Shown here one piece after another: positions 1 through 64,000 of a stretch of DNA of 64,000 bases. The notes beneath the pieces were generated by a model. It saw only the letters and a program-made list of their open reading frames with translations. It searched no databases and was not told the DNA's origin. The DNA comes from Microcaldota archaeon (GTDB lineage Archaea > Micrarchaeota > Micrarchaeia > Anstonellales > Bilamarchaeaceae): positions 62,001 through 126,000 of the forward strand of contig JACRGD010000010.1 of the NCBI GenBank assembly GCA_016212525.1, read 5' to 3'. Numbering within the stretch: the stretch's first letter is position 1; each line of letters starts with the position of its first letter. Position numbers and translations under genes: made by a program.

Positions 1-127
1 TCGAATCATACGGGACGGGCAATAAAAGTGCTTTGGCTTCCTTGATAGGAATTTGGATTCCCATAAAGACCTTTTTAGGACCGCTTAATCGCTCTAAATC
101 CTGCTCGAGTTCCAAATGATTAGACAT
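1..127 (-). CDS. agmatinase/ureohydrolase-like protein, N-terminal part (runs off the window)
   Basis: The gene begins with ATG at 127 on the minus strand and reads open to the window edge, giving 42 residues. After an acidic N-terminal helix the frame reads GIQIPIKEAKALLLPVPYDS. The ending VPYDS is the first beta strand and loop of the arginase/agmatinase fold, where family members usually read GxPYDS followed by a glycine-rich GPxxIR segment that would lie outside this window. Agmatinases hydrolyse agmatine to putrescine and urea with two manganese ions; the metal ligands would all lie in the missing part. It is the nearest gene downstream of the small RNA at 195-341 on the same strand. The call rests on one short motif, so another ureohydrolase is possible. 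Confidence 0.55.
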   Translation of the reverse strand, partial: MSNHLELEQDLERLSGPKKVFMGIQIPIKEAKALLLPVPYDS

Positions 128-194
128 AAATTCACTTAAGAAAAATAGGAGATAAAGAAATAAAAGCATAACTAAGACTAAGAAAAATTTACTT

Positions 195-341
195 GCACCC
201 GGAATCCCAAGGAAAGATCGGTGCAATGAGCAACCGAAGTCTTATCCCATGCATGAACCCATCGCGATCAGCGGGGCGAGCCCGATAGAGGGATATGCCC
301 ACAGACGGGACCACGAAGGTATGCTCCCAGAAACCAGGTGC
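195..341 (-). ncRNA. unidentified structured RNA, about 147 nt, with its own promoter
   Basis: On the minus strand the segment starts GCACCTGG and ends CCGGGTGC. These ends pair over 8 bp (one G-U), closing the molecule as in 5S or SRP RNA. Inside are a 6-bp long-range pairing TATCCC/GGGATA, a GGGC-TC-GCCC hairpin and a CGG-T-TGC/GCA-CCG hairpin. A TATA box (TATATAAG, about 364-373) sits about 27 nt before the 5' end, and a T-rich stretch (AATTTTTCT, 182-190) follows the 3' end, so it looks like an independent unit. It lacks the SRP S-domain, the RNase P core motifs I know and a clear 5S loop C. SRP RNA is elsewhere in the window. Function unknown. Confidence 0.5.
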
Positions 342-363
342 ACAATTACACGCTCAAGAGTTA

Positions 364-373
364 CTTATATAGA
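364..373 (-). promoter_or_regulatory. TATA box of the 195-341 small RNA
   Basis: Minus-strand TATATAAG with flanking A/T bases lies about 27 nt upstream of the paired 5' end of the small RNA, the usual archaeal TATA-to-start distance. No ORF explains it. Confidence 0.45.
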
Positions 374-522
374 TATGCATTTGGGGACAAATGAACGACG
401 AAGAGAAAGAAAGGAAATAAGAAAAAATAGCGTGTCAATAAATAGATAAAAGAGAAAAACACGAGAGACGGCAAGAAACCAAAATAAAAAATAGATTCGA
501 AATCAAAAAGCAAGTAGATTTC

Positions 523-535
523 GACTCACGCTTCA
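523..535 (-). repeat. 3' arm of the 16S rRNA processing stem
   Basis: The plus-strand sequence gactcacgcttca is the exact reverse complement of tgaagcgtgagtc at 2242-2254. The two arms flank the 16S gene, so in the minus-strand precursor they form a 13-bp stem that loops out the whole rRNA. This is the usual archaeal arrangement, in which the splicing endonuclease releases pre-16S at a bulge-helix-bulge motif. Neighbouring bases (CTCT and AAA on each side) extend the pairing imperfectly. Confidence 0.75.
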
Positions 536-618
536 TATAGAGAGTCTGTACATTTCTATGGACGATCCTATTCTTACACACTAAGTTACAATTTTCCATT
601 CACTACTTTCGTAATGTT

Positions 619-2113
<1,495 letters not shown>

Positions 2114-2241
2114 TTGACAAACTGTGACGCTTGTTTTCCATTGATCACTTACCGTGTATTTTTTAATTATAATATTGAGTACTATACTTTCGTTAATTCT
2201 CAAAGGAATCGACTACATATATATTGCACAGACAATTCTCT

Positions 2242-2254
2242 TGAAGCGTGAGTC
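2242..2254 (-). repeat. 5' arm of the 16S rRNA processing stem
   Basis: tgaagcgtgagtc here pairs perfectly with gactcacgcttca at 523-535 beyond the other end of the 16S gene. It lies in the transcribed leader about 130 nt before mature 16S. Confidence 0.75.
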
Positions 2255-2340
2255 AAACCTACATGAATAGGTTTCCACAATTACATAATAAGATGCCTCT
2301 TGGCAAAACCAAACGGCAGGAGATATATATTGACATTTGT

Positions 2341-2350
2341 ATTTATAAAG
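2341..2350 (-). promoter_or_regulatory. TATA box of the 16S rRNA transcription unit
   Basis: Minus-strand CTTTATAAAT, preceded by a purine-rich GAAACC stretch that fits a BRE. It would start transcription near 2320, upstream of the 5' processing-stem arm. A second A/T box (aatatatatc, about 2320-2330) is a weaker alternative. The rest of 2114-2640 (leader and spacer) shows no gene I can support. Confidence 0.5.
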
Positions 2351-2648
2351 GTTTCTGAACCTCCCAAAATCTTAAACAGAAAACTTGCGGACGATAAAGG
2401 CCCGTAAATACAAAGCTTTCTATAATACAGCACATAAATATTTAAAACTTAAGTTGATCAGACGTAGAAATTTGAACAAAAAAAGACATTTTTTAGTAAC
2501 CATTACCACTATCAATGATTCTTTGCTAAAAAACCGAAATCTGGAATCGAACTTTATTGTCATAGTAAATGGCGGATCGAAGGTTATATTATACTCAAAA
2601 ATACACCCAAAAAGTACTCGTTGAGTAGAATTCTTCGAGGTGAATGTA

Positions 2649-3263
2649 ATGATATCAAAATCCGCAGATAAAAAGAGAGGAGATAGAAATGCTGGACTCT
2701 CAGCATCAAAAATAGGCAGAGAGCCACCAGTGGCAGAATCGATAGAACACAGAACCACCGACAACTTCAGGAGCAAGAAAGATGACATCTGCACAGGTAG
2801 AAGCAGCTCTGAGACATTATTTAGAGCAACACCAAAAACAGAAACCAAAGTCGATCTAGGGGTCGGTAAAAGTCAAACTGACACCAAAGTAGAAGACCCG
2901 GATCACTTAGACGAACTTCAAAAAGATTTAGACAATAGGTTAATTGGCGCAGAATTGAGCAACGAGCAGATATTATTTAGAAAAATAGAATCCCTAATAG
3001 AGAAGGCTGGGTTTAGTAACGATCCAGATTGGATAGATGAAAGAAGCGAACATGCACGAGAAATCCTAGCTGACTTAGATGAAATAGAGAAATCACGGGT
3101 CATAGAACTTAACATTTCAGAAAGAGTAACATTGCCCAAACTGGAAAGAGATGCGCTGGAAGTGACAAATATCTTAAAGAGAGTTCCTGGAATAGCAGAG
3201 AGAGAAAACCAGAGAAAAATAGACGACCCAAGGCAATTGAAATGCTTGCAGTCGCTGCAATAA
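2649..3263 (+). CDS. hypothetical acidic/coiled protein, possibly the front part of the next ORF
   Basis: The start is ATG 2649, chosen because GAGGTG (2637-2642) lies 6 nt upstream; a GTG at 2640 is inside that site. The 204-residue product has no signal peptide. Its first 80 residues are low-complexity and Ser/Lys/Glu-rich. Residues from about 85 to 200 are predicted helical and charged, for example LDELQKDLDNRLIGAELSNE. I recognise no family. The stop at 3261-3263 lies inside the next ORF, which overlaps by 22 nt in the -1 frame. Just before the stop, the other frame continues as KNRRPKAIEM and runs straight into a membrane segment. The two ORFs may therefore be one protein broken by a frameshift at the AAAAA run 3215-3219. 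Confidence 0.6.
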   Translation: MISKSADKKRGDRNAGLSASKIGREPPVAESIEHRTTDNFRSKKDDICTGRSSSETLFRATPKTETKVDLGVGKSQTDTKVEDPDHLDELQKDLDNRLIGAELSNEQILFRKIESLIEKAGFSNDPDWIDERSEHAREILADLDEIEKSRVIELNISERVTLPKLERDALEVTNILKRVPGIAERENQRKIDDPRQLKCLQSLQ

Positions 3264-3979
3264 TAGGTTCAGTTATTTTATCGATAATTTTACCTGGAAT
3301 TAAGCACAAAGAAAGAGTTACTCCAACTACAACGACTGAGCCAGCGAATAATAATGCGGCAGTAGAAAGAGAACCCATTAGACCGGCAAGAATGGCACCC
3401 GAACTTTCACTGGATCGAGAGATTAGAGAGTCTGAGTTTAATGCGAGACTTAGAGTTTCCCAAGCAATTGCTTCCTTAGACCGATCAATTGCTCAATTAA
3501 CTGCAGCGTCTGTACACTCGGAACTTTATTGGGTAGAGAGAACTACAATGCCAACTAGACAGGAATTTGAGATCGGCAGCAGCAGACTACAGATGAGAGA
3601 ACGAAAAATAAGAGTCTCTTCAAATAGAGAATCAGAAACACAACCACACAACATTAATGGAATTCGGCCGATCGATGGAGCCCAACAAACAATTGAAGCA
3701 ATAACAAAAGAGTATGGACTAACTATATTAGAAGATCCCATTACCACCTACGAAAGAACACGATCCAGAATTGCTTCATATCTAACGTCTCTTGAAAGAG
3801 GCATGATGCATAGTGGAGATGAAACCGTTGCATTAAGTAGATCAACAGCACCGCTTATGCCAAATGACTTTAGACGAATTTGGATCAGATTCCAAGAAGA
3901 TCCAGAAACAACGATAGCTAGACTAAGAGAAGACATCAGAACATTGGATGAGAATTTCCGGCAGTATAGATCACGATAA
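3242..3979 (+). CDS. hypothetical single-pass membrane protein with coiled-coil C-terminal part
   Basis: The ORF has 245 residues. Residues 2-20 (LAVAAIIGSVILSIILPG) form one hydrophobic segment, followed by a basic KHKER stop-transfer. A Thr/Pro-rich linker comes next, then about 180 charged helical residues with heptad-like stretches (SLDRSIAQL, LREDIRTLDENF). No catalytic motif is seen. ATG 3242 has no convincing ribosome site and overlaps the upstream ORF by 22 nt in another frame, so the protein may be made only as a -1 frameshift fusion with it or be coupled to it. Nothing is known about function. It heads a plus-strand run that also contains an HTH ORF and unknown 453-aa protein. Confidence 0.6.
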   Translation: MLAVAAIIGSVILSIILPGIKHKERVTPTTTTEPANNNAAVEREPIRPARMAPELSLDREIRESEFNARLRVSQAIASLDRSIAQLTAASVHSELYWVERTTMPTRQEFEIGSSRLQMRERKIRVSSNRESETQPHNINGIRPIDGAQQTIEAITKEYGLTILEDPITTYERTRSRIASYLTSLERGMMHSGDETVALSRSTAPLMPNDFRRIWIRFQEDPETTIARLREDIRTLDENFRQYRSR

Positions 3980-4069
3980 ATTAAAGTTTACAGAAAAGTG
4001 ACACTGGTTTAAAAGCATTTCGATACTAGTGATATAGTAAAACGATTTGGGGTGAAAAAATGGTAAAAG

Positions 4070-4375
4070 GTGGATGTCTTTTGCGCTATAACGGGTGTTT
4101 TGAAATCCAGTCATAATACAGTAAGCACATGCAAAGATAAAGTAAGATCGGATTTTAGTTTAAAGAAAGAAGTCTTGCCTCCAAAAGTTGGAAGGCCTAG
4201 TTGTTTAAGTGAAGAGCAAAGAGCAAGATTGCTTGAGATATATCATAACAGATCAGTTAGCCTACGGCAACTTGCAGAATTGTTTGGAATGAGTGAATGG
4301 AGAATAGTTCGAAACGGAGGATTATTAAGAAGTCCGGCACACGAAAAAGGAGACCGATTAACGAATAAGAATTAG
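4070..4375 (+). CDS. small helix-turn-helix protein
   Basis: A 101-residue ORF. Residues about 42-80 read GRPSCLSEEQRARLLEIYH and then a second helix pair, SLRQLAELFGMSEWRIVR. This is the Hin-recombinase/homeodomain-like HTH pattern (GRP...Lx..Q...i...y..g.S...lA..fgvS...v.r) found in resolvase tails and small regulators. No recombinase or sensor domain accompanies it. The start is doubtful: GTG 4070 lacks a good ribosome site, while ATG 4060 follows GGGGTG at a good distance but runs in another frame and stops after 18 codons. A frameshift near 4070-4110 could join them. Confidence 0.45.
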   Translation: MDVFCAITGVLKSSHNTVSTCKDKVRSDFSLKKEVLPPKVGRPSCLSEEQRARLLEIYHNRSVSLRQLAELFGMSEWRIVRNGGLLRSPAHEKGDRLTNKN

Positions 4376-4403
4376 AAAAATACTAACAGAGGTTATGATT
4401 TAG

Positions 4404-5765
4404 ATGACATCAGAAATGAGAATTGCACAAAGACAAATGAAGATGGATGAACCATCGACAAGAGGGGCCAGATATGCCGCATATTCAGTATTGGGAAATG
4501 TGTCCGGGGGAAATAGAGCTGCGATAGTTGAAAGTCTTGGCACAAGAGAGGAAAGCATAAGAAAAATTTTCAGCATAGCAGCAAAGGAAAAAGGATGTGA
4601 GAAAACAAAGGCACCTGAGAGAGCGTACCTGGATAGAGTATACGAACACGGATCGAGCGCAGCAGCAAAAAGAACACAAATAGCTGACATGCTAAAGACA
4701 GGCGGCTCCGAATATATGTTCGCATCCCAATCTCACGCTGATGCAATGACAGAATTCATGCGCAGACGCAGAATACTAAAAAGAGAAGGGCCAAGTGCAA
4801 ATGTAAGAACAGAAGTAAGAATGGCATCGTGCCCGGGAATGGGGAGGGTGTTGCCGGATGCTATGACGGCCTATTATTATGCTGCAGCCAGAGAGGCAGC
4901 GATACTGAAGGCAGACGTGAGATTTCAGGTAGCCCGAAATCTAGGGTTAATAAAAGTACCAAGAACAGAGGATGCACTAGTGGATTATTTCAAAAAAGAG
5001 GCACTTCTTGTTGCAACTGCCCAAAGAGTAGGGCAGGACTATGAAAACCGCGGACTTGGAAAGTTAGTATCTTATAAAGGAGGAAACGTATTTCCGGACC
5101 GAAACGAAATGATGATAACAACGAAACTTCTCGAAGAATTGAGCATAGGAGAGTATGTAAGAACCTGCCTGGATCCGGATCGAATTGAACGAACAGTGGC
5201 ACACCTAACAGGACTTATGAAAGTGTTGGCATTCGGAGCCTACGAGAGAAACGGAACGAATGGCCACAATGATCCAGAAAGACATTTTAGAGTTCCGATG
5301 TTTTACACACTCGCACATTTGATGCTCTTTGATGGAGGCGAAATAGAAGCTCCGACCCTGAGCCTTGGAACAAAATTCGAGATTGCATTTGCAACTGCAC
5401 GAGAACCTTTTAGAGCACAACTCCTGGAAATGAAAACCATGAGAGAGAGAACTGCGGCAACAATCGAATTGGTAGATCTCAATATGTCTTCAGTTCCATA
5501 TAACGTAGAAGTCACACGAGACGCAGCCGAAGTTTTCGATGCATTAAAGGGGCTATATGGACCAGAAGACCTAGAAAGAATAGCACGAATAAACCAGGTA
5601 CCATTAAGAGAAATAGAAATACCTATCGCAGCAGAAAGATTCGAAGCATATGATGCAATGGAGGAAAGAGTTCATGGGGAGAGTGCTAAAAGAAAATTTG
5701 CTGAACTAAGAAGGGCCATAAGACAAGTAGTAGAAACAGTAGCAGAATATTATTATGAAAAGTAA
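4404..5765 (+). CDS. conserved-looking protein of unknown family, 453 aa
   Basis: The ORF has 453 residues with no signal peptide or membrane segment. It is rich in Arg, Glu and Ala and predicted largely helical. A central part around residues 250-320 (TVAHLTGLMKVLAFGAYERN, FYTLAHLMLFDGGEIEAPTL) looks like a buried helical core with aromatic residues. The end, AEYYYEK, is aromatic-rich. I recognise no catalytic motif. It ends 21 nt before a GCS2-type ligase gene on the same strand, so the two are probably co-transcribed and it may act in the same pathway. ATG 4404 is taken as the start; a further in-frame ATG follows at 4416. Confidence 0.65.
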   Translation: MTSEMRIAQRQMKMDEPSTRGARYAAYSVLGNVSGGNRAAIVESLGTREESIRKIFSIAAKEKGCEKTKAPERAYLDRVYEHGSSAAAKRTQIADMLKTGGSEYMFASQSHADAMTEFMRRRRILKREGPSANVRTEVRMASCPGMGRVLPDAMTAYYYAAAREAAILKADVRFQVARNLGLIKVPRTEDALVDYFKKEALLVATAQRVGQDYENRGLGKLVSYKGGNVFPDRNEMMITTKLLEELSIGEYVRTCLDPDRIERTVAHLTGLMKVLAFGAYERNGTNGHNDPERHFRVPMFYTLAHLMLFDGGEIEAPTLSLGTKFEIAFATAREPFRAQLLEMKTMRERTAATIELVDLNMSSVPYNVEVTRDAAEVFDALKGLYGPEDLERIARINQVPLREIEIPIAAERFEAYDAMEERVHGESAKRKFAELRRAIRQVVETVAEYYYEK

Positions 5766-5786
5766 TGAGCGAAAAGAGGACTAAAA

Positions 5787-7007
5787 ATGACTGTAGAGAA
5801 ACTTGGGTGTGAGTTGGAATTACTCCTTGAGCGAGACGGAATACCGATCTACTGGCAGGACTGGGTAAAATTGTTAGATGCATTGCGAAGCGAACTATCC
5901 GAACTTGGAATAAAAGAGAAACGAGATCTTATAACTCACGAACTGCTCGGGTTCGACATTCCAGGATATGGAAACATAGCTCCGGATTCGAATTCAGCCC
6001 TTGCAGAAATAGCAGTCGACCCCTGCAATAGCAAAAAAGAACTGTTCGAAAAACTAAAATTTCTATATGATAAACTAGAAAAGTGTACGAAAAAAATTGG
6101 AGTGCAAATAGTCTGGGGGTCGCAGCACAAACGACCTCCACTCGAGCAGGAATACTGGGACAGGGTGGCCAAAAAAGGGCTTTATACAGTAGTGCGAAAA
6201 ATTTGGGGTTGGAAACACCACGAAATGCATCTCTCTGCATCATTTCAACCAGCAATAGATATAGAAGTAGGGGAGTTTTCAGCTTTCAATAATGCAATCT
6301 CGGCAACATCGCCAATAGCCATTTGCTACCTTGGCGGAAGCACTCCGACAAAAGGAAATGAAAATGAGACATATTATGAATATCGATTGCACGGATGGAC
6401 GAGAATGCTTGGAAAACAGAAAAGCGAGCAGGATATTTTGGGAGCAAAACGATTTGTTTCGCATCAGCAATATATGAATGCACTTCTTTCCCAAAGAGCA
6501 CGAATAGTTGCACTAGAAAAGGACTACAAAGTAGGAAAACTAGTCTATTTCGATGAAAAAACCACGGCAAGAGAAGTTTTAAACGGCATAACCGGCCATA
6601 GAATAGAAGAAGTTATTGACTACAAAAGAGACGAACTCAAAACAAGTCCCGTTCAAATAGAGGGCCAACAATACATAAACCAGATGGACTGGTGGGTATT
6701 TTGGGATGCCAGATGGAAGTTCGCAAAGAACGAGAAGGACGAATTCACAAAAAGCTTCATAGAAATACGACATATGGGAACACCCTCATCGTACGATAAG
6801 CTCGAAAAAATCATGGACTTTTTCATTCGGTTGAGAGATAGTGCAAAGAAGGTAAACGAACTAGCAGAAAGGCACAATATCTGGGATAATCTAGAAGCAG
6901 CTCGAGATCAGGCAATAAAAACAGGAACGCTCCCGATCAATCATCAGGCATTTGCAAACGACCTCATAACACTTGGAATACTTGAAAAGTTAAGACTGCA
7001 CAGTTAA
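5787..7007 (+). CDS. GCS2-family carboxylate-amine ligase (glutamate-cysteine ligase-like)
   Basis: This protein of 406 residues resembles the glutamate-cysteine ligase type 2 / YbdK fold, in which a carboxylate is joined to an amine using ATP. Visible signs are GCELELLL at residues 7-14 (the metal/ATP-binding ExE strand) and DSNSALAEIAVDP at about 67-79. Others are KHHEMHLSASFQPAIDIEVG near 143-162, AFNNAISATSPIA near 166-178, and SFIEIRHMG near 326, an ExR strand typical of the family. The substrate cannot be read from sequence. The two glutamates of the first motif are present. It lies between the 453-aa unknown gene and an M20 hydrolase on one strand, suggesting synthesis and later hydrolysis of an amide conjugate. 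The family call is by motif pattern only. Confidence 0.6.
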   Translation: MTVEKLGCELELLLERDGIPIYWQDWVKLLDALRSELSELGIKEKRDLITHELLGFDIPGYGNIAPDSNSALAEIAVDPCNSKKELFEKLKFLYDKLEKCTKKIGVQIVWGSQHKRPPLEQEYWDRVAKKGLYTVVRKIWGWKHHEMHLSASFQPAIDIEVGEFSAFNNAISATSPIAICYLGGSTPTKGNENETYYEYRLHGWTRMLGKQKSEQDILGAKRFVSHQQYMNALLSQRARIVALEKDYKVGKLVYFDEKTTAREVLNGITGHRIEEVIDYKRDELKTSPVQIEGQQYINQMDWWVFWDARWKFAKNEKDEFTKSFIEIRHMGTPSSYDKLEKIMDFFIRLRDSAKKVNELAERHNIWDNLEAARDQAIKTGTLPINHQAFANDLITLGILEKLRLHS

Positions 7008-7039
7008 AATTTGTGATTTTGATATTAAAACGTGATTTG

Positions 7040-8059
7040 ATGTTTGACGAGAATTTTTTCTTAGAAGTTTTAAAGTGCGAAAGCACTGCAGACAATAGGG
7101 AGGGCAGGAAGAAAGCAATTGGAGTCGTCGAGGAATATCTAAAGAGATCGAATATACCTTACGAAAAAGGCGATGAGCCAGAACCATGGATTCTCGCAGG
7201 AAGCGGAAGATGGGAACCGGAATATGGAGCATTGTGTCACATAGATGTAGTTAGAGAATTTTATCTTCCAAAGAAGGAAGGAGACAAGATAGTAGGACGA
7301 GGAACTCTGGATATGAAAGGTGCTTTGTGCGCCAGCATATGCGCGCTTAGGGGAAGTCAAAATGCATCAGTCTTAATAACCAGCGATGAAGAAGTAGGTG
7401 GAAAAACTGCAGCGACATTAGCCCAACGATACATACCAAAAAAATCACTTCTGGTCCCAGACAGCGGAGAAAATTTCACAATAATAACTGCCGAGAAGGG
7501 GATCCTCCATTTTGGATTTAGGGTAAGCGGAAGGGCAACTCACGGCTCAAGACCATGGGACGGAGAAAATTCAATTGAAAAAGCATTTGAGATATACAAA
7601 AAACTTAAAAAAGAACTAAAAGCAAACAACGAAAAAGGATGGCACAACACACTCTCTTTGAATATACTAAACGCAGGCTCGGGAGTTAATGTTGTCCCAG
7701 ATAGCGCAGTGGTAAAGCTAGATTTCCGATTCACAGAGGGGAACATAGAGGACTGGAAGGCAAAGATAGCAAGCGTAGTAGGTGAGTTCGACGTTATTTC
7801 ACAGGGAAATTGCACTGGAACAGATAGAGATGATCCAGAACTAAAGAGGTTTACAAAAGAAGTCAAGAGACAAGTTGGAAAGGTGAAATTCGACAAAGCA
7901 AACGGTGCGACAGACATGCGATTTTTCTCAAGAATAAAGTCAAAAATACTGATTTATCCAGAGGGAAACGGAATTCATGGCAAAGAGGAATGGGTTAGCC
8001 TAAGCTCCCTGGAAAAACTAACAAAAATAATAAGCAACTATTGGGAAACAAAAGAATAA
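7040..8059 (+). CDS. M20-family metallopeptidase/deacylase (ArgE/DapE/LysK type)
   Basis: The M20 co-catalytic zinc set is complete: His in LCHIDVV (about residue 66), bridging Asp in GRGTLDMKGAL (about 93), the Glu pair in TSDEEVGG (about 114), Asp in VPDSGE and His in NGIHGKEEW near the end. Between these, residues about 155-265 form the small dimerisation domain containing the ATHGSRP loop. Family members remove an acyl, carbamoyl or aminoacyl group from an amino acid nitrogen in the cytoplasm. The start ATG 7040 follows a GTGATT site; a longer GTG start at 7013 lacks one. It follows the ligase gene by 32 nt and meets the racemase gene tail to tail with a 22-nt overlap. Confidence 0.85.
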   Translation: MFDENFFLEVLKCESTADNREGRKKAIGVVEEYLKRSNIPYEKGDEPEPWILAGSGRWEPEYGALCHIDVVREFYLPKKEGDKIVGRGTLDMKGALCASICALRGSQNASVLITSDEEVGGKTAATLAQRYIPKKSLLVPDSGENFTIITAEKGILHFGFRVSGRATHGSRPWDGENSIEKAFEIYKKLKKELKANNEKGWHNTLSLNILNAGSGVNVVPDSAVVKLDFRFTEGNIEDWKAKIASVVGEFDVISQGNCTGTDRDDPELKRFTKEVKRQVGKVKFDKANGATDMRFFSRIKSKILIYPEGNGIHGKEEWVSLSSLEKLTKIISNYWETKE

Positions 8060-9213
8060 CTGCCCAATTTTTTTCCGTATTTTTTTAAGATCGAAACGTC
8101 AACCTCATAGGGAACCGGGGATTTGTAATCGACAAAAATGCGTCCGTTGGTTATATCAAAACTCTTTTTCGTCAGATCCATAGTGTAGAAATCAGAGGCA
8201 GGAGAGCAGTCCGCAGTCAGTTTATTGCAAACCGCATCCATAGAAGCGATACTCAGGTTAAATTGACGACCCAAGGAAGTTTCCAAAAGTCCGCCGACAA
8301 ACAATTCGACACCCAACTTTTTCATTTCATTTACAAGAAGAATCGAATTGTAGAAACCGCCGATGCGAGGGGGTTTGATGTTTATGGCAATTTTAGAATC
8401 GGACAACTCAGCAATATCAAAAGCGTCGTCGAGAGTTTCAATGCTCTCATCAAGAGAAACAATGGAAGAAACGTCACGAGCCAATTTGGCATGACTTAGG
8501 AGATTTTTTGGAAAGAAGGGTTGTTCGATTTCATCTGCAAACTCAGAGGTCTTCATAATTTCGCTAAGATGAGACGGATCTCGAGGATTGAAACTGGCAT
8601 TGGCATCGACAGATATGAACTTTGGCGAAAAAGAATCACGCACAAACTTAGCAATCTTGTAGCTATGACCAGGCATAATTTTGAGTTTGATGGACCGAAT
8701 TCCTCGAGAATAAGCCGATTCAACATAGCTGGAGACCTCTTTCTCAGTTCCAATACCAATACTTTCCTGAACGGGAATGCTTTCTTTTTTTGAGCCGGCA
8801 ATTTTAGTCAGAGGTAACTCATTGAGTTTAGCATATAGATAGAAAAACGCGAAATCAAGGGCAGACTTGGCAATAAAATTTCCCTTAAACGAATTCATAA
8901 GAGATGCCAGATCAGAATGGGACAACAATCTACCCGCACCCGATCGATTGGATAGTTTTTTTAGTAGCAGATCAAGAACATGATGAGCGATTTGAGGATC
9001 TTCAGAATTATAAAAGGGTTCGGGCAGAACTGCAGCCTCACCAAAACCAGAAACACCATCGGAAATAAGTTCAACAACCAGAAATGGCTTGCTTTTGACC
9101 TCGCCAGTACTAATCCGGAAGGGTTTTTTCATTGGCAGATCTACGTGCCAGAGGATCGCAGAATCGATAGGAAGAGCAAACCGAGTAATTTTTTCAAGAG
9201 AAATAGCAGACAT
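8038..9213 (-). CDS. enolase-superfamily N-acylamino-acid racemase / o-succinylbenzoate synthase homologue
   Basis: A protein of 391 residues with the muconate-cycloisomerase subgroup pattern of OSBS/NSAR enzymes. The capping domain reads MKKPFRISTG and GFGEAAVLPEPFYNSE. The barrel carries the acid/base pair IKLKIMPG (KxK, about 176-183), metal ligands in VDANA, IEQPF and LDESI, and the second lysine in INIKPPRIGG. VGGLLETSLGR follows. The order and spacing match the family, which performs OSBS dehydration in menaquinone synthesis or racemises N-succinyl amino acids. No other men gene is visible. The convergent M20 deacylase and amide ligase favour an acyl-amino-acid role, which is an inference. 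Its 3' end overlaps the M20 gene by 22 nt. Confidence 0.8.
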   Translation of the reverse strand: MSAISLEKITRFALPIDSAILWHVDLPMKKPFRISTGEVKSKPFLVVELISDGVSGFGEAAVLPEPFYNSEDPQIAHHVLDLLLKKLSNRSGAGRLLSHSDLASLMNSFKGNFIAKSALDFAFFYLYAKLNELPLTKIAGSKKESIPVQESIGIGTEKEVSSYVESAYSRGIRSIKLKIMPGHSYKIAKFVRDSFSPKFISVDANASFNPRDPSHLSEIMKTSEFADEIEQPFFPKNLLSHAKLARDVSSIVSLDESIETLDDAFDIAELSDSKIAINIKPPRIGGFYNSILLVNEMKKLGVELFVGGLLETSLGRQFNLSIASMDAVCNKLTADCSPASDFYTMDLTKKSFDITNGRIFVDYKSPVPYEVDVSILKKYGKKLGSYSFVSQ

Positions 9214-9269
9214 AAGATTAATCTATAAGAATAAGATTAAATTAGCTTGCAACACAGACGATTTGAGAG

Positions 9270-9548
9270 TCAGATCTTTTTTGGCCGCTCGTGTGGTCTA
9301 AAGCAAATGTTCCGGCCCTCGACATCGACAAATTGGCCATCCGCAAGATAAAAGCGAAAGGTGGATGAGATCTTTGGAATTTTTATTTCTTTCTTAGACC
9401 TTCCAGATTCCTTTTCAATAACGATCAGATTTTTGGTTTCATCAACTATCGCACCACTAGTCCCGATCAGATTACGGACAGTGCTTTTTACGATTTCGAC
9501 TTTTAAACCAATGAAAGTGGAGTAGAGAAGATTGGATTTTGAGATCAT
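9270..9548 (-). CDS. rnp1: ribonuclease P protein component 1 (Rpp29/Pop4)
   Basis: A protein of 92 residues, matching the archaeal Rpp29 length. It forms the Sm-like barrel: GLKVEIVKSTVRNLIGTSGAIVDETKNLIVIE is the conserved core (residues about 14-45), followed by KEIKIPKISSTFRF. The protein binds RNase P RNA and with Rpp21 stabilises its specificity domain for tRNA 5'-end maturation. It is the last gene of the large ribosomal operon, the same place it holds in many archaea (near S17/L29), 64 nt after aIF1. RNase P RNA itself is not recognised in this window. Confidence 0.9.
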   Translation of the reverse strand: MISKSNLLYSTFIGLKVEIVKSTVRNLIGTSGAIVDETKNLIVIEKESGRSKKEIKIPKISSTFRFYLADGQFVDVEGRNICFRPHERPKKI

Positions 9549-9611
9549 GGCAAAACCAAAACAAGGGAAACAGAAAATTTAAGATAATAAAAATAAAACA
9601 AGAAGGAGAGG

Positions 9612-9914
9612 TTATCTCACTTCAATACTTTCCTGCGGATAACCAAGGGCCTTTAGAACAGGAGCAACCTTCTTCTTATGATCTCCCTGCAATATGATGA
9701 TACCTTCCTTACAAGTACCACCGCAGGCAAGTTTGTGCTTAAGTTCCTTGGTAGTAGACTCGAGCTGAGACTTATCAATCCCCTGAACCACCGTAACAAG
9801 TTTTTTGAACTTCTTATTTTCCGTATATACTTTTATCTTGGAAGTACCCTGTTTATCTAGTATTTCACAAACACACAGATCCAGCAGCATTCCACACTTT
9901 TGGCATTTATCCAA
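9612..9914 (-). CDS. translation initiation factor aIF1 (SUI1)
   Basis: A 100-residue SUI1-domain protein. It has an N-terminal CQKCGMLLDLCVCE zinc-ribbon-like segment, the KKLVTVVQGID strand, and the conserved ELKHKLACGGTCKEGIIILQGDH segment. It scans and checks start codons on the small ribosomal subunit. TTG 9914 is preferred as start because AGGTGA lies 5 nt upstream; GTG 9923 is itself part of that site. The TTG start gives MDKCQKCG, the usual archaeal N-terminus. It follows L29 closely in the ribosomal operon. Confidence 0.92.
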   Translation of the reverse strand: MDKCQKCGMLLDLCVCEILDKQGTSKIKVYTENKKFKKLVTVVQGIDKSQLESTTKELKHKLACGGTCKEGIIILQGDHKKKVAPVLKALGYPQESIEVR

Positions 9915-9929
9915 CAGATTCACCTAAAA

Positions 9930-10121
9930 CTATTTAGATTTCTTAGTATTTAAGTTTTGCGCAGCGGATTTAAGTCGGGCAATACTCAATTTTATGCTTC
10001 TTGCCTTATCATGACGACCCTCTGCCTTGAGCTCAATACCACTTAAAGAAAGTTCTGCAATCTTCTTTTCGATTGCTTCCTTGGTAGTCAATTTTGCGAT
10101 CTCGGTCTTTTTAATTGCCAT
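9930..10121 (-). CDS. rpl29: ribosomal protein L29 (uL29)
   Basis: A 63-residue, basic, two-helix protein: KLTTKEAIEKKIAELSLSGIELKAE and then KARSIKLSIARLKSAAQ. Length and helix-hairpin pattern fit uL29 at the ribosomal exit tunnel. Its ATG overlaps the S3 stop by one base (TAATG), so it is translationally coupled to S3. The order S3-L29-aIF1-Rpp29 is a common archaeal one. Confidence 0.93.
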   Translation of the reverse strand: MAIKKTEIAKLTTKEAIEKKIAELSLSGIELKAEGRHDKARSIKLSIARLKSAAQNLNTKKSK

Positions 10122-10801
10122 TAGGCTCGCCTCCGTCTATGATCAAAACCACCAGTTTCTGGTCTTCGTTCAACATCCTGCGCAGTTTCAATAACCTTTG
10201 GCAGAACAACCTTATCAGTCTTCTTGTCAGGAAATACAGTTCCTGGAGGAGTCAATCGGACCAACACACCAATGACACCAGATTGAGTATTTGCATGTAA
10301 ATGAGCAACTTTCACCAATCGAGAGGGTTCTCCAGATTTAGGAATGTGACCCGCACCAACTCTAAGAGTTTTTGCCTTTGCACCCTTTGCGCCAATCTTA
10401 CCAGAGGCAACGATTTCTGCACCTAGAGCACCAGATCGAATAATTTCACGAAGCATGAAATGCAAAACAGCTCGAACCTTCTTGCCCATTTCGATGTACT
10501 TTGCGGCCTTTTTTGCAACCATTCTTGGTTCCAGGAAAGGATTTCGAACCTCAACAACACTGATCTGCGGGTTTTCGATTTTGAATTCCCGTTTTATTGT
10601 CTCAGTTAGTTCATTAATTAAGCGACCTTTCTTACCGATAATTCTTGCAGGGTTGGTAACTTCTAGAGTAATTCTAGTAACCAATGGGGTTCTTTGGATA
10701 TCAACACTCGCCAAACCGGCACGATCCAATTCCTTCTCGAGGAATTTCATGACCTGAAATTTGGAAAATGGTTCTTCGATCAATTTTTCTTGGTAAAGCA
10801 T
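10121..10801 (-). CDS. rps3: ribosomal protein S3 (uS3)
   Basis: A protein of 226 residues. The N-terminal type-II KH domain (about 15-90) contains the NPARIIGKKGRLINEL GxxG loop. The C-terminal domain contains ALGAEIVASGKIGAKGAKAKT and the mRNA-entry segment ending in a basic RRRRA tail. It is part of the small-subunit head. It lies in the L3 operon, 14 nt after L22, and overlaps L29 by one base. Confidence 0.97.
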   Translation of the reverse strand: MLYQEKLIEEPFSKFQVMKFLEKELDRAGLASVDIQRTPLVTRITLEVTNPARIIGKKGRLINELTETIKREFKIENPQISVVEVRNPFLEPRMVAKKAAKYIEMGKKVRAVLHFMLREIIRSGALGAEIVASGKIGAKGAKAKTLRVGAGHIPKSGEPSRLVKVAHLHANTQSGVIGVLVRLTPPGTVFPDKKTDKVVLPKVIETAQDVERRPETGGFDHRRRRA

Positions 10802-10815
10802 AATACAACCTCAAT

Positions 10816-11403
10816 TTATTTTTTTGCCTCTTTTTTCTCAGCAGACTTCTGAGGAACCTTTACTGGCTCGGATTTTTTATGAGCAGAAGGAACAGAATTT
10901 ACCGGAGCGGATTTTGAAGCAGGTGATTCCTTCTTCGAAGTAGCAGCAGACTTTGGAACTGGTGCTTCAGAAAGAAGAATAATTTCAACACGAGCAGTTT
11001 CTAGGTTCGATCTTGCAGTTCGACCCTTTGGAGCCATTCGCGGATAGGTCATTTTTTTATTTGCACTTGCATGAGCAACGGTAAGGTTGGAATTAACATC
11101 CATTCCCTTGACAGTTGCATTTGCCAGAGCACTCTTAAGGACCTTAAGAACGATTCCTGCAGCCTTCTCTGGATAACGACCCATTCGGCCTCCAAGTTCT
11201 CTTCGGTGACCCAGATTTTTATTGTGCTTTCTAAAGAGCACGGGAATTTCACCCAAAGAAGCTCTCTCGAGGAAAGTCATTGCCCAAGTAGCCCGTTTGT
11301 TCCGAATTACACCACAAACCGCAGCCAAGTCCTTGTAGGAGGCATTTACACCCTCTACACGGGCCTTTGCGCCGTTTTCTAAATCTAAAGAATATCCTTT
11401 CAT
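10816..11403 (-). CDS. rpl22: ribosomal protein L22 (uL22) with extended C-terminus
   Basis: A protein of 195 residues. Residues 1-150 are an archaeal L22 core: YKDLAAVCGVIRNK near the start, ERASLGEIPVLFRKHN, and the beta-hairpin that lines the exit tunnel (ANKKMTYPRMAPKGRTAR). The last ~45 residues are a low-complexity Lys/Ala/Ser/Pro tail ending SAEKKEAKK, longer than the usual archaeal protein. ATG 11403 is preferred, after GTGAT; ATG 11409 and GTG 11412 are alternatives. Confidence 0.95.
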   Translation of the reverse strand: MKGYSLDLENGAKARVEGVNASYKDLAAVCGVIRNKRATWAMTFLERASLGEIPVLFRKHNKNLGHRRELGGRMGRYPEKAAGIVLKVLKSALANATVKGMDVNSNLTVAHASANKKMTYPRMAPKGRTARSNLETARVEIILLSEAPVPKSAATSKKESPASKSAPVNSVPSAHKKSEPVKVPQKSAEKKEAKK

Positions 11404-11408
11404 AATCA

Positions 11409-11804
11409 TCACTTAAGTGGAACGAACTTGGAACCTCGAGTTGCACCGACACCAGGACCAGAGTGTAGAACTCTTCCGACAGTGTGGGCATATTCACCCA
11501 ATCTTCGACCGATCTTGTCGAGAGTAATATCAACACGTTTGAATTCCTTACCATTGTGAACCATGAAGGTCAAACCAAACCATTCTGGCAAAATGACCGC
11601 ATCTCGGATGTGAGTCTTAATTGCCTTTTTTGGATTTGCCTTCTTTGTGGCTCTTACTTCTTCGACAAACTGCTTCAATCTTGGATTGACATTAAGTCTA
11701 AGCATAGTCCTTCGATTTCTTGAAGTCAATTTCTTCATGAAATCATCCATAGAAAGCGACGTAATGCCTTCTTCGTCAATACCCTTCCAAACATCTTTCT
11801 TCAT
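11409..11804 (-). CDS. rps19: ribosomal protein S19 (uS19)
   Basis: A protein of 131 residues. The archaeal N-terminal helix (DDFMKKLTSRNRRTMLR) is followed by the S19 core: KTHIRDAVILPEWFGLTF, VHNGKEF, and a tail ending LGEYAHTVGRVLHSGPGVGA, which contacts the A-site tRNA. ATG 11804 lies about 8 nt after GAGGT and is preferred over ATG 11810 and TTG 11813. It lies between L2 and L22 as in other archaea. Confidence 0.96.
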   Translation of the reverse strand: MKKDVWKGIDEEGITSLSMDDFMKKLTSRNRRTMLRLNVNPRLKQFVEEVRATKKANPKKAIKTHIRDAVILPEWFGLTFMVHNGKEFKRVDITLDKIGRRLGEYAHTVGRVLHSGPGVGATRGSKFVPLK

Positions 11805-11826
11805 AATCATCAAACCTCAGTTATAG

Positions 11827-12582
11827 TTACTTGGAACGGGCTGCCTCAATGGCTTTTTTACCCTTCCTTCTACCAGTAGATCGAGCTGCAATGTGACCTA
11901 CTTTTCCACCAGGTGGAGTCGATCTTGCAACCGTAGTTGGCTTACCAACATGGTGCTGCTTACCACCGTGCGGGTGGTTGTATGGAGATTGATGAACACC
12001 ACGAGGAACTGGCCACAAACGATTTTGTGCAGTCTTCTTGTAATACTGGTTTCCTGCCTTAAGCATTGGCTTTTCTAATCGCCCACCGCCTGCAATAACA
12101 CCCAACTGAACCCTGCACTCGTTAGAGAGTTCGATTGTTTTTTTACTTGGAAGCTTGATGTAAACAATGTTGCCATCCTTTGCAACAACGTTGGCATAAG
12201 ATCCGGAGGCCTTAACCATTTTTCCGCCATCACCAGGATTTCGCTCTAAATTGTATATATAAGCGCCATCTGGAATTCGATAGAGTGGCAAAACACTTCC
12301 TAAAGAAAGAGTTGCCTGGGCACCCACCTGAATCTTTGCACCAACTGCGATTCCTTCTGGAGCAAGTAAAAATCCGCGTTCGTTATTTTCGTATTTTACC
12401 TCGATCAAAGGACCGGTTCTTGCAGGATCATCAACAATAGATACGACAGTTCCCGAAAGAACCCCTGTTTTTTCAACATCATCGTAACGTCGATAAGTAA
12501 GATCAGTTTTGTATCTGTGACTTGGAGCTAGGTATCGTGGACTTCCCGAACCTCTCTTCTGTTGTTTTAGTCGTTTTCCCAT
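11827..12582 (-). CDS. rpl2: ribosomal protein L2 (uL2)
   Basis: A 251-residue protein of normal archaeal length. It begins MGKRLKQQKRGSGSPRYLAP, the conserved L2 N-terminus. It contains the SH3/OB core (RTGPLIEVKYENNERGFLLAPEG, shown here only by type) and the peptidyl-transferase-centre histidine segment VHQSPYNHPHGGKQH near residue 205. Part of the L3-L4-L23-L2-S19 run. Confidence 0.97.
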   Translation of the reverse strand: MGKRLKQQKRGSGSPRYLAPSHRYKTDLTYRRYDDVEKTGVLSGTVVSIVDDPARTGPLIEVKYENNERGFLLAPEGIAVGAKIQVGAQATLSLGSVLPLYRIPDGAYIYNLERNPGDGGKMVKASGSYANVVAKDGNIVYIKLPSKKTIELSNECRVQLGVIAGGGRLEKPMLKAGNQYYKKTAQNRLWPVPRGVHQSPYNHPHGGKQHHVGKPTTVARSTPPGGKVGHIAARSTGRRKGKKAIEAARSK

Positions 12583-12590
12583 AAGTACAC

Positions 12591-12842
12591 CTATGCAATA
12601 ATCTTGAGCTTAGCAGCCAAATCATCGGCCTTAAAGCCCTTCTGGAGTCGCACCACTGCGTGCTTTGATCCTTTTGAAGTTATGAAGGTCCTAACAGACG
12701 CAACTTTAACTCCAAAAAGAGTTTCCAATTCTTTTGCGATCGTATTTTTGGTTGCAGAAGAACTGACAGAAAACGTCAATGTGTTTTCAGTTTCGATCTT
12801 TGCAATGGCTTTTTCAGTTTTAACTGGTTCAATAATGATCAT
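12591..12842 (-). CDS. rpl23: ribosomal protein L23 (uL23)
   Basis: A protein of 83 residues, beginning MIIIEPVKTEKAIAKIE and containing NTLTFSVSSSATKNTIAKEL and LFGVKVASVRTF, the alpha/beta core of uL23 at the tunnel exit, where SRP and Sec dock. ATG 12842 overlaps the L4 stop in an ATGA arrangement, showing coupling. Confidence 0.95.
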   Translation of the reverse strand: MIIIEPVKTEKAIAKIETENTLTFSVSSSATKNTIAKELETLFGVKVASVRTFITSKGSKHAVVRLQKGFKADDLAAKLKIIA

Positions 12843-13588
12843 GCTACAAACCTCCTTGCGATTTCTGGAAGTGCATTTTCAGAGAAAATGGTGAGCCTTC
12901 CCGCGTGAGTTCCTGGAGCCAGGTCCTTGACTTTTAGGTCAGCAGCACGAACAACATTGACGCCGGCCAAATTGGCGGCTGCTTTTGTAACCAGGCCATC
13001 TGAAACAACTATAAGTGGAGCCTTCTTGCCGGTCTTTTTTGCCATTTCGACAAAATGATCGAGCTTAAGGGCAGTAAGAACCTTCAAAACATCCCGGGTC
13101 TTTGAAAGTTTTTCAAAACCATTTTCCAAAACAAGAGGAAGTGCGATGGTAAGTTCGGTCTTCATTCTTTTAGAAACCAGTTTCGAGTTGCAGGACATAG
13201 AAAGAGCGCAGGATAATGCCTTAAGATGCTCTTTTTTGTTTATCAGTTCGACGATTTTCTTGGTAATTTTTGGAGGGTGCGCTCTGCGACCTTTAACTGC
13301 ATGAGGAACTCGTTTAACCTTACCAATTTGTCCACCAGGCAAGACTTCGTGAGGCAAGTGTGGAATACCCTTGTTCTTAACAGTACCGTAGTCTTCTTTT
13401 CGACCTCGGTACCGAGCACTTGTTTCCAAACCAGCAAATCGGTAGCTTCCTTTTGGCTGATAGAGTTCACTCTCTTCACTTAAAACCGCTCTTTTAACAA
13501 GATCGGATCGATCGGAAGAATGGAAAACTTCTGGCAGATCAATCTGCTTCATGACTTTTCCTTCCAATGAGTATACTGTTGCTTTCAT
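12839..13588 (-). CDS. rpl4: ribosomal protein L4 (uL4/L1e)
   Basis: A protein of 249 residues. The start is ATG 13588 with an AGGTG site. KATVYSLEGKVMKQIDLPEVF opens the protein, followed by the basic tunnel loop (GRKEDYGTVKNKGIPHLPHE, GKVKRVPHAVKGRRAHPPK) and a C-terminal globular part (LVVSDG-like IVVSDGLVTKAAANLAGVNV). It is a large-subunit assembly initiator. Four-base overlap with L23. Confidence 0.96.
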   Translation of the reverse strand: MKATVYSLEGKVMKQIDLPEVFHSSDRSDLVKRAVLSEESELYQPKGSYRFAGLETSARYRGRKEDYGTVKNKGIPHLPHEVLPGGQIGKVKRVPHAVKGRRAHPPKITKKIVELINKKEHLKALSCALSMSCNSKLVSKRMKTELTIALPLVLENGFEKLSKTRDVLKVLTALKLDHFVEMAKKTGKKAPLIVVSDGLVTKAAANLAGVNVVRAADLKVKDLAPGTHAGRLTIFSENALPEIARRFVA

Positions 13589-13597
13589 CTAAAACAC

Positions 13598-14533
13598 CTA
13601 CTTTGCGACGTAGCCGACATTTGGCTCCTTAATTGGAGAACCAGCGCGCACTGCCGTTCGCAGTTTAACTAATCTCTTTGCAGGACCAGGCACAGAACCT
13701 TTTACAAGGACATAGTCATTTCGGACAATACCATATCCCCTAAATCCACCCTTGGGATTTATGTCTTCAGGTTTCTGACCCAACTTAAGAATTCTCTTGT
13801 TCAACTCGGTTCTCTGGTGATAACCAGTTTGACCTGCTTGAGGAACAGTGTATAATACATAAGCAGGATGCCATTGACCTAAGGTACCTACATGTCTTCG
13901 CTTTCCAGTTGCCTTTCTTCTCTGAATTGCAATACCGAATCGCTTAACAGCACCTTGCCATCCTTTACCTCGGGAAATAGAAACCACATCGACAAATTCA
14001 CCGAGCTTGAAAACTTCGGAGAATTTGAGTTCCTTACCAAGAAGAGATTTGCCATGTGCTAATTTTTCCTTTGCATCTTTGCCGCCGCAACCCAGTTCCA
14101 TTTTTTCGATGTGTTTTTTACCAATCCCGGTTTTGGCCGGAACAGTGAAAACGAGCAACCGAACATCAGTTACCTTTGATTCATCAACTGGTTTTGGAGC
14201 GTGTTTTTTGTGAATTCCAACTTCCTTGAGGGTTTTTTCGTCAGTAACTAAAATATCACCCAACGAATTTCCACCATGGTAGCAACGAACGCCGTAAACA
14301 GCCATTGGAGGAACCTCAATCACAGTTGCCGAAGAAACTACTTCCTGACCTTTAGTAGGTGAGTCAGTATCATCAACATATGAGACGTGAGTCATGCCAA
14401 CTTTGTAGCCAGCAAAACCAAGAACCCGTTTTTCAGACGAGTTGGGCCAAAATACGTGAGCATTTTGACTATAAGCTCTTTTCCTGGGCCGGTGGGCCAT
14501 AGAACCTCGACGAGGTCTTCTAATGTCTGTCAA
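13598..14533 (-). CDS. rpl3: ribosomal protein L3 (uL3), first gene of the operon
   Basis: A protein of 311 residues: RRPRRGSMAHRPRKRA at the N-terminus, the GFAGYKVGMTHVSYVDD beta-barrel strand, and SISRGKGWQGAVKRFGIA, the extension that reaches the peptidyl transferase centre. TTG 14533 is chosen because GGGTGT lies about 6 nt before it and MTDIRRPRRGS matches archaeal L3 starts; GTG 14542 is the alternative. It is preceded by a leader of about 110 nt with two hairpins (14600-14642) and a TATA box at 14680-14688. Those hairpins may serve autoregulation. Confidence 0.96.
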   Translation of the reverse strand: MTDIRRPRRGSMAHRPRKRAYSQNAHVFWPNSSEKRVLGFAGYKVGMTHVSYVDDTDSPTKGQEVVSSATVIEVPPMAVYGVRCYHGGNSLGDILVTDEKTLKEVGIHKKHAPKPVDESKVTDVRLLVFTVPAKTGIGKKHIEKMELGCGGKDAKEKLAHGKSLLGKELKFSEVFKLGEFVDVVSISRGKGWQGAVKRFGIAIQRRKATGKRRHVGTLGQWHPAYVLYTVPQAGQTGYHQRTELNKRILKLGQKPEDINPKGGFRGYGIVRNDYVLVKGSVPGPAKRLVKLRTAVRAGSPIKEPNVGYVAK

Positions 14534-14599
14534 ATTTAACACCCGATGTTCACGTTGCCCAATTTCGACGTCAGATCAGGGATCCTTTGTCAATGGGTC

Positions 14600-14642
14600 A
14601 TCGTCAGATTGTCCGACGATGCGTAAGGAGATACCTTACCGC
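14600..14642 (-). promoter_or_regulatory. two-hairpin leader of the L3 ribosomal operon
   Basis: In the minus-strand leader, GCGGTAAGG-TATCT-CCTTACGC (14621-14642, one bulge) and ATCGTC/GACGAT (14600-14620) form two adjacent hairpins 65-120 nt before the L3 start. They would lie in the first half of the leader if transcription begins near 14656. Ribosomal operons often carry a binding site for one of their own products in this position; which protein would bind is not visible. Confidence 0.45.
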
Positions 14643-14679
14643 GACTAAATAGGTAGAGTACTAAAAATAGTGGAAAACA

Positions 14680-14688
14680 TTTATAAAT
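14680..14688 (-). promoter_or_regulatory. TATA box for the L3 operon
   Basis: Minus-strand TTTATAAAT, about 25 nt before an expected start near 14656. A second very similar box (TTTATAAAT at 14736-14744) lies upstream and could be an extra promoter or serve the plus-strand gene at 14842. The remaining part of 14543-14841 holds nothing else I can support. Confidence 0.5.
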
Positions 14689-14841
14689 CGATCTCTGAAG
14701 AGAACACAAGAAATGACAAAAACACGAGAAAACGAGCATTTATAAACACTTTATGACACAGATTAAACAGAGAGAACTAGAATATTGAAAATAGCACCAA
14801 ATAGAGAAGTAAAAATGCACAAGTATAAAACAGGTAACTAA

Positions 14842-16662
14842 ATGAAAACCCAGGTTCTTAGTACACGGCCGCCAACATCTCGACCAAGCGTCATTAAGCA
14901 GCTATGTTTAGGTTCCCCCAGAGGAAACATGGAAACGTGCAATCTAAATGAACCACTCTGGGCCAAATTAAGAACAATGGTCGACAGGGCCAAAACAGAG
15001 GCGCAGGACAGAAATGAAATATTGTGCGGAGTCATAGTCGAAACAGACAAAAAAAGACTGACTTCCATAAATAAGATAGGTGGAAGGAAACAGGCCGGTG
15101 ACAGGGCTTTGGATGTTTATGTAGAAACGATCGGAAAGGCAACAAAAGTCGCAGTAGAATTATTTGAAAGGGATGAAAACAGAAGACCATTAGAATTAAA
15201 AAACACCATTCAAAAGGGCGAAGCATATAGAATCGGAGACACGTCGGACGAGGGAGTAGTAGTTTTACTGGCATCTGGAAAGGACGAAGCCGAATTAAAA
15301 AAAGCACTTGGACTCGCATGCAAACGATTTGCAGCCGCAACGGACACGATAAGCAAGATTTTACTCGAGTTGCCACTATCAGAAGGAGGCGAATTCGCAG
15401 ATGCTCATGAAGCTGCAGGAACCGATACAGAAAACGGACCACTTAGACTAAGCGAATTTGGATTTGATATTGAAACAGGTTTGGGAAAATCAGAGACAAA
15501 TCTAAAAAGATTTTCAGAAATTTTCAGACATCCCGAAGTAGTACCTGCAATAACACACTCAATCGGAATACCGTTCTTGGTGGGGGATGATCCAAAACAA
15601 CTCGAAGCAGAAATTGCCAGAGTCGAAGCGGATGAAATATGGTTTAGAAATCTCCACCCACAACATTTGCGGGTCAGACGAGGCGAAGCCACACTTAAGA
15701 GCCCATTTGCACAGAGGCTAATAGACATAAAGAACAAAGAAGATCAGATGGAGAGCGGACAGTACATTCAAATAAAATTCAGACTTGAATCAGTGGACGC
15801 CAAGGAAGTCGGGAAGTACATCTATCCAGTAAACGACGGAGCAGTCAGAAGAAAAGGAACCCGAAAAGGACACGCTGAAGTTCTTGGTTACAATGAGGGA
15901 GAATCGGATTTTGGAATGCGGGCCATAAACACGTTCTTTGGAAAGGATTTTGCCAACAGAGTCATGTCCATAGTTGCAAGCGAAATGGAAAAATTGGGAG
16001 GAACGGAGAGATTGGGAGTAACGATCATGCCTGTAGACAATCACCTTAGATACTATGTGGACTGTGAAAAAGAGGGAAAAGTTGTTTGCGAAATAGTTGA
16101 AGAGGCAATTGCAAAGGCAATGGCAGAGAAAGAACCCGGATTAAAATTGAAACCAGTTGCAAGAAGCGTAAGGAGCAAGGGTATCAAAATAGATGAAGTT
16201 GGAGACGTTTTCGAATTGGCTGCCATGAACAAAGAAGGAGAAACACCGCAAACCATCGTAGCAACAGACTACATGGTAGCACTCTTAGAAGAGGCAAGAC
16301 TCGAGGTAATACACCGAGCCCTAGAAGAATGGGAAGTTGCAGAGTACAAACATATAACGCACGCAATAATAGACACACTCAGGGAAATATTTGACAGACG
16401 CAGAACCATAAGAAATACAGGGGATCTGGTGGCAATATTAAGAAACGATAAAGAACTAGATGTTCGGGAGATACTAAATCAAAAAGCAGAAGAACAAGTA
16501 CTAAAGCCAAATGCAACCGGAATGAAAAACGACATAATTGAACCCCACGAAACAGAACAGGAGATTAGAAAGGATATCGAAGACTGGTTCTTTAAATTTG
16601 CAAAGGAGCATTACTTACTTTTCAATAGGACAATAATGAGCATGTTAACTAACAGCGAGTAG
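14842..16662 (+). CDS. large protein of unknown family, 606 aa
   Basis: The ORF has 606 residues with no membrane segment, acidic and Lys/Glu-rich. An alpha/beta segment near 70-150 (EILCGVIVETDKKRLTS, KVAVELFERDENRRPLEL) is followed by long charged helical stretches and another mixed region near 395-430 (LGVTIMPVDNHLRYYVDCEK). The C-terminal third contains histidine- and arginine-rich helices (EYKHITHAIIDTLREIFDRR). No known catalytic motif is visible. ATG 14842 has AGGTAAC upstream. It stands alone between the divergent ribosomal operon and a minus-strand ORF, so context gives no clue. Codon use looks like the neighbouring genes. Confidence 0.7.
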   Translation: MKTQVLSTRPPTSRPSVIKQLCLGSPRGNMETCNLNEPLWAKLRTMVDRAKTEAQDRNEILCGVIVETDKKRLTSINKIGGRKQAGDRALDVYVETIGKATKVAVELFERDENRRPLELKNTIQKGEAYRIGDTSDEGVVVLLASGKDEAELKKALGLACKRFAAATDTISKILLELPLSEGGEFADAHEAAGTDTENGPLRLSEFGFDIETGLGKSETNLKRFSEIFRHPEVVPAITHSIGIPFLVGDDPKQLEAEIARVEADEIWFRNLHPQHLRVRRGEATLKSPFAQRLIDIKNKEDQMESGQYIQIKFRLESVDAKEVGKYIYPVNDGAVRRKGTRKGHAEVLGYNEGESDFGMRAINTFFGKDFANRVMSIVASEMEKLGGTERLGVTIMPVDNHLRYYVDCEKEGKVVCEIVEEAIAKAMAEKEPGLKLKPVARSVRSKGIKIDEVGDVFELAAMNKEGETPQTIVATDYMVALLEEARLEVIHRALEEWEVAEYKHITHAIIDTLREIFDRRRTIRNTGDLVAILRNDKELDVREILNQKAEEQVLKPNATGMKNDIIEPHETEQEIRKDIEDWFFKFAKEHYLLFNRTIMSMLTNSE

Positions 16663-16699
16663 TCGAAAGAAGCATATGGGGAATTGGATATGACGGACA

Positions 16700-17221
16700 T
16701 CAAGTAGGATTTAAAGATAACCCGTTATCACGAAATACTGAACCGCAGGAATCATGAAACGTCAGAACAATCGAGGTTGCCGCGGCAGATCGATGTTCAA
16801 GCGATGAACGGGACAGACCGGAAGAGGGAGGAAAACGCTGAGTTGCAACAAGAAGATTGTTTGAGTCAATACTCCCAGAGAGGGCAGCTAAACCTTCAGT
16901 AACAATCTGCATTTCAAGAGCCCTGGCAGGAATTTCATCATTTTCGACAATAGGAACCAAAGCATCGAGTCTTTTTCTTAGGAGGATTAAAAAATCGGGC
17001 AAAAGAAGATTTGCAGTTGCATATTCATTAGTGATAGCACCCGAACCAAGATCAGTTCGAAGGCTACTAGCCACACGCGTTGCGTCATCACAATATGGAT
17101 AGAACTGCTCTAACGCCTTTCTAAAGGAAGTGAGGGCAACCGGATGGGAGGATATCCTAAGAGTATCTGGATCTGAACGCATTGGTGGTCTTGATCCAGG
17201 AGGCCTGTGAGTTGGAGACAT
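16700..17221 (-). CDS. hypothetical protein, 173 aa
   Basis: The ORF has a TATA box (TTTTATACAC, about 17241-17250) about 25 nt before its ATG, which fits a leaderless transcript. The first 30 residues are Pro/Arg-rich. Residues 35-130 are predicted helical (FRKALEQFYPYCDDATRVAS, LLLPDFLILLRKRLDALVPI), resembling a small helical bundle. The tail is Ser-rich. No family is recognised. It shares its promoter region with the divergent insertase gene. Confidence 0.5.
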   Translation of the reverse strand: MSPTHRPPGSRPPMRSDPDTLRISSHPVALTSFRKALEQFYPYCDDATRVASSLRTDLGSGAITNEYATANLLLPDFLILLRKRLDALVPIVENDEIPARALEMQIVTEGLAALSGSIDSNNLLVATQRFPPSSGLSRSSLEHRSAAATSIVLTFHDSCGSVFRDNGLSLNPT

Positions 17222-17258
17222 TAAAATCTTAGATTAAAGTGTATAAAAAGGATTAAAA

Positions 17259-18293
17259 ATGGATATTTCTGTCAAAAACCAAGATAAAAAACCAAAAGAG
17301 CAGAAAAATACAACAGAGAAACGAAGAAACCATACAGATACAGACAGATCAAGCATCAGATTTAAGAATTCTCTCGAGAAAAAAGATTTGATGTTCGAAT
17401 ACTATATTTATTTAGTCGCAGTCTTGGCCATGGGTTATGCAGGAATTGCACTTTTTATCCAAAATAAATTTGTGGATAGGAAGAAAATGAACGACGTTCA
17501 GCAGAAATCAAACGCACTTAACGCAGAACTCAAAATTGCACAAAAAAACAATGACAAAAAGAAGATGGATCAGATAATGGAAAAACAGATGGAACTTTTT
17601 CCTGAAATGAACAATGCCATGATGGGAAGCATGAAAGTTAGCATGGTAGTTTTAGTTGTTTTTCTTTTGGTCGCACAAGTACTCACGTACCTAGACCCAT
17701 TCATTAAAGACGACCAGATACTTTTATTAAAGGACGATGGAGTGGGCTGCGATAAATTTGCATCTGATGGAGTCTACTCAGGTTGTTTCACAAACATTAG
17801 CGGGAACTATACGAGTGCGATAATAAGCGGCAAAATAATCAAAAAAGGATTTCTGGGCTTTGGAGAACAGCCAGCAGGGACCAACATAACACAAATTTAT
17901 TTCGACATACCTCAACAGCCAGACCCAGATATAGAAAGATCAAATGGTGGTGAAATACCTACAATGATACTGGAAAAACAGACATACACCCACAATGAAA
18001 ATATACGTATCGAATTAAAACCTAAAAACAACGACACAACAGACATAATAAAAGCCGAAGCAGTTTTTGACAATGGAAGTGCATTTGCAGTGGACTTACC
18101 AGTAGCCATACCAATAAACGGAGAAAAACGAATACACCAACCATACTGGTGGTTCATATTGATATCAGTCATCTGTAATCTTTGTGGATCAATGATAATG
18201 GGAAGGATCACAAAGACAAATCAGAAAAAGAATGAACAGGAAGAAGACAAATTTGAAAAGGAGAAAAATGATAATGGAGCGGAAAGAAAATGA
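17259..18293 (+). CDS. EMC3/TMCO1/DUF106 family membrane insertase (archaeal YidC-like)
   Basis: A protein of 344 residues. Membrane segments lie at about 48-68, 128-150 and 296-316. Between the first two is the cytosolic coiled coil with the family signature: NKFVDRKKMNDVQQKSNALN, then a stretch ending MELFPEMNNAMMGSMKVSM. The family belongs to the Oxa1 superfamily and inserts membrane proteins. An outward segment of ~145 residues between TM2 and TM3 is unusually long. The gene overlaps cmk by 4 nt, as in many archaeal secY-linked operons. The start is uncertain: ATG 17391 (MFEYYIYL) would remove a 44-residue hydrophilic lead. Confidence 0.85.
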   Translation: MDISVKNQDKKPKEQKNTTEKRRNHTDTDRSSIRFKNSLEKKDLMFEYYIYLVAVLAMGYAGIALFIQNKFVDRKKMNDVQQKSNALNAELKIAQKNNDKKKMDQIMEKQMELFPEMNNAMMGSMKVSMVVLVVFLLVAQVLTYLDPFIKDDQILLLKDDGVGCDKFASDGVYSGCFTNISGNYTSAIISGKIIKKGFLGFGEQPAGTNITQIYFDIPQQPDPDIERSNGGEIPTMILEKQTYTHNENIRIELKPKNNDTTDIIKAEAVFDNGSAFAVDLPVAIPINGEKRIHQPYWWFILISVICNLCGSMIMGRITKTNQKKNEQEEDKFEKEKNDNGAERK

Positions 18294-18838
18294 TAATAGC
18301 AATTACAGGGCTTACCGGAAGCGGAAAAAACACACTCGGAGAGCTATTATCTAAAGAACTCGGATATAGATTGATCTGCCCGACATTTAAGGATCTGGCT
18401 GCCAAAGAAGGAATAAGCCTTATGGAATTTCAAGAGAGAGCTGCAAAGGACCATAACATAGACAAAAAATTTGATGCCCTGCTAAAAGAGGAAGCAGGAA
18501 AAGGAAATTGCGTTGTAACAACCTGGCTGGGCCCATGGATAGTCGATGCAGATGTTAGAATAAAACTCATGGCACCCGCAAAAATACGGGCTAAACGCGT
18601 ATTTGGCCGCGATGAAATGACTAACGAAAGCGAGGCACTCAAGCACGTCATAAAAAGAGACACAGACAATAGAAAAAGATACCTTAGCGTATATAATATA
18701 GACATAGAAGATAACGACAATTTCGACATGATACTAAACAGTGCCAATTACGGACCAACTGAGTTGCTATCAATTTCAAAAAAACTAATAAGCATAAAGG
18801 AAAAACTACAGTTGAATAAGAAAAATAAGAAAGAATAG
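18290..18838 (+). CDS. cmk: cytidylate kinase, archaeal type
   Basis: A protein of 182 residues. The P-loop is GLTGSGKN at 7-14, KDLAAKEGISLMEFQERA is the CMP-binding helix region, and RAKRVFGRDEM with VIKRDTDNRKRY is the lid and base-binding part. It phosphorylates CMP/dCMP. ATG overlaps the insertase stop (ATGA), so it is coupled. The conserved pair DUF106-cmk supports both calls. Confidence 0.9.
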   Translation: MIIAITGLTGSGKNTLGELLSKELGYRLICPTFKDLAAKEGISLMEFQERAAKDHNIDKKFDALLKEEAGKGNCVVTTWLGPWIVDADVRIKLMAPAKIRAKRVFGRDEMTNESEALKHVIKRDTDNRKRYLSVYNIDIEDNDNFDMILNSANYGPTELLSISKKLISIKEKLQLNKKNKKE

Positions 18839-18862
18839 CCAACTAAGGAGAGAAGAGACCCT

Positions 18863-20680
18863 ATGTTCAATCAAATAAAGGAAGAGATAGCAAAGGACAT
18901 CGCCAAGGTTGCCAAGTGTGATTTTGAAATTGCATTCGCAAGCATTGAGAACGGAAAATTCGGAGATATTTCGAGCAAAATCGCATTTACCCTCTCCAAG
19001 GAAAGAAAGGAGAATCCCGCAAAAATTGCACCAGAAATAGCAAAAGAATTGCAGAAAAACCAGTGGGTCCAAAGGATAGAAGCAACAGGACCATACATAA
19101 ATTTCTATTTTTCTCCAGAGACATATGGAAAAATAATAGAAGAAATACTCAAAAGGGAATTTGAATATGGAAGGAGCAAAGGAAAGTCAAATGCAAACAA
19201 AATAATGATCGAATTCCCATCAGTAAATCCGAACAAACCCTGGCATATAGGACATTTGAGAAACGGCCTTTTGGGAGATTCGGTAGCCCGAATACTCGAA
19301 GCAGCAGGACATAAAGTAGAGCGAATGGACTACATTGATGATTTGGGACTTCAAGTAGCGCAATCATTATGGGGATTCTTGAATTTCGATGCCAAACCAC
19401 ATGGCAAATTCGACATGTGGCTCGGAGAACAATACGTAGGAGTATCGAAAAAGTTTGAAGAGGACAAAGACATAGTAGAACAGGTAAGAGAAACGCTCAA
19501 AGAGATGGAAGAGGGCAATAATGAAATAGCAAATGCAGCACGTGATCTGACCGAAAAATGCGTCAAGGCGCAATATGAAACAGCCTTCAATTATGGAATA
19601 TATCATGATGTGTTAGTCTTCGAAAGCGACATAATGCGAGTGATATTCAAAGCAGGAATCGAGTACATCAAAAAAAATAATGCAATAGAACTCGAAACAG
19701 AAGGCAAAAATGCAGGTTGCTGGGTAGTTAAATTAGAGGGCGAGGGGGAATTCGCAAATATGGAAAACCCGGACAAGGTACTTATTCGTAGCGATGGTAC
19801 AGCGGTATACACGGGGAAAGACGTCATATTTCACCTATGGAAATTTGGACAACTAAAAGATGAATTTACATACGAACCATTTATCGTTCAACCAAACGGA
19901 AAAACTGCATACAAAACATCCAAAAAAGGAAAACAAATGAACCATGGCAATGCCCAACAATGCATAAATGTCATCGGAGTCGAGCAGGCATACCCGCAGA
20001 AGGTAATCGCAGAAGTATTCAGAAGACTAAACCTAACCCAGCAGGCCGCAAACCACCACCATCTTGCATACGAACAGGTTGGACTTCCAGAGGGCAAATT
20101 TTCTGGCAGAAAGGGAACGTGGCTTGGATACACTGCAGACGAACTCTTGGAAGAGGCAAAAGAAAGAGTTATGCAAAAAATAAAACCAGAGATAGAGCAG
20201 ACAGAGAAGGAAGAAATATCCAGAAAAGTAGCAGTAGGAGCAATAAGATTCGCATTTCTAAAAATAGGATCAGAAAAGAAAATAACATTCAAATGGGAAG
20301 ATGCACTGAACATGGAAGGAGACTCCGGACCATATGCACAATATGCATACGTGAGAACAAAGAGCATACTTGCAAAAAGCAAAGAAGCCCCAGAGGCGAT
20401 TGCGCCTTCATATAATGAAAGCGAGAAACAATTAACACTCAAACTCGCACAGCTTCCGCAGATAGTTGAAAAGGCAGCAAAGGAGCACTCACCCCAAATA
20501 ATTTCCACATATAGTCTGGAAGTGGCAGCATTATTTTCATCATTCTACAATGCATCACCAGTTTTAATTGCAGAAGATGAAAAAACCAGAAAAAGTAGAC
20601 TCGCAATAACAAAAGCAACCGGAATAGTTCTGAAAAACTCACTTGAACTGCTTGGAATAGAATGTCCCCAGAAAATGTAA
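18863..20680 (+). CDS. argS: arginyl-tRNA synthetase
   Basis: A protein of 605 residues, class I. The N-terminal Add1 domain covers 1-95. The HIGH motif appears as KPWHIGHLRNG near 125, and the second signature as GKFSGRKGTWLG, the archaeal form of KMSKS. The C-terminal DALR anticodon-binding domain covers about 470-605 (NMEGDSGPYAQYAYVRTKSI, ending LLGIECPQKM). It charges tRNA-Arg. ATG 18863 has AAGGAGAG upstream. Its last 19 bases overlap the start of a decayed ORF in another frame. Confidence 0.96.
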   Translation: MFNQIKEEIAKDIAKVAKCDFEIAFASIENGKFGDISSKIAFTLSKERKENPAKIAPEIAKELQKNQWVQRIEATGPYINFYFSPETYGKIIEEILKREFEYGRSKGKSNANKIMIEFPSVNPNKPWHIGHLRNGLLGDSVARILEAAGHKVERMDYIDDLGLQVAQSLWGFLNFDAKPHGKFDMWLGEQYVGVSKKFEEDKDIVEQVRETLKEMEEGNNEIANAARDLTEKCVKAQYETAFNYGIYHDVLVFESDIMRVIFKAGIEYIKKNNAIELETEGKNAGCWVVKLEGEGEFANMENPDKVLIRSDGTAVYTGKDVIFHLWKFGQLKDEFTYEPFIVQPNGKTAYKTSKKGKQMNHGNAQQCINVIGVEQAYPQKVIAEVFRRLNLTQQAANHHHLAYEQVGLPEGKFSGRKGTWLGYTADELLEEAKERVMQKIKPEIEQTEKEEISRKVAVGAIRFAFLKIGSEKKITFKWEDALNMEGDSGPYAQYAYVRTKSILAKSKEAPEAIAPSYNESEKQLTLKLAQLPQIVEKAAKEHSPQIISTYSLEVAALFSSFYNASPVLIAEDEKTRKSRLAITKATGIVLKNSLELLGIECPQKM

Positions 20681-20984
20681 ATATAGATCAACTGACCGAT
20701 AAACTCGATTCACAAGGTGAGATTGGACAATACGCGGAGTTAGTAACAGGAGAGAACACAGATGCAAAGAAAGTTTAGATCCACTCAAGAATGAGAAACT
20801 GGGAATAAGATACTCTTTCGCACTATTCGGGGTTTTGCTCAAGGGAAAATTTTGAGCAACAAAAAATGACACGATTCTTGAATCGGCACGTTCGATACGA
20901 ATCATAGAAAATACATCAACAAAAGAGCAGGTTGCAGTTTGGATTATGAAAGATCCAGCCGGGGAGAAAGAGTTGAAAAATTAA
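20662..20984 (+). pseudogene. decayed ORF after argS
   Basis: ATG 20662 opens 38 codons (SPENVNIDQLTDKL...) and stops at 20778. Coding-like sequence continues in another frame (SLDPLKNEKLGIRYSFALFG), then after a stop in a third frame (NDTILESARSIRIIENTSTK, ending EKELKN at 20984). The three pieces read as one ~105-residue protein broken by two frameshifts. No family is recognised. It could also be a real short gene plus noise or assembly indels. Confidence 0.45.
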
Positions 20985-21026
20985 AAGCAGGATAAAAAAG
21001 AAATTAGAAAAATAAGAAGAGATGAC

Positions 21027-21242
21027 CTAGCAGCACTTCTTATCTTTGCCCTCGCCAGAGGCACACATTGGACACATTCCCATCTTATGAACGAGAACTG
21101 CCAAACCATTTAGTAAAAGGCACAAACCGGCAACGATATGAACTAACATTGCGTCAGTCATAGTTCCTAAACCATAGAGCAAGAGAACAAGACCTGCCAC
21201 AGCAGTCAATAAACCAGTTACCATTTTACATGTTGAACCCAT
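21027..21242 (-). CDS. small two-helix membrane protein with Cys-rich tail
   Basis: 71 residues from ATG 21242. Two hydrophobic segments (about 6-24 and 31-51) are joined by a short loop with His at LVHIVAGLCLLLNGL. The tail reads GMCPMCASGEGKDKKCC, with a CPxC pair and a terminal CC that could bind metal or be modified. GGTGAT lies 12 nt upstream of ATG; TTG 21251, at 4 nt, is an alternative. Function unknown. Confidence 0.55.
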   Translation of the reverse strand: MGSTCKMVTGLLTAVAGLVLLLYGLGTMTDAMLVHIVAGLCLLLNGLAVLVHKMGMCPMCASGEGKDKKCC

Positions 21243-21492
21243 ACAACCCAAATAAATCACCTTTGAAAGACAACAAAGTAAAGGCTTAAGAAATAATCTG
21301 AAGGGCCATTGATCCGAAATACGAACAATTTCAACATCTAAACGAAATGAAGATTCAGAACGTAAAAATCAAAATCAACTACATGCAGAATTATCAGTTT
21401 TGAGAATCAGAGATTTGAAATCATGAGCAGATTCGCACAAAAATCTAAAAGAGTCTGTTCCTGGCCTTAAATCAAAAACAAAGCAGGTGCGC

Positions 21493-22476
21493 CTAAAGAC
21501 CTGAAAGAACATTAGTGAAGAATGAAATTGGATCCAACTTAGCAGAGGCTTTTTGATAGAGACGCAACCGATCCGAATTAAGACTAGGCAAGTAGTCAAG
21601 AGCGAAAGAAAGCGAATCTGAGAGACGCTCGTTGTCTTCGAGCAAAATACCGATATTCTTCTGCTCGAGAATACGGGCATTGTTCATACGTTCCACATAA
21701 GCGTGTTCAACAACACAAATGACAGGTTTGCCATAGGAAAGAGCTTCCATTATAGTCGTATGACCCCCGTGGCAAATTACAGCTTGGCAATCGGCATAAT
21801 ATTTACGTAAATCTTCATAATTTGAACCAAAAATCGCGTCATCACCCAAAAGAGGATAAAGCGATTTTTGAAGCCGTCCGGAAACCACATATTTTTTATT
21901 ATGACGAACCTGCGGCAGATGAGAAATCAATGGACCGCAAAAGCGCATAGGAAGACGGGAGTCCAGGTTCAGGGCAGTTACGGTAAATGGAGGAGGCAGA
22001 TCTGGAACTATTACACTCTGCGAAGATTTGAGTAAATTTCGAAGCATAGATGAGGCCACGCGTTTTTGAATCGCGCCATCGACACCAACAAAAGCAGACG
22101 TATCGTTCGATATATAAACACTCGGTTTTCCCATCAAACCCGAAAGAATTACCCCCAATGGAGAACCATCAACGATTACACAGTCGACTTTTTTAAACTC
22201 GGAATTAATGACTGCAAGCGCCTCTGGAGTAAGAATTTTTAAAATGTCACCAAGATCAGTAGCAAGTTTGACTTTCGAGGTACCAGTACGGAGTTTATAT
22301 GGAGAGGGAATTTCAATTAGAGGAACATTATTTAGCCGACAGTACTCTGCGCCCTTGCCAAAAGTCATAATTGGAATCTGGAAATGCTCAGAAAGGAGCC
22401 GATCCCGGGCCACATGACCATAACCATTTCCTTCGGCAAAAATAAGGCAATTCAAATTATGCTCGACATTATGCAT
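21493..22476 (-). CDS. MurG/UDP-glycosyltransferase-like enzyme (GT-B fold)
   Basis: A protein of 327 residues. The N-terminal Rossmann domain starts LIFAEGNGYGHVARDRLLSE, the glycine-rich acceptor-side loop seen in GT28/GT1 enzymes. The C-terminal domain has AVICHGGHTTIMEALSYGKP at about 237-256, the conserved donor-binding segment of UDP-sugar transferases. It probably adds a sugar to a lipid or glycan at the membrane; donor and acceptor are unknown. A TATA-like box (GTTTTAAAGC) about 27 nt before the ATG suggests a leaderless mRNA. It is divergent from ppsA. Confidence 0.8.
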   Translation of the reverse strand: MHNVEHNLNCLIFAEGNGYGHVARDRLLSEHFQIPIMTFGKGAEYCRLNNVPLIEIPSPYKLRTGTSKVKLATDLGDILKILTPEALAVINSEFKKVDCVIVDGSPLGVILSGLMGKPSVYISNDTSAFVGVDGAIQKRVASSMLRNLLKSSQSVIVPDLPPPFTVTALNLDSRLPMRFCGPLISHLPQVRHNKKYVVSGRLQKSLYPLLGDDAIFGSNYEDLRKYYADCQAVICHGGHTTIMEALSYGKPVICVVEHAYVERMNNARILEQKNIGILLEDNERLSDSLSFALDYLPSLNSDRLRLYQKASAKLDPISFFTNVLSGL

Positions 22477-22575
22477 GCTAAGGAAAATGGCACTAAAGCT
22501 TTAAAACATCATTTTCCTTATTGAGGCTATTATTTTAGTAATTTAGTAGATTAGCAATTAACGAGTTGGGATTCT

Positions 22576-25017
22576 ATGAAAAACATCATGTGGTTTAAAG
22601 AGCTTAGTAAAGCATCTTTGGCTGAAGCCGGCGGGAAAGGAGCTAATTTGGGTGAAATGTATCAGAATGGTTTTCCCATTCCAAACGGATTTGTAGTAAC
22701 AAGTGGAGCATACTACAAACACTTGCAGGCCAATAAACTAACTGAACAAATACAGGATATATTATCAAAGTTAGACGTCAATGACAATGAGGCACTTGAG
22801 AGCGCAGCAGAGAGAATAAAACAACTAATAATTGGCGGAATAATGCCACGAGACATTTACGATGAAATTATCGAATCATATAAAAAATTAAACGAATTAA
22901 GCGGCCGACAGACATATGTCGCAGTAAGAAGCAGTGCCACTGCAGAAGACCTCCCGACGGCGAGCTTTGCAGGACAACAATCAACATACCTAAACGTATT
23001 TGGCCCAGAAGCAGTAGTGAATTCAGTAAAAGACTGTTGGGCATCATTATTCGAACCACGAGCCATTTTCTATCGCACAACAAACAATTTTGACCACATG
23101 AAGGTAGGACTTGCAGCAGTAGTACAAATGATGGTTCAAAGTGAGAAGGCAGGAGTCGTATTTACAGCAGATGTGCTTTCACAAAACCGAAACTCCATAG
23201 CGATCGAAACCGCATATGGACTGGGAGAAGTAGTAGTAAGCGGCCAAGTAACCCCCGACACATACAAAGTAAACAAAGAATCGCTAGACATTGAAGACAA
23301 AATCATCTCGAAACAGACATGGATGTTAATAAAAATAGATGGGAAAAACAAGCGGGTCGAGATAAAGGACGAAGCCCAAGGACGACAGAAAATAAGTGAT
23401 TCCGAAATAAAGGATCTTGCAAGAGTGTGCAAACGAATCGAGGAGCATTATGGGTACCCTCAGGACATCGAATATGCATTTGAGCGGGAAAATCTTTACA
23501 TAGTACAAGCACGGCCAATAACAACATTGAAAGATAAATCAGGTCTAGAAAAAGGAACAGGCGGAAACTTGGTGAAAGGCATGGAAGGAAACACGGAAGG
23601 AAATGCGAACGCTGGAAAAACAGGAACAACAAAGAAAAGCGAGGGACAAAACGGAACTGCAGTAACCACCAAGATATTGCTTAGAGGGCTTGGATCTTCA
23701 CCAGGAATAGGAATGGGTCCGGTAAAAATAGTGAAAAATTCAAGTGAGATCAAGAACGTTCAACGTGGAGATATATTAGTCACGGAAATGACAACACCCG
23801 ATTTCGTACCTGCCATGAAAAAGGCAGCCGCGATAATCACAGACACGGGAGGAATGACATCGCACGCGGCGATTGTTTCGCGAGAACTGGGAGTTCCGTG
23901 TGTAGTGGGAGTAGGAACTGCGACTACAACGCTCAAAGACGGAATGAGTGTAAGTGTAGATGGATCGCACGGCATAATATACGAGGGAATGGTAAGCGCT
24001 CCGGAAGTAGTTGCCAAAAAGACAAGCGATGAAGTCTCGCAAGCAGTAATAACCGCAGCAACGCAGATAACAGGAACGAAAATATATGTCAATCTGGCAG
24101 ATGTAGATCAGGCAGAAAAGGTATCAAGACTTCCAGCAGACGGAGTAGGACTTTTGCGCGCGGAATTCATGATAGCAGGCATGGGAGAGCACCCAAGGAA
24201 AATGTTAGATGAAGGAAGAAGGGAAGAATTCGTAAACCGATTAGCAGACGACCTAAGAAAATTCGCAGCGGCATTCTACCCAAGACCAGTAGTCTATCGG
24301 GCCACAGACTTTAAGACAAACGAATACCGAAATTTAGACGGCGGAAGTAAATATGAACCACATGAAGAAAATCCGATGATGGGTTATCGCGGAGCTGCAA
24401 GATACATAAGAGAGCCTGAACTTTTCAAGATGGAACTAGACGCAATAAAGAAAGTACGAGAAGAGTACCACCTTAAGAATCTCTGGCTTATGATTCCGTT
24501 CATAAGACGAATCGGAGAATTACGCGCCATCAAGGACATAATGGAGGAAGTCGAGCTCCACAGAACAAGGGATTTCAAACTATGGATAATGGTAGAAGTA
24601 CCCTCAACAGTCGTATTGATCGATCAATTCTGTCAGGAAGGGATAGATGGTGTATCAATTGGAACTAACGACCTGACCCAGTTAACACTAGGAATAGATA
24701 GGGACAATGCAACCATGGCGCAGGGATTTGATGAAAGAAACGAAGCAGTACTTCGATCTCTCAAGAGAATAATAACGGTGTGTGGTAAATTTGGAGTTAG
24801 TGCATCACTCTGTGGACAAGCGCCCTCAGTATATCCTGAATTTGCCGAAAAACTAGTTGAATTTGGAATTACAAGCATGTCGGTAAACCCAGACGCAGTT
24901 GAAAGAACACGAAAGATAGTTGCAAGTGCGGAACAAAAAATAATTTTGCAAAGACTATCCAAATTAACCCAGGGAAAAGCAGAAAAAGAAACATCTGATC
25001 TAGACTATGAAGGGTGA
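22576..25017 (+). CDS. ppsA: phosphoenolpyruvate synthase
   Basis: A protein of 813 residues. The N-terminal ATP-binding domain (1-330) includes AEAGGKGANLGEM and DLPTASFAGQQSTYLNV. The swivelling phosphohistidine domain around 400-470 has the catalytic His in GGMTSHAAIVSRELG. The C-terminal PEP/pyruvate barrel has GVSIGTNDLTQLTLGIDRDN and the catalytic Cys in SASLCGQAPS. It converts pyruvate, ATP and water to PEP, AMP and phosphate for gluconeogenesis. A linker of about 50 residues (320-370) rich in Gly/Lys/Thr between the first two domains is longer than usual. Confidence 0.96.
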   Translation: MKNIMWFKELSKASLAEAGGKGANLGEMYQNGFPIPNGFVVTSGAYYKHLQANKLTEQIQDILSKLDVNDNEALESAAERIKQLIIGGIMPRDIYDEIIESYKKLNELSGRQTYVAVRSSATAEDLPTASFAGQQSTYLNVFGPEAVVNSVKDCWASLFEPRAIFYRTTNNFDHMKVGLAAVVQMMVQSEKAGVVFTADVLSQNRNSIAIETAYGLGEVVVSGQVTPDTYKVNKESLDIEDKIISKQTWMLIKIDGKNKRVEIKDEAQGRQKISDSEIKDLARVCKRIEEHYGYPQDIEYAFERENLYIVQARPITTLKDKSGLEKGTGGNLVKGMEGNTEGNANAGKTGTTKKSEGQNGTAVTTKILLRGLGSSPGIGMGPVKIVKNSSEIKNVQRGDILVTEMTTPDFVPAMKKAAAIITDTGGMTSHAAIVSRELGVPCVVGVGTATTTLKDGMSVSVDGSHGIIYEGMVSAPEVVAKKTSDEVSQAVITAATQITGTKIYVNLADVDQAEKVSRLPADGVGLLRAEFMIAGMGEHPRKMLDEGRREEFVNRLADDLRKFAAAFYPRPVVYRATDFKTNEYRNLDGGSKYEPHEENPMMGYRGAARYIREPELFKMELDAIKKVREEYHLKNLWLMIPFIRRIGELRAIKDIMEEVELHRTRDFKLWIMVEVPSTVVLIDQFCQEGIDGVSIGTNDLTQLTLGIDRDNATMAQGFDERNEAVLRSLKRIITVCGKFGVSASLCGQAPSVYPEFAEKLVEFGITSMSVNPDAVERTRKIVASAEQKIILQRLSKLTQGKAEKETSDLDYEG

Positions 25018-25064
25018 ACGGAAAACAACCAAACCTTTTTATAGTTTAAACATTTATTTTTTTT

Positions 25065-25715
25065 ATGGAATCTAAAGAAATCGTATTAGTCGTGTTTTTC
25101 ATTGTGATGTTTTTGGGAGTTATGATTGGAGTCCCATATGCAACCAAATCAAACAATACAGAAACAATTCAGCAGATGAGTATTAGTTCGAATGGGGCAG
25201 TTAACGTCATATTGGGAGGACCAACTGCACAGAAAATAATAGAACACGGAAGTCACAGAATAAATAATCCGGATGGTTCAATAGCAACAACACTTGAAGG
25301 CAAACAAGTTGTTTTTTATAAAATAGGGTCTTCACAAGAGGCACCATCAATACTAGCTAGAGCATTTGGAACATATAACGAAAGAATAACAGACGTAGTC
25401 TATATAACGGAGACCAAAGATACGATAACTGCAAGTGCAGTCCAAAAAACAGAACAGGTAGTAGATCTTCTCTACATAGCAACGGCAGTAGATAAAGGAA
25501 AATGGCTAATAATAACAGATGGAATGAGAGAACTTGATATGACTCAGGAAGCTATAGAAGCCCAAAAAGAATACAAAAATTGGCTCAATGAATATTCACA
25601 GGGAAGCGCATCCATGAAGATCATAGAAACGAGCACGCTAGTACCAAATGAGAACCAGCTCAACCAAGAGAACATAATAGAAATGACAAAAATAATAGCA
25701 AGAAGTCTTGGATAA
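25065..25715 (+). CDS. hypothetical protein with N-terminal membrane anchor
   Basis: A protein of 216 residues. A hydrophobic segment at about 6-26 (IVLVVFFIVMFLGVMIGVPY) is followed by a soluble alpha/beta part facing outward if the N-terminus is inside. TTTTTATAG at 25036-25044 puts transcription start at the ATG, so it is leaderless. No family is recognised; IATTLEGKQVVFYKIGSSQE and LLYIATAVDKGKWLIITDGM look like strands. Confidence 0.6.
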   Translation: MESKEIVLVVFFIVMFLGVMIGVPYATKSNNTETIQQMSISSNGAVNVILGGPTAQKIIEHGSHRINNPDGSIATTLEGKQVVFYKIGSSQEAPSILARAFGTYNERITDVVYITETKDTITASAVQKTEQVVDLLYIATAVDKGKWLIITDGMRELDMTQEAIEAQKEYKNWLNEYSQGSASMKIIETSTLVPNENQLNQENIIEMTKIIARSLG

Positions 25716-25768
25716 TCTAAATCAAGAAAAGTGCAAATCTTTTTATTTTGCAAGTGAATAGGATTAGA

Positions 25769-26024
25769 TGGGCTAGAGCGGGGCTAGGGGTCCCGATCAT
25801 CGCATGTCCCCTTAAGGCGACTCGAAACCCCAGGGCGTTTGTGAAAAGCATAAATGTCCATGTTCCGAAGTGTTGAGATTCTGCCTTGCGTGGTAGAGTA
25901 ACTTGCGAACCTGGTCAGACCGAAAGGAGCAGCCATAAGTAATTTGCACTATGCTTGCAGGAAACAGAGTTGAGCTAAGGAATCTGGCTCCAGATGTGTT
26001 TTTCTAGGCAAGCTGGGGAGCCCA
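25769..26024 (+). ncRNA. ffs: signal recognition particle RNA (7S RNA)
   Basis: The 5' end TGGGCT pairs with the 3' end AGCCCA. The S-domain hairpin at 25913-25934 begins ggtcagaccgaaaggagcag, the SRP54-binding helix 8 with its GAAA tetraloop and asymmetric internal loop. Length of ~255 nt and a closed helix 1 fit archaeal SRP RNA. A TTTTTATTTT box at about 25739-25748 lies 25 nt upstream. It guides ribosomes making membrane proteins to SecYE. Confidence 0.9.
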
Positions 26025-26098
26025 CTACAGATCCAATCCAAATAGTTCCAAAAAAGAATTATTAATCTAAGCAGAGTAGTGGCATAAGTGCGATATTT

Positions 26099-27691
26099 AT
26101 GAAAGCCTCAGACTTAATGGTCAAATGTCTCGAAAACGAAGAAGTCGAATATATATTTGGCCTTCCCGGAGAAGAGAACCTCGAATTGATGGAATCGCTT
26201 TTTGGATCAAAATCAATTGAATTCATAACCACCAGACACGAACAGGGCGCCGCATTCATGGCAGACATCTATGGCCGGATTAAACATAAGGCAGGAGTTT
26301 GTCTTGCAACACTTGGACCAGGGGCATTAAACCTGGCAACAGGAGTCGCAAGCGCGAATTTGGACCATTCGCCCCTAGTTGCAATAACAGGTCAGGCAGA
26401 TTTTCATGAGATACACACAGAACAACACCAATTCATTGACATCGTTCGAACGTTTGGACCTATAACTAAATGGAATACGCGAATCAGTTCGGCACAGAGC
26501 ATACCCGAAATAGTCAGAAAGGCATTTAGAGTAAGCATGACTGAGAAATATGGCGCCACGCACATAGAACTCCCCAATGACATAGCAGCAGAAGAAACAA
26601 ATGGCAGACCCATGAAGATAGTAATTACAAGAGATGATTTTGCACCCCAAGAAGTCATAAAAAAAGCAGCAGAACTGATAAACGAAGCAAAAAATCCAGT
26701 CATACTCTGCGGAAACGGAACAGTAAGGACACAAAAATGCACAGAACTGGTCGAATTTGCACAAGCAGTAAAAATACCAATAGCAAAAACATTCATGAGT
26801 AAGGGCGCCATAACAGGAGAACATCCGCTATCGATGGGAACCATGGGAATTGCGATGGGCGACTATGTACTCGAAGAATTTAGAAAATCAGATCTGGTAA
26901 TAACCGTAGGATATGATCTAGTCGAATACGGACCGGGTTTTTGGAATCCGGATCATGATAAAAAAATAGTTCGGATTCATTCAGTTCCGGAAGACTTTGT
27001 TGATTCTCATTTCGAATATGACGTTGATGTAGTAGGAGATATAGGATACAACCTTGCAGCACTCTCAAAAATAGTAAATGTCCGAAATCAACCAAACCTT
27101 AAGCATCTGAGGGAGAAAGTAGTAAACGAACGTGAATCAGCCAAGGAAACGTTTCCACTTAAACCCCAAAACATTCTCGTAGCTATTCGAAAAGCCATGG
27201 CTCAAGAGGACATACTTGTAAGTGATGTTGGCGCTCATAAAATCTGGATTTCAAGATTGTTCGCAACCCATAAACCCAATAAAGTGATAATTTCAAACGG
27301 ACTGGCATCAATGGGTATCGCACTCCCAGGTGCAATTGGAGCAAAAACAGCTAAGCCAGAGGTAAATGTCCTTTCAGTAAGTGGAGACGGCGGATTTTTG
27401 ATGAATTGCCAGGAGCTTGAAACGGCAAAAAGACGAGAGATGCCATTAGTGAATATAATATTTAACGATGGCGGATACGGAATGATTGAAGGAAAACAGA
27501 TAAGACAGAAAAAACACGTTTTCGGAGTTAAATTTGGAAATCCTGATTTTGTCAAGCTGGCTCAAAGTTTTGGCGCTAAGGGATATCGAATCGAAAGAGT
27601 CGGGGAAGTAGAAGAAACACTCAAGGAAGCAGTGCGATCTGGAGAACTTTGTGTCATAGATATACCGGTAAAATACCAATCCAACCAATAG
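26099..27691 (+). CDS. ThDP-dependent acetolactate synthase-family enzyme
   Basis: A protein of 530 residues with the three ThDP-enzyme domains. The PYR domain has catalytic Glu in TTRHEQGAAFMAD (about 43-55) and GPGALNLATGVASA. The middle Rossmann-like domain covers about 190-330. The PP domain has VSGDGGFLMNCQELETA and NDGGYGMI, the GDG...N magnesium/ThDP motif. It resembles catabolic (FAD-independent) acetolactate synthases, which condense two pyruvates. No small regulatory subunit or other branched-chain gene lies beside it, so a related decarboxylase or lyase cannot be ruled out. Confidence 0.82.
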   Translation: MKASDLMVKCLENEEVEYIFGLPGEENLELMESLFGSKSIEFITTRHEQGAAFMADIYGRIKHKAGVCLATLGPGALNLATGVASANLDHSPLVAITGQADFHEIHTEQHQFIDIVRTFGPITKWNTRISSAQSIPEIVRKAFRVSMTEKYGATHIELPNDIAAEETNGRPMKIVITRDDFAPQEVIKKAAELINEAKNPVILCGNGTVRTQKCTELVEFAQAVKIPIAKTFMSKGAITGEHPLSMGTMGIAMGDYVLEEFRKSDLVITVGYDLVEYGPGFWNPDHDKKIVRIHSVPEDFVDSHFEYDVDVVGDIGYNLAALSKIVNVRNQPNLKHLREKVVNERESAKETFPLKPQNILVAIRKAMAQEDILVSDVGAHKIWISRLFATHKPNKVIISNGLASMGIALPGAIGAKTAKPEVNVLSVSGDGGFLMNCQELETAKRREMPLVNIIFNDGGYGMIEGKQIRQKKHVFGVKFGNPDFVKLAQSFGAKGYRIERVGEVEETLKEAVRSGELCVIDIPVKYQSNQ

Positions 27692-27740
27692 CCAACCAAG
27701 AAACCAAACAATGAAAAAGGAGTGTTAACATCAACCAAGT

Positions 27741-29156
27741 TTACGGCTGCCTAAATACCCAGCACATTAGAAGATTAACCAGGATAATGAAAACAGAACT
27801 CCCAACAATCAGTAAGTTATTATTCGTAAAATTACCGTAAATGAAAAGAGGTAAACCTACCAACAGCGCAGAAACAATTCCGGACAACGCTCCTTTTGCA
27901 GTTAATTTTGACCAATATAAACTCAAGATCGTAGGCACAACCAACGTGGCACCAACCGCATTGAATATCCACCAGAGCTGACTCAGACCAAAAGCAGGAA
28001 CGTGCACCGTGATCAAAGCGACAAAAATACCGAGAAGTAAAATAATAATCATTCCAACTCGAGGTTTAGAAAGATCGGACGATACGGTGAAGCTACCAAC
28101 ATCAACTGCATAAAGAGCAGAAAATGCACTTAGAGCTGAATCCAAGGTAGAACAAAGACCAGATAACAACATAAAGAAAAAAACCAAGAGAAACATAGGA
28201 GAAAGATAATGAGCTACCGTAATGACACCAATCATAGACGGATCAACACCAGAGGGCAGCAAAATGCCAGAACCGGGTGCAGCTGCAATAAAACCTAGAA
28301 TCGAAAGCGCCACCGGAACAATAGCAAAAAATATCGCGCCAGTTAAAAAACCAGGTTTGATAGCATTTTTTTTGAAGGCAAACGCACGCTGCCAGAATGC
28401 CTGATCAGATATAGCCCCGGCAATTAGACTTATCGAAGTAACTAAACCGAAGGAAAATGCAACTCCGGGATCGAAGATATCAAAATGCAGGCCCCCGACA
28501 CCACCCAACCCAGTAAGCATAAAATGCAGACCCCCAGACGCGTGCAACGTAGATGGAACAACAAGAATTAACCCAAGAAAGATTACTATTAAGCCAACGA
28601 AATCTGTCACTATAGACGATTCGAAACCCGAGAGCCATGCATAAGTAAATACGATAAACGAAATCAGAGCTATTGAAAGTTCAACAGAGATTCCGGTAAG
28701 CAAAAAAATTAAGCTGCTTCCGGCAAATAGTTGAACCGAAACGGCCATCAGCTGATAAAATCCATATCCAAAAAAATAGAGTTTGTGGATGTTTTTGTCC
28801 TGGAGTCTAGTACCGAGATACTGGGGGAGAGTATAGCCTCGAGGAAATCTTTCCTGAATTTTCGGAGCCAAGAAAATGAAAATTGCGACCGCGATAACAT
28901 TGGGAAAAAGGAACCAAAATAGCCCAGGTAAACCGAGTTGATAGGAAACCTCAGAAGAGATGAAAAGTGCAGGTGCCCAAATCCATGAAGCAGCGATACT
29001 TCCAGCTCCGATTAACCAATGAACATCCCGATTGGCAACTAAGAAATATTCAGTAGTGATGTTTTTGTGTCTAGTAAAGAACAGAGTAATAAAAATCATT
29101 AATGCCCCAAAAGAGATCAGAGCTAGAATAGAAGTATTAGTATCAAGAAGCACCAT
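27741..29156 (-). CDS. sodium:solute symporter family transporter
   Basis: A protein of 471 residues with about 13 hydrophobic segments. The SSS-family pattern shows as an N-terminal TEYFLVANRDVHWLIGAGSI loop, RFPRGYTLPQYLGTRL after TM2, and GLCSTLDSALSAFSALYAVD near TM8, where Na+-binding Ser/Thr lie. It imports a small solute with sodium; the solute is unknown. ATG 29156 lies about 27 nt after a TATA-like TTTAAAT, so it is probably leaderless. It is divergent from a TrmB regulator with a shared operator. Confidence 0.88.
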   Translation of the reverse strand: MVLLDTNTSILALISFGALMIFITLFFTRHKNITTEYFLVANRDVHWLIGAGSIAASWIWAPALFISSEVSYQLGLPGLFWFLFPNVIAVAIFIFLAPKIQERFPRGYTLPQYLGTRLQDKNIHKLYFFGYGFYQLMAVSVQLFAGSSLIFLLTGISVELSIALISFIVFTYAWLSGFESSIVTDFVGLIVIFLGLILVVPSTLHASGGLHFMLTGLGGVGGLHFDIFDPGVAFSFGLVTSISLIAGAISDQAFWQRAFAFKKNAIKPGFLTGAIFFAIVPVALSILGFIAAAPGSGILLPSGVDPSMIGVITVAHYLSPMFLLVFFFMLLSGLCSTLDSALSAFSALYAVDVGSFTVSSDLSKPRVGMIIILLLGIFVALITVHVPAFGLSQLWWIFNAVGATLVVPTILSLYWSKLTAKGALSGIVSALLVGLPLFIYGNFTNNNLLIVGSSVFIILVNLLMCWVFRQP

Positions 29157-29194
29157 GAACAAACGTCAGATTTTAGTTACATTTAAATATCATT

Positions 29195-29210
29195 GGTGAT
29201 AAATATCACC
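29195..29210. promoter_or_regulatory. palindromic operator between transporter and TrmB gene
   Basis: GGTGATA-AA-TATCACC is a perfect 7-bp inverted repeat with a 2-nt spacer. It sits next to ATTTAAATAT (29181-29190), a near-symmetric box that can serve as TATA element in both directions. It ends 2 nt before the TrmB ATG, exactly where a leaderless start would be, so a bound regulator would block its own gene and probably the transporter. Confidence 0.6.
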
Positions 29211-29212
29211 AC

Positions 29213-29956
29213 ATGTACGAATCCATACTCGAAGAGTTAGGACTTAGTGTGAATGAATCAAAAACGTACGAATCATTACTTTCACTTGGAAGCGCATCAA
29301 TTGAACGGATTGCACTAAAATCAAAGGTCCATCGACGAAATATTTACGACGTACTGGCGAAACTTCTTGAAAAAGGACTAATATCGGAAACATTCGTACA
29401 AAATAGAAAGGAATATCGGGCAATAGCTCCATCAAGACTTCTGGATATTATAGGAGAAAAAGAAAGAAAGATTAAATGGATACTTCCGGAATTAGAGAAA
29501 AAATTTAGCTCTTTCGAGGAGGATGAGGCAGCATATCTGTACCGGGGAATTAATGGATTTAAACAATATTTGCAGGATATTTTGGATACAAATGAAACAG
29601 TGTATTTCATAGGGGCCAAGGCATTCTGGTTAGATCCAAGATTAAAGCATTTCCTCGTCAAATTTGATCAGGAACGAAAGAGAAAAGGAATCGAATTCAA
29701 GCATATTTTTGACTACGAAGTACGAACACAAAAACCAGAAATACTAAAATTTATCGGAAAATCATACAAATTTCTGCCTAAAGAGTACTCGAGTCCCACA
29801 GCAGTAGATATCTTTGGAGACCGGGTAGTTACATTTGTAGGAGTCGGAATCGGACAACTCCCAAATGAACCAGTTCAGTTTGTAATGAAAAGCAGAAGGC
29901 TAGCAGAGGGATATCGAAAGTTCTTCGAATTTATGTGGGATAAATTAGGGGCATAG
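29213..29956 (+). CDS. TrmB-family transcriptional regulator
   Basis: A protein of 247 residues. The N-terminal winged HTH (1-75) reads LEELGLSVNESKTYESLLSL and RRNIYDVLAKLLEKGLISE, the TrmB pattern. A coiled linker precedes the C-terminal effector part, which has a PLD-like/TrmB-C fold signature (YLYRGINGFKQYLQDILDTN). Members sense sugars or other solutes. It is divergent from a sodium/solute symporter with a palindrome in between, so it probably controls that transporter and itself. Confidence 0.87.
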   Translation: MYESILEELGLSVNESKTYESLLSLGSASIERIALKSKVHRRNIYDVLAKLLEKGLISETFVQNRKEYRAIAPSRLLDIIGEKERKIKWILPELEKKFSSFEEDEAAYLYRGINGFKQYLQDILDTNETVYFIGAKAFWLDPRLKHFLVKFDQERKRKGIEFKHIFDYEVRTQKPEILKFIGKSYKFLPKEYSSPTAVDIFGDRVVTFVGVGIGQLPNEPVQFVMKSRRLAEGYRKFFEFMWDKLGA

Positions 29957-29974
29957 CAAATGGATGAAATATAA

Positions 29975-30100
29975 TGCTCCGCCTGGGATTTGAACCCAGG
30001 TCGTTGGAGATCTTTAAACATTTCAGAAAGTTCTTGATGAGACTTTTTCCAAAAAGTTTCTGAAAGTCCAATATCCTTGACCGGTCTAGACGAGCGGAGC
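29975..30100 (-). tRNA. tRNA-Glu (UUC) with one intron
   Basis: The acceptor stem is GCTCCGC/GCGGAGC with discriminator A, the T-arm CTGGG-TTCAAAT-CCCAG, and the anticodon stem TTGGA/TCCAA with loop CTTTCA|C, giving anticodon TTC. A 51-nt intron (30010-30060) splits the loop at the canonical 37/38 position, with CTTT of the exon able to pair AAAG of the intron. Mature length is 75 nt without CCA. The intron begins with an AAACTTTTT-GG-AAAAAGT hairpin shared with introns of tRNA-Gly and tRNA-Pro. It lies 8 nt beyond the tmk stop. Confidence 0.95.
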
Positions 30101-30107
30101 AATTTAA

Positions 30108-30689
30108 CTAAGACAGAAGTTTTTTTACCTCGGCCGCTACCGCTTCAATAGATTTAGTAGCATCAACTTTATGCCACCTTGGGGTTAAAAATCTTTCTTC
30201 TAGGAGCAGAAGGAAAGTGGAACGAGCTTTTTCGAGATAAATGAAATCTTCTTCATACCGATCAAGAATTTTTTGCTTATTTTTTCGAGAGTGCGAAGTC
30301 TTGGCATCAATATCAAAAAGAACGATTAAGTCTGGCTTAAGCAGATCCAATGAGGAAACGATGGATTTGGAACGTTCGAAACCAAAAACACCCCGTTCGT
30401 ATGCAATAGTAGAGAGGCAGTAGCGATCCAGGATCACGGTTTTTCCGGAATTGAGCGCGGCAAGGATATTCTTTTGATCATTCGCAATGTCAGTAAGAAA
30501 CAAAAGAAACAATGCTTTTGGATCAAGCGAAATTTTCTTATTCAAATAGTCATTAAGCATCGAAAAATAAGAAGTAGGATACTTGAATATAACTACATCT
30601 GAAAAATACGATCTTAGCAACTCGATCTGGCCACTTTTTCCACCACCATCAATTCCTTCAAAAGCAATAAGTCGTCCTTTAGATACCAT
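30108..30689 (-). CDS. tmk: thymidylate kinase
   Basis: A protein of 193 residues. The P-loop FEGIDGGGKSGQIELL is near 10, the DR(Y/H) motif reads VILDRYCLSTIAY near 89, and the lid region follows with Arg/Lys. It makes dTDP from dTMP. ATG 30689 is used; GTG 30698 is the upstream alternative. Confidence 0.93.
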   Translation of the reverse strand: MVSKGRLIAFEGIDGGGKSGQIELLRSYFSDVVIFKYPTSYFSMLNDYLNKKISLDPKALFLLFLTDIANDQKNILAALNSGKTVILDRYCLSTIAYERGVFGFERSKSIVSSLDLLKPDLIVLFDIDAKTSHSRKNKQKILDRYEEDFIYLEKARSTFLLLLEERFLTPRWHKVDATKSIEAVAAEVKKLLS

Positions 30690-30783
30690 AAAAGTCACAA
30701 TCGGCGTTTAGTAAAAGCGCAAATAAAGTAGAGCAAATAACTTTTTATTCTGAGTTGGCGATTCATCTTTGGATTGTGATTAG

Positions 30784-31674
30784 ATGGATCTTCTTTCAGT
30801 TAAAGATTTGGACAAACGATCGGTGGAATCCATACATTCGACTGCTGACGACATATTAGAAAAAAGAACGGAACCCGACCTTATGGGAAAAATACTAGGA
30901 ACACTATTTTTCGAACCATCAACACGAACAAAGATGTCGTTTCAATCAGCTGCATTAAGATCAAAAATGCAAATTCTTGATTTCAATCCAGAGGGAAGTT
31001 CACTAAAAAAAGGCGAAAGCTTTAGCGATACGATCAGAATGGTTTCGGCATATTCGGACGTTTTAGCAATACGCCACAGCAAAGAAGGGGCGGCAAAGCT
31101 CGCAGCAGAAGTATCAGAGATACCAGTAATAAATTGTGGAGATGGCGGAAACCAACATCCAACTCAGGCATTGATAGATACGTTCACGATGAGGCAGTTC
31201 AAAGGCAGATTATCAAATCTTGAAATAACACTCCTTGGAGATCTAAAACATGCCAGAGCCATGAGATCGCTCCTATGGTTGCTGGGAATGATGGGCGCAA
31301 ACGTAACAATGTGCGCACCAGAAGGACTCGAGATGGATAAGGAATATGTAAGTGAGATCAAGAAAAAATTCTCTGCAAAAATAAGTTTAACGGATGAACC
31401 AAATTATACGAATTCTGATGTTTTATACATGTGTAGAATTCAACAGGAACGATTCTCGGATCCGTATCTGGCCAAAACAATATCTGAGAAGTTCAGCCTG
31501 ACAAAAGAGGCACTTAAGGATGCGGATGAAGATCTGATAATACTTCATCCACTTCCAAGACTTAGTGAACTACCGGAAGAAGTAGATCTATTACCTCAGG
31601 CCAAATATTTTGAGCAGGCCAAGTTTGCAGTACCAATACGTCAGGCAGTACTAAAATATATCTTAGAGGGATAA
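30784..31674 (+). CDS. pyrB: aspartate carbamoyltransferase catalytic chain
   Basis: A protein of 296 residues. The carbamoyl phosphate site FFEPSTRTKMSFQ lies at about 46-58, HPTQALIDTFTM near 124-135, and the carboxyl-side HPLPR near 260. It joins carbamoyl phosphate to aspartate in pyrimidine synthesis. It is followed after one base by pyrI, so the two chains are made together. Confidence 0.97.
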   Translation: MDLLSVKDLDKRSVESIHSTADDILEKRTEPDLMGKILGTLFFEPSTRTKMSFQSAALRSKMQILDFNPEGSSLKKGESFSDTIRMVSAYSDVLAIRHSKEGAAKLAAEVSEIPVINCGDGGNQHPTQALIDTFTMRQFKGRLSNLEITLLGDLKHARAMRSLLWLLGMMGANVTMCAPEGLEMDKEYVSEIKKKFSAKISLTDEPNYTNSDVLYMCRIQQERFSDPYLAKTISEKFSLTKEALKDADEDLIILHPLPRLSELPEEVDLLPQAKYFEQAKFAVPIRQAVLKYILEG

Positions 31675-31675
31675 C

Positions 31676-32101
31676 ATGCAAGTAGATAAAATTGAAATAG
31701 GAACGGTGATAGATCACATACCAGCCGGAGCAGCACAGAAAGTAATGAAGATGCTCGCAATAGACAATCCGCAATCACACCGAGCTGCAATTATGCTAAA
31801 CGTACCAAGCAAAAAGAGGGGAACAAAAGACATTCTAAAGATAGAAGGCCGCATATTTGATGAAGGAGCACTAAATGCGATAGCGCTAATAGCCCCAGAA
31901 GCAACAGTAAACATTGTTTTAGCGGGAAAGATTTCAAAGAAATTTGGAGTAAAACTACCCACACAGATAACTGGATTTGGTAAATGTCCAAATGGAAATT
32001 GCATAAGTCACGAATCAACAGCTAAGTTCAAATTAGAAACAAAAGAGAGATATAGATGTCAATTCTGCGACAGAATATTTGAAGCGCGTGAACTAATCTA
32101 A
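31676..32101 (+). CDS. pyrI: aspartate carbamoyltransferase regulatory chain
   Basis: A protein of 141 residues. The allosteric domain covers about 1-95 (NTP-binding strand KIEIGTVIDHIPAG). The zinc domain carries four cysteines, CPNGNC and CQFC. It binds ATP/CTP and holds the PyrB trimers. ATG follows the pyrB stop by one base. Confidence 0.96.
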   Translation: MQVDKIEIGTVIDHIPAGAAQKVMKMLAIDNPQSHRAAIMLNVPSKKRGTKDILKIEGRIFDEGALNAIALIAPEATVNIVLAGKISKKFGVKLPTQITGFGKCPNGNCISHESTAKFKLETKERYRCQFCDRIFEARELI

Positions 32102-32115
32102 AAACAGGCAAAAAC

Positions 32116-32541
32116 ATGGACTATATCAAAGGACAAGGAACGGTAATAGTTAGACTGGACGATGGAGACGAAATAGTCGAATCAATAAAAAAGATCTGTA
32201 AAGAAGAGAAAATACAAAGCGCCCACGTAAGTGCAATAGGCGCAGCAAAAAAAGTAGAAATATCACACTATAACACAATAGAAAAGAAGTACAACGTAAT
32301 AAAGCTCCAAGGAATGCTTGAAATAGTATCGCTTAGCGGAAATGTATCGATCCTAAACAATGAACCAAACGCACACTTGCACATCATACTTTCAATGGAA
32401 GATTATTCAACCAGGGCAGGACACCTGATGAAGGCAGAAGCATACCCAACATGTGAAATAGTTATTTTACCACTTGGAGCAAAAATTGAAAGAGTGCATG
32501 ACGATAAAACAGGACTAAATTTAATGGCATTTAAGTCCTAA
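32116..32541 (+). CDS. PPC/DUF296 domain protein
   Basis: A protein of 141 residues consisting of one PPC domain. KIQSAHVSAIGAAKKVEISH comes early, and NAHLHIILSMEDYSTRAGHL carries the paired-His segment typical of the trimeric fold. The same domain is found in plant AT-hook proteins, where it mediates assembly. Role here unknown. It probably shares the pyrBI transcript (14-nt gap) and overlaps fibrillarin tail to tail by 11 nt. Confidence 0.8.
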   Translation: MDYIKGQGTVIVRLDDGDEIVESIKKICKEEKIQSAHVSAIGAAKKVEISHYNTIEKKYNVIKLQGMLEIVSLSGNVSILNNEPNAHLHIILSMEDYSTRAGHLMKAEAYPTCEIVILPLGAKIERVHDDKTGLNLMAFKS

Positions 32542-33187
32542 GACGACACACCACAAACAGATGGTCCTTATCAAATGGTTCCAATTTTAATTTCTCGACT
32601 ATTTCAAAAGTACCAGAAAGAGTTTCGAGAACCTGGATAAATATTTCATCAGGGCGTTTAGTCACATCAATACTCTGGCTCTTGATGCAGATCATCGCGA
32701 TTCCTCCGGGTTTAAGGAACATTTTTGCATTTTTGATCAGGATCTGATCCTGGTCTGGTTGAGCGACATCCTGATAAACTACATCCACAGCACCCACCTC
32801 AGCATATTCCGAGGGATTTCGTGCGTCTGCATGAATAGGAATTATGTTAGAACGGGATTCTGAAAGAGGAAGTAGAGATTTGAGACACTGCGGAGAAAAT
32901 TCAACAGCATAAATTTCACCGTCTCGACCAACAACATCGGATAAATGAGACACCGTAGTTCCAGTTGAAGCACCCAGATAAAGAACCTTGGAACCCAAAC
33001 CAAAAGGAAATGTTTTGAGTCCTTTTTTCATAGCCCCACAGAGTTTACTCTTAAAGGCATCCCAGGTTCGAAGTTCCAATGGGCCATCGCGCACAAGCTT
33101 TTCAGTATAAACTTTGACACCGGGATTCATATTTACAGTTGCAAAATAGTCTCCGGCAAAATAAACATTAGGATAATTTGATTTCAT
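32531..33187 (-). CDS. flpA: fibrillarin (C/D-box RNP 2'-O-methyltransferase)
   Basis: A protein of 218 residues: VYTEKLVRDGPLELRTWDAF near 26-45, the SAM-binding KVLYLGASTGTTVSHLSDVV, then VVYQDVAQPDQDQIL, the conserved D-A-Q segment, and KSQSIDVTKRP. It places 2'-O-methyl groups on rRNA or tRNA guided by C/D-box RNAs together with Nop5 and L7Ae, which are not in the window. Confidence 0.96.
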   Translation of the reverse strand: MKSNYPNVYFAGDYFATVNMNPGVKVYTEKLVRDGPLELRTWDAFKSKLCGAMKKGLKTFPFGLGSKVLYLGASTGTTVSHLSDVVGRDGEIYAVEFSPQCLKSLLPLSESRSNIIPIHADARNPSEYAEVGAVDVVYQDVAQPDQDQILIKNAKMFLKPGGIAMICIKSQSIDVTKRPDEIFIQVLETLSGTFEIVEKLKLEPFDKDHLFVVCRLRT

Positions 33188-33239
33188 GTAAGAGATATGG
33201 AATTAATCTATTAATAAATATGAAAGATGCAGAAGAATC

Positions 33240-33794
33240 ATGGACGAAATCGAAGTTAAAGTAATAGATGAGGACTTCAAAAAGATCAGAAGAAACCTTG
33301 CTGCCATTGGATTTAAGAAAAAGTTTAGAGCAAAAATGACCACGTACTATTTAGACTACATAGACCTTAGATTTGCAAAAACAAAAAAAACATTAAGACT
33401 GCGATGGGTCGAAAACAAAGGCACGTTTTTGTGTTTTAAAGACACAAAGGAGGACAGTGAGATAAGTATTTATGATGAGACAGAAGTGAAAGTAGAGGAT
33501 TTGGAAAAAACGCTCAAAATTTTGAAAAGCGCAGGTTTTGTTGTTACAGATATTCTAAATAAAACACGCGAAGCGCATGAGAAAGACGCGATAGAAGTAG
33601 TGTTTGATAACATAACCGGGATTACACCAAAAGTGTCTCATTATGAATATATAGAGATAGAAGGGCCAAATAAAAAAAGCATAAATAATTTGATCAGAAT
33701 ACTGGGCATAAAAAAATCAAATATAAAGGCCTGGAATTCACATCAGATAATTGAATATGTGAGAAAGAAGGTAGACTGGCCACCAATCAAATAA
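33240..33794 (+). CDS. CYTH-domain protein (class IV adenylate cyclase/thiamine-triphosphatase fold)
   Basis: A protein of 184 residues. It begins with the signature EIEVKV (ExExK) and continues with TTYYLDYIDLRFAKTKKTLR, RLRWVENKGTFLCFK, DETEVKV and YIEIEG, the strand glutamates and basic residues lining the triphosphate tunnel. CyaB-type members act on ATP or polyphosphates; the substrate cannot be told. ATTAATAAATATG at about 33210-33222 makes it leaderless. Confidence 0.85.
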   Translation: MDEIEVKVIDEDFKKIRRNLAAIGFKKKFRAKMTTYYLDYIDLRFAKTKKTLRLRWVENKGTFLCFKDTKEDSEISIYDETEVKVEDLEKTLKILKSAGFVVTDILNKTREAHEKDAIEVVFDNITGITPKVSHYEYIEIEGPNKKSINNLIRILGIKKSNIKAWNSHQIIEYVRKKVDWPPIK

Positions 33795-33809
33795 AGTAAA
33801 GTAAAAATC

Positions 33810-34424
33810 TCAGAGAACATCTACCAAAAGATGTTTGGTGCAGTTTATCAGATTTGCACGTCCTTGTGTCCTGCCTTCAACAAATTCAATAATATTCACG
33901 CAAGTGTTGTGTTGTTCAAGTTTTTCCAGAGTGTCTTTTGTAGACTTACCAAGAAGAATGGACAGAAGAACCTTGTTGAACGCTCCGTGAGAACAAACCA
34001 GCAAGATCTTATTCCTAAAGTCCCGAAGAAGTCTGCGGTAGAACTTAAGAGCTCGTTTGCGAACCATCAGATAGCTTTCTCCCCCCGGAGGTCGATGATT
34101 AAACCGAGAACGACCCAGGCGCTTTTGCTCGGCCTTAAATTCGGAAAATTTACGACCCTCAAAGACACCCATTGCCCGTTCACGAACCTCCCGGGAGTAT
34201 TCAACAGGCACATTTGGATGATATTTTAGAATTGGTGCAAGCGTATCTTTTACACGACCTAAATCAGAAGAGATTACATAATCGATTTTTTCAGTTTTAA
34301 GGCGCAATGCCAAAAGACGTGCCTGGGATCGACCGTTTGGAGTCAACTTTCCATGTTGGTGACCCTGTGCGATTCCACCAACATTTTGCGCGGTTTCGCC
34401 ATGGCGAATTAGGATAAGACGCAT
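33810..34424 (-). CDS. histidine-phosphatase-family protein (phosphoglycerate-mutase-like)
   Basis: A protein of 204 residues. The catalytic loop LIRHGETAQN lies at 4-13, the LTPNGRSQARLLALRL helix follows, and the second catalytic His appears in LLVCSHGAFNKVLL. The family contains dPGM and various small-molecule phosphatases such as CobC. The short length and plain architecture fit a phosphatase more than glycolytic mutase. GTATAAATA at 34450-34458 lies ~28 nt before the ATG. Confidence 0.87.
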   Translation of the reverse strand: MRLILIRHGETAQNVGGIAQGHQHGKLTPNGRSQARLLALRLKTEKIDYVISSDLGRVKDTLAPILKYHPNVPVEYSREVRERAMGVFEGRKFSEFKAEQKRLGRSRFNHRPPGGESYLMVRKRALKFYRRLLRDFRNKILLVCSHGAFNKVLLSILLGKSTKDTLEKLEQHNTCVNIIEFVEGRTQGRANLINCTKHLLVDVL

Positions 34425-34524
34425 GAGAGAGAAAAGATACCAAGGCTATTTATACCTTTGGGGACAATAGGTAATAGCCTATTTTTGTTTTGTAAATGAG
34501 GGCTAATTTGAAAAAGGTGCTTCT

Positions 34525-35607
34525 ATGAGTGCTCAGGACATTGCTACACCAAGATCAAGCGACGATGAGGAAATCCTAAAATTCATACAAGAAGAGGAGA
34601 GCAAGAAGAAAATATATGTCGTAGGAGCAGGTGGAAGCGGAACAAATACACTCGATCGACTATTTGAAATGGGAATAAACGGCGTAGGCCTTATCGCCAT
34701 GAATACAGATGCAAGACACTTACTTAAGGTCAAAGCCAACAAGAAAATATTACTAGGTAAAAAAACCACAGGTGGCCGAGGCGCAGGCAGTAATCCCCAA
34801 GTCGGTGAGGATTCGGCAAAAGAAGCATACGAAGACATCAAAACAGCACTCGCAGATGCAGGCATGGTATTCATAACCTGTGGCATGGGAGGCGGAACCG
34901 GAACAGGAAGCGCTCCGGTAATCGCAGAAGCGATAAAAAGTACAGGTGCATTGACAATAGGAGTAGTAACATTACCGTTCCAATCAGAAGGAAAAATAAG
35001 ATGGGACAACGCACTTGCAGGATTAGAAAAATTAAAAAAACACACAGATACGCTCATAATTATCAAAAATGATAAATTATTAAGTTTAGTACCAGATTTG
35101 CCACTAAATACTGCTTTTAAGGTATGTGATGAAGTACTTGCGGGCTCAGTAAAGGGAATAGCAGAATTAGTAACAAAATCAGGCCTTGTAAATGTAGATT
35201 TTGCAGACCTAAGAACAATCCTAAGTGATGCAGGATTTGCAGTAATAGGACTTGGAGAAGCAACGCTTGACGCAAAAAGCGAAGAAAGAGCCAAAGTCGC
35301 AGTGGAAACAGCACTCACATCTCCGTTGCTAGATGCAGACATCAGCACATCCACCAGAGCATTAGTAAATGTAATAGGTGGAGAAGATATGACACTCAAG
35401 GAAGCGGAATTCGTAGTGGGAGAAGTAGCACGAAGAATCAACCCCAACGCACACATAATATGGGGTGCAAGGGTTGAGGAAAACATAAAAAAGTCTTCCA
35501 TGAAAGTACTTGTAGTAATTGCAGGAGTTAGGTTCTCAAAAGACAAGCAGAAAACTCAAGATGGTGCAACCGATCTGGATGCATTAGATATTGAGTTAGT
35601 AGGTTAG
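34525..35607 (+). CDS. ftsZ: cell-division protein FtsZ
   Basis: A protein of 360 residues. GTP-binding motifs are VVGAGGSGTNTLDRL, the tubulin signature GGGTGTGSAP, and NVDFADLRTIL (T7 loop). The C-terminal domain reads NVIGGEDMTLKEAE. There is no long C-terminal tail. It forms the division ring. AGGTG lies 6 nt before the ATG. It precedes secE and spt5, a standard archaeal order. A 337-aa open frame on the opposite strand is a shadow. Confidence 0.97.
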   Translation: MSAQDIATPRSSDDEEILKFIQEEESKKKIYVVGAGGSGTNTLDRLFEMGINGVGLIAMNTDARHLLKVKANKKILLGKKTTGGRGAGSNPQVGEDSAKEAYEDIKTALADAGMVFITCGMGGGTGTGSAPVIAEAIKSTGALTIGVVTLPFQSEGKIRWDNALAGLEKLKKHTDTLIIIKNDKLLSLVPDLPLNTAFKVCDEVLAGSVKGIAELVTKSGLVNVDFADLRTILSDAGFAVIGLGEATLDAKSEERAKVAVETALTSPLLDADISTSTRALVNVIGGEDMTLKEAEFVVGEVARRINPNAHIIWGARVEENIKKSSMKVLVVIAGVRFSKDKQKTQDGATDLDALDIELVG

Positions 35608-35624
35608 GTGATGAATTGGAAATA

Positions 35625-35783
35625 ATGGAAACGATAAGACGATGTATAAGAGTTTTTTATATTGCTCGTAAACCAACCAATGACGAATTCATCCAAGTGG
35701 CAAAAATAACAGGGATAGGAATAGTGCTCTTGGGAGTAATGGGATTTGTAATATCTTTAGTATTCGGAATAATACACAAGTAG
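35625..35783 (+). CDS. secE: protein translocase subunit SecE/Sec61-gamma
   Basis: A protein of 52 residues. An amphipathic N-terminal helix with RVFYIARKPTNDEFIQVAKI is followed by one membrane span (about 31-49, GIGIVLLGVMGFVISLVFG). This is the usual archaeal SecE shape and length. Its position between ftsZ and spt5 is the conserved one, which settles the call despite the small size. It clamps SecY in the protein-conducting channel. Confidence 0.92.
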   Translation: METIRRCIRVFYIARKPTNDEFIQVAKITGIGIVLLGVMGFVISLVFGIIHK

Positions 35784-35793
35784 AGGGACAAAA

Positions 35794-36255
35794 ATGATTT
35801 ATGCATTGAGAGTAACTTCGGGTCAAGAAAAAATACTTGCAGAGATGTTAGTCAAGAAAAGCAAGGCGGAAAAACTCAACATTTACAGCGTAATCTACCT
35901 AGATAACATCAAAGGATATCTTTTTGTCGAAGCAGATGAAGAGAATACAGTAGTCAAGCTAACACAGAAGATAAAACACGTTAAAGGGTTCTTAAGAAAG
36001 TCGATGGCACTTGCAGAAATACAGAATTTGATACAGATGAGCAGCAGCCAGAGCGTAACTACAGAACCTGGAGACACTGTTGAAATGGTTTCAGGACCAT
36101 TTAAAGGAGAGCGGGCCAAGGTTATCAAGATCGATGAGGCAAAGGACGAGATAACCGTCGAACTTGTAGAAGTTGCAGTCCCAATCCCAGTAACAGTAAA
36201 AACAAAGATGTTACGACTCTTTAAAAAAGCAGGCGCTTCGGACGACGATAAATAA
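35794..36255 (+). CDS. spt5: transcription elongation factor Spt5 (NusG-like)
   Basis: A protein of 153 residues. The NGN domain covers 1-85 (ALRVTSGQEKILAEML, GYLFVEADEENTV) and the KOW domain starts GDTVEMVSGPFKGERAKVIK. It binds the RNA polymerase clamp together with Spt4 and keeps it processive. GAGGGA lies before the ATG. The usual next genes (L11, L1) are absent. Confidence 0.95.
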   Translation: MIYALRVTSGQEKILAEMLVKKSKAEKLNIYSVIYLDNIKGYLFVEADEENTVVKLTQKIKHVKGFLRKSMALAEIQNLIQMSSSQSVTTEPGDTVEMVSGPFKGERAKVIKIDEAKDEITVELVEVAVPIPVTVKTKMLRLFKKAGASDDDK

Positions 36256-36344
36256 AATTAGAAAATCGTCTGAACCTGCGTAAGTTTATTTTTATTTTAG
36301 TTTCTTTATTACCAGCTATTTTAGACCATCAACTACAGATCGGG

Positions 36345-37472
36345 TCAGCCAGCATCCGATTTTGAAGGTTTTTTATCTTTTTGGGGAACCCCTGTTTTGT
36401 CAGCACCATTGACAGCATAGATGGTCCTGACGGGAAAGGGGATGTTAATATTATTCTTTTTAAAAGCATAAAAAATCTCAGTATTTATAAGATGAGAAGC
36501 AGTACCCCGACTAAGCCAATCCTTAACTACATACCCATATCGAAAATTCAGAGAAAAATCACCAAAACTATCGAATCGAACCCAGATGGAAGATGGAGAT
36601 ATAAGGTCGGATTTCTGGGCAACCGAACGAAGAGCATCATTAAGGATTCGCTCAACATTAAGAACATCTTCTTTATAATCGACACCGATGATGCCAGTAA
36701 TTCCGATTTCTGGAAGAGGATATGAGAAATTTTCAAGCATTGAACTCGCAATTTTAGAGTTTGGAACGACCAGAAGATTTTTTGAGGGGAATGTTTCAAT
36801 CTTAGTCGTTCGCCAACCAATTTGTTTTACCTGTCCTTCCACGCCACCATCGGTTTTGATGTAATCATCTTCCTTGAAAGGTTTATCAACCAGAATATGG
36901 ACGCCTCCAAAAAAATTAGAGAGAGTATCCTGAAGCGCAAGGGCAACGGCAAGACCGCCTACGCCCAATCCAGTTATTATGGCAGTAGTATCAAATCCGA
37001 GTCGCTGTAGAATAAAAACAATAAAAAGAACAATGATTCCGATCCGAATAACATTTCGAACGAACGGAAAGACTTCTCGCTCATTAACTTTTCTTCCGCC
37101 AGAACGGATTTCAAGCCCGTACCAAACCAAAATAGCATCGCCAATAGAACTAAGAGCAAGACCAGTAACAGCAAGAAGCGAAAGAACCAGTAATTCAAAA
37201 TCATTAAAACCATAAAGAACAATACCAGCGTAAATCTGAGAGGCTGAAAACCAAATAGAAACAAGAAGTGCGAAAATAGGGAGATATGGACTTATTGCAG
37301 CAATGAGACGATCATCTAGAGTAGTGGTGGTTTTACCTGCAACAAAACGGATAATGCGCAAACAAAGAAGAAGAAGCAATTGAAAAAATATACCCGTACC
37401 AATTAAAAGGCAGAGGAATGCAGTAACCTTTCCACCGGGCAAATCAAGAAGAAATTGAAACTCGGAAAACAT
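36345..37472 (-). CDS. MscS-type mechanosensitive channel
   Basis: A protein of 375 residues with five or so membrane segments, the last being the pore helix (GLGVGGLAVALALQDTLSNF). The MscS beta domain and C-terminal domain follow (VDKPFKEDDYIKTDGG, QIGWRTTKIETFPSKNLLVV, VPNSKI). It opens under membrane tension to release solutes. ATG 37472 is about 26 nt after an ATTTAAAT box, fitting a leaderless start; TTG 37490 would add six residues. Confidence 0.92.
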   Translation of the reverse strand: MFSEFQFLLDLPGGKVTAFLCLLIGTGIFFQLLLLLCLRIIRFVAGKTTTTLDDRLIAAISPYLPIFALLVSIWFSASQIYAGIVLYGFNDFELLVLSLLAVTGLALSSIGDAILVWYGLEIRSGGRKVNEREVFPFVRNVIRIGIIVLFIVFILQRLGFDTTAIITGLGVGGLAVALALQDTLSNFFGGVHILVDKPFKEDDYIKTDGGVEGQVKQIGWRTTKIETFPSKNLLVVPNSKIASSMLENFSYPLPEIGITGIIGVDYKEDVLNVERILNDALRSVAQKSDLISPSSIWVRFDSFGDFSLNFRYGYVVKDWLSRGTASHLINTEIFYAFKKNNINIPFPVRTIYAVNGADKTGVPQKDKKPSKSDAG

Positions 37473-37535
37473 CAATAATAGTTTCTTCAAAAGGATTTAA
37501 ATTTTAATGTCGATTAATCTGATAATGAATCAAAT

Positions 37536-37742
37536 GCGGCTGTAGTCTAGTGATCTTTTTGACTGATGTTATTCTTATGACAAAAAACTCAACCAAAAAA
37601 TCATAAGGTCAAAATAAGTCAAATTGGTCGGATTACGGTAGGATTCCAGCTTCCCAAACTTTTTGGAAAAAAGTTTGATCAAAAAACTTTCTCTAAAAAA
37701 TAGAAAAAGCTGGTGGCCCGGGTTCGAATCCCGGCAGCCGCA
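37536..37742 (+). tRNA. tRNA-Gly (CCC) with two introns, one in the D-loop
   Basis: The acceptor is GCGGCTG/CAGCCGC with A73, and the T-arm CCGGG-TTCGAAT-CCCGG. The anticodon stem CCAGC/GCTGG has loop TTCCCA|A, anticodon CCC. One intron of 51 nt (37657-37707) is at 37/38 and opens with an AACTTTTTGGAAAAAAGTTT hairpin. The other, about 85 nt (37553-37637, ends ambiguous by 1-2 nt), splits the D-loop between TCTAGTG and GTAGGAT. It folds by TTTTGAC/GTCAAAA and CTTATGA/TCATAAG. Removing both gives a standard 71-nt tRNA-Gly. Confidence 0.93.
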
Positions 37743-37743
37743 T

Positions 37744-38208
37744 TTATCCTATTTTTTTAATCGATAAACTTAGTGATCTAATAAAAACTAATGTTCCTAA
37801 GAAACTTATTAAGATATTAGTGGGTGTAGGGTCGAGAAATTTAGTTAATATGGTTATGATGCCAATTGCAATTGCTGCTCCAAAAAAATAAGCTACAGTT
37901 GGCAGTTGGTGTGAAAGCTCTGGATACTTATTTTTTGTATATTTTGAGACAATTAGCGACAGTAAGCATACTAACGCTATGATTGCTACGAGCTGAATGC
38001 GGTTTGAATCGTTGTCTATAAGTAAAAGAGCTAAAAACATTACCATGTCCGTCGAAGTAAATAGAATAAACGCCAGCATTCTTTTTGTTAGCGTTTCTCC
38101 TAGAAAAATAACAAGAGCATTTCTGTAGTTAGGTACTTGGGCAAATTCAGTAATAACTTCGGTTATTCCAAATATATCTCTTTCATTAAATTTATCCGTT
38201 AGACTCAT
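37744..38208 (-). CDS. hypothetical membrane protein, four helices
   Basis: A protein of 154 residues. Hydrophobic segments lie at about 44-64, 69-88, 100-122 and 127-146. The N-terminal 40 residues look cytoplasmic. No family is recognised. Its ATG overlaps the stop of the endonuclease IV-like gene by one base (TAATG), so it is coupled to it. Confidence 0.6.
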   Translation of the reverse strand: MSLTDKFNERDIFGITEVITEFAQVPNYRNALVIFLGETLTKRMLAFILFTSTDMVMFLALLLIDNDSNRIQLVAIIALVCLLSLIVSKYTKNKYPELSHQLPTVAYFFGAAIAIGIITILTKFLDPTPTNILISFLGTLVFIRSLSLSIKKIG

Positions 38209-39044
38209 TATGATTCCTCATAACAGTTCTTCAAAAGCAATGCATCAGTTTCAAGATTAGGAGATTCCACGGTGACGCAGCCTTTGCAGTCATAATCCTT
38301 AAGGGCTTTCATCAAATCTCCATAATTCCATTTTGGATCTTCTTCAATTGTCAAATGATTTTTTTCTCCCTTATCTCCAAAGTTTACACCCTGGATATGA
38401 AGGTGCATTTCCTCAAGACCTAGCTTTCTTCCGAATCCGGTTTCCAGTTTATCTAAAATTTTACAATATTCATCGTAATTATTTACGCGGCCATCAGTAG
38501 TTGCACGAACGTGTGAAAAATCAATACATGGAAGAACCCGATCAAAACCCTGTGAAAACTCAATTAATTCATCAATCGTCCCAAATTGAGCATATTTACC
38601 AGCAGTTTCTGGACGCAACCAAACATTAATTTTCTCGTCCTTACACTCCTGAATAGCTTTTTCAAACTGTTCTTTGACATTTTTGAAAACGTCTTCTTTG
38701 GAAGAATCAAGTCGATATGCTGAATGGACACAAACAGAATATCCGCCGCAGGCATGGAGGGTTTTTGCAGCTGCAACCAATCTACTACGACTCGCATTAC
38801 GTTTTTCTAAATCAGCAGCATTTAAGTTGATAAAATAAGATGCATGAGCAGTCAATTTTACATTTTCATCTTCGGAGATTTTTTTTATTTGAGGGGCTTT
38901 TTCTTTTGAAATAGTTATATTTCGAACAAACTCCAATTCCATAGATCCAAGACCAAGTTCGTTTATTTTTACAATTCCATTTTCAGTATTTCTTGGTTCT
39001 GTTGAAAGAGGAATGCCTCCGGTTCCAAAATAAAGTTTGTCCAT
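38208..39044 (-). CDS. endonuclease IV-like TIM-barrel protein
   Basis: A protein of 278 residues of the AP-endonuclease-2/xylose-isomerase-like fold. KLYFGTGGIPLST at the N-terminus, LTAHASYFINL, SVCVHSAYRL, WLRPETAGK, CIDFSHVRA, MHLHIQG and VTVESPN give the His/Glu/Asp metal ligands in the order of Nfo. It probably cuts DNA at abasic sites, which fits the nth gene elsewhere in the window. ATG 39044 is preferred to TTG 39053. Confidence 0.82.
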   Translation of the reverse strand: MDKLYFGTGGIPLSTEPRNTENGIVKINELGLGSMELEFVRNITISKEKAPQIKKISEDENVKLTAHASYFINLNAADLEKRNASRSRLVAAAKTLHACGGYSVCVHSAYRLDSSKEDVFKNVKEQFEKAIQECKDEKINVWLRPETAGKYAQFGTIDELIEFSQGFDRVLPCIDFSHVRATTDGRVNNYDEYCKILDKLETGFGRKLGLEEMHLHIQGVNFGDKGEKNHLTIEEDPKWNYGDLMKALKDYDCKGCVTVESPNLETDALLLKNCYEES

Positions 39045-39116
39045 AAAATCCAAATTTCACACATAGCTTCTTAATGCTTCTCTGTTCAGAGGCAATCTAC
39101 AAAGGTGATATGAAAA

Positions 39117-39182
39117 ATGGCAACTAAAAAGAAAGTAGCTCCAAAAAAGAAGGTTCCAGCAAAGAAAAAGAAAAGCAGATAA
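39117..39182 (+). CDS. lysine-rich micro-ORF, 21 aa
   Basis: ATG 39117 is 7 nt after GGTGAT, an ideal ribosome site. The product reads MATKKKVAPKKKVPAK followed by a Lys/Ser/Arg end; 12 of 21 residues are lysine. An inverted repeat and T-run follow directly (39183-39223). It resembles histone-H1-like nucleic-acid-binding tails and the Lys-rich N-terminus of S9 in this window. It may be a real microprotein or a leader. Confidence 0.45.
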   Translation: MATKKKVAPKKKVPAKKKKSR

Positions 39183-39223
39183 ATTAATTGATTAAGTTAC
39201 TTTTTTATTATTTCTCAATTAAT
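39183..39223 (+). terminator. stem-loop with T-run after the micro-ORF
   Basis: ATTAATTGA (39183-39191) and TCAATTAAT (39215-39223) form a 9-bp stem; the loop contains TTTTTT. It follows the micro-ORF stop at once and lies upstream of the end of convergent glyA, so it may terminate transcripts. Confidence 0.4.
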
Positions 39224-39267
39224 AAAATAAATTAAAGGAAAGAAAAAAACAACTTTTATAAAAAAAA

Positions 39268-40632
39268 TTAATAATCCAAAGTACGATATAGAGGATACTT
39301 TTTACAGAATTCTATTACATCATGTTTCACTTCAAGGACAACTGAATTGGATCTAATTTCTTCCCTAAATTTGGCAAGATATTCCTTAAGCTTAGATTTT
39401 TCCTCAGGCAGAGCATACTTTGCACAAACTTCTTTTATTATTTTGGCAATGCAAAGAGCAATAAATCTCATCTCAGTTTCTTTCATTCCCCGAGTAGTTA
39501 CAGCTGGAGTTCCCAACCGCGCGCCGCTTGGGTAAAATGCAGAAGAGGGATCCGCTGGGATGGTATTTTTATTAAGAGTAATGTTTGCTAGATCCAAAGC
39601 ATCCTGAACAAATATACCCTTACCCTTGCCAAAAGGAGTTAGATCAATTAGAATCATATGATTATCAGTACCGTCAGTAACAATCTTAATTCCGTTTTCC
39701 ATCAGAGATTTTCCTAAAGCACGGGAATTTTTGACGATTTGGTGTGCATATTCTCGGAATTCGGGTTTGGACGCCTCTCCAAGGGCAACTGCAATAGCAG
39801 CAGTCTGATGATCATGAGGACCTCCCTGAAGGCCAGGAAAAACGGCCTTATCAACTTTATCGGCAAGATCAGGATCTTTTTCGAGACCTTTTTTAGTAAC
39901 CATGATCATGGCTCCCCTAGGACCACGAAGAGTTTTGTGAGTGGTGGTAGTTATTATGTGAGCATACGGTGCAGGACTTTTGTGAGCTCCACCAATAACT
40001 AGACCGGAAATGTGTGCAATGTCAGCAGCCAGATACGCACCGACTTCGTCTGCGATTTTACTCAGTTCTTCAAATGGAAATTCGCGTACGTATGCAGTTG
40101 CTCCGACCCAGATTAATTTTGGTCGATGTTCATGAGCGAGTCTTCGAACCTCATCAATATCGATATAACCATCAGATTTAACATGATAAGGAACACTTTT
40201 GAAGAATAGTGCGGAGAAGTTTACCTTCCAACCATGAGTTAAGTGACCTCCATCAGGTAAGTTCATACCCAAAACAGAATCGCCAGGCTTGCAAGTCGCA
40301 AGATAAACAGCCATGTTGGCAGGACTTCCTGAGTAGGGCTGAACATTTACATGTGGAACTTCAAAGAGTTTTTTAGCACGCTCGATTGCAAGTTTTTCAA
40401 CTTCATCAACGTGTTCGTTTCCACCATAATAGCGCCTTCCAGGGTAACCTTCAGAATATTTATTTGTAAAAACAGAACCCAAGGCATGAATAACCGCAAG
40501 GCTAACAACATTTTCAGAGGGAATAAGTTCAAGACCCTCGCTCATTCGAGTCATTTCCTTTTTTATTATACCATAGACTTCCGGATCAGTCGTTTTTATC
40601 GAGCCATTAAAGAAAGTTTCCAAACTAGACAT
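39268..40632 (-). CDS. glyA: serine hydroxymethyltransferase
   Basis: A protein of 454 residues. Conserved PLP-enzyme segments are SEGYPGRRYYGGNEHVDEVE, HVNVQPYSGSPANMAVY, and TTTTHKTLRGPRGAMI with the PLP lysine. FPGLQGGPHDH also appears. It moves a one-carbon unit between serine and a folate or pterin carrier. ATG 40632 has a strong GGGAGG site; the longer TTG/ATG forms upstream are unlikely. Confidence 0.97.
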   Translation of the reverse strand: MSSLETFFNGSIKTTDPEVYGIIKKEMTRMSEGLELIPSENVVSLAVIHALGSVFTNKYSEGYPGRRYYGGNEHVDEVEKLAIERAKKLFEVPHVNVQPYSGSPANMAVYLATCKPGDSVLGMNLPDGGHLTHGWKVNFSALFFKSVPYHVKSDGYIDIDEVRRLAHEHRPKLIWVGATAYVREFPFEELSKIADEVGAYLAADIAHISGLVIGGAHKSPAPYAHIITTTTHKTLRGPRGAMIMVTKKGLEKDPDLADKVDKAVFPGLQGGPHDHQTAAIAVALGEASKPEFREYAHQIVKNSRALGKSLMENGIKIVTDGTDNHMILIDLTPFGKGKGIFVQDALDLANITLNKNTIPADPSSAFYPSGARLGTPAVTTRGMKETEMRFIALCIAKIIKEVCAKYALPEEKSKLKEYLAKFREEIRSNSVVLEVKHDVIEFCKKYPLYRTLDY

Positions 40633-40729
40633 AAGTAAAACCTCCCGCTGTAATTGGGCTACCAACAATTAAAAAGCAATCGAGCTAACATTTCATGCAA
40701 TAACAAATATTTAGTTCAGGATAATTCAT

Positions 40730-40863
40730 GCCGACGTCGCATAACCCGGTAGTGCGCATGACTGGAAGAAGTTTTTTAGAAAAAACTTCACTAAAAAACA
40801 AAAAAGCTAAAATCCAGCGATCATGTCCCTTTGGGATTCCAAGTTCAAATCTTGGCGTCGGCG
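40730..40863 (+). tRNA. tRNA-Ser (GGA) with one intron
   Basis: The acceptor is GCCGACG/CGTCGGC with discriminator G, typical of Ser. A long variable arm (TCCC-TTT-GGGA) and T-arm CCAAG-TTCAAAT-CTTGG are present. The anticodon stem CATGA/TCATG has loop CTGGAA|A, anticodon GGA. The 52-nt intron (40768-40819) is at 37/38; CTGG of the loop pairs with CCAG near its 3' end, giving a bulge-helix-bulge. Its GAAGTTTTTT/AAAAAACTTC hairpin resembles the other introns here in layout. T-rich sequence follows. Confidence 0.95.
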
Positions 40864-41072
40864 ATTTTCATTTTTCTTTATCCAGATCTTCATCTTTTTC
40901 CTGCATTCGATAAATCTTCGCTCGGCTGAGAATTCCATGCCACAATAGACATAATCCATCATAACACATAATTCACTCAACTTGGAGTTTTAGATCTGGG
41001 AAAATGAGGCAATGCTAAATGAAAAGAACATAAGAACACTGGTTTTTATAGCTAATGAGCAAAATAGTTTCG

Positions 41073-41585
41073 ATGTCTATGAAAAAAATTCTATTATCGA
41101 TTTTGGTACTGGGATTATTGATTTTTGGATGCACGGGCCAGGGTGGAACAGGTTCAGGCACCTTAGGAACAGGTGGAGGCGGCGTTGCATCACTTGCATC
41201 ATGTACAAGCAACTGTCAAAGCAGCGGATTACCAGAGCGAACGCAAATAGTATGTATTGCTGGTTGTCACATGGATGAAGCAAAAAGAGCCAGAAGTGAT
41301 CAAACATGCGACCAATTTTTTGATAGATACCCGCAAGAAAGAGTGTACTATCAAGGATGTCTGGATGTTGCAGCAGGCGCAATGAATTCGATATCCCCCT
41401 GTAATAAAATTTCAGAAGGAGCAAGAAGAAATACTTGCGTAGAAGCAGCAGCTGCAGATGCACATAATCCAGCACTCTGTGATCAAATGAGACAAGTAGA
41501 TACCAGCCCAGATCCAGACTTGCAAGCAGCATACGAAAGAACATTTGGTCAAAGTCAAAGCGAATGTCGAACAGACGCAGGATAA
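41073..41585 (+). CDS. Cys-rich secreted lipoprotein
   Basis: 170 residues from ATG 41073, chosen because TTTTTATA (41042-41049) puts transcription start there. The signal peptide KKILLSILVLGLLIFGC has a lipobox-like end. A Gly/Thr-rich linker follows. The mature part has about ten cysteines in repeats of the type CxxxxxxxxxRxxC with Ala-rich helices (CVEAAAADAHNPALCDQM). The same cysteine-helix style occurs in the 414-aa protein at 54495. Function unknown. Confidence 0.6.
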   Translation: MSMKKILLSILVLGLLIFGCTGQGGTGSGTLGTGGGGVASLASCTSNCQSSGLPERTQIVCIAGCHMDEAKRARSDQTCDQFFDRYPQERVYYQGCLDVAAGAMNSISPCNKISEGARRNTCVEAAAADAHNPALCDQMRQVDTSPDPDLQAAYERTFGQSQSECRTDAG

Positions 41586-41619
41586 ATAAACAATACCTTT
41601 TCCTTTTTTTGTGAATCAG

Positions 41620-42096
41620 ATGATAAAAATAAAACAAATTTTAGTTGTAGCGGCCATAATAAGAAAACAGAATAGAATACTTATTTGCCAAAGAAGCAAT
41701 AAAGATAAAAATCACCCACTTAAATGGGAGTTTCCTGGGGGGAAGGTAGAAAATGAAGAATCTCCAGAGCAGGCACTGCAACGAGAGATGAAAGAAGAAT
41801 TAGGCATAAAAACAGAGATAGGAAAAATTTTTGGAGCCTCGACAAAGACATATGAAGAATATAGAGAAGGCAAAGTAGCAAAAAAGAGACGAATAATAAT
41901 TCTGGCATATGAAACAAAGACAACCGAAATACCAAAAAATCAAGAATTTGAAGAAGTAAAATGGGAAGAGATAGATAAACTAGAAGAGTACGATTTTTTA
42001 GACGCAGATAAAGAGTTTGTAAAAAAACTACAGAACGAAAAGAGAGGAAGAAAAATCAGACTGATCCAGAACCAAAATACATATAAGGATATTTAG
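41620..42096 (+). CDS. NUDIX hydrolase (MutT-like)
   Basis: A protein of 158 residues. The Nudix box runs from GGKVENEESPEQALQREMKE into ELG, complete with the REXXEE glutamates. LKWEFPGGK before it is the MutT 8-oxo-dGTPase style. It likely cleanses oxidised nucleotides. The C-terminal 25 residues (KRGRKIRLIQNQ) are basic and outside the domain. ATG 41620 is preferred over GTG 41611. Confidence 0.9.
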   Translation: MIKIKQILVVAAIIRKQNRILICQRSNKDKNHPLKWEFPGGKVENEESPEQALQREMKEELGIKTEIGKIFGASTKTYEEYREGKVAKKRRIIILAYETKTTEIPKNQEFEEVKWEEIDKLEEYDFLDADKEFVKKLQNEKRGRKIRLIQNQNTYKDI

Positions 42097-42120
42097 TAAG
42101 TGCATACACAGGTGAAACTA

Positions 42121-42771
42121 GTGGAATTCAAGAAAAAAGAGACGATAATACTAATCATAGCAATACTGGCATGCGGATTTTTAGTGTTTGGATGCGTTGA
42201 CTCCAAAACACCCCAGATCCCTCCAAAAGAAACAGACATAAGTAACAAAAATATACGATGCAATAACATAACACAGGAAAGTCCAGTCATCAAGACAGAA
42301 TGTACAAATGTTTCGTTTACAGAACCAGTTTGTATCAACAGAGAATTGCCATATAGAATCGAACCAGTAAACCAAGTAGACATTTGCAGTTTGGACAGTA
42401 ACTCAGAAAATTGTTTAGGAAAACCGCTGAGTATGTGTCAACACTGCGAAGCAGTAACAACAACATGTGCAATAAAAATAACAAACCTAGATTCACTTAA
42501 AGCAGGGGAATGGGAATTTGGGGCCAATATGTCAGTAGGAAGAACACAGATAACAAAGGAGAAAAAAACAATCAAGGTAGAACCTGGAGCAACAGAAACC
42601 CTCAAGTATGACCATAACTACAACACAAATGGAGTGATGGTCGGTGCAGACTGCAACATTTTTGTAAGCAAAAAACCACAAGTATTTGAGTGTAATCAAA
42701 TAACAAGAGAAAGGGTAGAATGTAAAAACATAACAGACATCATAAGAACAGTTAGACAGGACTGCTCATAA
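42121..42771 (+). CDS. secreted lipoprotein with cysteine pairs
   Basis: 216 residues from GTG 42121, selected for AGGTGA 5 nt upstream. The signal segment TIILIIAILACGFLVFGC ends in a lipobox-like cysteine. The outer part has about a dozen cysteines and looks beta-rich (GAKITNLDS-type strands around 120-170). A motif C-N-x-I-T-x-E occurs near both ends of the mature part (RCNNITQES, ECNQITRER), so it may bracket a repeat. No family is recognised. Confidence 0.55.
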   Translation: MEFKKKETIILIIAILACGFLVFGCVDSKTPQIPPKETDISNKNIRCNNITQESPVIKTECTNVSFTEPVCINRELPYRIEPVNQVDICSLDSNSENCLGKPLSMCQHCEAVTTTCAIKITNLDSLKAGEWEFGANMSVGRTQITKEKKTIKVEPGATETLKYDHNYNTNGVMVGADCNIFVSKKPQVFECNQITRERVECKNITDIIRTVRQDCS

Positions 42772-42816
42772 TTTTTTCTTTAAATTTTTTGGTTGCTTTT
42801 TTCAAATAGCACAAAA

Positions 42817-43743
42817 TCAGGGAAGAATTTTATGAATTCTTATCATCTTAACTGCAAGACCCTTAGTTTTACCCTTAATTAAATCAGATTCGGAAACCAT
42901 AAGTTCACCCACACCCAAAAATTCAGAGCCGCAATAGACAGAAACCAGAGCTCCCCGCTCAGGAGAACCAAAAATACGCTCGAGCGCAGGAATCATTATA
43001 GGGCAACCGGAAATAATAGACTTTAAGGAAGAGGATTTCACAACTATTTTTGGGAAGTTTATTAGTAGGGCCGGAGAGATAAGAAACGAATTGAGAAGAT
43101 CGGAGTGCCCTAAAGAAGAATTTAGCCAAACGGCATCGGAGATGGACTGAATAGAATGAGTTTGGGTTTCGAGAATATTACCAACAGCAGTGCGTCTTAG
43201 CTCTTCCATTCGTGCACCGCCACAAAGTTTGCCCATATCTTCACAAAGAGTGCGGATATAAGTACCCGCATCAACCTTTGTTTCAAAAAGAACGAAGCGA
43301 TTATTTTGTGAATATTCTATAATTCGTAAATAATGAATTTTTCGCTTGCGAGGAACCTTTTTAACTGCGCTAATAAGAGGAGGGGTTTGAGTTATAGTTC
43401 CCTCAAAACGTGCAAAAAGTGAAGAGATTTCTTCTTTAGTCATGAGTTTTTTAAACTTAATTAGACCAACATAAATTTTGTCTTTTGCAGAAATAAACTG
43501 AAGTAGTTTAGTTGCACGACCCAAGGCAACCGGAAGAACACCAGAAACATCCGGATCCAAAGTGCCAGCATGACCAGCACGCTTTGCACCCACAAGTTTT
43601 TTCACCAGAGTAGTAACTTCATGGCTGGTAAGACCAGGAGGTTTGTCAACAAGCACAACTGAATCATCAATAAGCACGGAAATTGAGTTAGGTGAGCCAT
43701 CAGATGCACAAGTTCGTGAGATCTGTGCAGAATTAAACGCCAT
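42817..43743 (-). CDS. cbf5: tRNA/rRNA pseudouridine synthase Cbf5 (TruB family)
   Basis: 308 residues from ATG 43743. VLVDKPPGLTSHEVTTLVKK opens the catalytic domain; the catalytic Asp is in HAGTLDPDVSGVLPVALG; RTLCEDMGKLCGGARMEELR follows; a PUA domain forms the end (about 225-308). It makes pseudouridine guided by H/ACA RNAs with Nop10, Gar1 and L7Ae, and can act on tRNA U55. It overlaps pgk by 11 nt. Confidence 0.94.
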   Translation of the reverse strand: MAFNSAQISRTCASDGSPNSISVLIDDSVVLVDKPPGLTSHEVTTLVKKLVGAKRAGHAGTLDPDVSGVLPVALGRATKLLQFISAKDKIYVGLIKFKKLMTKEEISSLFARFEGTITQTPPLISAVKKVPRKRKIHYLRIIEYSQNNRFVLFETKVDAGTYIRTLCEDMGKLCGGARMEELRRTAVGNILETQTHSIQSISDAVWLNSSLGHSDLLNSFLISPALLINFPKIVVKSSSLKSIISGCPIMIPALERIFGSPERGALVSVYCGSEFLGVGELMVSESDLIKGKTKGLAVKMIRIHKILP

Positions 43744-44944
43744 GAGATTTACCAGAAGAAAACTTTTTGGCGCTTGTATCAAGAGAAACCACACCGGGAA
43801 GGGATTTGCCACAAAGATATTCGATGAGTGCCTTGCCAGATAAACTCACATAACCAAAGTATTTTTTATCGATATTGAATTTTTCAATCGCAGAAATAGT
43901 GTGGCCTCCTCCGATGAGAGAAAATGCATCACAACGAGCAACAGCATCCAGCATAGCTTTTGTACCTTTGGAAAAGTCATCCAATTCATAAACACCCATA
44001 GGACCATTCATCACAATGACAGAAGAATGAGAAATAATATCTGAGAAATGAGCAATGGTTTTCTCACCAATATCCCAGATTTCACCATGAGAAATAGTAG
44101 AAGAGTCGGATTCGGAGCGAACCATTTTTATAGAAAGACCAACATCCAGAGGCAAAACTATCTTATCGGAGTATTTTTGAAGCAGATCTTTCGCCTCAGG
44201 AACATACGCATCGAGCTTCGCATTTTTTAAATATTCACGCGAGCCACCTACAGATCGACCTGAAGCATATAAGAGTAGAACAGATAGTGCCCCACCAACC
44301 AAGATATACTTAGCCCGGCCTTCAGCAAGCCATTTCTTCATAACCGCAAAGGAATCCTCAACCTTTGAACCTCCAAAAATGAAAGTCACGTCCTTTGCAT
44401 GACGAACCTTGTCGACGGCTTCGATTTCAGAGGCAAGAACATCACCAGCAAAACTAGGCATTCTACTTGTGAACCCTACAATGCTAGAGTGTTTGCGATG
44501 TGCTATTGAAAGAGCATCAAGAACAAAATAATCGGCAAATGGAGCGAGGTTTGAAACGATTTCGCCCTCCCCATCTGGATGATCAGTTTCGCAACTAAGA
44601 GAACGAACATTTTCCAGAACCAAAACATCACCATCTTGCAGCTTAGATATTGCGTGTTTGGCCCGATCTCCAATTACATCATCTACAAAGTGAACATTTC
44701 GACCGATTGCGTCTCTTAGAATCCGAGCGTGTTGCTCCAAAGATATAAAATCGTCACCACCAAAGCGACCCTGATGCGCAAGAACAATTACACGGGCACC
44801 GCGAGCAGCTAATTCAGAAATGGTTTTAGAGTGGGCCTGGATACGAGTAGAGCTGGTGATCTTGCCGTCATTTAGAGGACAGTTAAGATCAACTCTTAGC
44901 AATATTCGTTTCCCCTTGACCTGATGGTTTATTATTTTCTGCAT
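43733..44944 (-). CDS. pgk: phosphoglycerate kinase
   Basis: A protein of 403 residues. RILLRVDLNCPLNDGKI at the N-terminus, ARVIVLAHQGRFGG, FIFGGSKVEDSFAVMKKWL and SLIGGGHTISAIEKF are the family signatures across both lobes. It makes ATP from 1,3-bisphosphoglycerate or the reverse. ATG 44944 is used; GTG 44953 is upstream. It overlaps topA by 56 nt and cbf5 by 11 nt. Confidence 0.96.
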   Translation of the reverse strand: MQKIINHQVKGKRILLRVDLNCPLNDGKITSSTRIQAHSKTISELAARGARVIVLAHQGRFGGDDFISLEQHARILRDAIGRNVHFVDDVIGDRAKHAISKLQDGDVLVLENVRSLSCETDHPDGEGEIVSNLAPFADYFVLDALSIAHRKHSSIVGFTSRMPSFAGDVLASEIEAVDKVRHAKDVTFIFGGSKVEDSFAVMKKWLAEGRAKYILVGGALSVLLLYASGRSVGGSREYLKNAKLDAYVPEAKDLLQKYSDKIVLPLDVGLSIKMVRSESDSSTISHGEIWDIGEKTIAHFSDIISHSSVIVMNGPMGVYELDDFSKGTKAMLDAVARCDAFSLIGGGHTISAIEKFNIDKKYFGYVSLSGKALIEYLCGKSLPGVVSLDTSAKKFSSGKSHGV

Positions 44945-46967
44945 CAGTACCACTCTTCTTCCATTTAAGTTTGGATGGACATTTAGGATCTATACACATA
45001 GTGTATCGGGTTTTACCTTTTTTAATATTGACCATGGGTTTTTGACAATCCTTGCATTTTGCATCAGTAGTCTGCACAAACGCACCAAACGGAAGCGGAT
45101 AAGCATTTCTACAATTAGGATAACCAAAACATCCGATAAATTGTCGACCGTCACGCATGTGAATCACGCGCAAGTTCTTGTCGCATTTATCACATGGACC
45201 AACAAGACTTGCCTGCTGTTCCGTGTATTTTAGTGCAGTAACCAGCTCTTGGCCGATTTCGCGCTCATGAGTCTTCCACTTATCTAGAATTTGGATCAGC
45301 ATCTCTTTGCCTTCCTTGATGACAGCATCTTTATCGACTTTGCCCTCTTGGATAGCTTCGGTTTCTTTTTCGAGTTTACGAGTTAAATTTTCATCCAGAA
45401 CTTCAGGAGCATATTTCCTTAAGACGTCGCAGATTTTGATACCAAAGTCGCTCACTTCGAGCGACTTGCCATCCACATAGCCCCGTTTAAATAGAGTATC
45501 GACAACAACGGATCGAGTAGATTTGGTTCCCAAATCTCGATCTTCCAATTCAGAAACAAGTGAGGTCTGAGTAAATCGCTTTGGAGGTTTGGTGTCTTTC
45601 TTTGTTTTTTTAGTGTCCACAAGCTTAACATGTGCACCCATATCGAACTTAGGCAATTCCACATCTTCAGTAGTATAGTATTCACCGTAGAATTCAGTCC
45701 AACCCTTCTCGACAATTCGTCCACCTGAGGCACTATAGACTTCAGAACCGGAAGTAATCTCGACCCGAAGACGCTCACGCAGGGCAACCGGAGCAAAAGA
45801 GGAAAGGAAGCGACGGACGATCAAATCATAAACATTTTTATCAGGACCGTCCAACTTCCCAGCTTGACCGGTCGGATGTATTGCAGGGTGCGCAGGATCT
45901 TCTTTCTTACCCTGCACCGGAGAATACCAGCTATTTTTGGTTATTTTCTTTACAAAATCAGAATATGTGGGATTTTTACCAATGGCAGCCAGAATAGGGG
46001 GCAAATTTATCGAAGGAGGAATTTTTTGAGAAGAGGTTCTTGGATAGGTTATCATAGAAGCTTCATAAAGATTTTGGGCGATTTCTAGAACACGGCTGGG
46101 GTCATATTTGAACAAACGGTAGGCCTCGACCTGCAAGCTTGTTAAATCAAAGTTTGGAGGGGCTACGATCTTTTGTTCCTTTTTCTCTACCAGGCTCACC
46201 TTACCATCATCATCAGTGTTTTTGAGAGCCAATGAAGCTTCGTCTTCAGAGGTAAAACGACCCTTGACATTTTGGAAATCAACATCAGTTATTTTGGTAG
46301 TTAGTTCCCAATAAGGAGTAGAAATGAATGCCCTAATTTCCTTTTCCAGACCAGTTAAAATCGAGAGCGCAGGACCCTGAACTCGACCGATCGAGAGGAC
46401 TTTGTATCGAGCTGCACTTCTAAGAGAACTCATAAGAGCGCGGCTCAGATTGATACCATAATACCAGTCTAGCATATGACGCGCTTCACCAGCATACGCA
46501 TTATTGTAATCGAATTCGGCACGCTTTTCGTAAGCACTTTTAAGATCTTCAGGAGTAAGAGCCGAGAATTTCATGCGCTTACCGTCTCGCATTGTAGTTG
46601 CAAAACGAAACACATTATATGCAATCGTAGAACCCTCAACATCATAGTCGCACGCGCTGACAAAGACATCAGAGCTGCGGGCCAGCTTTTGCAGGAGCTC
46701 AACGTATTCTTTAGTATAGGCGGCCTTTTTCGGGTTGGCTTCGTATGCTGGAACCCACTCGATATCGAAAGTCGGATATCCTGAGGATTTTTGTTTTTCT
46801 ACAAGAGTATAAACATGACCCACTGCAGGAGCAACATAACAGTCACCATCAGCAGTTTTAACTTCGTAATAACTAATTTTTTTATAGACTTTTTTTTCGA
46901 CATCATCGCCGATCGCATGAGCGATTTTTTCTGCGACTTTTGGTTTTTCTGCTACGATTAGTTCCAT
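44889..46967 (-). CDS. topA: type IA DNA topoisomerase I
   Basis: A protein of 692 residues. The Toprim domain has the acidic SACDYDVEGSTIAYN. The active-site tyrosine lies in MITYPRTSSQKIP. Two C-terminal zinc ribbons follow (CDKCDKNLRVIHM...CFGYPNC and CKDCQKP...CIDPKC). It relaxes negatively supercoiled DNA. A reverse-gyrase helicase part is absent, so no hyperthermophily is implied. First gene of the topA-pgk-cbf5 run. Confidence 0.96.
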   Translation of the reverse strand: MELIVAEKPKVAEKIAHAIGDDVEKKVYKKISYYEVKTADGDCYVAPAVGHVYTLVEKQKSSGYPTFDIEWVPAYEANPKKAAYTKEYVELLQKLARSSDVFVSACDYDVEGSTIAYNVFRFATTMRDGKRMKFSALTPEDLKSAYEKRAEFDYNNAYAGEARHMLDWYYGINLSRALMSSLRSAARYKVLSIGRVQGPALSILTGLEKEIRAFISTPYWELTTKITDVDFQNVKGRFTSEDEASLALKNTDDDGKVSLVEKKEQKIVAPPNFDLTSLQVEAYRLFKYDPSRVLEIAQNLYEASMITYPRTSSQKIPPSINLPPILAAIGKNPTYSDFVKKITKNSWYSPVQGKKEDPAHPAIHPTGQAGKLDGPDKNVYDLIVRRFLSSFAPVALRERLRVEITSGSEVYSASGGRIVEKGWTEFYGEYYTTEDVELPKFDMGAHVKLVDTKKTKKDTKPPKRFTQTSLVSELEDRDLGTKSTRSVVVDTLFKRGYVDGKSLEVSDFGIKICDVLRKYAPEVLDENLTRKLEKETEAIQEGKVDKDAVIKEGKEMLIQILDKWKTHEREIGQELVTALKYTEQQASLVGPCDKCDKNLRVIHMRDGRQFIGCFGYPNCRNAYPLPFGAFVQTTDAKCKDCQKPMVNIKKGKTRYTMCIDPKCPSKLKWKKSGTDAENNKPSGQGETNIAKS

Positions 46968-47143
46968 AAAAGATCAAGTTAGCTTAAAAGCGTAAGATAT
47001 AAAAACAACGCTCAGTAAAAGTCGGAAAAAGTAGAAAAATAAGTAAAGAAATTGAGGGACTGTCCCAAAGTAACAACTTAAGAGGCAGATTTAGTTTGAG
47101 ATTTTAAATTCAGAATTATTAGTCGGCATTTTTGGAAAACAAA

Positions 47144-47185
47144 AAAGATAGGAGATACCACGCTAATGAGATGAGGTCTATCTTT
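47144..47185. other. hairpin-forming inverted repeat in the topA/aIF2-beta spacer
   Basis: AAAGATAG (47144-47151) and CTATCTTT (47178-47185) pair perfectly around a 26-nt loop containing an inner ACC/GGT pair. No box C/D, tRNA or ORF explains it. The remainder of 46968-47265 contains only the aIF2-beta promoter (ATTATAAAG near 47234). Confidence 0.25.
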
Positions 47186-47265
47186 CTAGCCAAGAGTAGT
47201 CAATAGAAAAGAGGAAATGGAAGGACCTAACTACATTATAAAGGGTTTGATGGTGATAGTAGAGT

Positions 47266-47679
47266 ATGTTTTCTGATGATGATTATGAAAAATTAATAGA
47301 CAATGTTTACACCAACCTTCCGGAAAAACTCACAAAAACAGAACGGTTTGAAATGCCAAAATTTGAGTTTTTCACAGAGGGAAACAAGACAATAATAAAG
47401 AATTTCAAGGTGGTCTCAGACAAAATAAGAAGAGACCAACAATTCGTAGCAAAACATTTCTCTAAAGAACTCGCAGTGCCAGTAGAAGTTGCTGGAGACA
47501 GACTGATACTTCAGAGAAAAATAATGGGCGACATGTTAAATAAAAAGCTTGAAGAGTTCGTATCAAAGTTCGTTGTTTGTAAACAATGCAATAGACCAGA
47601 CACTAACATTCAGGAATTAGGACATGGTTTAAAGCAGCTCATGTGTGAAAGTTGTGGTGCAAGGACACCAATAAGGTGA
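47266..47679 (+). CDS. translation initiation factor aIF2 subunit beta
   Basis: A protein of 137 residues: YEKLIDNVYTNLPEK at the start, then the alpha/beta domain with GNKTIIKNF, and a C-terminal zinc ribbon of four cysteines (CKQCNRPDTNIQ...CESCGA). It helps deliver Met-tRNAi to the ribosome. GGTGAT lies 9 nt before the ATG and a TATA box 30 nt before. aIF1A follows after one base. Confidence 0.96.
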   Translation: MFSDDDYEKLIDNVYTNLPEKLTKTERFEMPKFEFFTEGNKTIIKNFKVVSDKIRRDQQFVAKHFSKELAVPVEVAGDRLILQRKIMGDMLNKKLEEFVSKFVVCKQCNRPDTNIQELGHGLKQLMCESCGARTPIR

Positions 47680-47680
47680 T

Positions 47681-48016
47681 ATGTTGATAGGAAGAAGACC
47701 GCCAAATAAAAAACCAGTAAATCGGGCTCCGTTTAATCCGGAGGAAGAAAGAAGAAAGATGCGCTTGCCAAAAGAAGGCGAAGTTTTGGGCTTAGTCATA
47801 GGCATGATGGGCGGCTCAAGAATGAAGGTTACCTGCAAAGATGGAAAAGAAAGAATGTGCAGAATACCTGGCAAACTCAGAAACAAAATATGGGTAAAAG
47901 ATGGCGATGTCGTAATAGTTGAACCTTGGGAAATAGAGGGAGACAAGAAAGGCGACATAATATGGAGATACTTCCCGCTTCAGGCCAAGATTTTGAAGGA
48001 AGAAGGCTATATCTAA
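47681..48016 (+). CDS. translation initiation factor aIF1A
   Basis: A protein of 111 residues with an S1-like OB fold: MRLPKEGEVLGLVIGMMGGS, RMKVTCKDGKERMCRIPGKL, NKIWVKDGDVVIVEPWEI. The basic N-terminal tail lies in the A-site. It starts one base after the aIF2-beta stop. Confidence 0.96.
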   Translation: MLIGRRPPNKKPVNRAPFNPEEERRKMRLPKEGEVLGLVIGMMGGSRMKVTCKDGKERMCRIPGKLRNKIWVKDGDVVIVEPWEIEGDKKGDIIWRYFPLQAKILKEEGYI

Positions 48017-48050
48017 TTTTTTCTTATCAATACTAAATTAATAAAAAAAG

Positions 48051-48099
48051 TGACTGCAGAAGTGGATCTGCGAATAAAAATATACACTAACTGCAGTCA
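48051..48099. repeat. 9-bp inverted repeat after aIF1A
   Basis: TGACTGCAG (48051-48059) and CTGCAGTCA (48091-48099) are exact inverted copies separated by 31 nt. It lies between the convergent ends of aIF1A and the 190-aa ORF and may stop transcripts from one or both sides. Confidence 0.35.
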
Positions 48100-48669
48100 A
48101 ATAACGCTATTGTTTTGGTTTATTTGTTCTAATTGCCACCGAGCAGAAGTCCGAATAGACTCAGCAGCCCAATCAGAAGTAGCCACGTATGCCAGGATTA
48201 CGGTATCAGTAATTTCACTAGCCAGAACCTTTTTGGAAAGTTCGGATCGAGCATATCGGTGATATGTAAAACCCTCCCAAGTAAGAATAGCCAACAAGGG
48301 AATTCGGAATTCTGGATCGGTAATGTGTGAGAGGGCATCTAGTTGCAATTCGATAGACTTGGGCCTTAATGCAACAATAGCCAATGCACGCTGACCAGCT
48401 TTTCCGCAAGTCCTAAGCTCTTCCATTGCCATCCTTTTGAGACCTTCTTCAGTTCCGATATCCTCGAATGGATTCGGGCCACGGCATTTTGCAAAAGCAG
48501 TAAGTTCAGATAATGCAGCACGATCGCCAGTTCGTGCAGCTTCTCCCCACTCACGGATCTGTTTTTGTTTAGCAGCTGGATCCATGAAGCTTGACGGACC
48601 GCTATTTAGAGGCATAGTGGCATTTTGTGCACTTGATCGATTATGAACCCGCTGAGTAAGACTTTTCAT
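48097..48669 (-). CDS. hypothetical helical-repeat protein, 190 aa
   Basis: A protein of 190 residues. After a Ser/Asn-rich first 30, the chain looks like consecutive antiparallel helices of HEAT-like type (GDRAALSELTAFAKC, GLKRMAMEELRTCGKAGQRA, IELQLDALSHITDPEFRIPL). Its ATG overlaps the stop of the 319-aa gene (ATGA), so the two are made together. No family assigned. Confidence 0.5.
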   Translation of the reverse strand: MKSLTQRVHNRSSAQNATMPLNSGPSSFMDPAAKQKQIREWGEAARTGDRAALSELTAFAKCRGPNPFEDIGTEEGLKRMAMEELRTCGKAGQRALAIVALRPKSIELQLDALSHITDPEFRIPLLAILTWEGFTYHRYARSELSKKVLASEITDTVILAYVATSDWAAESIRTSARWQLEQINQNNSVI

Positions 48670-49625
48670 CGGGAACTCACCTCAGGATCATTAGAGAAAG
48701 GCAGTTGAGTAATCATAGTATACACATTCCCGATGAAGTGCAACAACTTCGCAAGAGGCAGATCAGAATTATCAAGATAACTTTTAATCGCAAGACCGAC
48801 TGCCAACATCTTTTCCCTGGCGATAGGATCCTGCTGTGGATTAAGTTTCATAAAAGAGCGTATGACATGGTCTCTCGATTTTCGCTGATCGGCTAAAGTA
48901 CTCGAAGTTTCTCCTGCCTCAGACATCAGTCGGGAATACGCAGCTTGAGAAAAAATTGTATCATAAGCGCAAACGATACCCGCTCTTTCTTGTAATGACG
49001 GCTCGATAGTTAGGCCAAGTTCATATGTTTTGGCCTCGCTAGGTGAACGTGCGACACAAAGAATTGGATCCGATTCCGATTCGTGATATGTAAATTCAGG
49101 GATATCAAAACGGATTTGCCCGTTACGGGCGCTGCCAATAATGGATTTCACATAATGGAAGTCGGATTTGGGATATCGAAAATATCCTTCGAGATCTTTG
49201 AAATCTCCAGGAAGTGAAACCTTTTCGCGACCCCAAAACAAAGGAACACCACCTCGAGTTTTTCTCTCGTATTGCGGCTCAACACGAAGTTGAATTGAAA
49301 GCGAGCCCATCAGTTCGGCATAAATTTTCCTAACACAACGAGTTTGAGTTTGTTGATCTAGATCTGAAGTTCCAATAGAGTAGAGGAGACGGGACAGTCG
49401 TCTAACGGCATACTTTCGAGACCTTTCTGAATCTGATTTGACTCTCAAAGTACTAAATTGAGAAGGCAACGGAAGAATCGATTCAAGCGCCACATAGTGA
49501 CTCGGAAGATTGTCGAAGGCGCCGAGATATCCGTAGCGCACCCTACCAAGAGAGTTGTGGAAACTTCTCATCTGATCATTAGCATCAGGTTCGGAAATTT
49601 TGCGCACAGCATTAGTTTTTCTCAT
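48666..49625 (-). CDS. hypothetical protein, 319 aa, coupled to the 190-aa gene
   Basis: A soluble protein of 319 residues with a strong AGGAGGGG site before ATG 49625. The middle part is mixed alpha/beta (GGVPLFWGREKVSLPGDFKD, GQIRFDIPEFTYHESESDPI). The end is helical (MLAVGLAIKSYLDNSDLPLA). No known motif. With the next gene it forms a two-gene accessory unit next to an Lrp regulator transcribed away from it. Confidence 0.5.
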   Translation of the reverse strand: MRKTNAVRKISEPDANDQMRSFHNSLGRVRYGYLGAFDNLPSHYVALESILPLPSQFSTLRVKSDSERSRKYAVRRLSRLLYSIGTSDLDQQTQTRCVRKIYAELMGSLSIQLRVEPQYERKTRGGVPLFWGREKVSLPGDFKDLEGYFRYPKSDFHYVKSIIGSARNGQIRFDIPEFTYHESESDPILCVARSPSEAKTYELGLTIEPSLQERAGIVCAYDTIFSQAAYSRLMSEAGETSSTLADQRKSRDHVIRSFMKLNPQQDPIAREKMLAVGLAIKSYLDNSDLPLAKLLHFIGNVYTMITQLPFSNDPEVSSR

Positions 49626-49866
49626 TCTTTTCCCCTCCTAGAGTCAGGCACACGGATTTGGATTCCAGAACTTTGAATTTTTGAAAATAGAGTGGAATTT
49701 CCAGAAATGTCAGGACATGCAGTAGTTCTTTCGATCATCCCAAATTTCATCAGTTGCATAGATCATCACCAACTCTAACTACGAATTTGGAGTTATTAAT
49801 AATTAGTTTAAATTTTTTAGGCAAAATTGGAAAAATTTATAAAATATTTCGAATAATCAATAAAAT

Positions 49867-50835
49867 ATGAAAGAATTAGATAAAAAAGATTGGCAGTTAT
49901 TGGACATTCTTGGAGATGGGTCTAGAAACGCAGTTGGAAGAGCTGCAAATGAACTTCGAATTCACAAAAACTCAGTCATATATAGAATAAATCGACTCAA
50001 AAAATTAGAGGTGATAGAACGGTTTTCCATACTCCCGAGTATAAGTGCACTTGGAAAAAATACCTTCTATGTTTTTTTACATCTAAAATCAAGCCCAGAT
50101 AAAGACAAACAGACCCGAGAGTATCTGTGTAATCACCCAGATATAATTATGATAATTCGTCTCTGTGGAAAGTGGAATTTAATGCTGGAACTTGTTTGTA
50201 ATGATCTAAACAATTTTAATGATAAATTAGCGCAAATAACAACTTTTCTTGGAGATCAGATCAATGATTATTCAACAGTCTTTCTCTATATACCCTACAA
50301 GGTGGAGAATACAATTTGTTTTGATAAAAATCATATACGGAAAGAATTTTACAGAGCTAAAGAACATGCAAATCTAGACAGTATAGACCGTAGCATGCTG
50401 GGACTTTTATCAGATAATTCGGAAATAACACACAATCAGATTGCAACGCAAATAGGGATATCACCAGACGCCTCGTTCTACAGACTCAAAAAACTTCAGG
50501 AGTCCAAGGTCATAGTAAAATTCATACCCATAATAAACCTTGAAAAAATAGGATTCCAGAGATATCTAATAACACTCAAATTGGCTAATATCAATGACAA
50601 GAGTTTCGAGAGAATATCTCAGTTCATAAAATCAGAGCATTCGATATATTTCGCGTTTCGAACAGCAGGGGAATTAGGACTAGTGATATTCTGTGCACAT
50701 AGAAACAACAAGGATCTGGACGCTTTCATAAACAATCTGCAAAGAGCAGTAGGAGGCACTCATCAAGAACAAAATGTGTTGATAATAAACGAAGTGGTTT
50801 CCCTCAACTATGTTCCAGGATCACTTAGAAAATGA
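49867..50835 (+). CDS. Lrp/AsnC-family regulator, tandem (two HTH/RAM units)
   Basis: A protein of 322 residues, twice the usual length. Residues 1-160 are one Lrp unit (HTH DKKDWQLLDILGDGSRNAVG, then a RAM-like domain). Residues 170-322 are a second (HTH LDSIDRSMLGLLSDNSEITH, then RAM). Such fused forms can bind DNA as pseudo-dimers. ATTTATAAAAT at 49833-49843 gives a leaderless start at ATG 49867. Confidence 0.85.
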   Translation: MKELDKKDWQLLDILGDGSRNAVGRAANELRIHKNSVIYRINRLKKLEVIERFSILPSISALGKNTFYVFLHLKSSPDKDKQTREYLCNHPDIIMIIRLCGKWNLMLELVCNDLNNFNDKLAQITTFLGDQINDYSTVFLYIPYKVENTICFDKNHIRKEFYRAKEHANLDSIDRSMLGLLSDNSEITHNQIATQIGISPDASFYRLKKLQESKVIVKFIPIINLEKIGFQRYLITLKLANINDKSFERISQFIKSEHSIYFAFRTAGELGLVIFCAHRNNKDLDAFINNLQRAVGGTHQEQNVLIINEVVSLNYVPGSLRK

Positions 50836-50870
50836 ACCTTTAAAGATTATCCAGGCGTAAAACTTTTTAT

Positions 50871-51599
50871 ATGACGAAAAGACCATTAAAGGAAGATTAT
50901 CAACTCAAAGAACGATTCAAAACGGAAAGCGAAGTTTTTGATAAGAGAACATTGCTCATTCTTTCCAAACTCATCAAAAAAGGAATGCTCAAAACAGTTG
51001 ATTATCCAATTTCAACAGGCAAAGAAGCAAATGTATTTAGGGCATCAAGACCAGACGGATCGTTTGTAGCAGTAAAAATATATAAAATAGAAACCGGCCC
51101 ATTCTTTCGGAAAGAGGAGTACCTAGAAGCGGATCCCAGATTTACCAGAATAAAACATAAGAACTACGACATAATAGTAACTTTTGCCAGAAAGGAGTTC
51201 AAAAATCTTGAAATATGCGAGAAAGCGCGAATCCATTCGCCAAAACCGTACTATCAAATTGGCAACGTCCTTTTGATGGAGTTTCTCGGAGAAGGTGAAT
51301 TACCCTATCCAACACTCAATGTCGTAGGACCCCTGCATGGAGAGGCGGATCTGGAATCTTTACTTATAGACATAAAGAAATTGTATAAACAGGGCTTGGT
51401 TCATGCAGACCTAAGCGAGTACAATGTAATACTCAAATCAGACGCTCCATACATCATCGATTTGGGTCAGGGAGTAATTTTAGCACATCCCAGCAGTGAG
51501 AAATTCTTACTACGAGACGTTACTAACGTCCTACATTACTTTGCTAAGTTTGGAATAAAACGAAATCTCGAGGAAACGATGAACTGGATAAGGCACTAG
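50871..51599 (+). CDS. rio1: RIO1-family serine kinase
   Basis: A protein of 242 residues: the P-loop-like STGKEANVFRA, the ATP lysine VAVKIYKI, a catalytic loop HADLSEYNVIL and metal Asp IIDLGQGV, the RIO variants of kinase motifs. Length and the N-terminal helical lead fit RIO1, which helps 40S/30S subunit maturation. A CTTTAAAG box 27 nt upstream suggests a leaderless start. Confidence 0.93.
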   Translation: MTKRPLKEDYQLKERFKTESEVFDKRTLLILSKLIKKGMLKTVDYPISTGKEANVFRASRPDGSFVAVKIYKIETGPFFRKEEYLEADPRFTRIKHKNYDIIVTFARKEFKNLEICEKARIHSPKPYYQIGNVLLMEFLGEGELPYPTLNVVGPLHGEADLESLLIDIKKLYKQGLVHADLSEYNVILKSDAPYIIDLGQGVILAHPSSEKFLLRDVTNVLHYFAKFGIKRNLEETMNWIRH

Positions 51600-52810
51600 A
51601 TTGAAGCCAGATCATCCATAACATTCTGCATGGTTCCGGCATAATGAGACTTAGAACTAAAGAGCGAATTTAGCGGTCCAGACATGAAATGTTTGGATCT
51701 GAGTTCGGTTGGATCTGCTAAACCCTGAATTGAAGCAAGCCAGTGTAACGCATTCAGTCTGTTTTTTCGTTCATTCCAGTATCCACGCCGAACATTTGGG
51801 ATATCCCAGGGGTATTTTTTTGCATTATCGAAAGAGTTGCAAGCTGCCTGAGTAGAAATTTCCTCATCTGAATAAACTACACCTGTTCCAACGAGCAAAT
51901 TTTGAGTTGAACTGTCATACTTAAATAGCAGACCAGAACAACCATTTTTAGATAGATCTTTGGAGATGAGTTCGTGTGACTTCTTGTTTGTTTGCGCGCA
52001 GATCCAAGCCACAGTTGCAACATCTATGTCCAAGCAATCCCAAAAACCAGAGATTTTCACAGTTAACTGCCAAGGATAAACTTTTTTCGTTTCAAATTCC
52101 CCTTTTCGAGACATTTCAACAATCTCTTCTTTTGAGTACACATAGCCCGCTTGTGTAAGCAGAAGATAAGACATTTGACCAGTTCTTTCTGCAACCAAAT
52201 AACTAAGTCCCCTCGAATCGAAATCTCTTTCTTTGATATTTTGTACAGATATGCCAGAAACCCAAATTAACCATCGAGTAGCTGCGATTATTAGGTCATT
52301 ATCCCAAAAATCTTCTTGGTCTCGCTTTAGATTCCAGGGATATGGTTTTTTATCAGAAAAACTGCAGTCTCGAGATTGTTGTTTGATTTCTTCAGTGGTC
52401 CAAATAAGTCCTGATTCGAAGAGAGCGGGAATTAAACCACCTGCACTAGATAATATTTGAAGCACCCCAAAATCCCTAAAGTCCTGCGTGCAGATATCCT
52501 CAGGCTTTTTGCCGGACAGTTCAGCTAATTTTCTAGTAGATTCGATTCGCAGATCTGAATCCCACCTAGTAGGACCAAATCGGACATTATCAAAGAGTAG
52601 TAATTTATCAATCAGCCCACGTGCAGCAAGAAAGGTCATATTCGCCTTGGCCTTTTTCTTACTTCCATTTGCAGTAACAACTTCAGGTGCAGGAAAGAAT
52701 TTTCCGGTCAATACCAATTTTTCAAAAAACCAACGATCAAACTCGGCAAGCCTGGATGACATTACCGAAACGGATTTGTCCTGAGCTGCAACAGTACGTT
52801 TTCCCACCAC
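51596..52810 (-). CDS. YPW-repeat protein of unknown function, 404 aa
   Basis: The chain contains about four units of ~88 residues. YPW occurs at residues 157-159, 245-247 and 333-335, each followed about 10 residues later by FW or YW. Each unit then shows a helix with (A/T)xxWL-type core, a DF/DL turn and a VYSxEEI or IWTTEEI segment. A Lys-rich stretch (GSKKKAKANM) lies near 50. The first unit (80-156) is divergent. Such regular alpha-rich repeats may bind nucleic acid or protein. GTG 52810 is about 25 nt after an A/T box; ATG 52762 is an alternative. It overlaps rio1 by 4 nt at its end. Confidence 0.55.
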   Translation of the reverse strand: MVGKRTVAAQDKSVSVMSSRLAEFDRWFFEKLVLTGKFFPAPEVVTANGSKKKAKANMTFLAARGLIDKLLLFDNVRFGPTRWDSDLRIESTRKLAELSGKKPEDICTQDFRDFGVLQILSSAGGLIPALFESGLIWTTEEIKQQSRDCSFSDKKPYPWNLKRDQEDFWDNDLIIAATRWLIWVSGISVQNIKERDFDSRGLSYLVAERTGQMSYLLLTQAGYVYSKEEIVEMSRKGEFETKKVYPWQLTVKISGFWDCLDIDVATVAWICAQTNKKSHELISKDLSKNGCSGLLFKYDSSTQNLLVGTGVVYSDEEISTQAACNSFDNAKKYPWDIPNVRRGYWNERKNRLNALHWLASIQGLADPTELRSKHFMSGPLNSLFSSKSHYAGTMQNVMDDLASI

Positions 52811-52869
52811 AAGATGAAGTTAAGATCTTTTTTTATTTTCATGTCCTGCATTAACTATCCAACAAGTCG

Positions 52870-53218
52870 GATCAGCTTCTGCGTTCAAGTGTCGTTTGAA
52901 TAGATTTAGATCCAGAGTTCCGAGCCGCCCGGATGGACTTCTTCGATATCCGTTTCCAAAAGTCACTTGAAAAGCGAGGCATGTGCAAAATAAGGAAGAA
53001 CACTAAATCCAATTGTTTTTTCTACAGTTCTTGCATCAATCGCTAATCTTGGAAGGAGAGGCAGTGAATCTCAAGGAGTAAATTTCAAGTAGATATCAAA
53101 GAGATCTCTTACCAAGCGATTGCGAATCACAGAAAACGCAGTTAGGATTAAAATGAGACGACTGAAAGAACGAGAATAATTCAGACAGATTCTACATGCT
53201 TCAGAGGCATACGTTCGA
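52870..53218 (-). pseudogene. probable decayed protein gene in the spacer before tRNA-Pro
   Basis: On the minus strand one reading frame stays protein-like across three stops: RTYASEACRICLNYSRSFSR through IRNRLVRDLFDIYLKFTP, stop, then LPRLAIDARTVEKTIGFSVL to HASLFK, stop, then LETDIEEVHPGGSELWI. The stops are in frame, with no shift needed. Family not recognised. The rest of 52811-53304 shows nothing else. Confidence 0.35.
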
Positions 53219-53304
53219 TTATTTTGCAGGTTTTAAATAATCAAATAATCGATTACACAGTTCTTTCCCTTTTTAAATCCTACGTTATAAGTTTTGATAG
53301 TTAA

Positions 53305-53500
53305 GGGGCCGTGAGGTAACCTGGTATCCTGCAAGCTTGGGGTCGACGAGCGAACTTTAGATCGCGAAGTTGCCTGGATGCTTGTTATCTGAGTAAACTT
53401 TTGGGAAAAGTTTAATCAAAAAATTTCCAAATGGTTTCAGAAGTTCAACTTCTTAGCAACAAAAACCTGCGGCTAAGGGGAATTTATCTCAGCGGCCCCA
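53305..53500 (+). tRNA. tRNA-Pro (GGG) with three introns
   Basis: The acceptor is GGGGCCG/CGGCCCC with A73. The anticodon stem CAAGC/GCTTG has loop TTGGGG|T (GGG), and the T-stem is CTGAG/CTCAG. Three segments interrupt it. A 36-nt intron (53343-53378) lies at 37/38; a 50-nt one (53394-53443) after T-stem base 53; a 37-nt one (53449-53485) lies inside the T-loop. The last two leave a 5-nt exon TTCAA, which with AT rebuilds the usual TTCAAAT loop. The spliced product is a normal 73-nt tRNA-Pro. The 50-nt intron is related to introns in tRNA-Glu and tRNA-Gly. S2 follows 94 nt downstream. Confidence 0.9.
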
Positions 53501-53594
53501 TTTCTAGATACGGCCTGAACGAAGTGAAGGGCGTATCTAAGATAACGCCTGAGCAAAGCGAAGGAGTTATTCAATGCAGGAAAAAGGTGAAACT

Positions 53595-54314
53595 ATGGAT
53601 GAAGAAAAAATTGAAAAGAAAGAAGACAAAAGTGGATTCCCAGTAAAACAGGACGTTTTCCTTGAAGCTGGAGTCCACATTGGAACCAAGATAAGAACCA
53701 ATGATATGAAGGAGTTTATCTTCAAAAGAAGAGATGACGGACTCTATATCCTGGACTTAAGAAAAACAGTCGATAGATTAATGGCTGCAACAAAACTTCT
53801 CTCTAAATACAAACCAGAAGAAGTAATGATTGTCGCATCTAGAGTATATTCTGGAAATCCTGCTGCAAAGTTTGCTCAGTTAACAGGCGTAAATATAATA
53901 AAGGGAAGATTTGTACCTGGAACCATGACTAACATGACATACAAAGGATTCACAGAACCAAGAATCATTTTTGTATGTGATCCAAAAGGTGAACGAGAAG
54001 CAATAGCAGAAAGTGCCAGAAACGGAGTTCCAGTAATCGCTCTTTGTGATACAGATAACGAAACTAAATTTATAGACGTAGTTATCCCGATCAACAACAA
54101 AGGTAAGAGATCACTAGCACTCATATTCTATGTAATGGCCAGAGAAATGCTTATGGCGCAAGGAAAAATCAGCTCATATGAAGAATTCACTTATGACATT
54201 GGTTACTTTGAACAAAGCCTCATAGAAGTACCAAAACAGGAAGCAAAGATGCAAGAACCAGAAGCAGCACCAGTAACTCCCGCAACAGAGGCAAAAGAAG
54301 TGCCAAAGCAATAG
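53595..54314 (+). CDS. rps2: ribosomal protein S2 (uS2)
   Basis: 239 residues from ATG 53595 (AGGTGA 5 nt upstream); ATG 53574 with GGAG is an equally plausible longer start. Core motifs are LEAGVHIGTKIRTNDMKEFI, GLYILDLRKTVDRL, IIKGRFVPGTMTNMTYKGFT and a VIALCDTDNET segment. The tail is Glu/Pro/Ala-rich, longer than usual. It may share a transcript with tRNA-Pro. Confidence 0.95.
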   Translation: MDEEKIEKKEDKSGFPVKQDVFLEAGVHIGTKIRTNDMKEFIFKRRDDGLYILDLRKTVDRLMAATKLLSKYKPEEVMIVASRVYSGNPAAKFAQLTGVNIIKGRFVPGTMTNMTYKGFTEPRIIFVCDPKGEREAIAESARNGVPVIALCDTDNETKFIDVVIPINNKGKRSLALIFYVMAREMLMAQGKISSYEEFTYDIGYFEQSLIEVPKQEAKMQEPEAAPVTPATEAKEVPKQ

Positions 54315-54494
54315 ATAACTACAGCTTAATTTTTTATCGTTTTTTCTTTTTTTTTTGATTATGAACTAATAATTCAACTTTAATGGTTTTTATTCTAATT
54401 CTGTAGCCAGTCACCTTCGTCGCAGCATAACAACCCCGAGAGGGTTTAGAAATTCTCAAATCTAGAACTTGTTAAGGTTTTTATAAAATAAAAA

Positions 54495-55739
54495 TTACCT
54501 GGATATTGACTTGGAATGATTTACTTCATATGCAAGAACACAAGTATCTTTAGCAGGCTGGTCATCAGCAAAGGCACAATAGGAGACATTGTTGTACACC
54601 TTAGCCGCTTCATTATAGCATTTGTTTCGCCATTGGAACTGGCTAATCGCAGCACAGGTTGAGGGTTTGAGAATGATTGGGTTGTATATCAAAACGGCCT
54701 GGTAACAAACTTCACGGGTACCTAGGTCGGAAATGGCTTCACATGCAGAGGGATCACCGTGTAGTTTTGCAGTGTTAAAGGCACAGTTAAAACGATTGTT
54801 GACGGCAAGCGCATCGATATTAAAGCAACCCCTGGAATCACCAGTTTCTAATGAATAATTTATATAACAACTCCACAGATCATCAAGAGCCACAGTTCCA
54901 CTATAGGAACAAAGAGATACATTGGATTGATTTATGGCAAAATAAGCCAGACACCTAGAGGCATAAACACCACTGGAAATTTCGCGACAAAGAACAAGCT
55001 GATTAGTTTTTTGTGCATATATCTGTCGACAAAGATCACGATGGAGGCTTACAGAAAGCGAGTAGCAGTCATCGGATTTTTTAACCGAAGAAGTGCACGC
55101 TGCAGAAAGCTGGATTTGTGCAATAGAACTACAAACAGAAAGATCGTTTTTTGCCATGGCAAAATCAATTATGCAGTTAGAATCATCAGAGCACAAGGAA
55201 ATATCAGAAGAACGGATTGCGTTGCAGGAAAGCGGAGATTTAGATCCCGAACAATAATCTACACTCGAGCGACAAGTGGAACGATTAGATGCTGAAAGAG
55301 AATCACATAAAGAGACATCCGAGGTATTTTGAGCAAAATAGAGAAGACAAAGGTCTCGTTTGGACTGATCATCAACAAGACGACAGGCAGAAAGAGAAAC
55401 TAAGGAAATATTATTGATACAAGAACTACGCAAAGAGGAATTTTGAATCAAAGTGCAAAAATCAGGATTTTTTTCTGCAATGGCCCTAGACAAAAGACAA
55501 GCCGAGTCGCAAGAGGCATTCACAGTAACGTTAATAATAGAAGTGTTGGGAACTGGAATCGGAGGTTGTGAAACGGAAGTGTTGGGAACAGAAACTGGCG
55601 GAGCAATCGAAGTTTCTTTTGGGGCAAAGATAAAAATGCCCAAAGCAACAACTAATAAAAGAACAAATACAACACCCAAAAGTGCAGGAAGATTAGATTT
55701 TTTACTTCGTAGAGGAGGTATGCCAACTGATTGTGCCAT
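54495..55739 (-). CDS. membrane-anchored Cys-repeat surface protein, 414 aa
   Basis: One membrane segment at 18-39 (ALLGVVFVLLLVVALGIFIF) and a Pro/Thr/Val linker precede about 330 outward residues. These contain some 30 cysteines in a repeated helical pattern close to LCxxIxxxxxRxxC...AxxxxdxsxC. Many NxS/T sites suggest N-glycosylation. The same pattern occurs in the lipoprotein at 41073. Paired cysteines probably form disulfides outside the cell. Role unknown; adhesion or envelope structure are guesses. Confidence 0.65.
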   Translation of the reverse strand: MAQSVGIPPLRSKKSNLPALLGVVFVLLLVVALGIFIFAPKETSIAPPVSVPNTSVSQPPIPVPNTSIINVTVNASCDSACLLSRAIAEKNPDFCTLIQNSSLRSSCINNISLVSLSACRLVDDQSKRDLCLLYFAQNTSDVSLCDSLSASNRSTCRSSVDYCSGSKSPLSCNAIRSSDISLCSDDSNCIIDFAMAKNDLSVCSSIAQIQLSAACTSSVKKSDDCYSLSVSLHRDLCRQIYAQKTNQLVLCREISSGVYASRCLAYFAINQSNVSLCSYSGTVALDDLWSCYINYSLETGDSRGCFNIDALAVNNRFNCAFNTAKLHGDPSACEAISDLGTREVCYQAVLIYNPIILKPSTCAAISQFQWRNKCYNEAAKVYNNVSYCAFADDQPAKDTCVLAYEVNHSKSISR

Positions 55740-55795
55740 AGTTGATACATAAGAACGTGAAATTTATAAAGGACTGCAATGCAAAAACAGGAAAA

Positions 55796-56458
55796 CTAGG
55801 ACTTTACACCACGCCTAAAGCAGTAAGAGAACACTGGACAGTTAGAACAATCCGGATTTTTTGGTTTACAGACAGTCTGTCCAAATGCAACCAGAGTAAG
55901 ATTTAAAGTAGATAGCAGTCCGGGCGAAATTTTTTTTGTGAGGATATCTTCAGTCTCTCGGGGTTTTTTGGTTTGTACGAGTCCCATTCTATTGGCAATA
56001 CGTTGGACATGAACATCTACCCCCAAAGTTGCAGTACCATAGACACGTGAAAGAACAATATTCGCAGTTTTACGTCCTACACCATTAAGGAGCAACATCT
56101 TATCAAGAGTAGATGGAAACGAGTGTAACAGTAAATAGCTACAGATCTCACGTAGATAAGACGCTTTTGTTCGAAAGAACCCAACGCCATGAAGAAGAGA
56201 GAATAGTTGGGCGTCGGAAAGAGACAGAATCGACTTTGGATCAGGTGCAACGCTAAAAAGGCGCTCAACGGCATCAATAGTAGCATCATCTCGGGTGCGT
56301 GCAGAAAGCATCGTAAAAACAAGTATCTTAAAGGGATTCGAAGAAGTAAGCGCAACAGCACGAAAAACAGGCGCATTACGTGAACGTGCAACAAAGTCCA
56401 TCTTACCGAGAATGAGTGGAAGATTTACATATGCATTAGTGTTTAGCGAACGAGGCAT
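55796..56458 (-). CDS. nth: endonuclease III (DNA glycosylase/AP lyase)
   Basis: A protein of 220 residues. The HhH element LLNGVGRKTANIVLSRVYG holds the catalytic Lys; GVDVHVQRIANR holds the Asp; a 4Fe-4S loop CX6CX2CX5C (CKPKNPDCSNCPVFSYC) follows. It removes oxidised pyrimidines. It begins divergent from the decarboxylase gene, with only 35 nt between start codons. Confidence 0.94.
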   Translation of the reverse strand: MPRSLNTNAYVNLPLILGKMDFVARSRNAPVFRAVALTSSNPFKILVFTMLSARTRDDATIDAVERLFSVAPDPKSILSLSDAQLFSLLHGVGFFRTKASYLREICSYLLLHSFPSTLDKMLLLNGVGRKTANIVLSRVYGTATLGVDVHVQRIANRMGLVQTKKPRETEDILTKKISPGLLSTLNLTLVAFGQTVCKPKNPDCSNCPVFSYCFRRGVKS

Positions 56459-56493
56459 AAAAGTATAAAAAATGGAAGATGCTTTATTCCTTC

Positions 56494-57492
56494 ATGAAGA
56501 CCACCGCAACAGCAAATGCGAACATAGCAGTCATAAAATACTGGGGAAGACGAAACGATGAACTCGTCTTGCCATATAACAATTCTATTTCGTTCACAAT
56601 GGATGAACTACAGACAAAAACAACAGTAGAATTCGTAGATGGCCTAAAAGCAGACGAACTTATCCTTGATGGCAAAGTAGCAACGGAAAAAGAGTTATTA
56701 AGAGTGCAAAATTTTCTTGATATAATACGCACAAAAATAGGCACAAAAAAACATGCAAAAGTAGTGTCTAAAAATTCATTTGCCAAATCAGCAGGACTTG
56801 CATCTTCGGCAGCAGCATTTGCAGCACTGGCAAAGGCAGCAACAAAAGCAGCCGGAATGGATTTTGAAGATAAACAATTATCCATGCTAGCCAGACGAGG
56901 CAGCGGATCTGCATCCCGTTCAATCCATGGAGGTGCTGTGGAATGGCTTGCTGGAAAAAGAGAAGATGGAGAAGACTGTTACGCAATTCAACTCAGCAAA
57001 CCCAATGACTGGCCAGAACTAAGAAATGTAATTGCAATTTCAAGTGAACATGAAAAAAAGGTCGGCTCTGCTGCAGGAATGAAGTTTTCAGTCCAGAATT
57101 CCGCACTATTCAAATCCAGACTCGAATCAGTGGAAGAACGAGCAGCTAAAGTCAGAGAGGCAATAAAAAAACGAGATTTTGGAACAATGGCAAGAAGCAT
57201 AATGCAGGAAAGCAACAATATGCATGCGGTGATGCTTGATAGCTGGCCGCCATTAATCTATCTCAATGAAGTTTCATTTAGAGTAATAGATGCGATAATA
57301 GATCTTAACTCCAGACACTCGAAAGAAGTTGCAGCATATACCTTTGATGCAGGTCCAAATGCACACATATATACAACGAATAGACATGAGAAGGAAGTAA
57401 AGGAGATACTAGACGAGATAAATGGAGTTCAGAAAACTATAATAGCCAAGGTGGGAGAGGGAGCAAAAATTAATTCAGACCATTTATTTTAG
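56494..57492 (+). CDS. mvaD: mevalonate-diphosphate decarboxylase family enzyme (GHMP)
   Basis: A protein of 332 residues. ANIAVIKYWGRRNDEL at the N-terminus, the GHMP phosphate loop KSAGLASSAAAFAALA, the RRGSGSASRSIHGG segment and the catalytic Asp in TFDAGPNAHIYTT are all present. This keeps the decarboxylase residues. Whether it acts on mevalonate diphosphate or monophosphate cannot be read. The convergent neighbour is isopentenyl phosphate kinase, so a monophosphate route to IPP is plausible. A TATA box (AGTATAAAA) about 28 nt before ATG 56494 supports that leaderless start. Confidence 0.9.
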   Translation: MKTTATANANIAVIKYWGRRNDELVLPYNNSISFTMDELQTKTTVEFVDGLKADELILDGKVATEKELLRVQNFLDIIRTKIGTKKHAKVVSKNSFAKSAGLASSAAAFAALAKAATKAAGMDFEDKQLSMLARRGSGSASRSIHGGAVEWLAGKREDGEDCYAIQLSKPNDWPELRNVIAISSEHEKKVGSAAGMKFSVQNSALFKSRLESVEERAAKVREAIKKRDFGTMARSIMQESNNMHAVMLDSWPPLIYLNEVSFRVIDAIIDLNSRHSKEVAAYTFDAGPNAHIYTTNRHEKEVKEILDEINGVQKTIIAKVGEGAKINSDHLF

Positions 57493-57523
57493 AGAATTAA
57501 AGGTCAATATGCAGTAAAGTTAT

Positions 57524-58291
57524 CTAGCGCCCGTAATTGGAACCCCGGATTTCAGTGCATATTGTTTTCTTACCCTTGACCAAATTAATTAGGCGCTCGG
57601 GAACAGTAGCGTTAAATATATATGAACTCGAAGGAATCGAAAGAAGCTGCCGAATTTTACCTTCCATACCCCCAGTAACATCGAAGTCGACAGAGCGCAG
57701 ATGTTTGGATACGGATGCAAAGTTAGATCGGGAAATAAGATTGATTACCTTGCCGGATTCGTCAAGTACGCCATCGACATCACTTCCCACGGCAACAAAA
57801 GAAGCGAAACGACCCAAATGGGAAACCAGAGCATCACCTGAACAGACAGAACCTTCGAGTTTACTGTCCGGAACCATATCCCCATGAATTATCGGGAGAT
57901 AACCATGCTCGGAATATTCAGAAACGATATCACTAAAATCGACAATTTTACCGGAAGTCTGAAGAACATATGCACAAGGAGGAAGAGAGATGGCGGGAAG
58001 TCCCAGATCCAAAAGAGCAGATGTGAAATGACTCGAGAGTTGAGCACAACCACTATGAGTAAGCGCAAACCCGAATCGCTGGTCATAAGTACGTACACCC
58101 CCTGAAAAGGAGTATTTTTTGGCATAATGATGACCGAACGAGCCTGCTCCGTGAACAATAACCAAATCACGATACCCATCATTCCAAAGACGGGCGATAG
58201 CAGAAGCAATACCTGCGAGGTTTTTTTGATTCAATTTACGAATTTTGCTCTTGTCAGTAAGCACACTGCCGCCAATCTTTATAACTCGCAT
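57524..58291 (-). CDS. ipk: isopentenyl phosphate kinase
   Basis: A protein of 255 residues of the amino-acid-kinase fold. VIKIGGSVLTDKS at the N-terminus, HGAGSFGHHYAKKY with the substrate-site His characteristic of IPK, IHGDMV, and VAVGSDVDGVLD plus DVTGGMEGKI are all present. It makes isopentenyl diphosphate for archaeal lipids. It lies tail to tail with mvaD and shares a promoter region with the Lrp gene. Confidence 0.93.
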   Translation of the reverse strand: MRVIKIGGSVLTDKSKIRKLNQKNLAGIASAIARLWNDGYRDLVIVHGAGSFGHHYAKKYSFSGGVRTYDQRFGFALTHSGCAQLSSHFTSALLDLGLPAISLPPCAYVLQTSGKIVDFSDIVSEYSEHGYLPIIHGDMVPDSKLEGSVCSGDALVSHLGRFASFVAVGSDVDGVLDESGKVINLISRSNFASVSKHLRSVDFDVTGGMEGKIRQLLSIPSSSYIFNATVPERLINLVKGKKTICTEIRGSNYGR

Positions 58292-58317
58292 AAATCCACA
58301 CTTATCATGAAATGCGC

Positions 58318-58328
58318 GATTTATAAAA
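58318..58328. promoter_or_regulatory. bidirectional TATA element for ipk and lrp
   Basis: GATTTATAAAA is TATA-like on both strands (TTTATAAA is palindromic). It lies about 27 nt before the Lrp ATG (58351) and about 30 nt before the ipk ATG (58291), so both may be leaderless. Confidence 0.5.
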
Positions 58329-58350
58329 GCTTATCGGTTGTTTGATTATT

Positions 58351-58857
58351 ATGGCAGAGAAATTCGATAGAGTGGATCTTTCCATACTTAAAGAGTTACG
58401 GGACAACGCAAAGCAGCCACTAAAAGAACTCGCAAAAAAACTCGACATACATCATAACACACTCATGCAGAGACTTAAAAAACTGGAAAAAACAGGAGTC
58501 ATAAAATCATATTCTGCAGAAATAGACTATACGGAATTAGGATATGGACTTAAGGCCATAGTGACGATAAAAGTAAGAAGAAATTTGACCAGCGGAACAG
58601 AGCTACTAAAAGAAATCGCTGAAATGCCTGAAATACTCTGCCTATACGCAGTGACAGGAAACGATGATTGTGTGGCAAGTGTAGTGGCAAGAGATCGGGA
58701 AGACCTAGTTAGAATACTAAGAAACATACAAAAGCAAAAATACGTCGTAAAAACTAACACATACCTAGTCCTCATAACATATAAAGACGGATACCAGGCC
58801 AACCCCATTGGAGCACTAATTGACAACTTCAAAAAGGAAGAGAAAGAAAAGAAATAG
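58351..58857 (+). CDS. Lrp/AsnC-family regulator
   Basis: A protein of 168 residues. The HTH DLSILKELRDNAKQPLKELA is followed by DIHHNTLMQRLKKLEKTGVI. The RAM domain covers about 65-145 (ATVKVRRN-like strand, YAVTGNDDCVASVVARDRED). It ends in a charged KKEEKEKK tail. It probably senses an amino acid; the adjacent ipk gene shares its promoter region. Confidence 0.9.
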   Translation: MAEKFDRVDLSILKELRDNAKQPLKELAKKLDIHHNTLMQRLKKLEKTGVIKSYSAEIDYTELGYGLKAIVTIKVRRNLTSGTELLKEIAEMPEILCLYAVTGNDDCVASVVARDREDLVRILRNIQKQKYVVKTNTYLVLITYKDGYQANPIGALIDNFKKEEKEKK

Positions 58858-58948
58858 AGCCATCAAGTTCGGATTCTAGAAACAAATAAGCGATAATTAG
58901 AAAAAAGCCAAATCGAAACATTAAACATAGAATAAAATAAGGAAAAAA

Positions 58949-59143
58949 TTAAACCTTCTTATATTTAAGAAGAGTTGGCACAAGATCAACGTGAGAAATA
59001 AACATTCTTCGGCAGCAATACCGATCAACGTTCAACTCATCCAATGCAGCTTCGGCATTCTTGTGAGCTAGTTTTGCTCGGTAATCCTCATAGAGATCAC
59101 CGATAACTCCACCACAAGTAAAACAACGAACCGGAAATTCCAT
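58949..59143 (-). CDS. rpoN: RNA polymerase subunit N
   Basis: A protein of 64 residues with the full zinc set CFTCGG and CCRRM, flanked by FPVRCFTCGGVIGDLYE and LDELNVDRYCCRRMFISHVD. It is the Rpb10 homologue, last gene of the L18e-L13-S9 operon, as in other archaea. Confidence 0.96.
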   Translation of the reverse strand: MEFPVRCFTCGGVIGDLYEDYRAKLAHKNAEAALDELNVDRYCCRRMFISHVDLVPTLLKYKKV

Positions 59144-59155
59144 GCAAACAAACCT

Positions 59156-59752
59156 CTATCGGTAAGATTTCTGGAATCGGGCTCTTGCCTTTGGACCGCG
59201 GTATTTTTTGGATTCTACACGTCGAGTATCTTCAATAATCAAAGACCAATCAATGTCGATAAACTTGTCTTTGAGATTAAGATCCGGGAAGTAGTTTACA
59301 AGTGCATTTGCAATTGCCGTTCGGGCTGCCTGGGCCTGACCCATCATCCCTCCACCAGTAACCTTGACAGAAATGTCAACCTCATTAGCAGCTGGACCAA
59401 CATATCGAGTTGGTTCGAGAATTATTTCCCGAACATATTTATTCTCAAGAGAAGTAACATTTAGACGATTAAATCGTACAACACCCTTACCAGGAGAGAT
59501 AGCTGCTCTTGCAACACTTGATTTTCTCTTTCCTCGTAGAACCAAAGCAACCTTGTCAGATGAAGAGGCAGTAGCCTTCTTCGAAGCAGATTTTTTCTTT
59601 GGTGCAGAAGATACAACCTTATCAGCAACTTCAGTTGGAACTGGAGATGGAGAAACCTGTTCAGGAGTAACTTCAGTTACAGCTTTAGAATCTTTTTCTT
59701 CGCTCTTTTTCGGAGCAACTTTTTTCTTAATCAATTTTTTTTCTTCAACCAT
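59156..59752 (-). CDS. rps9: ribosomal protein S9 (uS9) with long N-terminal extension
   Basis: A protein of 198 residues, of which the last ~132 are the S9 core (RGKRKSSVARAAISPGKGVV, VKVTGGGMMGQAQAARTAIA, ending ARARFQKSYR, whose tail reaches the P-site tRNA). The first ~66 are Lys/Ser/Val/Pro-rich (KKKVAPKKSEEKD), unlike the short start of most archaeal S9 proteins. Confidence 0.95.
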   Translation of the reverse strand: MVEEKKLIKKKVAPKKSEEKDSKAVTEVTPEQVSPSPVPTEVADKVVSSAPKKKSASKKATASSSDKVALVLRGKRKSSVARAAISPGKGVVRFNRLNVTSLENKYVREIILEPTRYVGPAANEVDISVKVTGGGMMGQAQAARTAIANALVNYFPDLNLKDKFIDIDWSLIIEDTRRVESKKYRGPKARARFQKSYR

Positions 59753-59757
59753 GAATA

Positions 59758-60189
59758 TCAGCTCGAATTACCAAGTTTCTTGCAAAGATCCTTAATAGTC
59801 ATACTTCGACTCTTCCCATCAAAGGAAGGAACTTCCATCGAACCTTTTTGAAGGCTCTTTGGGTTTCCAGTATAAACGATCAGAAGCTTAAGTGCAGATC
59901 GACCACGCGAATTTTCGTGGGGAAGCATTCCGCTAATCATACGTTTTACCAGAAGATGGGGAACCTTAGACCAAACGGGAGAACGCTCAGGAGTACCCTT
60001 GTTCTTAAGACCACGTTTTACCAAGTATCTTTCAAAGATCTGGGTCGGATTTCCTTTGATAACCAAATGCTCAGCGTTGATGAGGTGAACTTCGTGACCC
60101 GACATGAGTTTTTTTGCAATCTGGGTTGCGAGTCGACCAAAAACAACGTTAGAACCATCAATAACGAGTTTTTCTTTTTGAGAATCCAT
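59758..60189 (-). CDS. rpl13: ribosomal protein L13 (uL13)
   Basis: A 143-residue protein of archaeal form: LVIDGSNVVFGRLATQIAKK, HLINAEHLVIKGNP, and RSPVWSKVPHLLVKRMISGM with LPHENSRGRSAL. ATG 60189 follows GTGATTCTT; the ATG/ATT codons upstream are less likely. Confidence 0.95.
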   Translation of the reverse strand: MDSQKEKLVIDGSNVVFGRLATQIAKKLMSGHEVHLINAEHLVIKGNPTQIFERYLVKRGLKNKGTPERSPVWSKVPHLLVKRMISGMLPHENSRGRSALKLLIVYTGNPKSLQKGSMEVPSFDGKSRSMTIKDLCKKLGNSS

Positions 60190-60194
60190 AAGAA

Positions 60195-60536
60195 TCACTT
60201 TAGAAGAAGAACATCAGTACCATTTGGATTTGATTCCAAAATGGAGTCGATAGTTACGACTTTACCCCCAGCCTGACCAATGAGTTTCTTTGCAGATTCA
60301 CTAAAGGAAAATGCGGCAATAGTAACTTTTTTAGTCAAAAGACCAGAGCCCAAAACCTTACCTGGAACCAAAATAACGGAATTTGCAGATGCAAATTTCT
60401 CAATCTTGTCCAAGTTTACTTCAATCTTACTTCGTCTTGGCTTTTGAAGCTCAGATGCAACCTTGGCCCAAATAGGCTTTTGGTTTTTAGAGAGCTTATT
60501 AAGCAATAGACCCAGAGTTTCGTTATCTTTCATCAT
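60195..60536 (-). CDS. ribosomal protein L18e (eL18)
   Basis: 113 residues from ATG 60536 (GGTGG upstream). KPIWAKVASELQKPRRSKIE and VILVPGKVLGSGLLTKKVTI are the conserved L18e segments. First gene of the L18e-L13-S9-RpoN operon. Confidence 0.93.
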   Translation of the reverse strand: MMKDNETLGLLLNKLSKNQKPIWAKVASELQKPRRSKIEVNLDKIEKFASANSVILVPGKVLGSGLLTKKVTIAAFSFSESAKKLIGQAGGKVVTIDSILESNPNGTDVLLLK

Positions 60537-60701
60537 AGTATTCGCCACCACGGCTCGCCCCAAAAGGGACTAAAGCAATAGACGCTTAGTAAAAGTATTA
60601 GACCAAGTGCTTTAAAAGCTATCTAAAATCAGATCGAGGAATAAAACGAGAGCAGATTAAGAGTCAAAATTAAGGAAAAAGATAAAAAAAGAGAAGTAAA
60701 A

Positions 60702-61082
60702 TTATTGATCCTTTGCCATCCCATAAATTGCCTTGACAGCATTTACGAAACATGCAGGTGCAATAAATGCAGACAACATTGCTACAAAGCCCAAGAGCGC
60801 ATTGGAAGTTGCAAGACCAATAACCGGAATGGCATTTATGAATGGAGTTACTGAACCCAACGCAGCAGGAATTGCAAGCAATGCAATTGACGCAATAAGG
60901 AAGTTTATTGCTTCTTTTTCAGTTATATTCATGAATCCGACAACTAATCCCAAAACACCCAAGAAACCAAGTAATGGTAGTCTAAAGGATTCTGGAACAA
61001 CTGAAGATGCAACACCCAGAATAATTGCAAGACCCATACCTAGCAAAAACGCCCATTCACCCAAGCTTTTTGGATTATTCAT
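60702..61082 (-). CDS. hypothetical membrane protein, four helices, 126 aa
   Basis: Hydrophobic segments lie at about 10-28, 34-51, 60-82 and 90-116, separated by short loops; the third and fourth are Ala-rich. GGTGAT lies just before ATG 61082. No known motif. Confidence 0.6.
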   Translation of the reverse strand: MNNPKSLGEWAFLLGMGLAIILGVASSVVPESFRLPLLGFLGVLGLVVGFMNITEKEAINFLIASIALLAIPAALGSVTPFINAIPVIGLATSNALLGFVAMLSAFIAPACFVNAVKAIYGMAKDQ

Positions 61083-61172
61083 TTCATATCACCTAAATTT
61101 TTTTGTTAGGAACTACATTTAGCAATTATTTTTAAATCTAACGGACACGGGTTCGACAAAAGCCATGAGAGA

Positions 61173-62027
61173 TTAAAAACCCAAAACAGAGATCAAAAGC
61201 CCCAGCATCCCCAGAGCAAATATGACAAGACTCAGATTCCTTGCAAGCTTGTAGGAACTCTGAGACGGCAAAAATAATTTGAAGCACATATAGACAAGGA
61301 TCAGGTCGGAGACGCCCACTAGTGCAAAACCCAAAGAAAAGGGCAACAAATGAAGTAAATAAGGTGCCAGACTCAGGGGAATAAATAGTACGAAATACAG
61401 AAGAATTGAGATAAAAACAGCCGCCCTTTCTCCAATTAGGATCGGAAGAGTTTTGGAATTGCGTGCCTTTCTATCGCCTTCCATATCCTGCGCGGATTTG
61501 ATAATTTCACGTGCAAGCCCGGCAGTAAATGCCATAGCACACAAAATGAGGTTTAGAAGGGAAATAGAATTCGAAAATACGAGATTACCAAAGAGGAAGG
61601 GTATTGCCATCGAAAAGCCAATATAGATATTTCCAGCAAGAGGCAGATCCTTAAGTTTCCAATTATAAATAATAGAAAGCAGATTGAAAAGAACCACAAT
61701 CAAAAAACAGTTGAAATTTATCAAATAGGCAAGAACAGTTGACAGCACAAAACACACAATCGAAAGATTAAGGGCAAATTGCATCGAGAGGGCACCGCTC
61801 ACTAGAGGTCGTTTTAAATGACCGTTGAGGCGATCTGTTTCGACATCGAGATAATCATTAAGGGCAAACGCTGCGCATTCGCTTAGGATCGGAACGAGAA
61901 GAGAGTAAAGAACTAATAAAGAGAGCACCGGTAAATTACCCAAAAACACAACCTGAGATATAAAAACAGCGAAAGCGAGCATCAGTGCGTGCTCAAATCG
62001 AGTTAGTTTCCAAAGGGCTTTCAACAT
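61173..62027 (-). CDS. UbiA-family prenyltransferase (likely DGGGP synthase)
   Basis: A protein of 284 residues with about eight membrane segments. The two Asp motifs are NDYLDVETDRLNGHLKRPLV near 77 and AQDMEGDRKARNSKTLPILI near 190, which hold the prenyl diphosphate through Mg2+. In archaea this family includes (S)-2,3-di-O-geranylgeranylglyceryl phosphate synthase, which adds the second lipid chain, so that role is likely. ATG 62027 is used because upstream codons overlap the divergent regulator's promoter. Confidence 0.87.
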   Translation of the reverse strand: MLKALWKLTRFEHALMLAFAVFISQVVFLGNLPVLSLLVLYSLLVPILSECAAFALNDYLDVETDRLNGHLKRPLVSGALSMQFALNLSIVCFVLSTVLAYLINFNCFLIVVLFNLLSIIYNWKLKDLPLAGNIYIGFSMAIPFLFGNLVFSNSISLLNLILCAMAFTAGLAREIIKSAQDMEGDRKARNSKTLPILIGERAAVFISILLYFVLFIPLSLAPYLLHLLPFSLGFALVGVSDLILVYMCFKLFLPSQSSYKLARNLSLVIFALGMLGLLISVLGF

Positions 62028-62067
62028 GGAAAAATATATAAAGCTCAGCATTAATAAGCAGACGTAT

Positions 62068-62532
62068 ATGAGTGCCAACACATTAGATGAGACGGACATG
62101 GCGATACTTGCAGTTTTAAGAGAAGATGCAAAATTACCCATTAAAGAATTGGCCAAAAAGGTGAAAGTTCATCCAAACACAGTCATTCAAAGACTTGAAA
62201 AACTCAAAAAATCAAACGTCATACTAAAGTATGCTGCAGATGTAGACTACGCGAAAGCAGGGTTGGATTTGCAGGTAATAATAATGATGAAGGTTCGAAA
62301 AGGCAGGGCGGGAGATCCGGAGCAACTCGAAGAATTGATGAAAATGAAGGATCTTGAAGCAATCTATGCGACAACAGGAGTCTGGGATGTCGTAGCTATT
62401 TGTCGAGTACGGGATCGGGATCATCTGCTTGAAGTCATACAAAAAGTAGGAAAGAATGAGATCGTGCTTAAAACTTCGAGTCAGATTGTATTATATACGT
62501 ACAAGAAGCCCTCGGACTATAATCCATTTTAA
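62068..62532 (+). CDS. Lrp/AsnC-family regulator
   Basis: A protein of 154 residues. The HTH is DMAILAVLREDAKLPIKELA then HPNTVIQRLEKLKKSNVILK; the RAM domain follows (IMMKVRKGRAGDPEQLEELM, YATTGVWDVVAICRVRDRD). It resembles the regulator at 58351 residue by residue in the HTH. AAATATATAAAG at 62032-62043 gives a leaderless start at ATG 62068. Confidence 0.9.
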   Translation: MSANTLDETDMAILAVLREDAKLPIKELAKKVKVHPNTVIQRLEKLKKSNVILKYAADVDYAKAGLDLQVIIMMKVRKGRAGDPEQLEELMKMKDLEAIYATTGVWDVVAICRVRDRDHLLEVIQKVGKNEIVLKTSSQIVLYTYKKPSDYNPF

Positions 62533-62537
62533 GGACA

Positions 62538-63794
62538 TTAAATTCGTACAAAACTCTCAAGATACATACCATGAACCGAATCTATCGGTAATGCAGGAAT
62601 AGCACCAGGCACCCGAGCATATCCATGAGTAGTGAAACTCGAAGAATAGAAAAGCGGGTCGCAAGGCCGTATGCGCTGAACAAGAATAGAAACGACCTCA
62701 TCAGAAATAGAGGGAGTTAGTCCGATGGATTGGGGATCTTCTTCACGAACCAGTATTCTTTTCGCGCTAGAAGCCGTCACAGCATCAACGAAAGCGGGGA
62801 CATCAGGAACCCAATTTTTAACATAAGATGCACTAAGACAATCGATAATATCTCCAGAATAACCCAATTTACGAAGCTCGCCCATAAGAAGAGCAAAATT
62901 TACCTTAGCGATATCGTGTTTGAGGAAACCCATATGAATGTCTCTTCGCATACCCCCACCAACTTGAGCAAAAAAGGTTTGCCCGGCGGCTTTTGCAAGT
63001 CTAAGCATGTCTAAGTTTGAATCCACAAAAAGGACAAAATAGGGTAAAACAGGTTCACCACGATCTGAGGCCGAGTGTATACCAGGTACAACAACATGTT
63101 TCAGATATTCCATAATCTGAGCTCCAGAACCGCAACCCAGATCAACAAAAACATGACCAAACTGAGGTGCAACTGCCTGATTAAGTGCAGCGGCAATTCG
63201 ATTATGAGCAATCATATGCTCGTCATAAATAGGAGCGAATGCAGACATTGCGGCCTGAGTATCGGCGAGTCTAGAATCTAAAATCTCTGAATCCAAAGAA
63301 ACCCCAGCTAAAGAAGGATATACTCTCATGACCAATGGCACACCTATTTCATCATAAGAGCAACGAGCAAGGAGATCTGGGATAACTTCAGTATGACGAT
63401 CAGTAGGCAGAAGCAAGAGACTAACTGGAGAAGCGTCGGTTCCAAGTCTTCGTAATGCAGCAACAACATCAGGATTAGTTAGATCAATAGCAGATTCGAT
63501 ACCAGGTGCAAAAATAACGGTTTTTGGAATTGCTCGAGGACTAACAATATGAGCAATGAGATCATCCCCGTTAGTAATATGACGAATAGACGAATCGGAA
63601 ACTCCAGATGCCTTAAGCAGTCTACTAAATGATTTGAAGGACTTGGGAGTTGGAGCAACAATGAGAGAAACGTGTTCCTGAGCAGTCACAGCACGTAATC
63701 GATGATGCGAACCGGAATGATTGGGAGGGTTACGCGAAGCTCTTTGGGCACTAGCAAAGGTAGTACACTGGTGAGCAGCAACAAAAGCATTCAT
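62538..63794 (-). CDS. two-domain protein: receiver-like N-terminal part and SAM-dependent methyltransferase
   Basis: 418 residues. Residues about 40-165 form an alpha/beta part like a response-regulator receiver (VSLIVAPTPKSFKSFSRLLK, KTVIFAPGIESAIDL, VSLLLLPTDRHTEVI), but no clear phospho-Asp strand is seen. Residues about 200-400 are a Rossmann methyltransferase: motif I VFVDLGCGSGAQIMEYL, motif II VLFVDSNLDMLRLAKAAG, and IIDCLSASYVKNWVPD. The substrate is unknown. ATTTATAAAG at about 63817-63828 is ~28 nt before the ATG. Confidence 0.65.
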   Translation of the reverse strand: MNAFVAAHQCTTFASAQRASRNPPNHSGSHHRLRAVTAQEHVSLIVAPTPKSFKSFSRLLKASGVSDSSIRHITNGDDLIAHIVSPRAIPKTVIFAPGIESAIDLTNPDVVAALRRLGTDASPVSLLLLPTDRHTEVIPDLLARCSYDEIGVPLVMRVYPSLAGVSLDSEILDSRLADTQAAMSAFAPIYDEHMIAHNRIAAALNQAVAPQFGHVFVDLGCGSGAQIMEYLKHVVVPGIHSASDRGEPVLPYFVLFVDSNLDMLRLAKAAGQTFFAQVGGGMRRDIHMGFLKHDIAKVNFALLMGELRKLGYSGDIIDCLSASYVKNWVPDVPAFVDAVTASSAKRILVREEDPQSIGLTPSISDEVVSILVQRIRPCDPLFYSSSFTTHGYARVPGAIPALPIDSVHGMYLESFVRI

Positions 63795-63963
63795 ACAAGG
63801 CTAATCTAAGGCGAAAGTCTTTATAAATTGGTAGCATATGTGCAAATTTGTGTAAAAGTCAGAAAATATATAATAAACCATAAAAAAACACCAAAACAAA
63901 ACTACACAATACCAGCAAAACAGAAAAAGAAAGGAATATAAAATAAGATCAGATATCCTAAAC

Positions 63964-64000
63964 ATGTCATTCCCATATAAAGTAGAAGTAATAGGCGAAA
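63964..64000 (+). CDS. start of an unidentified gene at the window edge
   Basis: ATG 63964 opens MSFPYKVEVIGE and runs off the window. GAATATAAAATAAG at 63934-63947 lies ~26 nt before it, as in other leaderless genes here. Too short to identify. Confidence 0.4.
   Translation, partial: MSFPYKVEVIGE

Follow-up and report, generated by a model that had tools for sequence, protein, structure and literature searches.

The locus at positions 53305-53500 of the window (the whole 64,000-nt stretch of DNA that was analysed) shows how small an exon a stably inherited tRNA gene can have. Read unspliced, it comprises an acceptor strand, a D-arm, an anticodon arm, a 5' T-stem strand, 94 nt, a 3' T-stem strand and the second acceptor strand. 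A preliminary description had proposed a tRNA-Pro(GGG) gene with three introns, a 5-nt T-loop exon and a 73-nt product; the recomputed coordinates agree with this, and the TTCAAAT loop is, as it had also pointed out, common to tRNA-Glu (minus strand, ~29983-30098) and tRNA-Ser (~40735-40866) of the window. The four exons lie in cis and in order inside 196 nt, so that the gene is neither split nor permuted, and the spliced product, GGGGCCGTGAGGTAACCTGGTATCCTGCAAGCTTGGGGTGCTTGTTATCTGAGTTCAAATCTCAGCGGCCCCA, is exactly 73 nt long. The features of the locus are the following.

53270-53278, plus strand: TATA-like box TTTTTAAAT, predicted from the sequence, ~30 nt 5' of the tRNA
53305-53342, plus strand: exon 1, with the 5' acceptor strand GGGGCCG, D-arm, 5' anticodon stem, anticodon GGG and G37; joined directly to exon 2 in relatives without intron 1
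53343-53378, plus strand: intron 1, 36 nt, position 37/38; contains hairpin GCGAACTTTAGATCGCGAAG, a motif dispersed in the same genome
53379-53393, plus strand: exon 2, with position 38, 3' anticodon stem, variable loop and 5' T-stem CTGAG
53394-53443, plus strand: intron 2, 50 nt, position 53/54; assigned to a dispersed tRNA intron family
53444-53448, plus strand: exon 3, the micro-exon TTCAA, positions 54-58; part of an uncut TTCAAAT in uninterrupted orthologues and kept in 19 genes
53449-53485, plus strand: intron 3, 37 nt, position 58/59; 9-bp covarying stem, 53449-53457 with 53472-53480
53458-53471, plus strand: conserved apical loop of intron 3, 14 nt, consensus WACAAANACCTGCG
53486-53500, plus strand: exon 4, with positions 59-60, 3' T-stem CTCAG, 3' acceptor strand CGGCCCC and A73
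53574-54314, plus strand: ribosomal protein uS2 gene, the conserved downstream neighbour of the tRNA; start perhaps at ATG 53595

The counterpart of the TATA-like box in relatives, TATATAAAA/GTATAAAAA, lies at a similar position. Two tandem palindromic hairpins occupy window positions 53508-53575, between the tRNA and uS2 genes. Dispersed GCGAnCTTTAGnTCGCGAAG hairpins were found elsewhere in the genome (G000 C3:65568-65633, C3:93277 and C5:176791), and the same motif lies inside intron 1 and the tRNA-Pro(CGG) intron; the intron 1 hairpin motif has seven matches genome-wide.

Detection and splice motifs

The 73-nt spliced form is called as tRNA-Pro(ggg) by ARAGORN, and this call appears as soon as introns 2 and 3 are removed. 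The same program called no tRNA from the native window, nor from the unspliced gene or any tested form retaining intron 2 or 3; Rfam reported no tRNA at this gene in the native window, and an Rfam search of the L078 region gave no relevant match. Genes of this kind escape ARAGORN and the Rfam tRNA model, and Micrarchaeota tRNA sets compiled with such tools may be undercounted. A tRNA-Gly(CCC)-like gene interrupted by introns in the D-loop and at 37/38 (window ~37510-37742, plus strand) is likewise not called by ARAGORN or, at the gathering cut-off, by Rfam.

Of shuffled versions of the 94 nt that separate the T-stem strands, 9.8% permitted some reconstruction of TTCAAAT with up to two introns, so that the micro-exon by itself is weak evidence, and 0.025% additionally offered full 4-bp bulge-helix-bulge (BHB) helices at both introns, as in the real sequence. 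The BHBs were parsed with the cut placed after the second of three bulge nucleotides, in agreement with the solved ARMAN-2 enzyme-RNA complex (PMC12397907), and the following elements were obtained for introns 2 and 3.

53388-53391, plus strand: intron 2 BHB, exon strand TCTG of the central helix, followed by bulge AG|T (53392-53394); covaries with the intron strand
53438-53441, plus strand: intron 2 BHB, intron strand CAGA of the central helix, followed by bulge AG|T (53442-53444)
53443-53446, plus strand: intron 3 BHB, strand GTTC of the central helix, overlapping the 3' bulge of the intron 2 BHB at 53443-53444 and followed by bulge AA|C
53480-53483, plus strand: intron 3 BHB, strand GAAT of the central helix, followed by bulge TT|A (53484-53486)

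All four central pairs form at introns 2 and 3, and intron 1 has a relaxed motif with three of four pairs as parsed by hand. The exon and intron strands of the intron 2 helix occur in the versions TCTG/CAGA, TTCG/CGAA, TCCG/CGGA, CCCG/CGGG and TCCC/GGGA. Among the 24 genes with a 53/54 intron, 94 of 96 cells are paired, a count matched by none of 20,000 shuffles (mean 81, maximum 90), and the 11 unique helix combinations have 42 of 44 cells paired, which was reached in one of 20,000 shuffles; these compensatory counts are drawn from related, non-independent genomes and the shuffle leaves kinship in. The intron 2 BHB covaries across the exon-intron border through compensatory changes.

Orthologues and origin of the introns

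A tRNA-Pro(GGG) gene lies 5' of the uS2 gene in most Micrarchaeota loci compared, and this fixed address makes orthologues identifiable. In L096 and L103 the gene is uninterrupted and identical to the predicted spliced product at 71 of 73 positions. The 53/54 intron occurs alone in L085 and L082, the T-loop intron alone in L102, L099, L106 and L062, and both T-arm introns in 19 genes, where the exon left between them is TTCAA (TTCAAA in L128). Junctions were assigned by hand in L086, L089, L117, L121 and L132 and by an automatic junction finder in the others. On the uS2 tree both T-arm introns are present in 15 of 15 tips of the target clade (support 92/86), and the state with both introns takes four changes across the tree. 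L110 and L118, placed elsewhere in the tree, and L128 are separate occurrences of this state outside the target clade, in at least two other lineages as read from the tree; L084, the second junction of which is unsure, may be a further one. Intron 1 was not found in other genomes of the target clade. The exons are intact in all 15 target-clade tips, as recovered with T-stem and acceptor patterns, a search favouring conserved members, and mean identity within the clade is 66% for intron 3 and just 39% for intron 2. An assembly error as the source of the structure was ruled out, the same structure being present in independent genomes. By this comparison the three-intron structure is real and inherited, and the tRNA-Pro(GGG) gene with its micro-exon is confirmed at the sequence level more strongly than had been proposed, the comparative evidence being decisive and more so than the gene's own letters. 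Relatives that have no, one or both T-arm introns make the gain, loss and movement of archaeal tRNA introns traceable at one locus. In L129, the tRNA-Pro(GGG) gene has an unusually short intron of 12 nt at 59/60.

The two T-arm introns appear to differ in origin. A family with the consensus CAAACTTTTTAGGAAAAAGTTTGATCAAAAAC..., to which intron 2 belongs, occurs in the same genome in genes such as those of tRNA-Asn, Val, Thr and Asp, at position 37/38. The sequence model of this family gave 14-22 matches in the genome, varying with cut-off and filters and including some introns that served to build the model and so match by construction, and several matches in most genomes of the genus. Judged by these matches, intron 2 is one of the dispersed copies of a tRNA intron family, and intron 3, to go by its distribution, is a separate intron that has been kept vertically. 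Intron 3 is 36-38 nt long across the clade, its 9-bp stem has two-sided changes in eight of nine pairs, and its 14-nt loop WACAAANACCTGCG is nearly invariant and in the genomes of the genus occurs essentially only at this locus. The last observation led to the rejection of the loop as a dispersed intron motif; as a 16S rRNA antisense it was rejected likewise, the sole exact opposite-strand match in the window being the locus itself. The fixed-length hairpin, covarying stem and conserved loop could tentatively be taken as a selected RNA element carried by intron 3, possibly a stand-in T-loop for precursor folding or processing, or else a stable circular intron RNA, although we consider such an element rather doubtful.

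A second micro-exon gene was found in the same genome. This tRNA-Ile(UAU)-like gene (G000:C8 ~583289-583495, minus strand; L207, L186) has three introns and a 6-nt TTCAAA T-loop exon, the introns lying at 37/38, at 53/54 (of the same family as intron 2 of tRNA-Pro(GGG)) and at 59/60, with a weaker motif for the T-loop intron (three of four pairs by hand). Its relatives include genes without T-arm introns (L216, L221), with the 53/54 intron only (L210), with the T-loop intron only (L204, L215, L217, L218) and with both (L203, L206, L212, L213, L214). In L204, L215, L217 and L218, introns of the intron 2 family lie at 58/59 or 59/60 and not at 53/54, suggesting that the family has moved or slid within the T-loop of orthologous tRNA-Ile(UAU)-like genes.

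Order of removal and alternative readings

The 3' bulge of the intron 2 BHB includes the last nucleotide of intron 2 (53443) and T53444 (T54), and with these same two nucleotides the helix of the intron 3 BHB begins. Since the two BHBs share 53443-53444, they cannot coexist in one molecule and the introns must leave in turn; a requirement for sequential removal is thus well supported by the anatomy of the gene. The locus is a natural example of adjacent introns whose splice motifs have nucleotides in common, which makes ordered rounds of cutting and ligation necessary. Some archaeal introns are so close that one must go before the next motif forms (tRNAscan-SE 2.0; PMC8450103).

It is likelier that intron 2 leaves before intron 3. 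This order is favoured because the intron 2 BHB needs just its own intron and the 5' T-stem strand, because the T-stem, which is the outer helix for intron 3, is split until intron 2 has gone, and because in L089, L110 and L118 the intron 3 helix is completed only after removal of intron 2 (from three to four of four pairs). For the majority of genes, pairing in the intron 3 helix is as good with intron 2 as without it. The intron 2 helix is present in RNAfold predictions for most precursors, with a value of 0.94 in the window gene, where the intron 3 helix is weak (0.16, and 0.20 once intron 2 is removed); these models do not show the proposed order. That the junctions are right and the order is reversed, with intron 3 first, or random is the less probable reading, and one to be taken seriously: since some genes have only the 53/54 intron and others only the T-loop intron, neither BHB depends on the presence of the other intron to work; the intron 3 helix of many genes has an A-U pair before and a G-U pair after intron 2 removal; and in L073 and L076 the intron 3 helix is predicted to form in place of the intron 2 helix. 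The split T-stem and the three genes that complete the intron 3 helix only without intron 2 argue against it and for removal of intron 2 first.

In the preliminary description, AGAAG, the last bases of intron 2, was proposed to pair with CTTCT, the first bases of intron 3, so that the two introns may be removed in sequence. Sequential removal stands, on the grounds of overlapping BHBs; the pairing device is very unlikely, being perfect in the window gene and L091 (two of 19 genes) but reduced to 0-4 of five pairs in the other 17, and CTTCT is instead half of the stem that covaries in intron 3. A kissing interaction between the hairpin loop of intron 2 and the loop of intron 3 was considered by eye and dropped: L072 and L074 have no match, and L085, which lacks intron 3, still has the intron 2 loop. 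If the selected element in intron 3 is real, together with the overlapping BHBs it would make T-loop assembly an ordered and checked step of maturation.

Slightly less probable again is a pseudogene in which insertions destroyed the T-arm and another tRNA-Pro(GGG) is in use, a case that the preliminary description had named as one that would overturn its reading. The failure of standard tools to call the unspliced gene would fit it, but no second GGG gene was found in the ~90% complete assembly, where UGG and CGG isoacceptors are separate genes; CCC and CCT codons are common in the open reading frames of the window (86 and 163 of 494 Pro codons); and neither decayed exons nor a functional copy elsewhere were found, the exons being intact throughout the target clade, against a mean identity of 39% for intron 2. 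The 3' part of tRNA-Pro(UGG) is duplicated downstream of its gene (TGTCTGTGTTCAAATCACAGTCCCCCCAATC; L170 / G000:C5 ~48.1-48.3 kb). Least probable of all is one long T-arm intron, with TTCAA present by chance and an odd T-loop or junctions elsewhere, for TTCAA is indeed not rare in shuffled introns, but the joint BHB helices are, excision of everything from intron 2 to intron 3 as a single intron gives no tRNA call in ARAGORN, and relatives with exactly one T-arm intron fix both junctions.

Proposed maturation and comparison with known systems

The same genome contains a 404-codon reading frame that matches the Micrarchaeum (ARMAN-2) splicing endonuclease over its full length (4fz2/9w2k; 450 bits, E 7e-134). 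The specificity-loop residues Y160/K161 and the catalytic residues Y236/H251/K282 are conserved, as are R275, K228, S252 and W384, and, judged against the three-unit chain of ~390 aa with ASL Tyr-Lys and Y/H/K triad that marks the type, this full-length alignment identifies it as an epsilon2-type enzyme, a type that cuts relaxed motifs (PMC6379350). An RtcB ligase is encoded as well (E 2e-167), so that both an endonuclease and a ligase are present. A second, short splicing-endonuclease-like protein of ~165 aa (G000:C3:137688-137936) has the M. jannaschii enzyme as its best match. In the proposed pathway, the tRNA-Pro(GGG) transcript would mature through three cut-and-ligate rounds, the epsilon2-type endonuclease cutting BHB or relaxed BHB motifs and RtcB joining the ends; intron 2 would be removed first, forming the T-stem, and intron 3 would then leave, the T-loop being built from the 5-nt exon. 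We conclude with high confidence that this is a functional, single-copy Micrarchaeota tRNA-Pro(GGG) gene, for which three rounds of endonuclease/RtcB splicing, their order and the use of RtcB are what we infer from sequence.

With respect to enzymes, the closest known system is that of ARMAN-2, of whose epsilon2 endonuclease the present enzyme is a full-length homologue with the same ARMAN-specific loop and catalytic residues; it differs in that the present genome also encodes the second, shorter endonuclease-like protein. In the Thermoproteales, dispersed similar tRNA introns are known (intron transposition, cited in PMC4033280), and similar introns likewise occur in many different tRNA genes of one genome, whereas the intron 2 family is a separate, apparently Micrarchaeota-specific one found at 37/38, 53/54, 58/59 and 59/60. 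Outside the archaea, Cyanidioschyzon merolae tRNA-Ile(UAU) has D-, anticodon- and T-arm (53/54) introns with BHB motifs (PMC9602550); it resembles the present gene in having three introns, including one at 53/54, but is that of a eukaryote and has a single T-arm intron, hence no micro-exon.

Archaeal tRNA genes carrying as many as three BHB introns, at canonical sites and elsewhere, are documented (PMC8450103, PMC4390854, PMC4033280, PMC11291895). The preliminary description had referred to the multi-intron tRNAs of some Thermoproteota, a frame that does not fit the host of the gene, a Micrarchaeota archaeon. No earlier report of an exon this small was found in the literature compared, outside which lie Sugahara 2007-2009 and Fujishima 2011. 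The multi-intron tRNAs of Thermoproteales (for example Pyrobaculum), ARMAN-1/2 and the Asgard Atabeyarchaeia likewise have up to three BHB introns, some so closely spaced that one has to be removed for the next BHB to form. The present gene differs from these in that a 5-nt exon supplies the greater part of the T-loop, that two of its BHBs have nucleotides in common, and that the same arrangement is retained within one clade and appears again in other clades. Multi-intron archaeal tRNAs being already known, the present gene is, as its sequence and those of its relatives indicate, an extreme, conserved and functional-looking variant of them.
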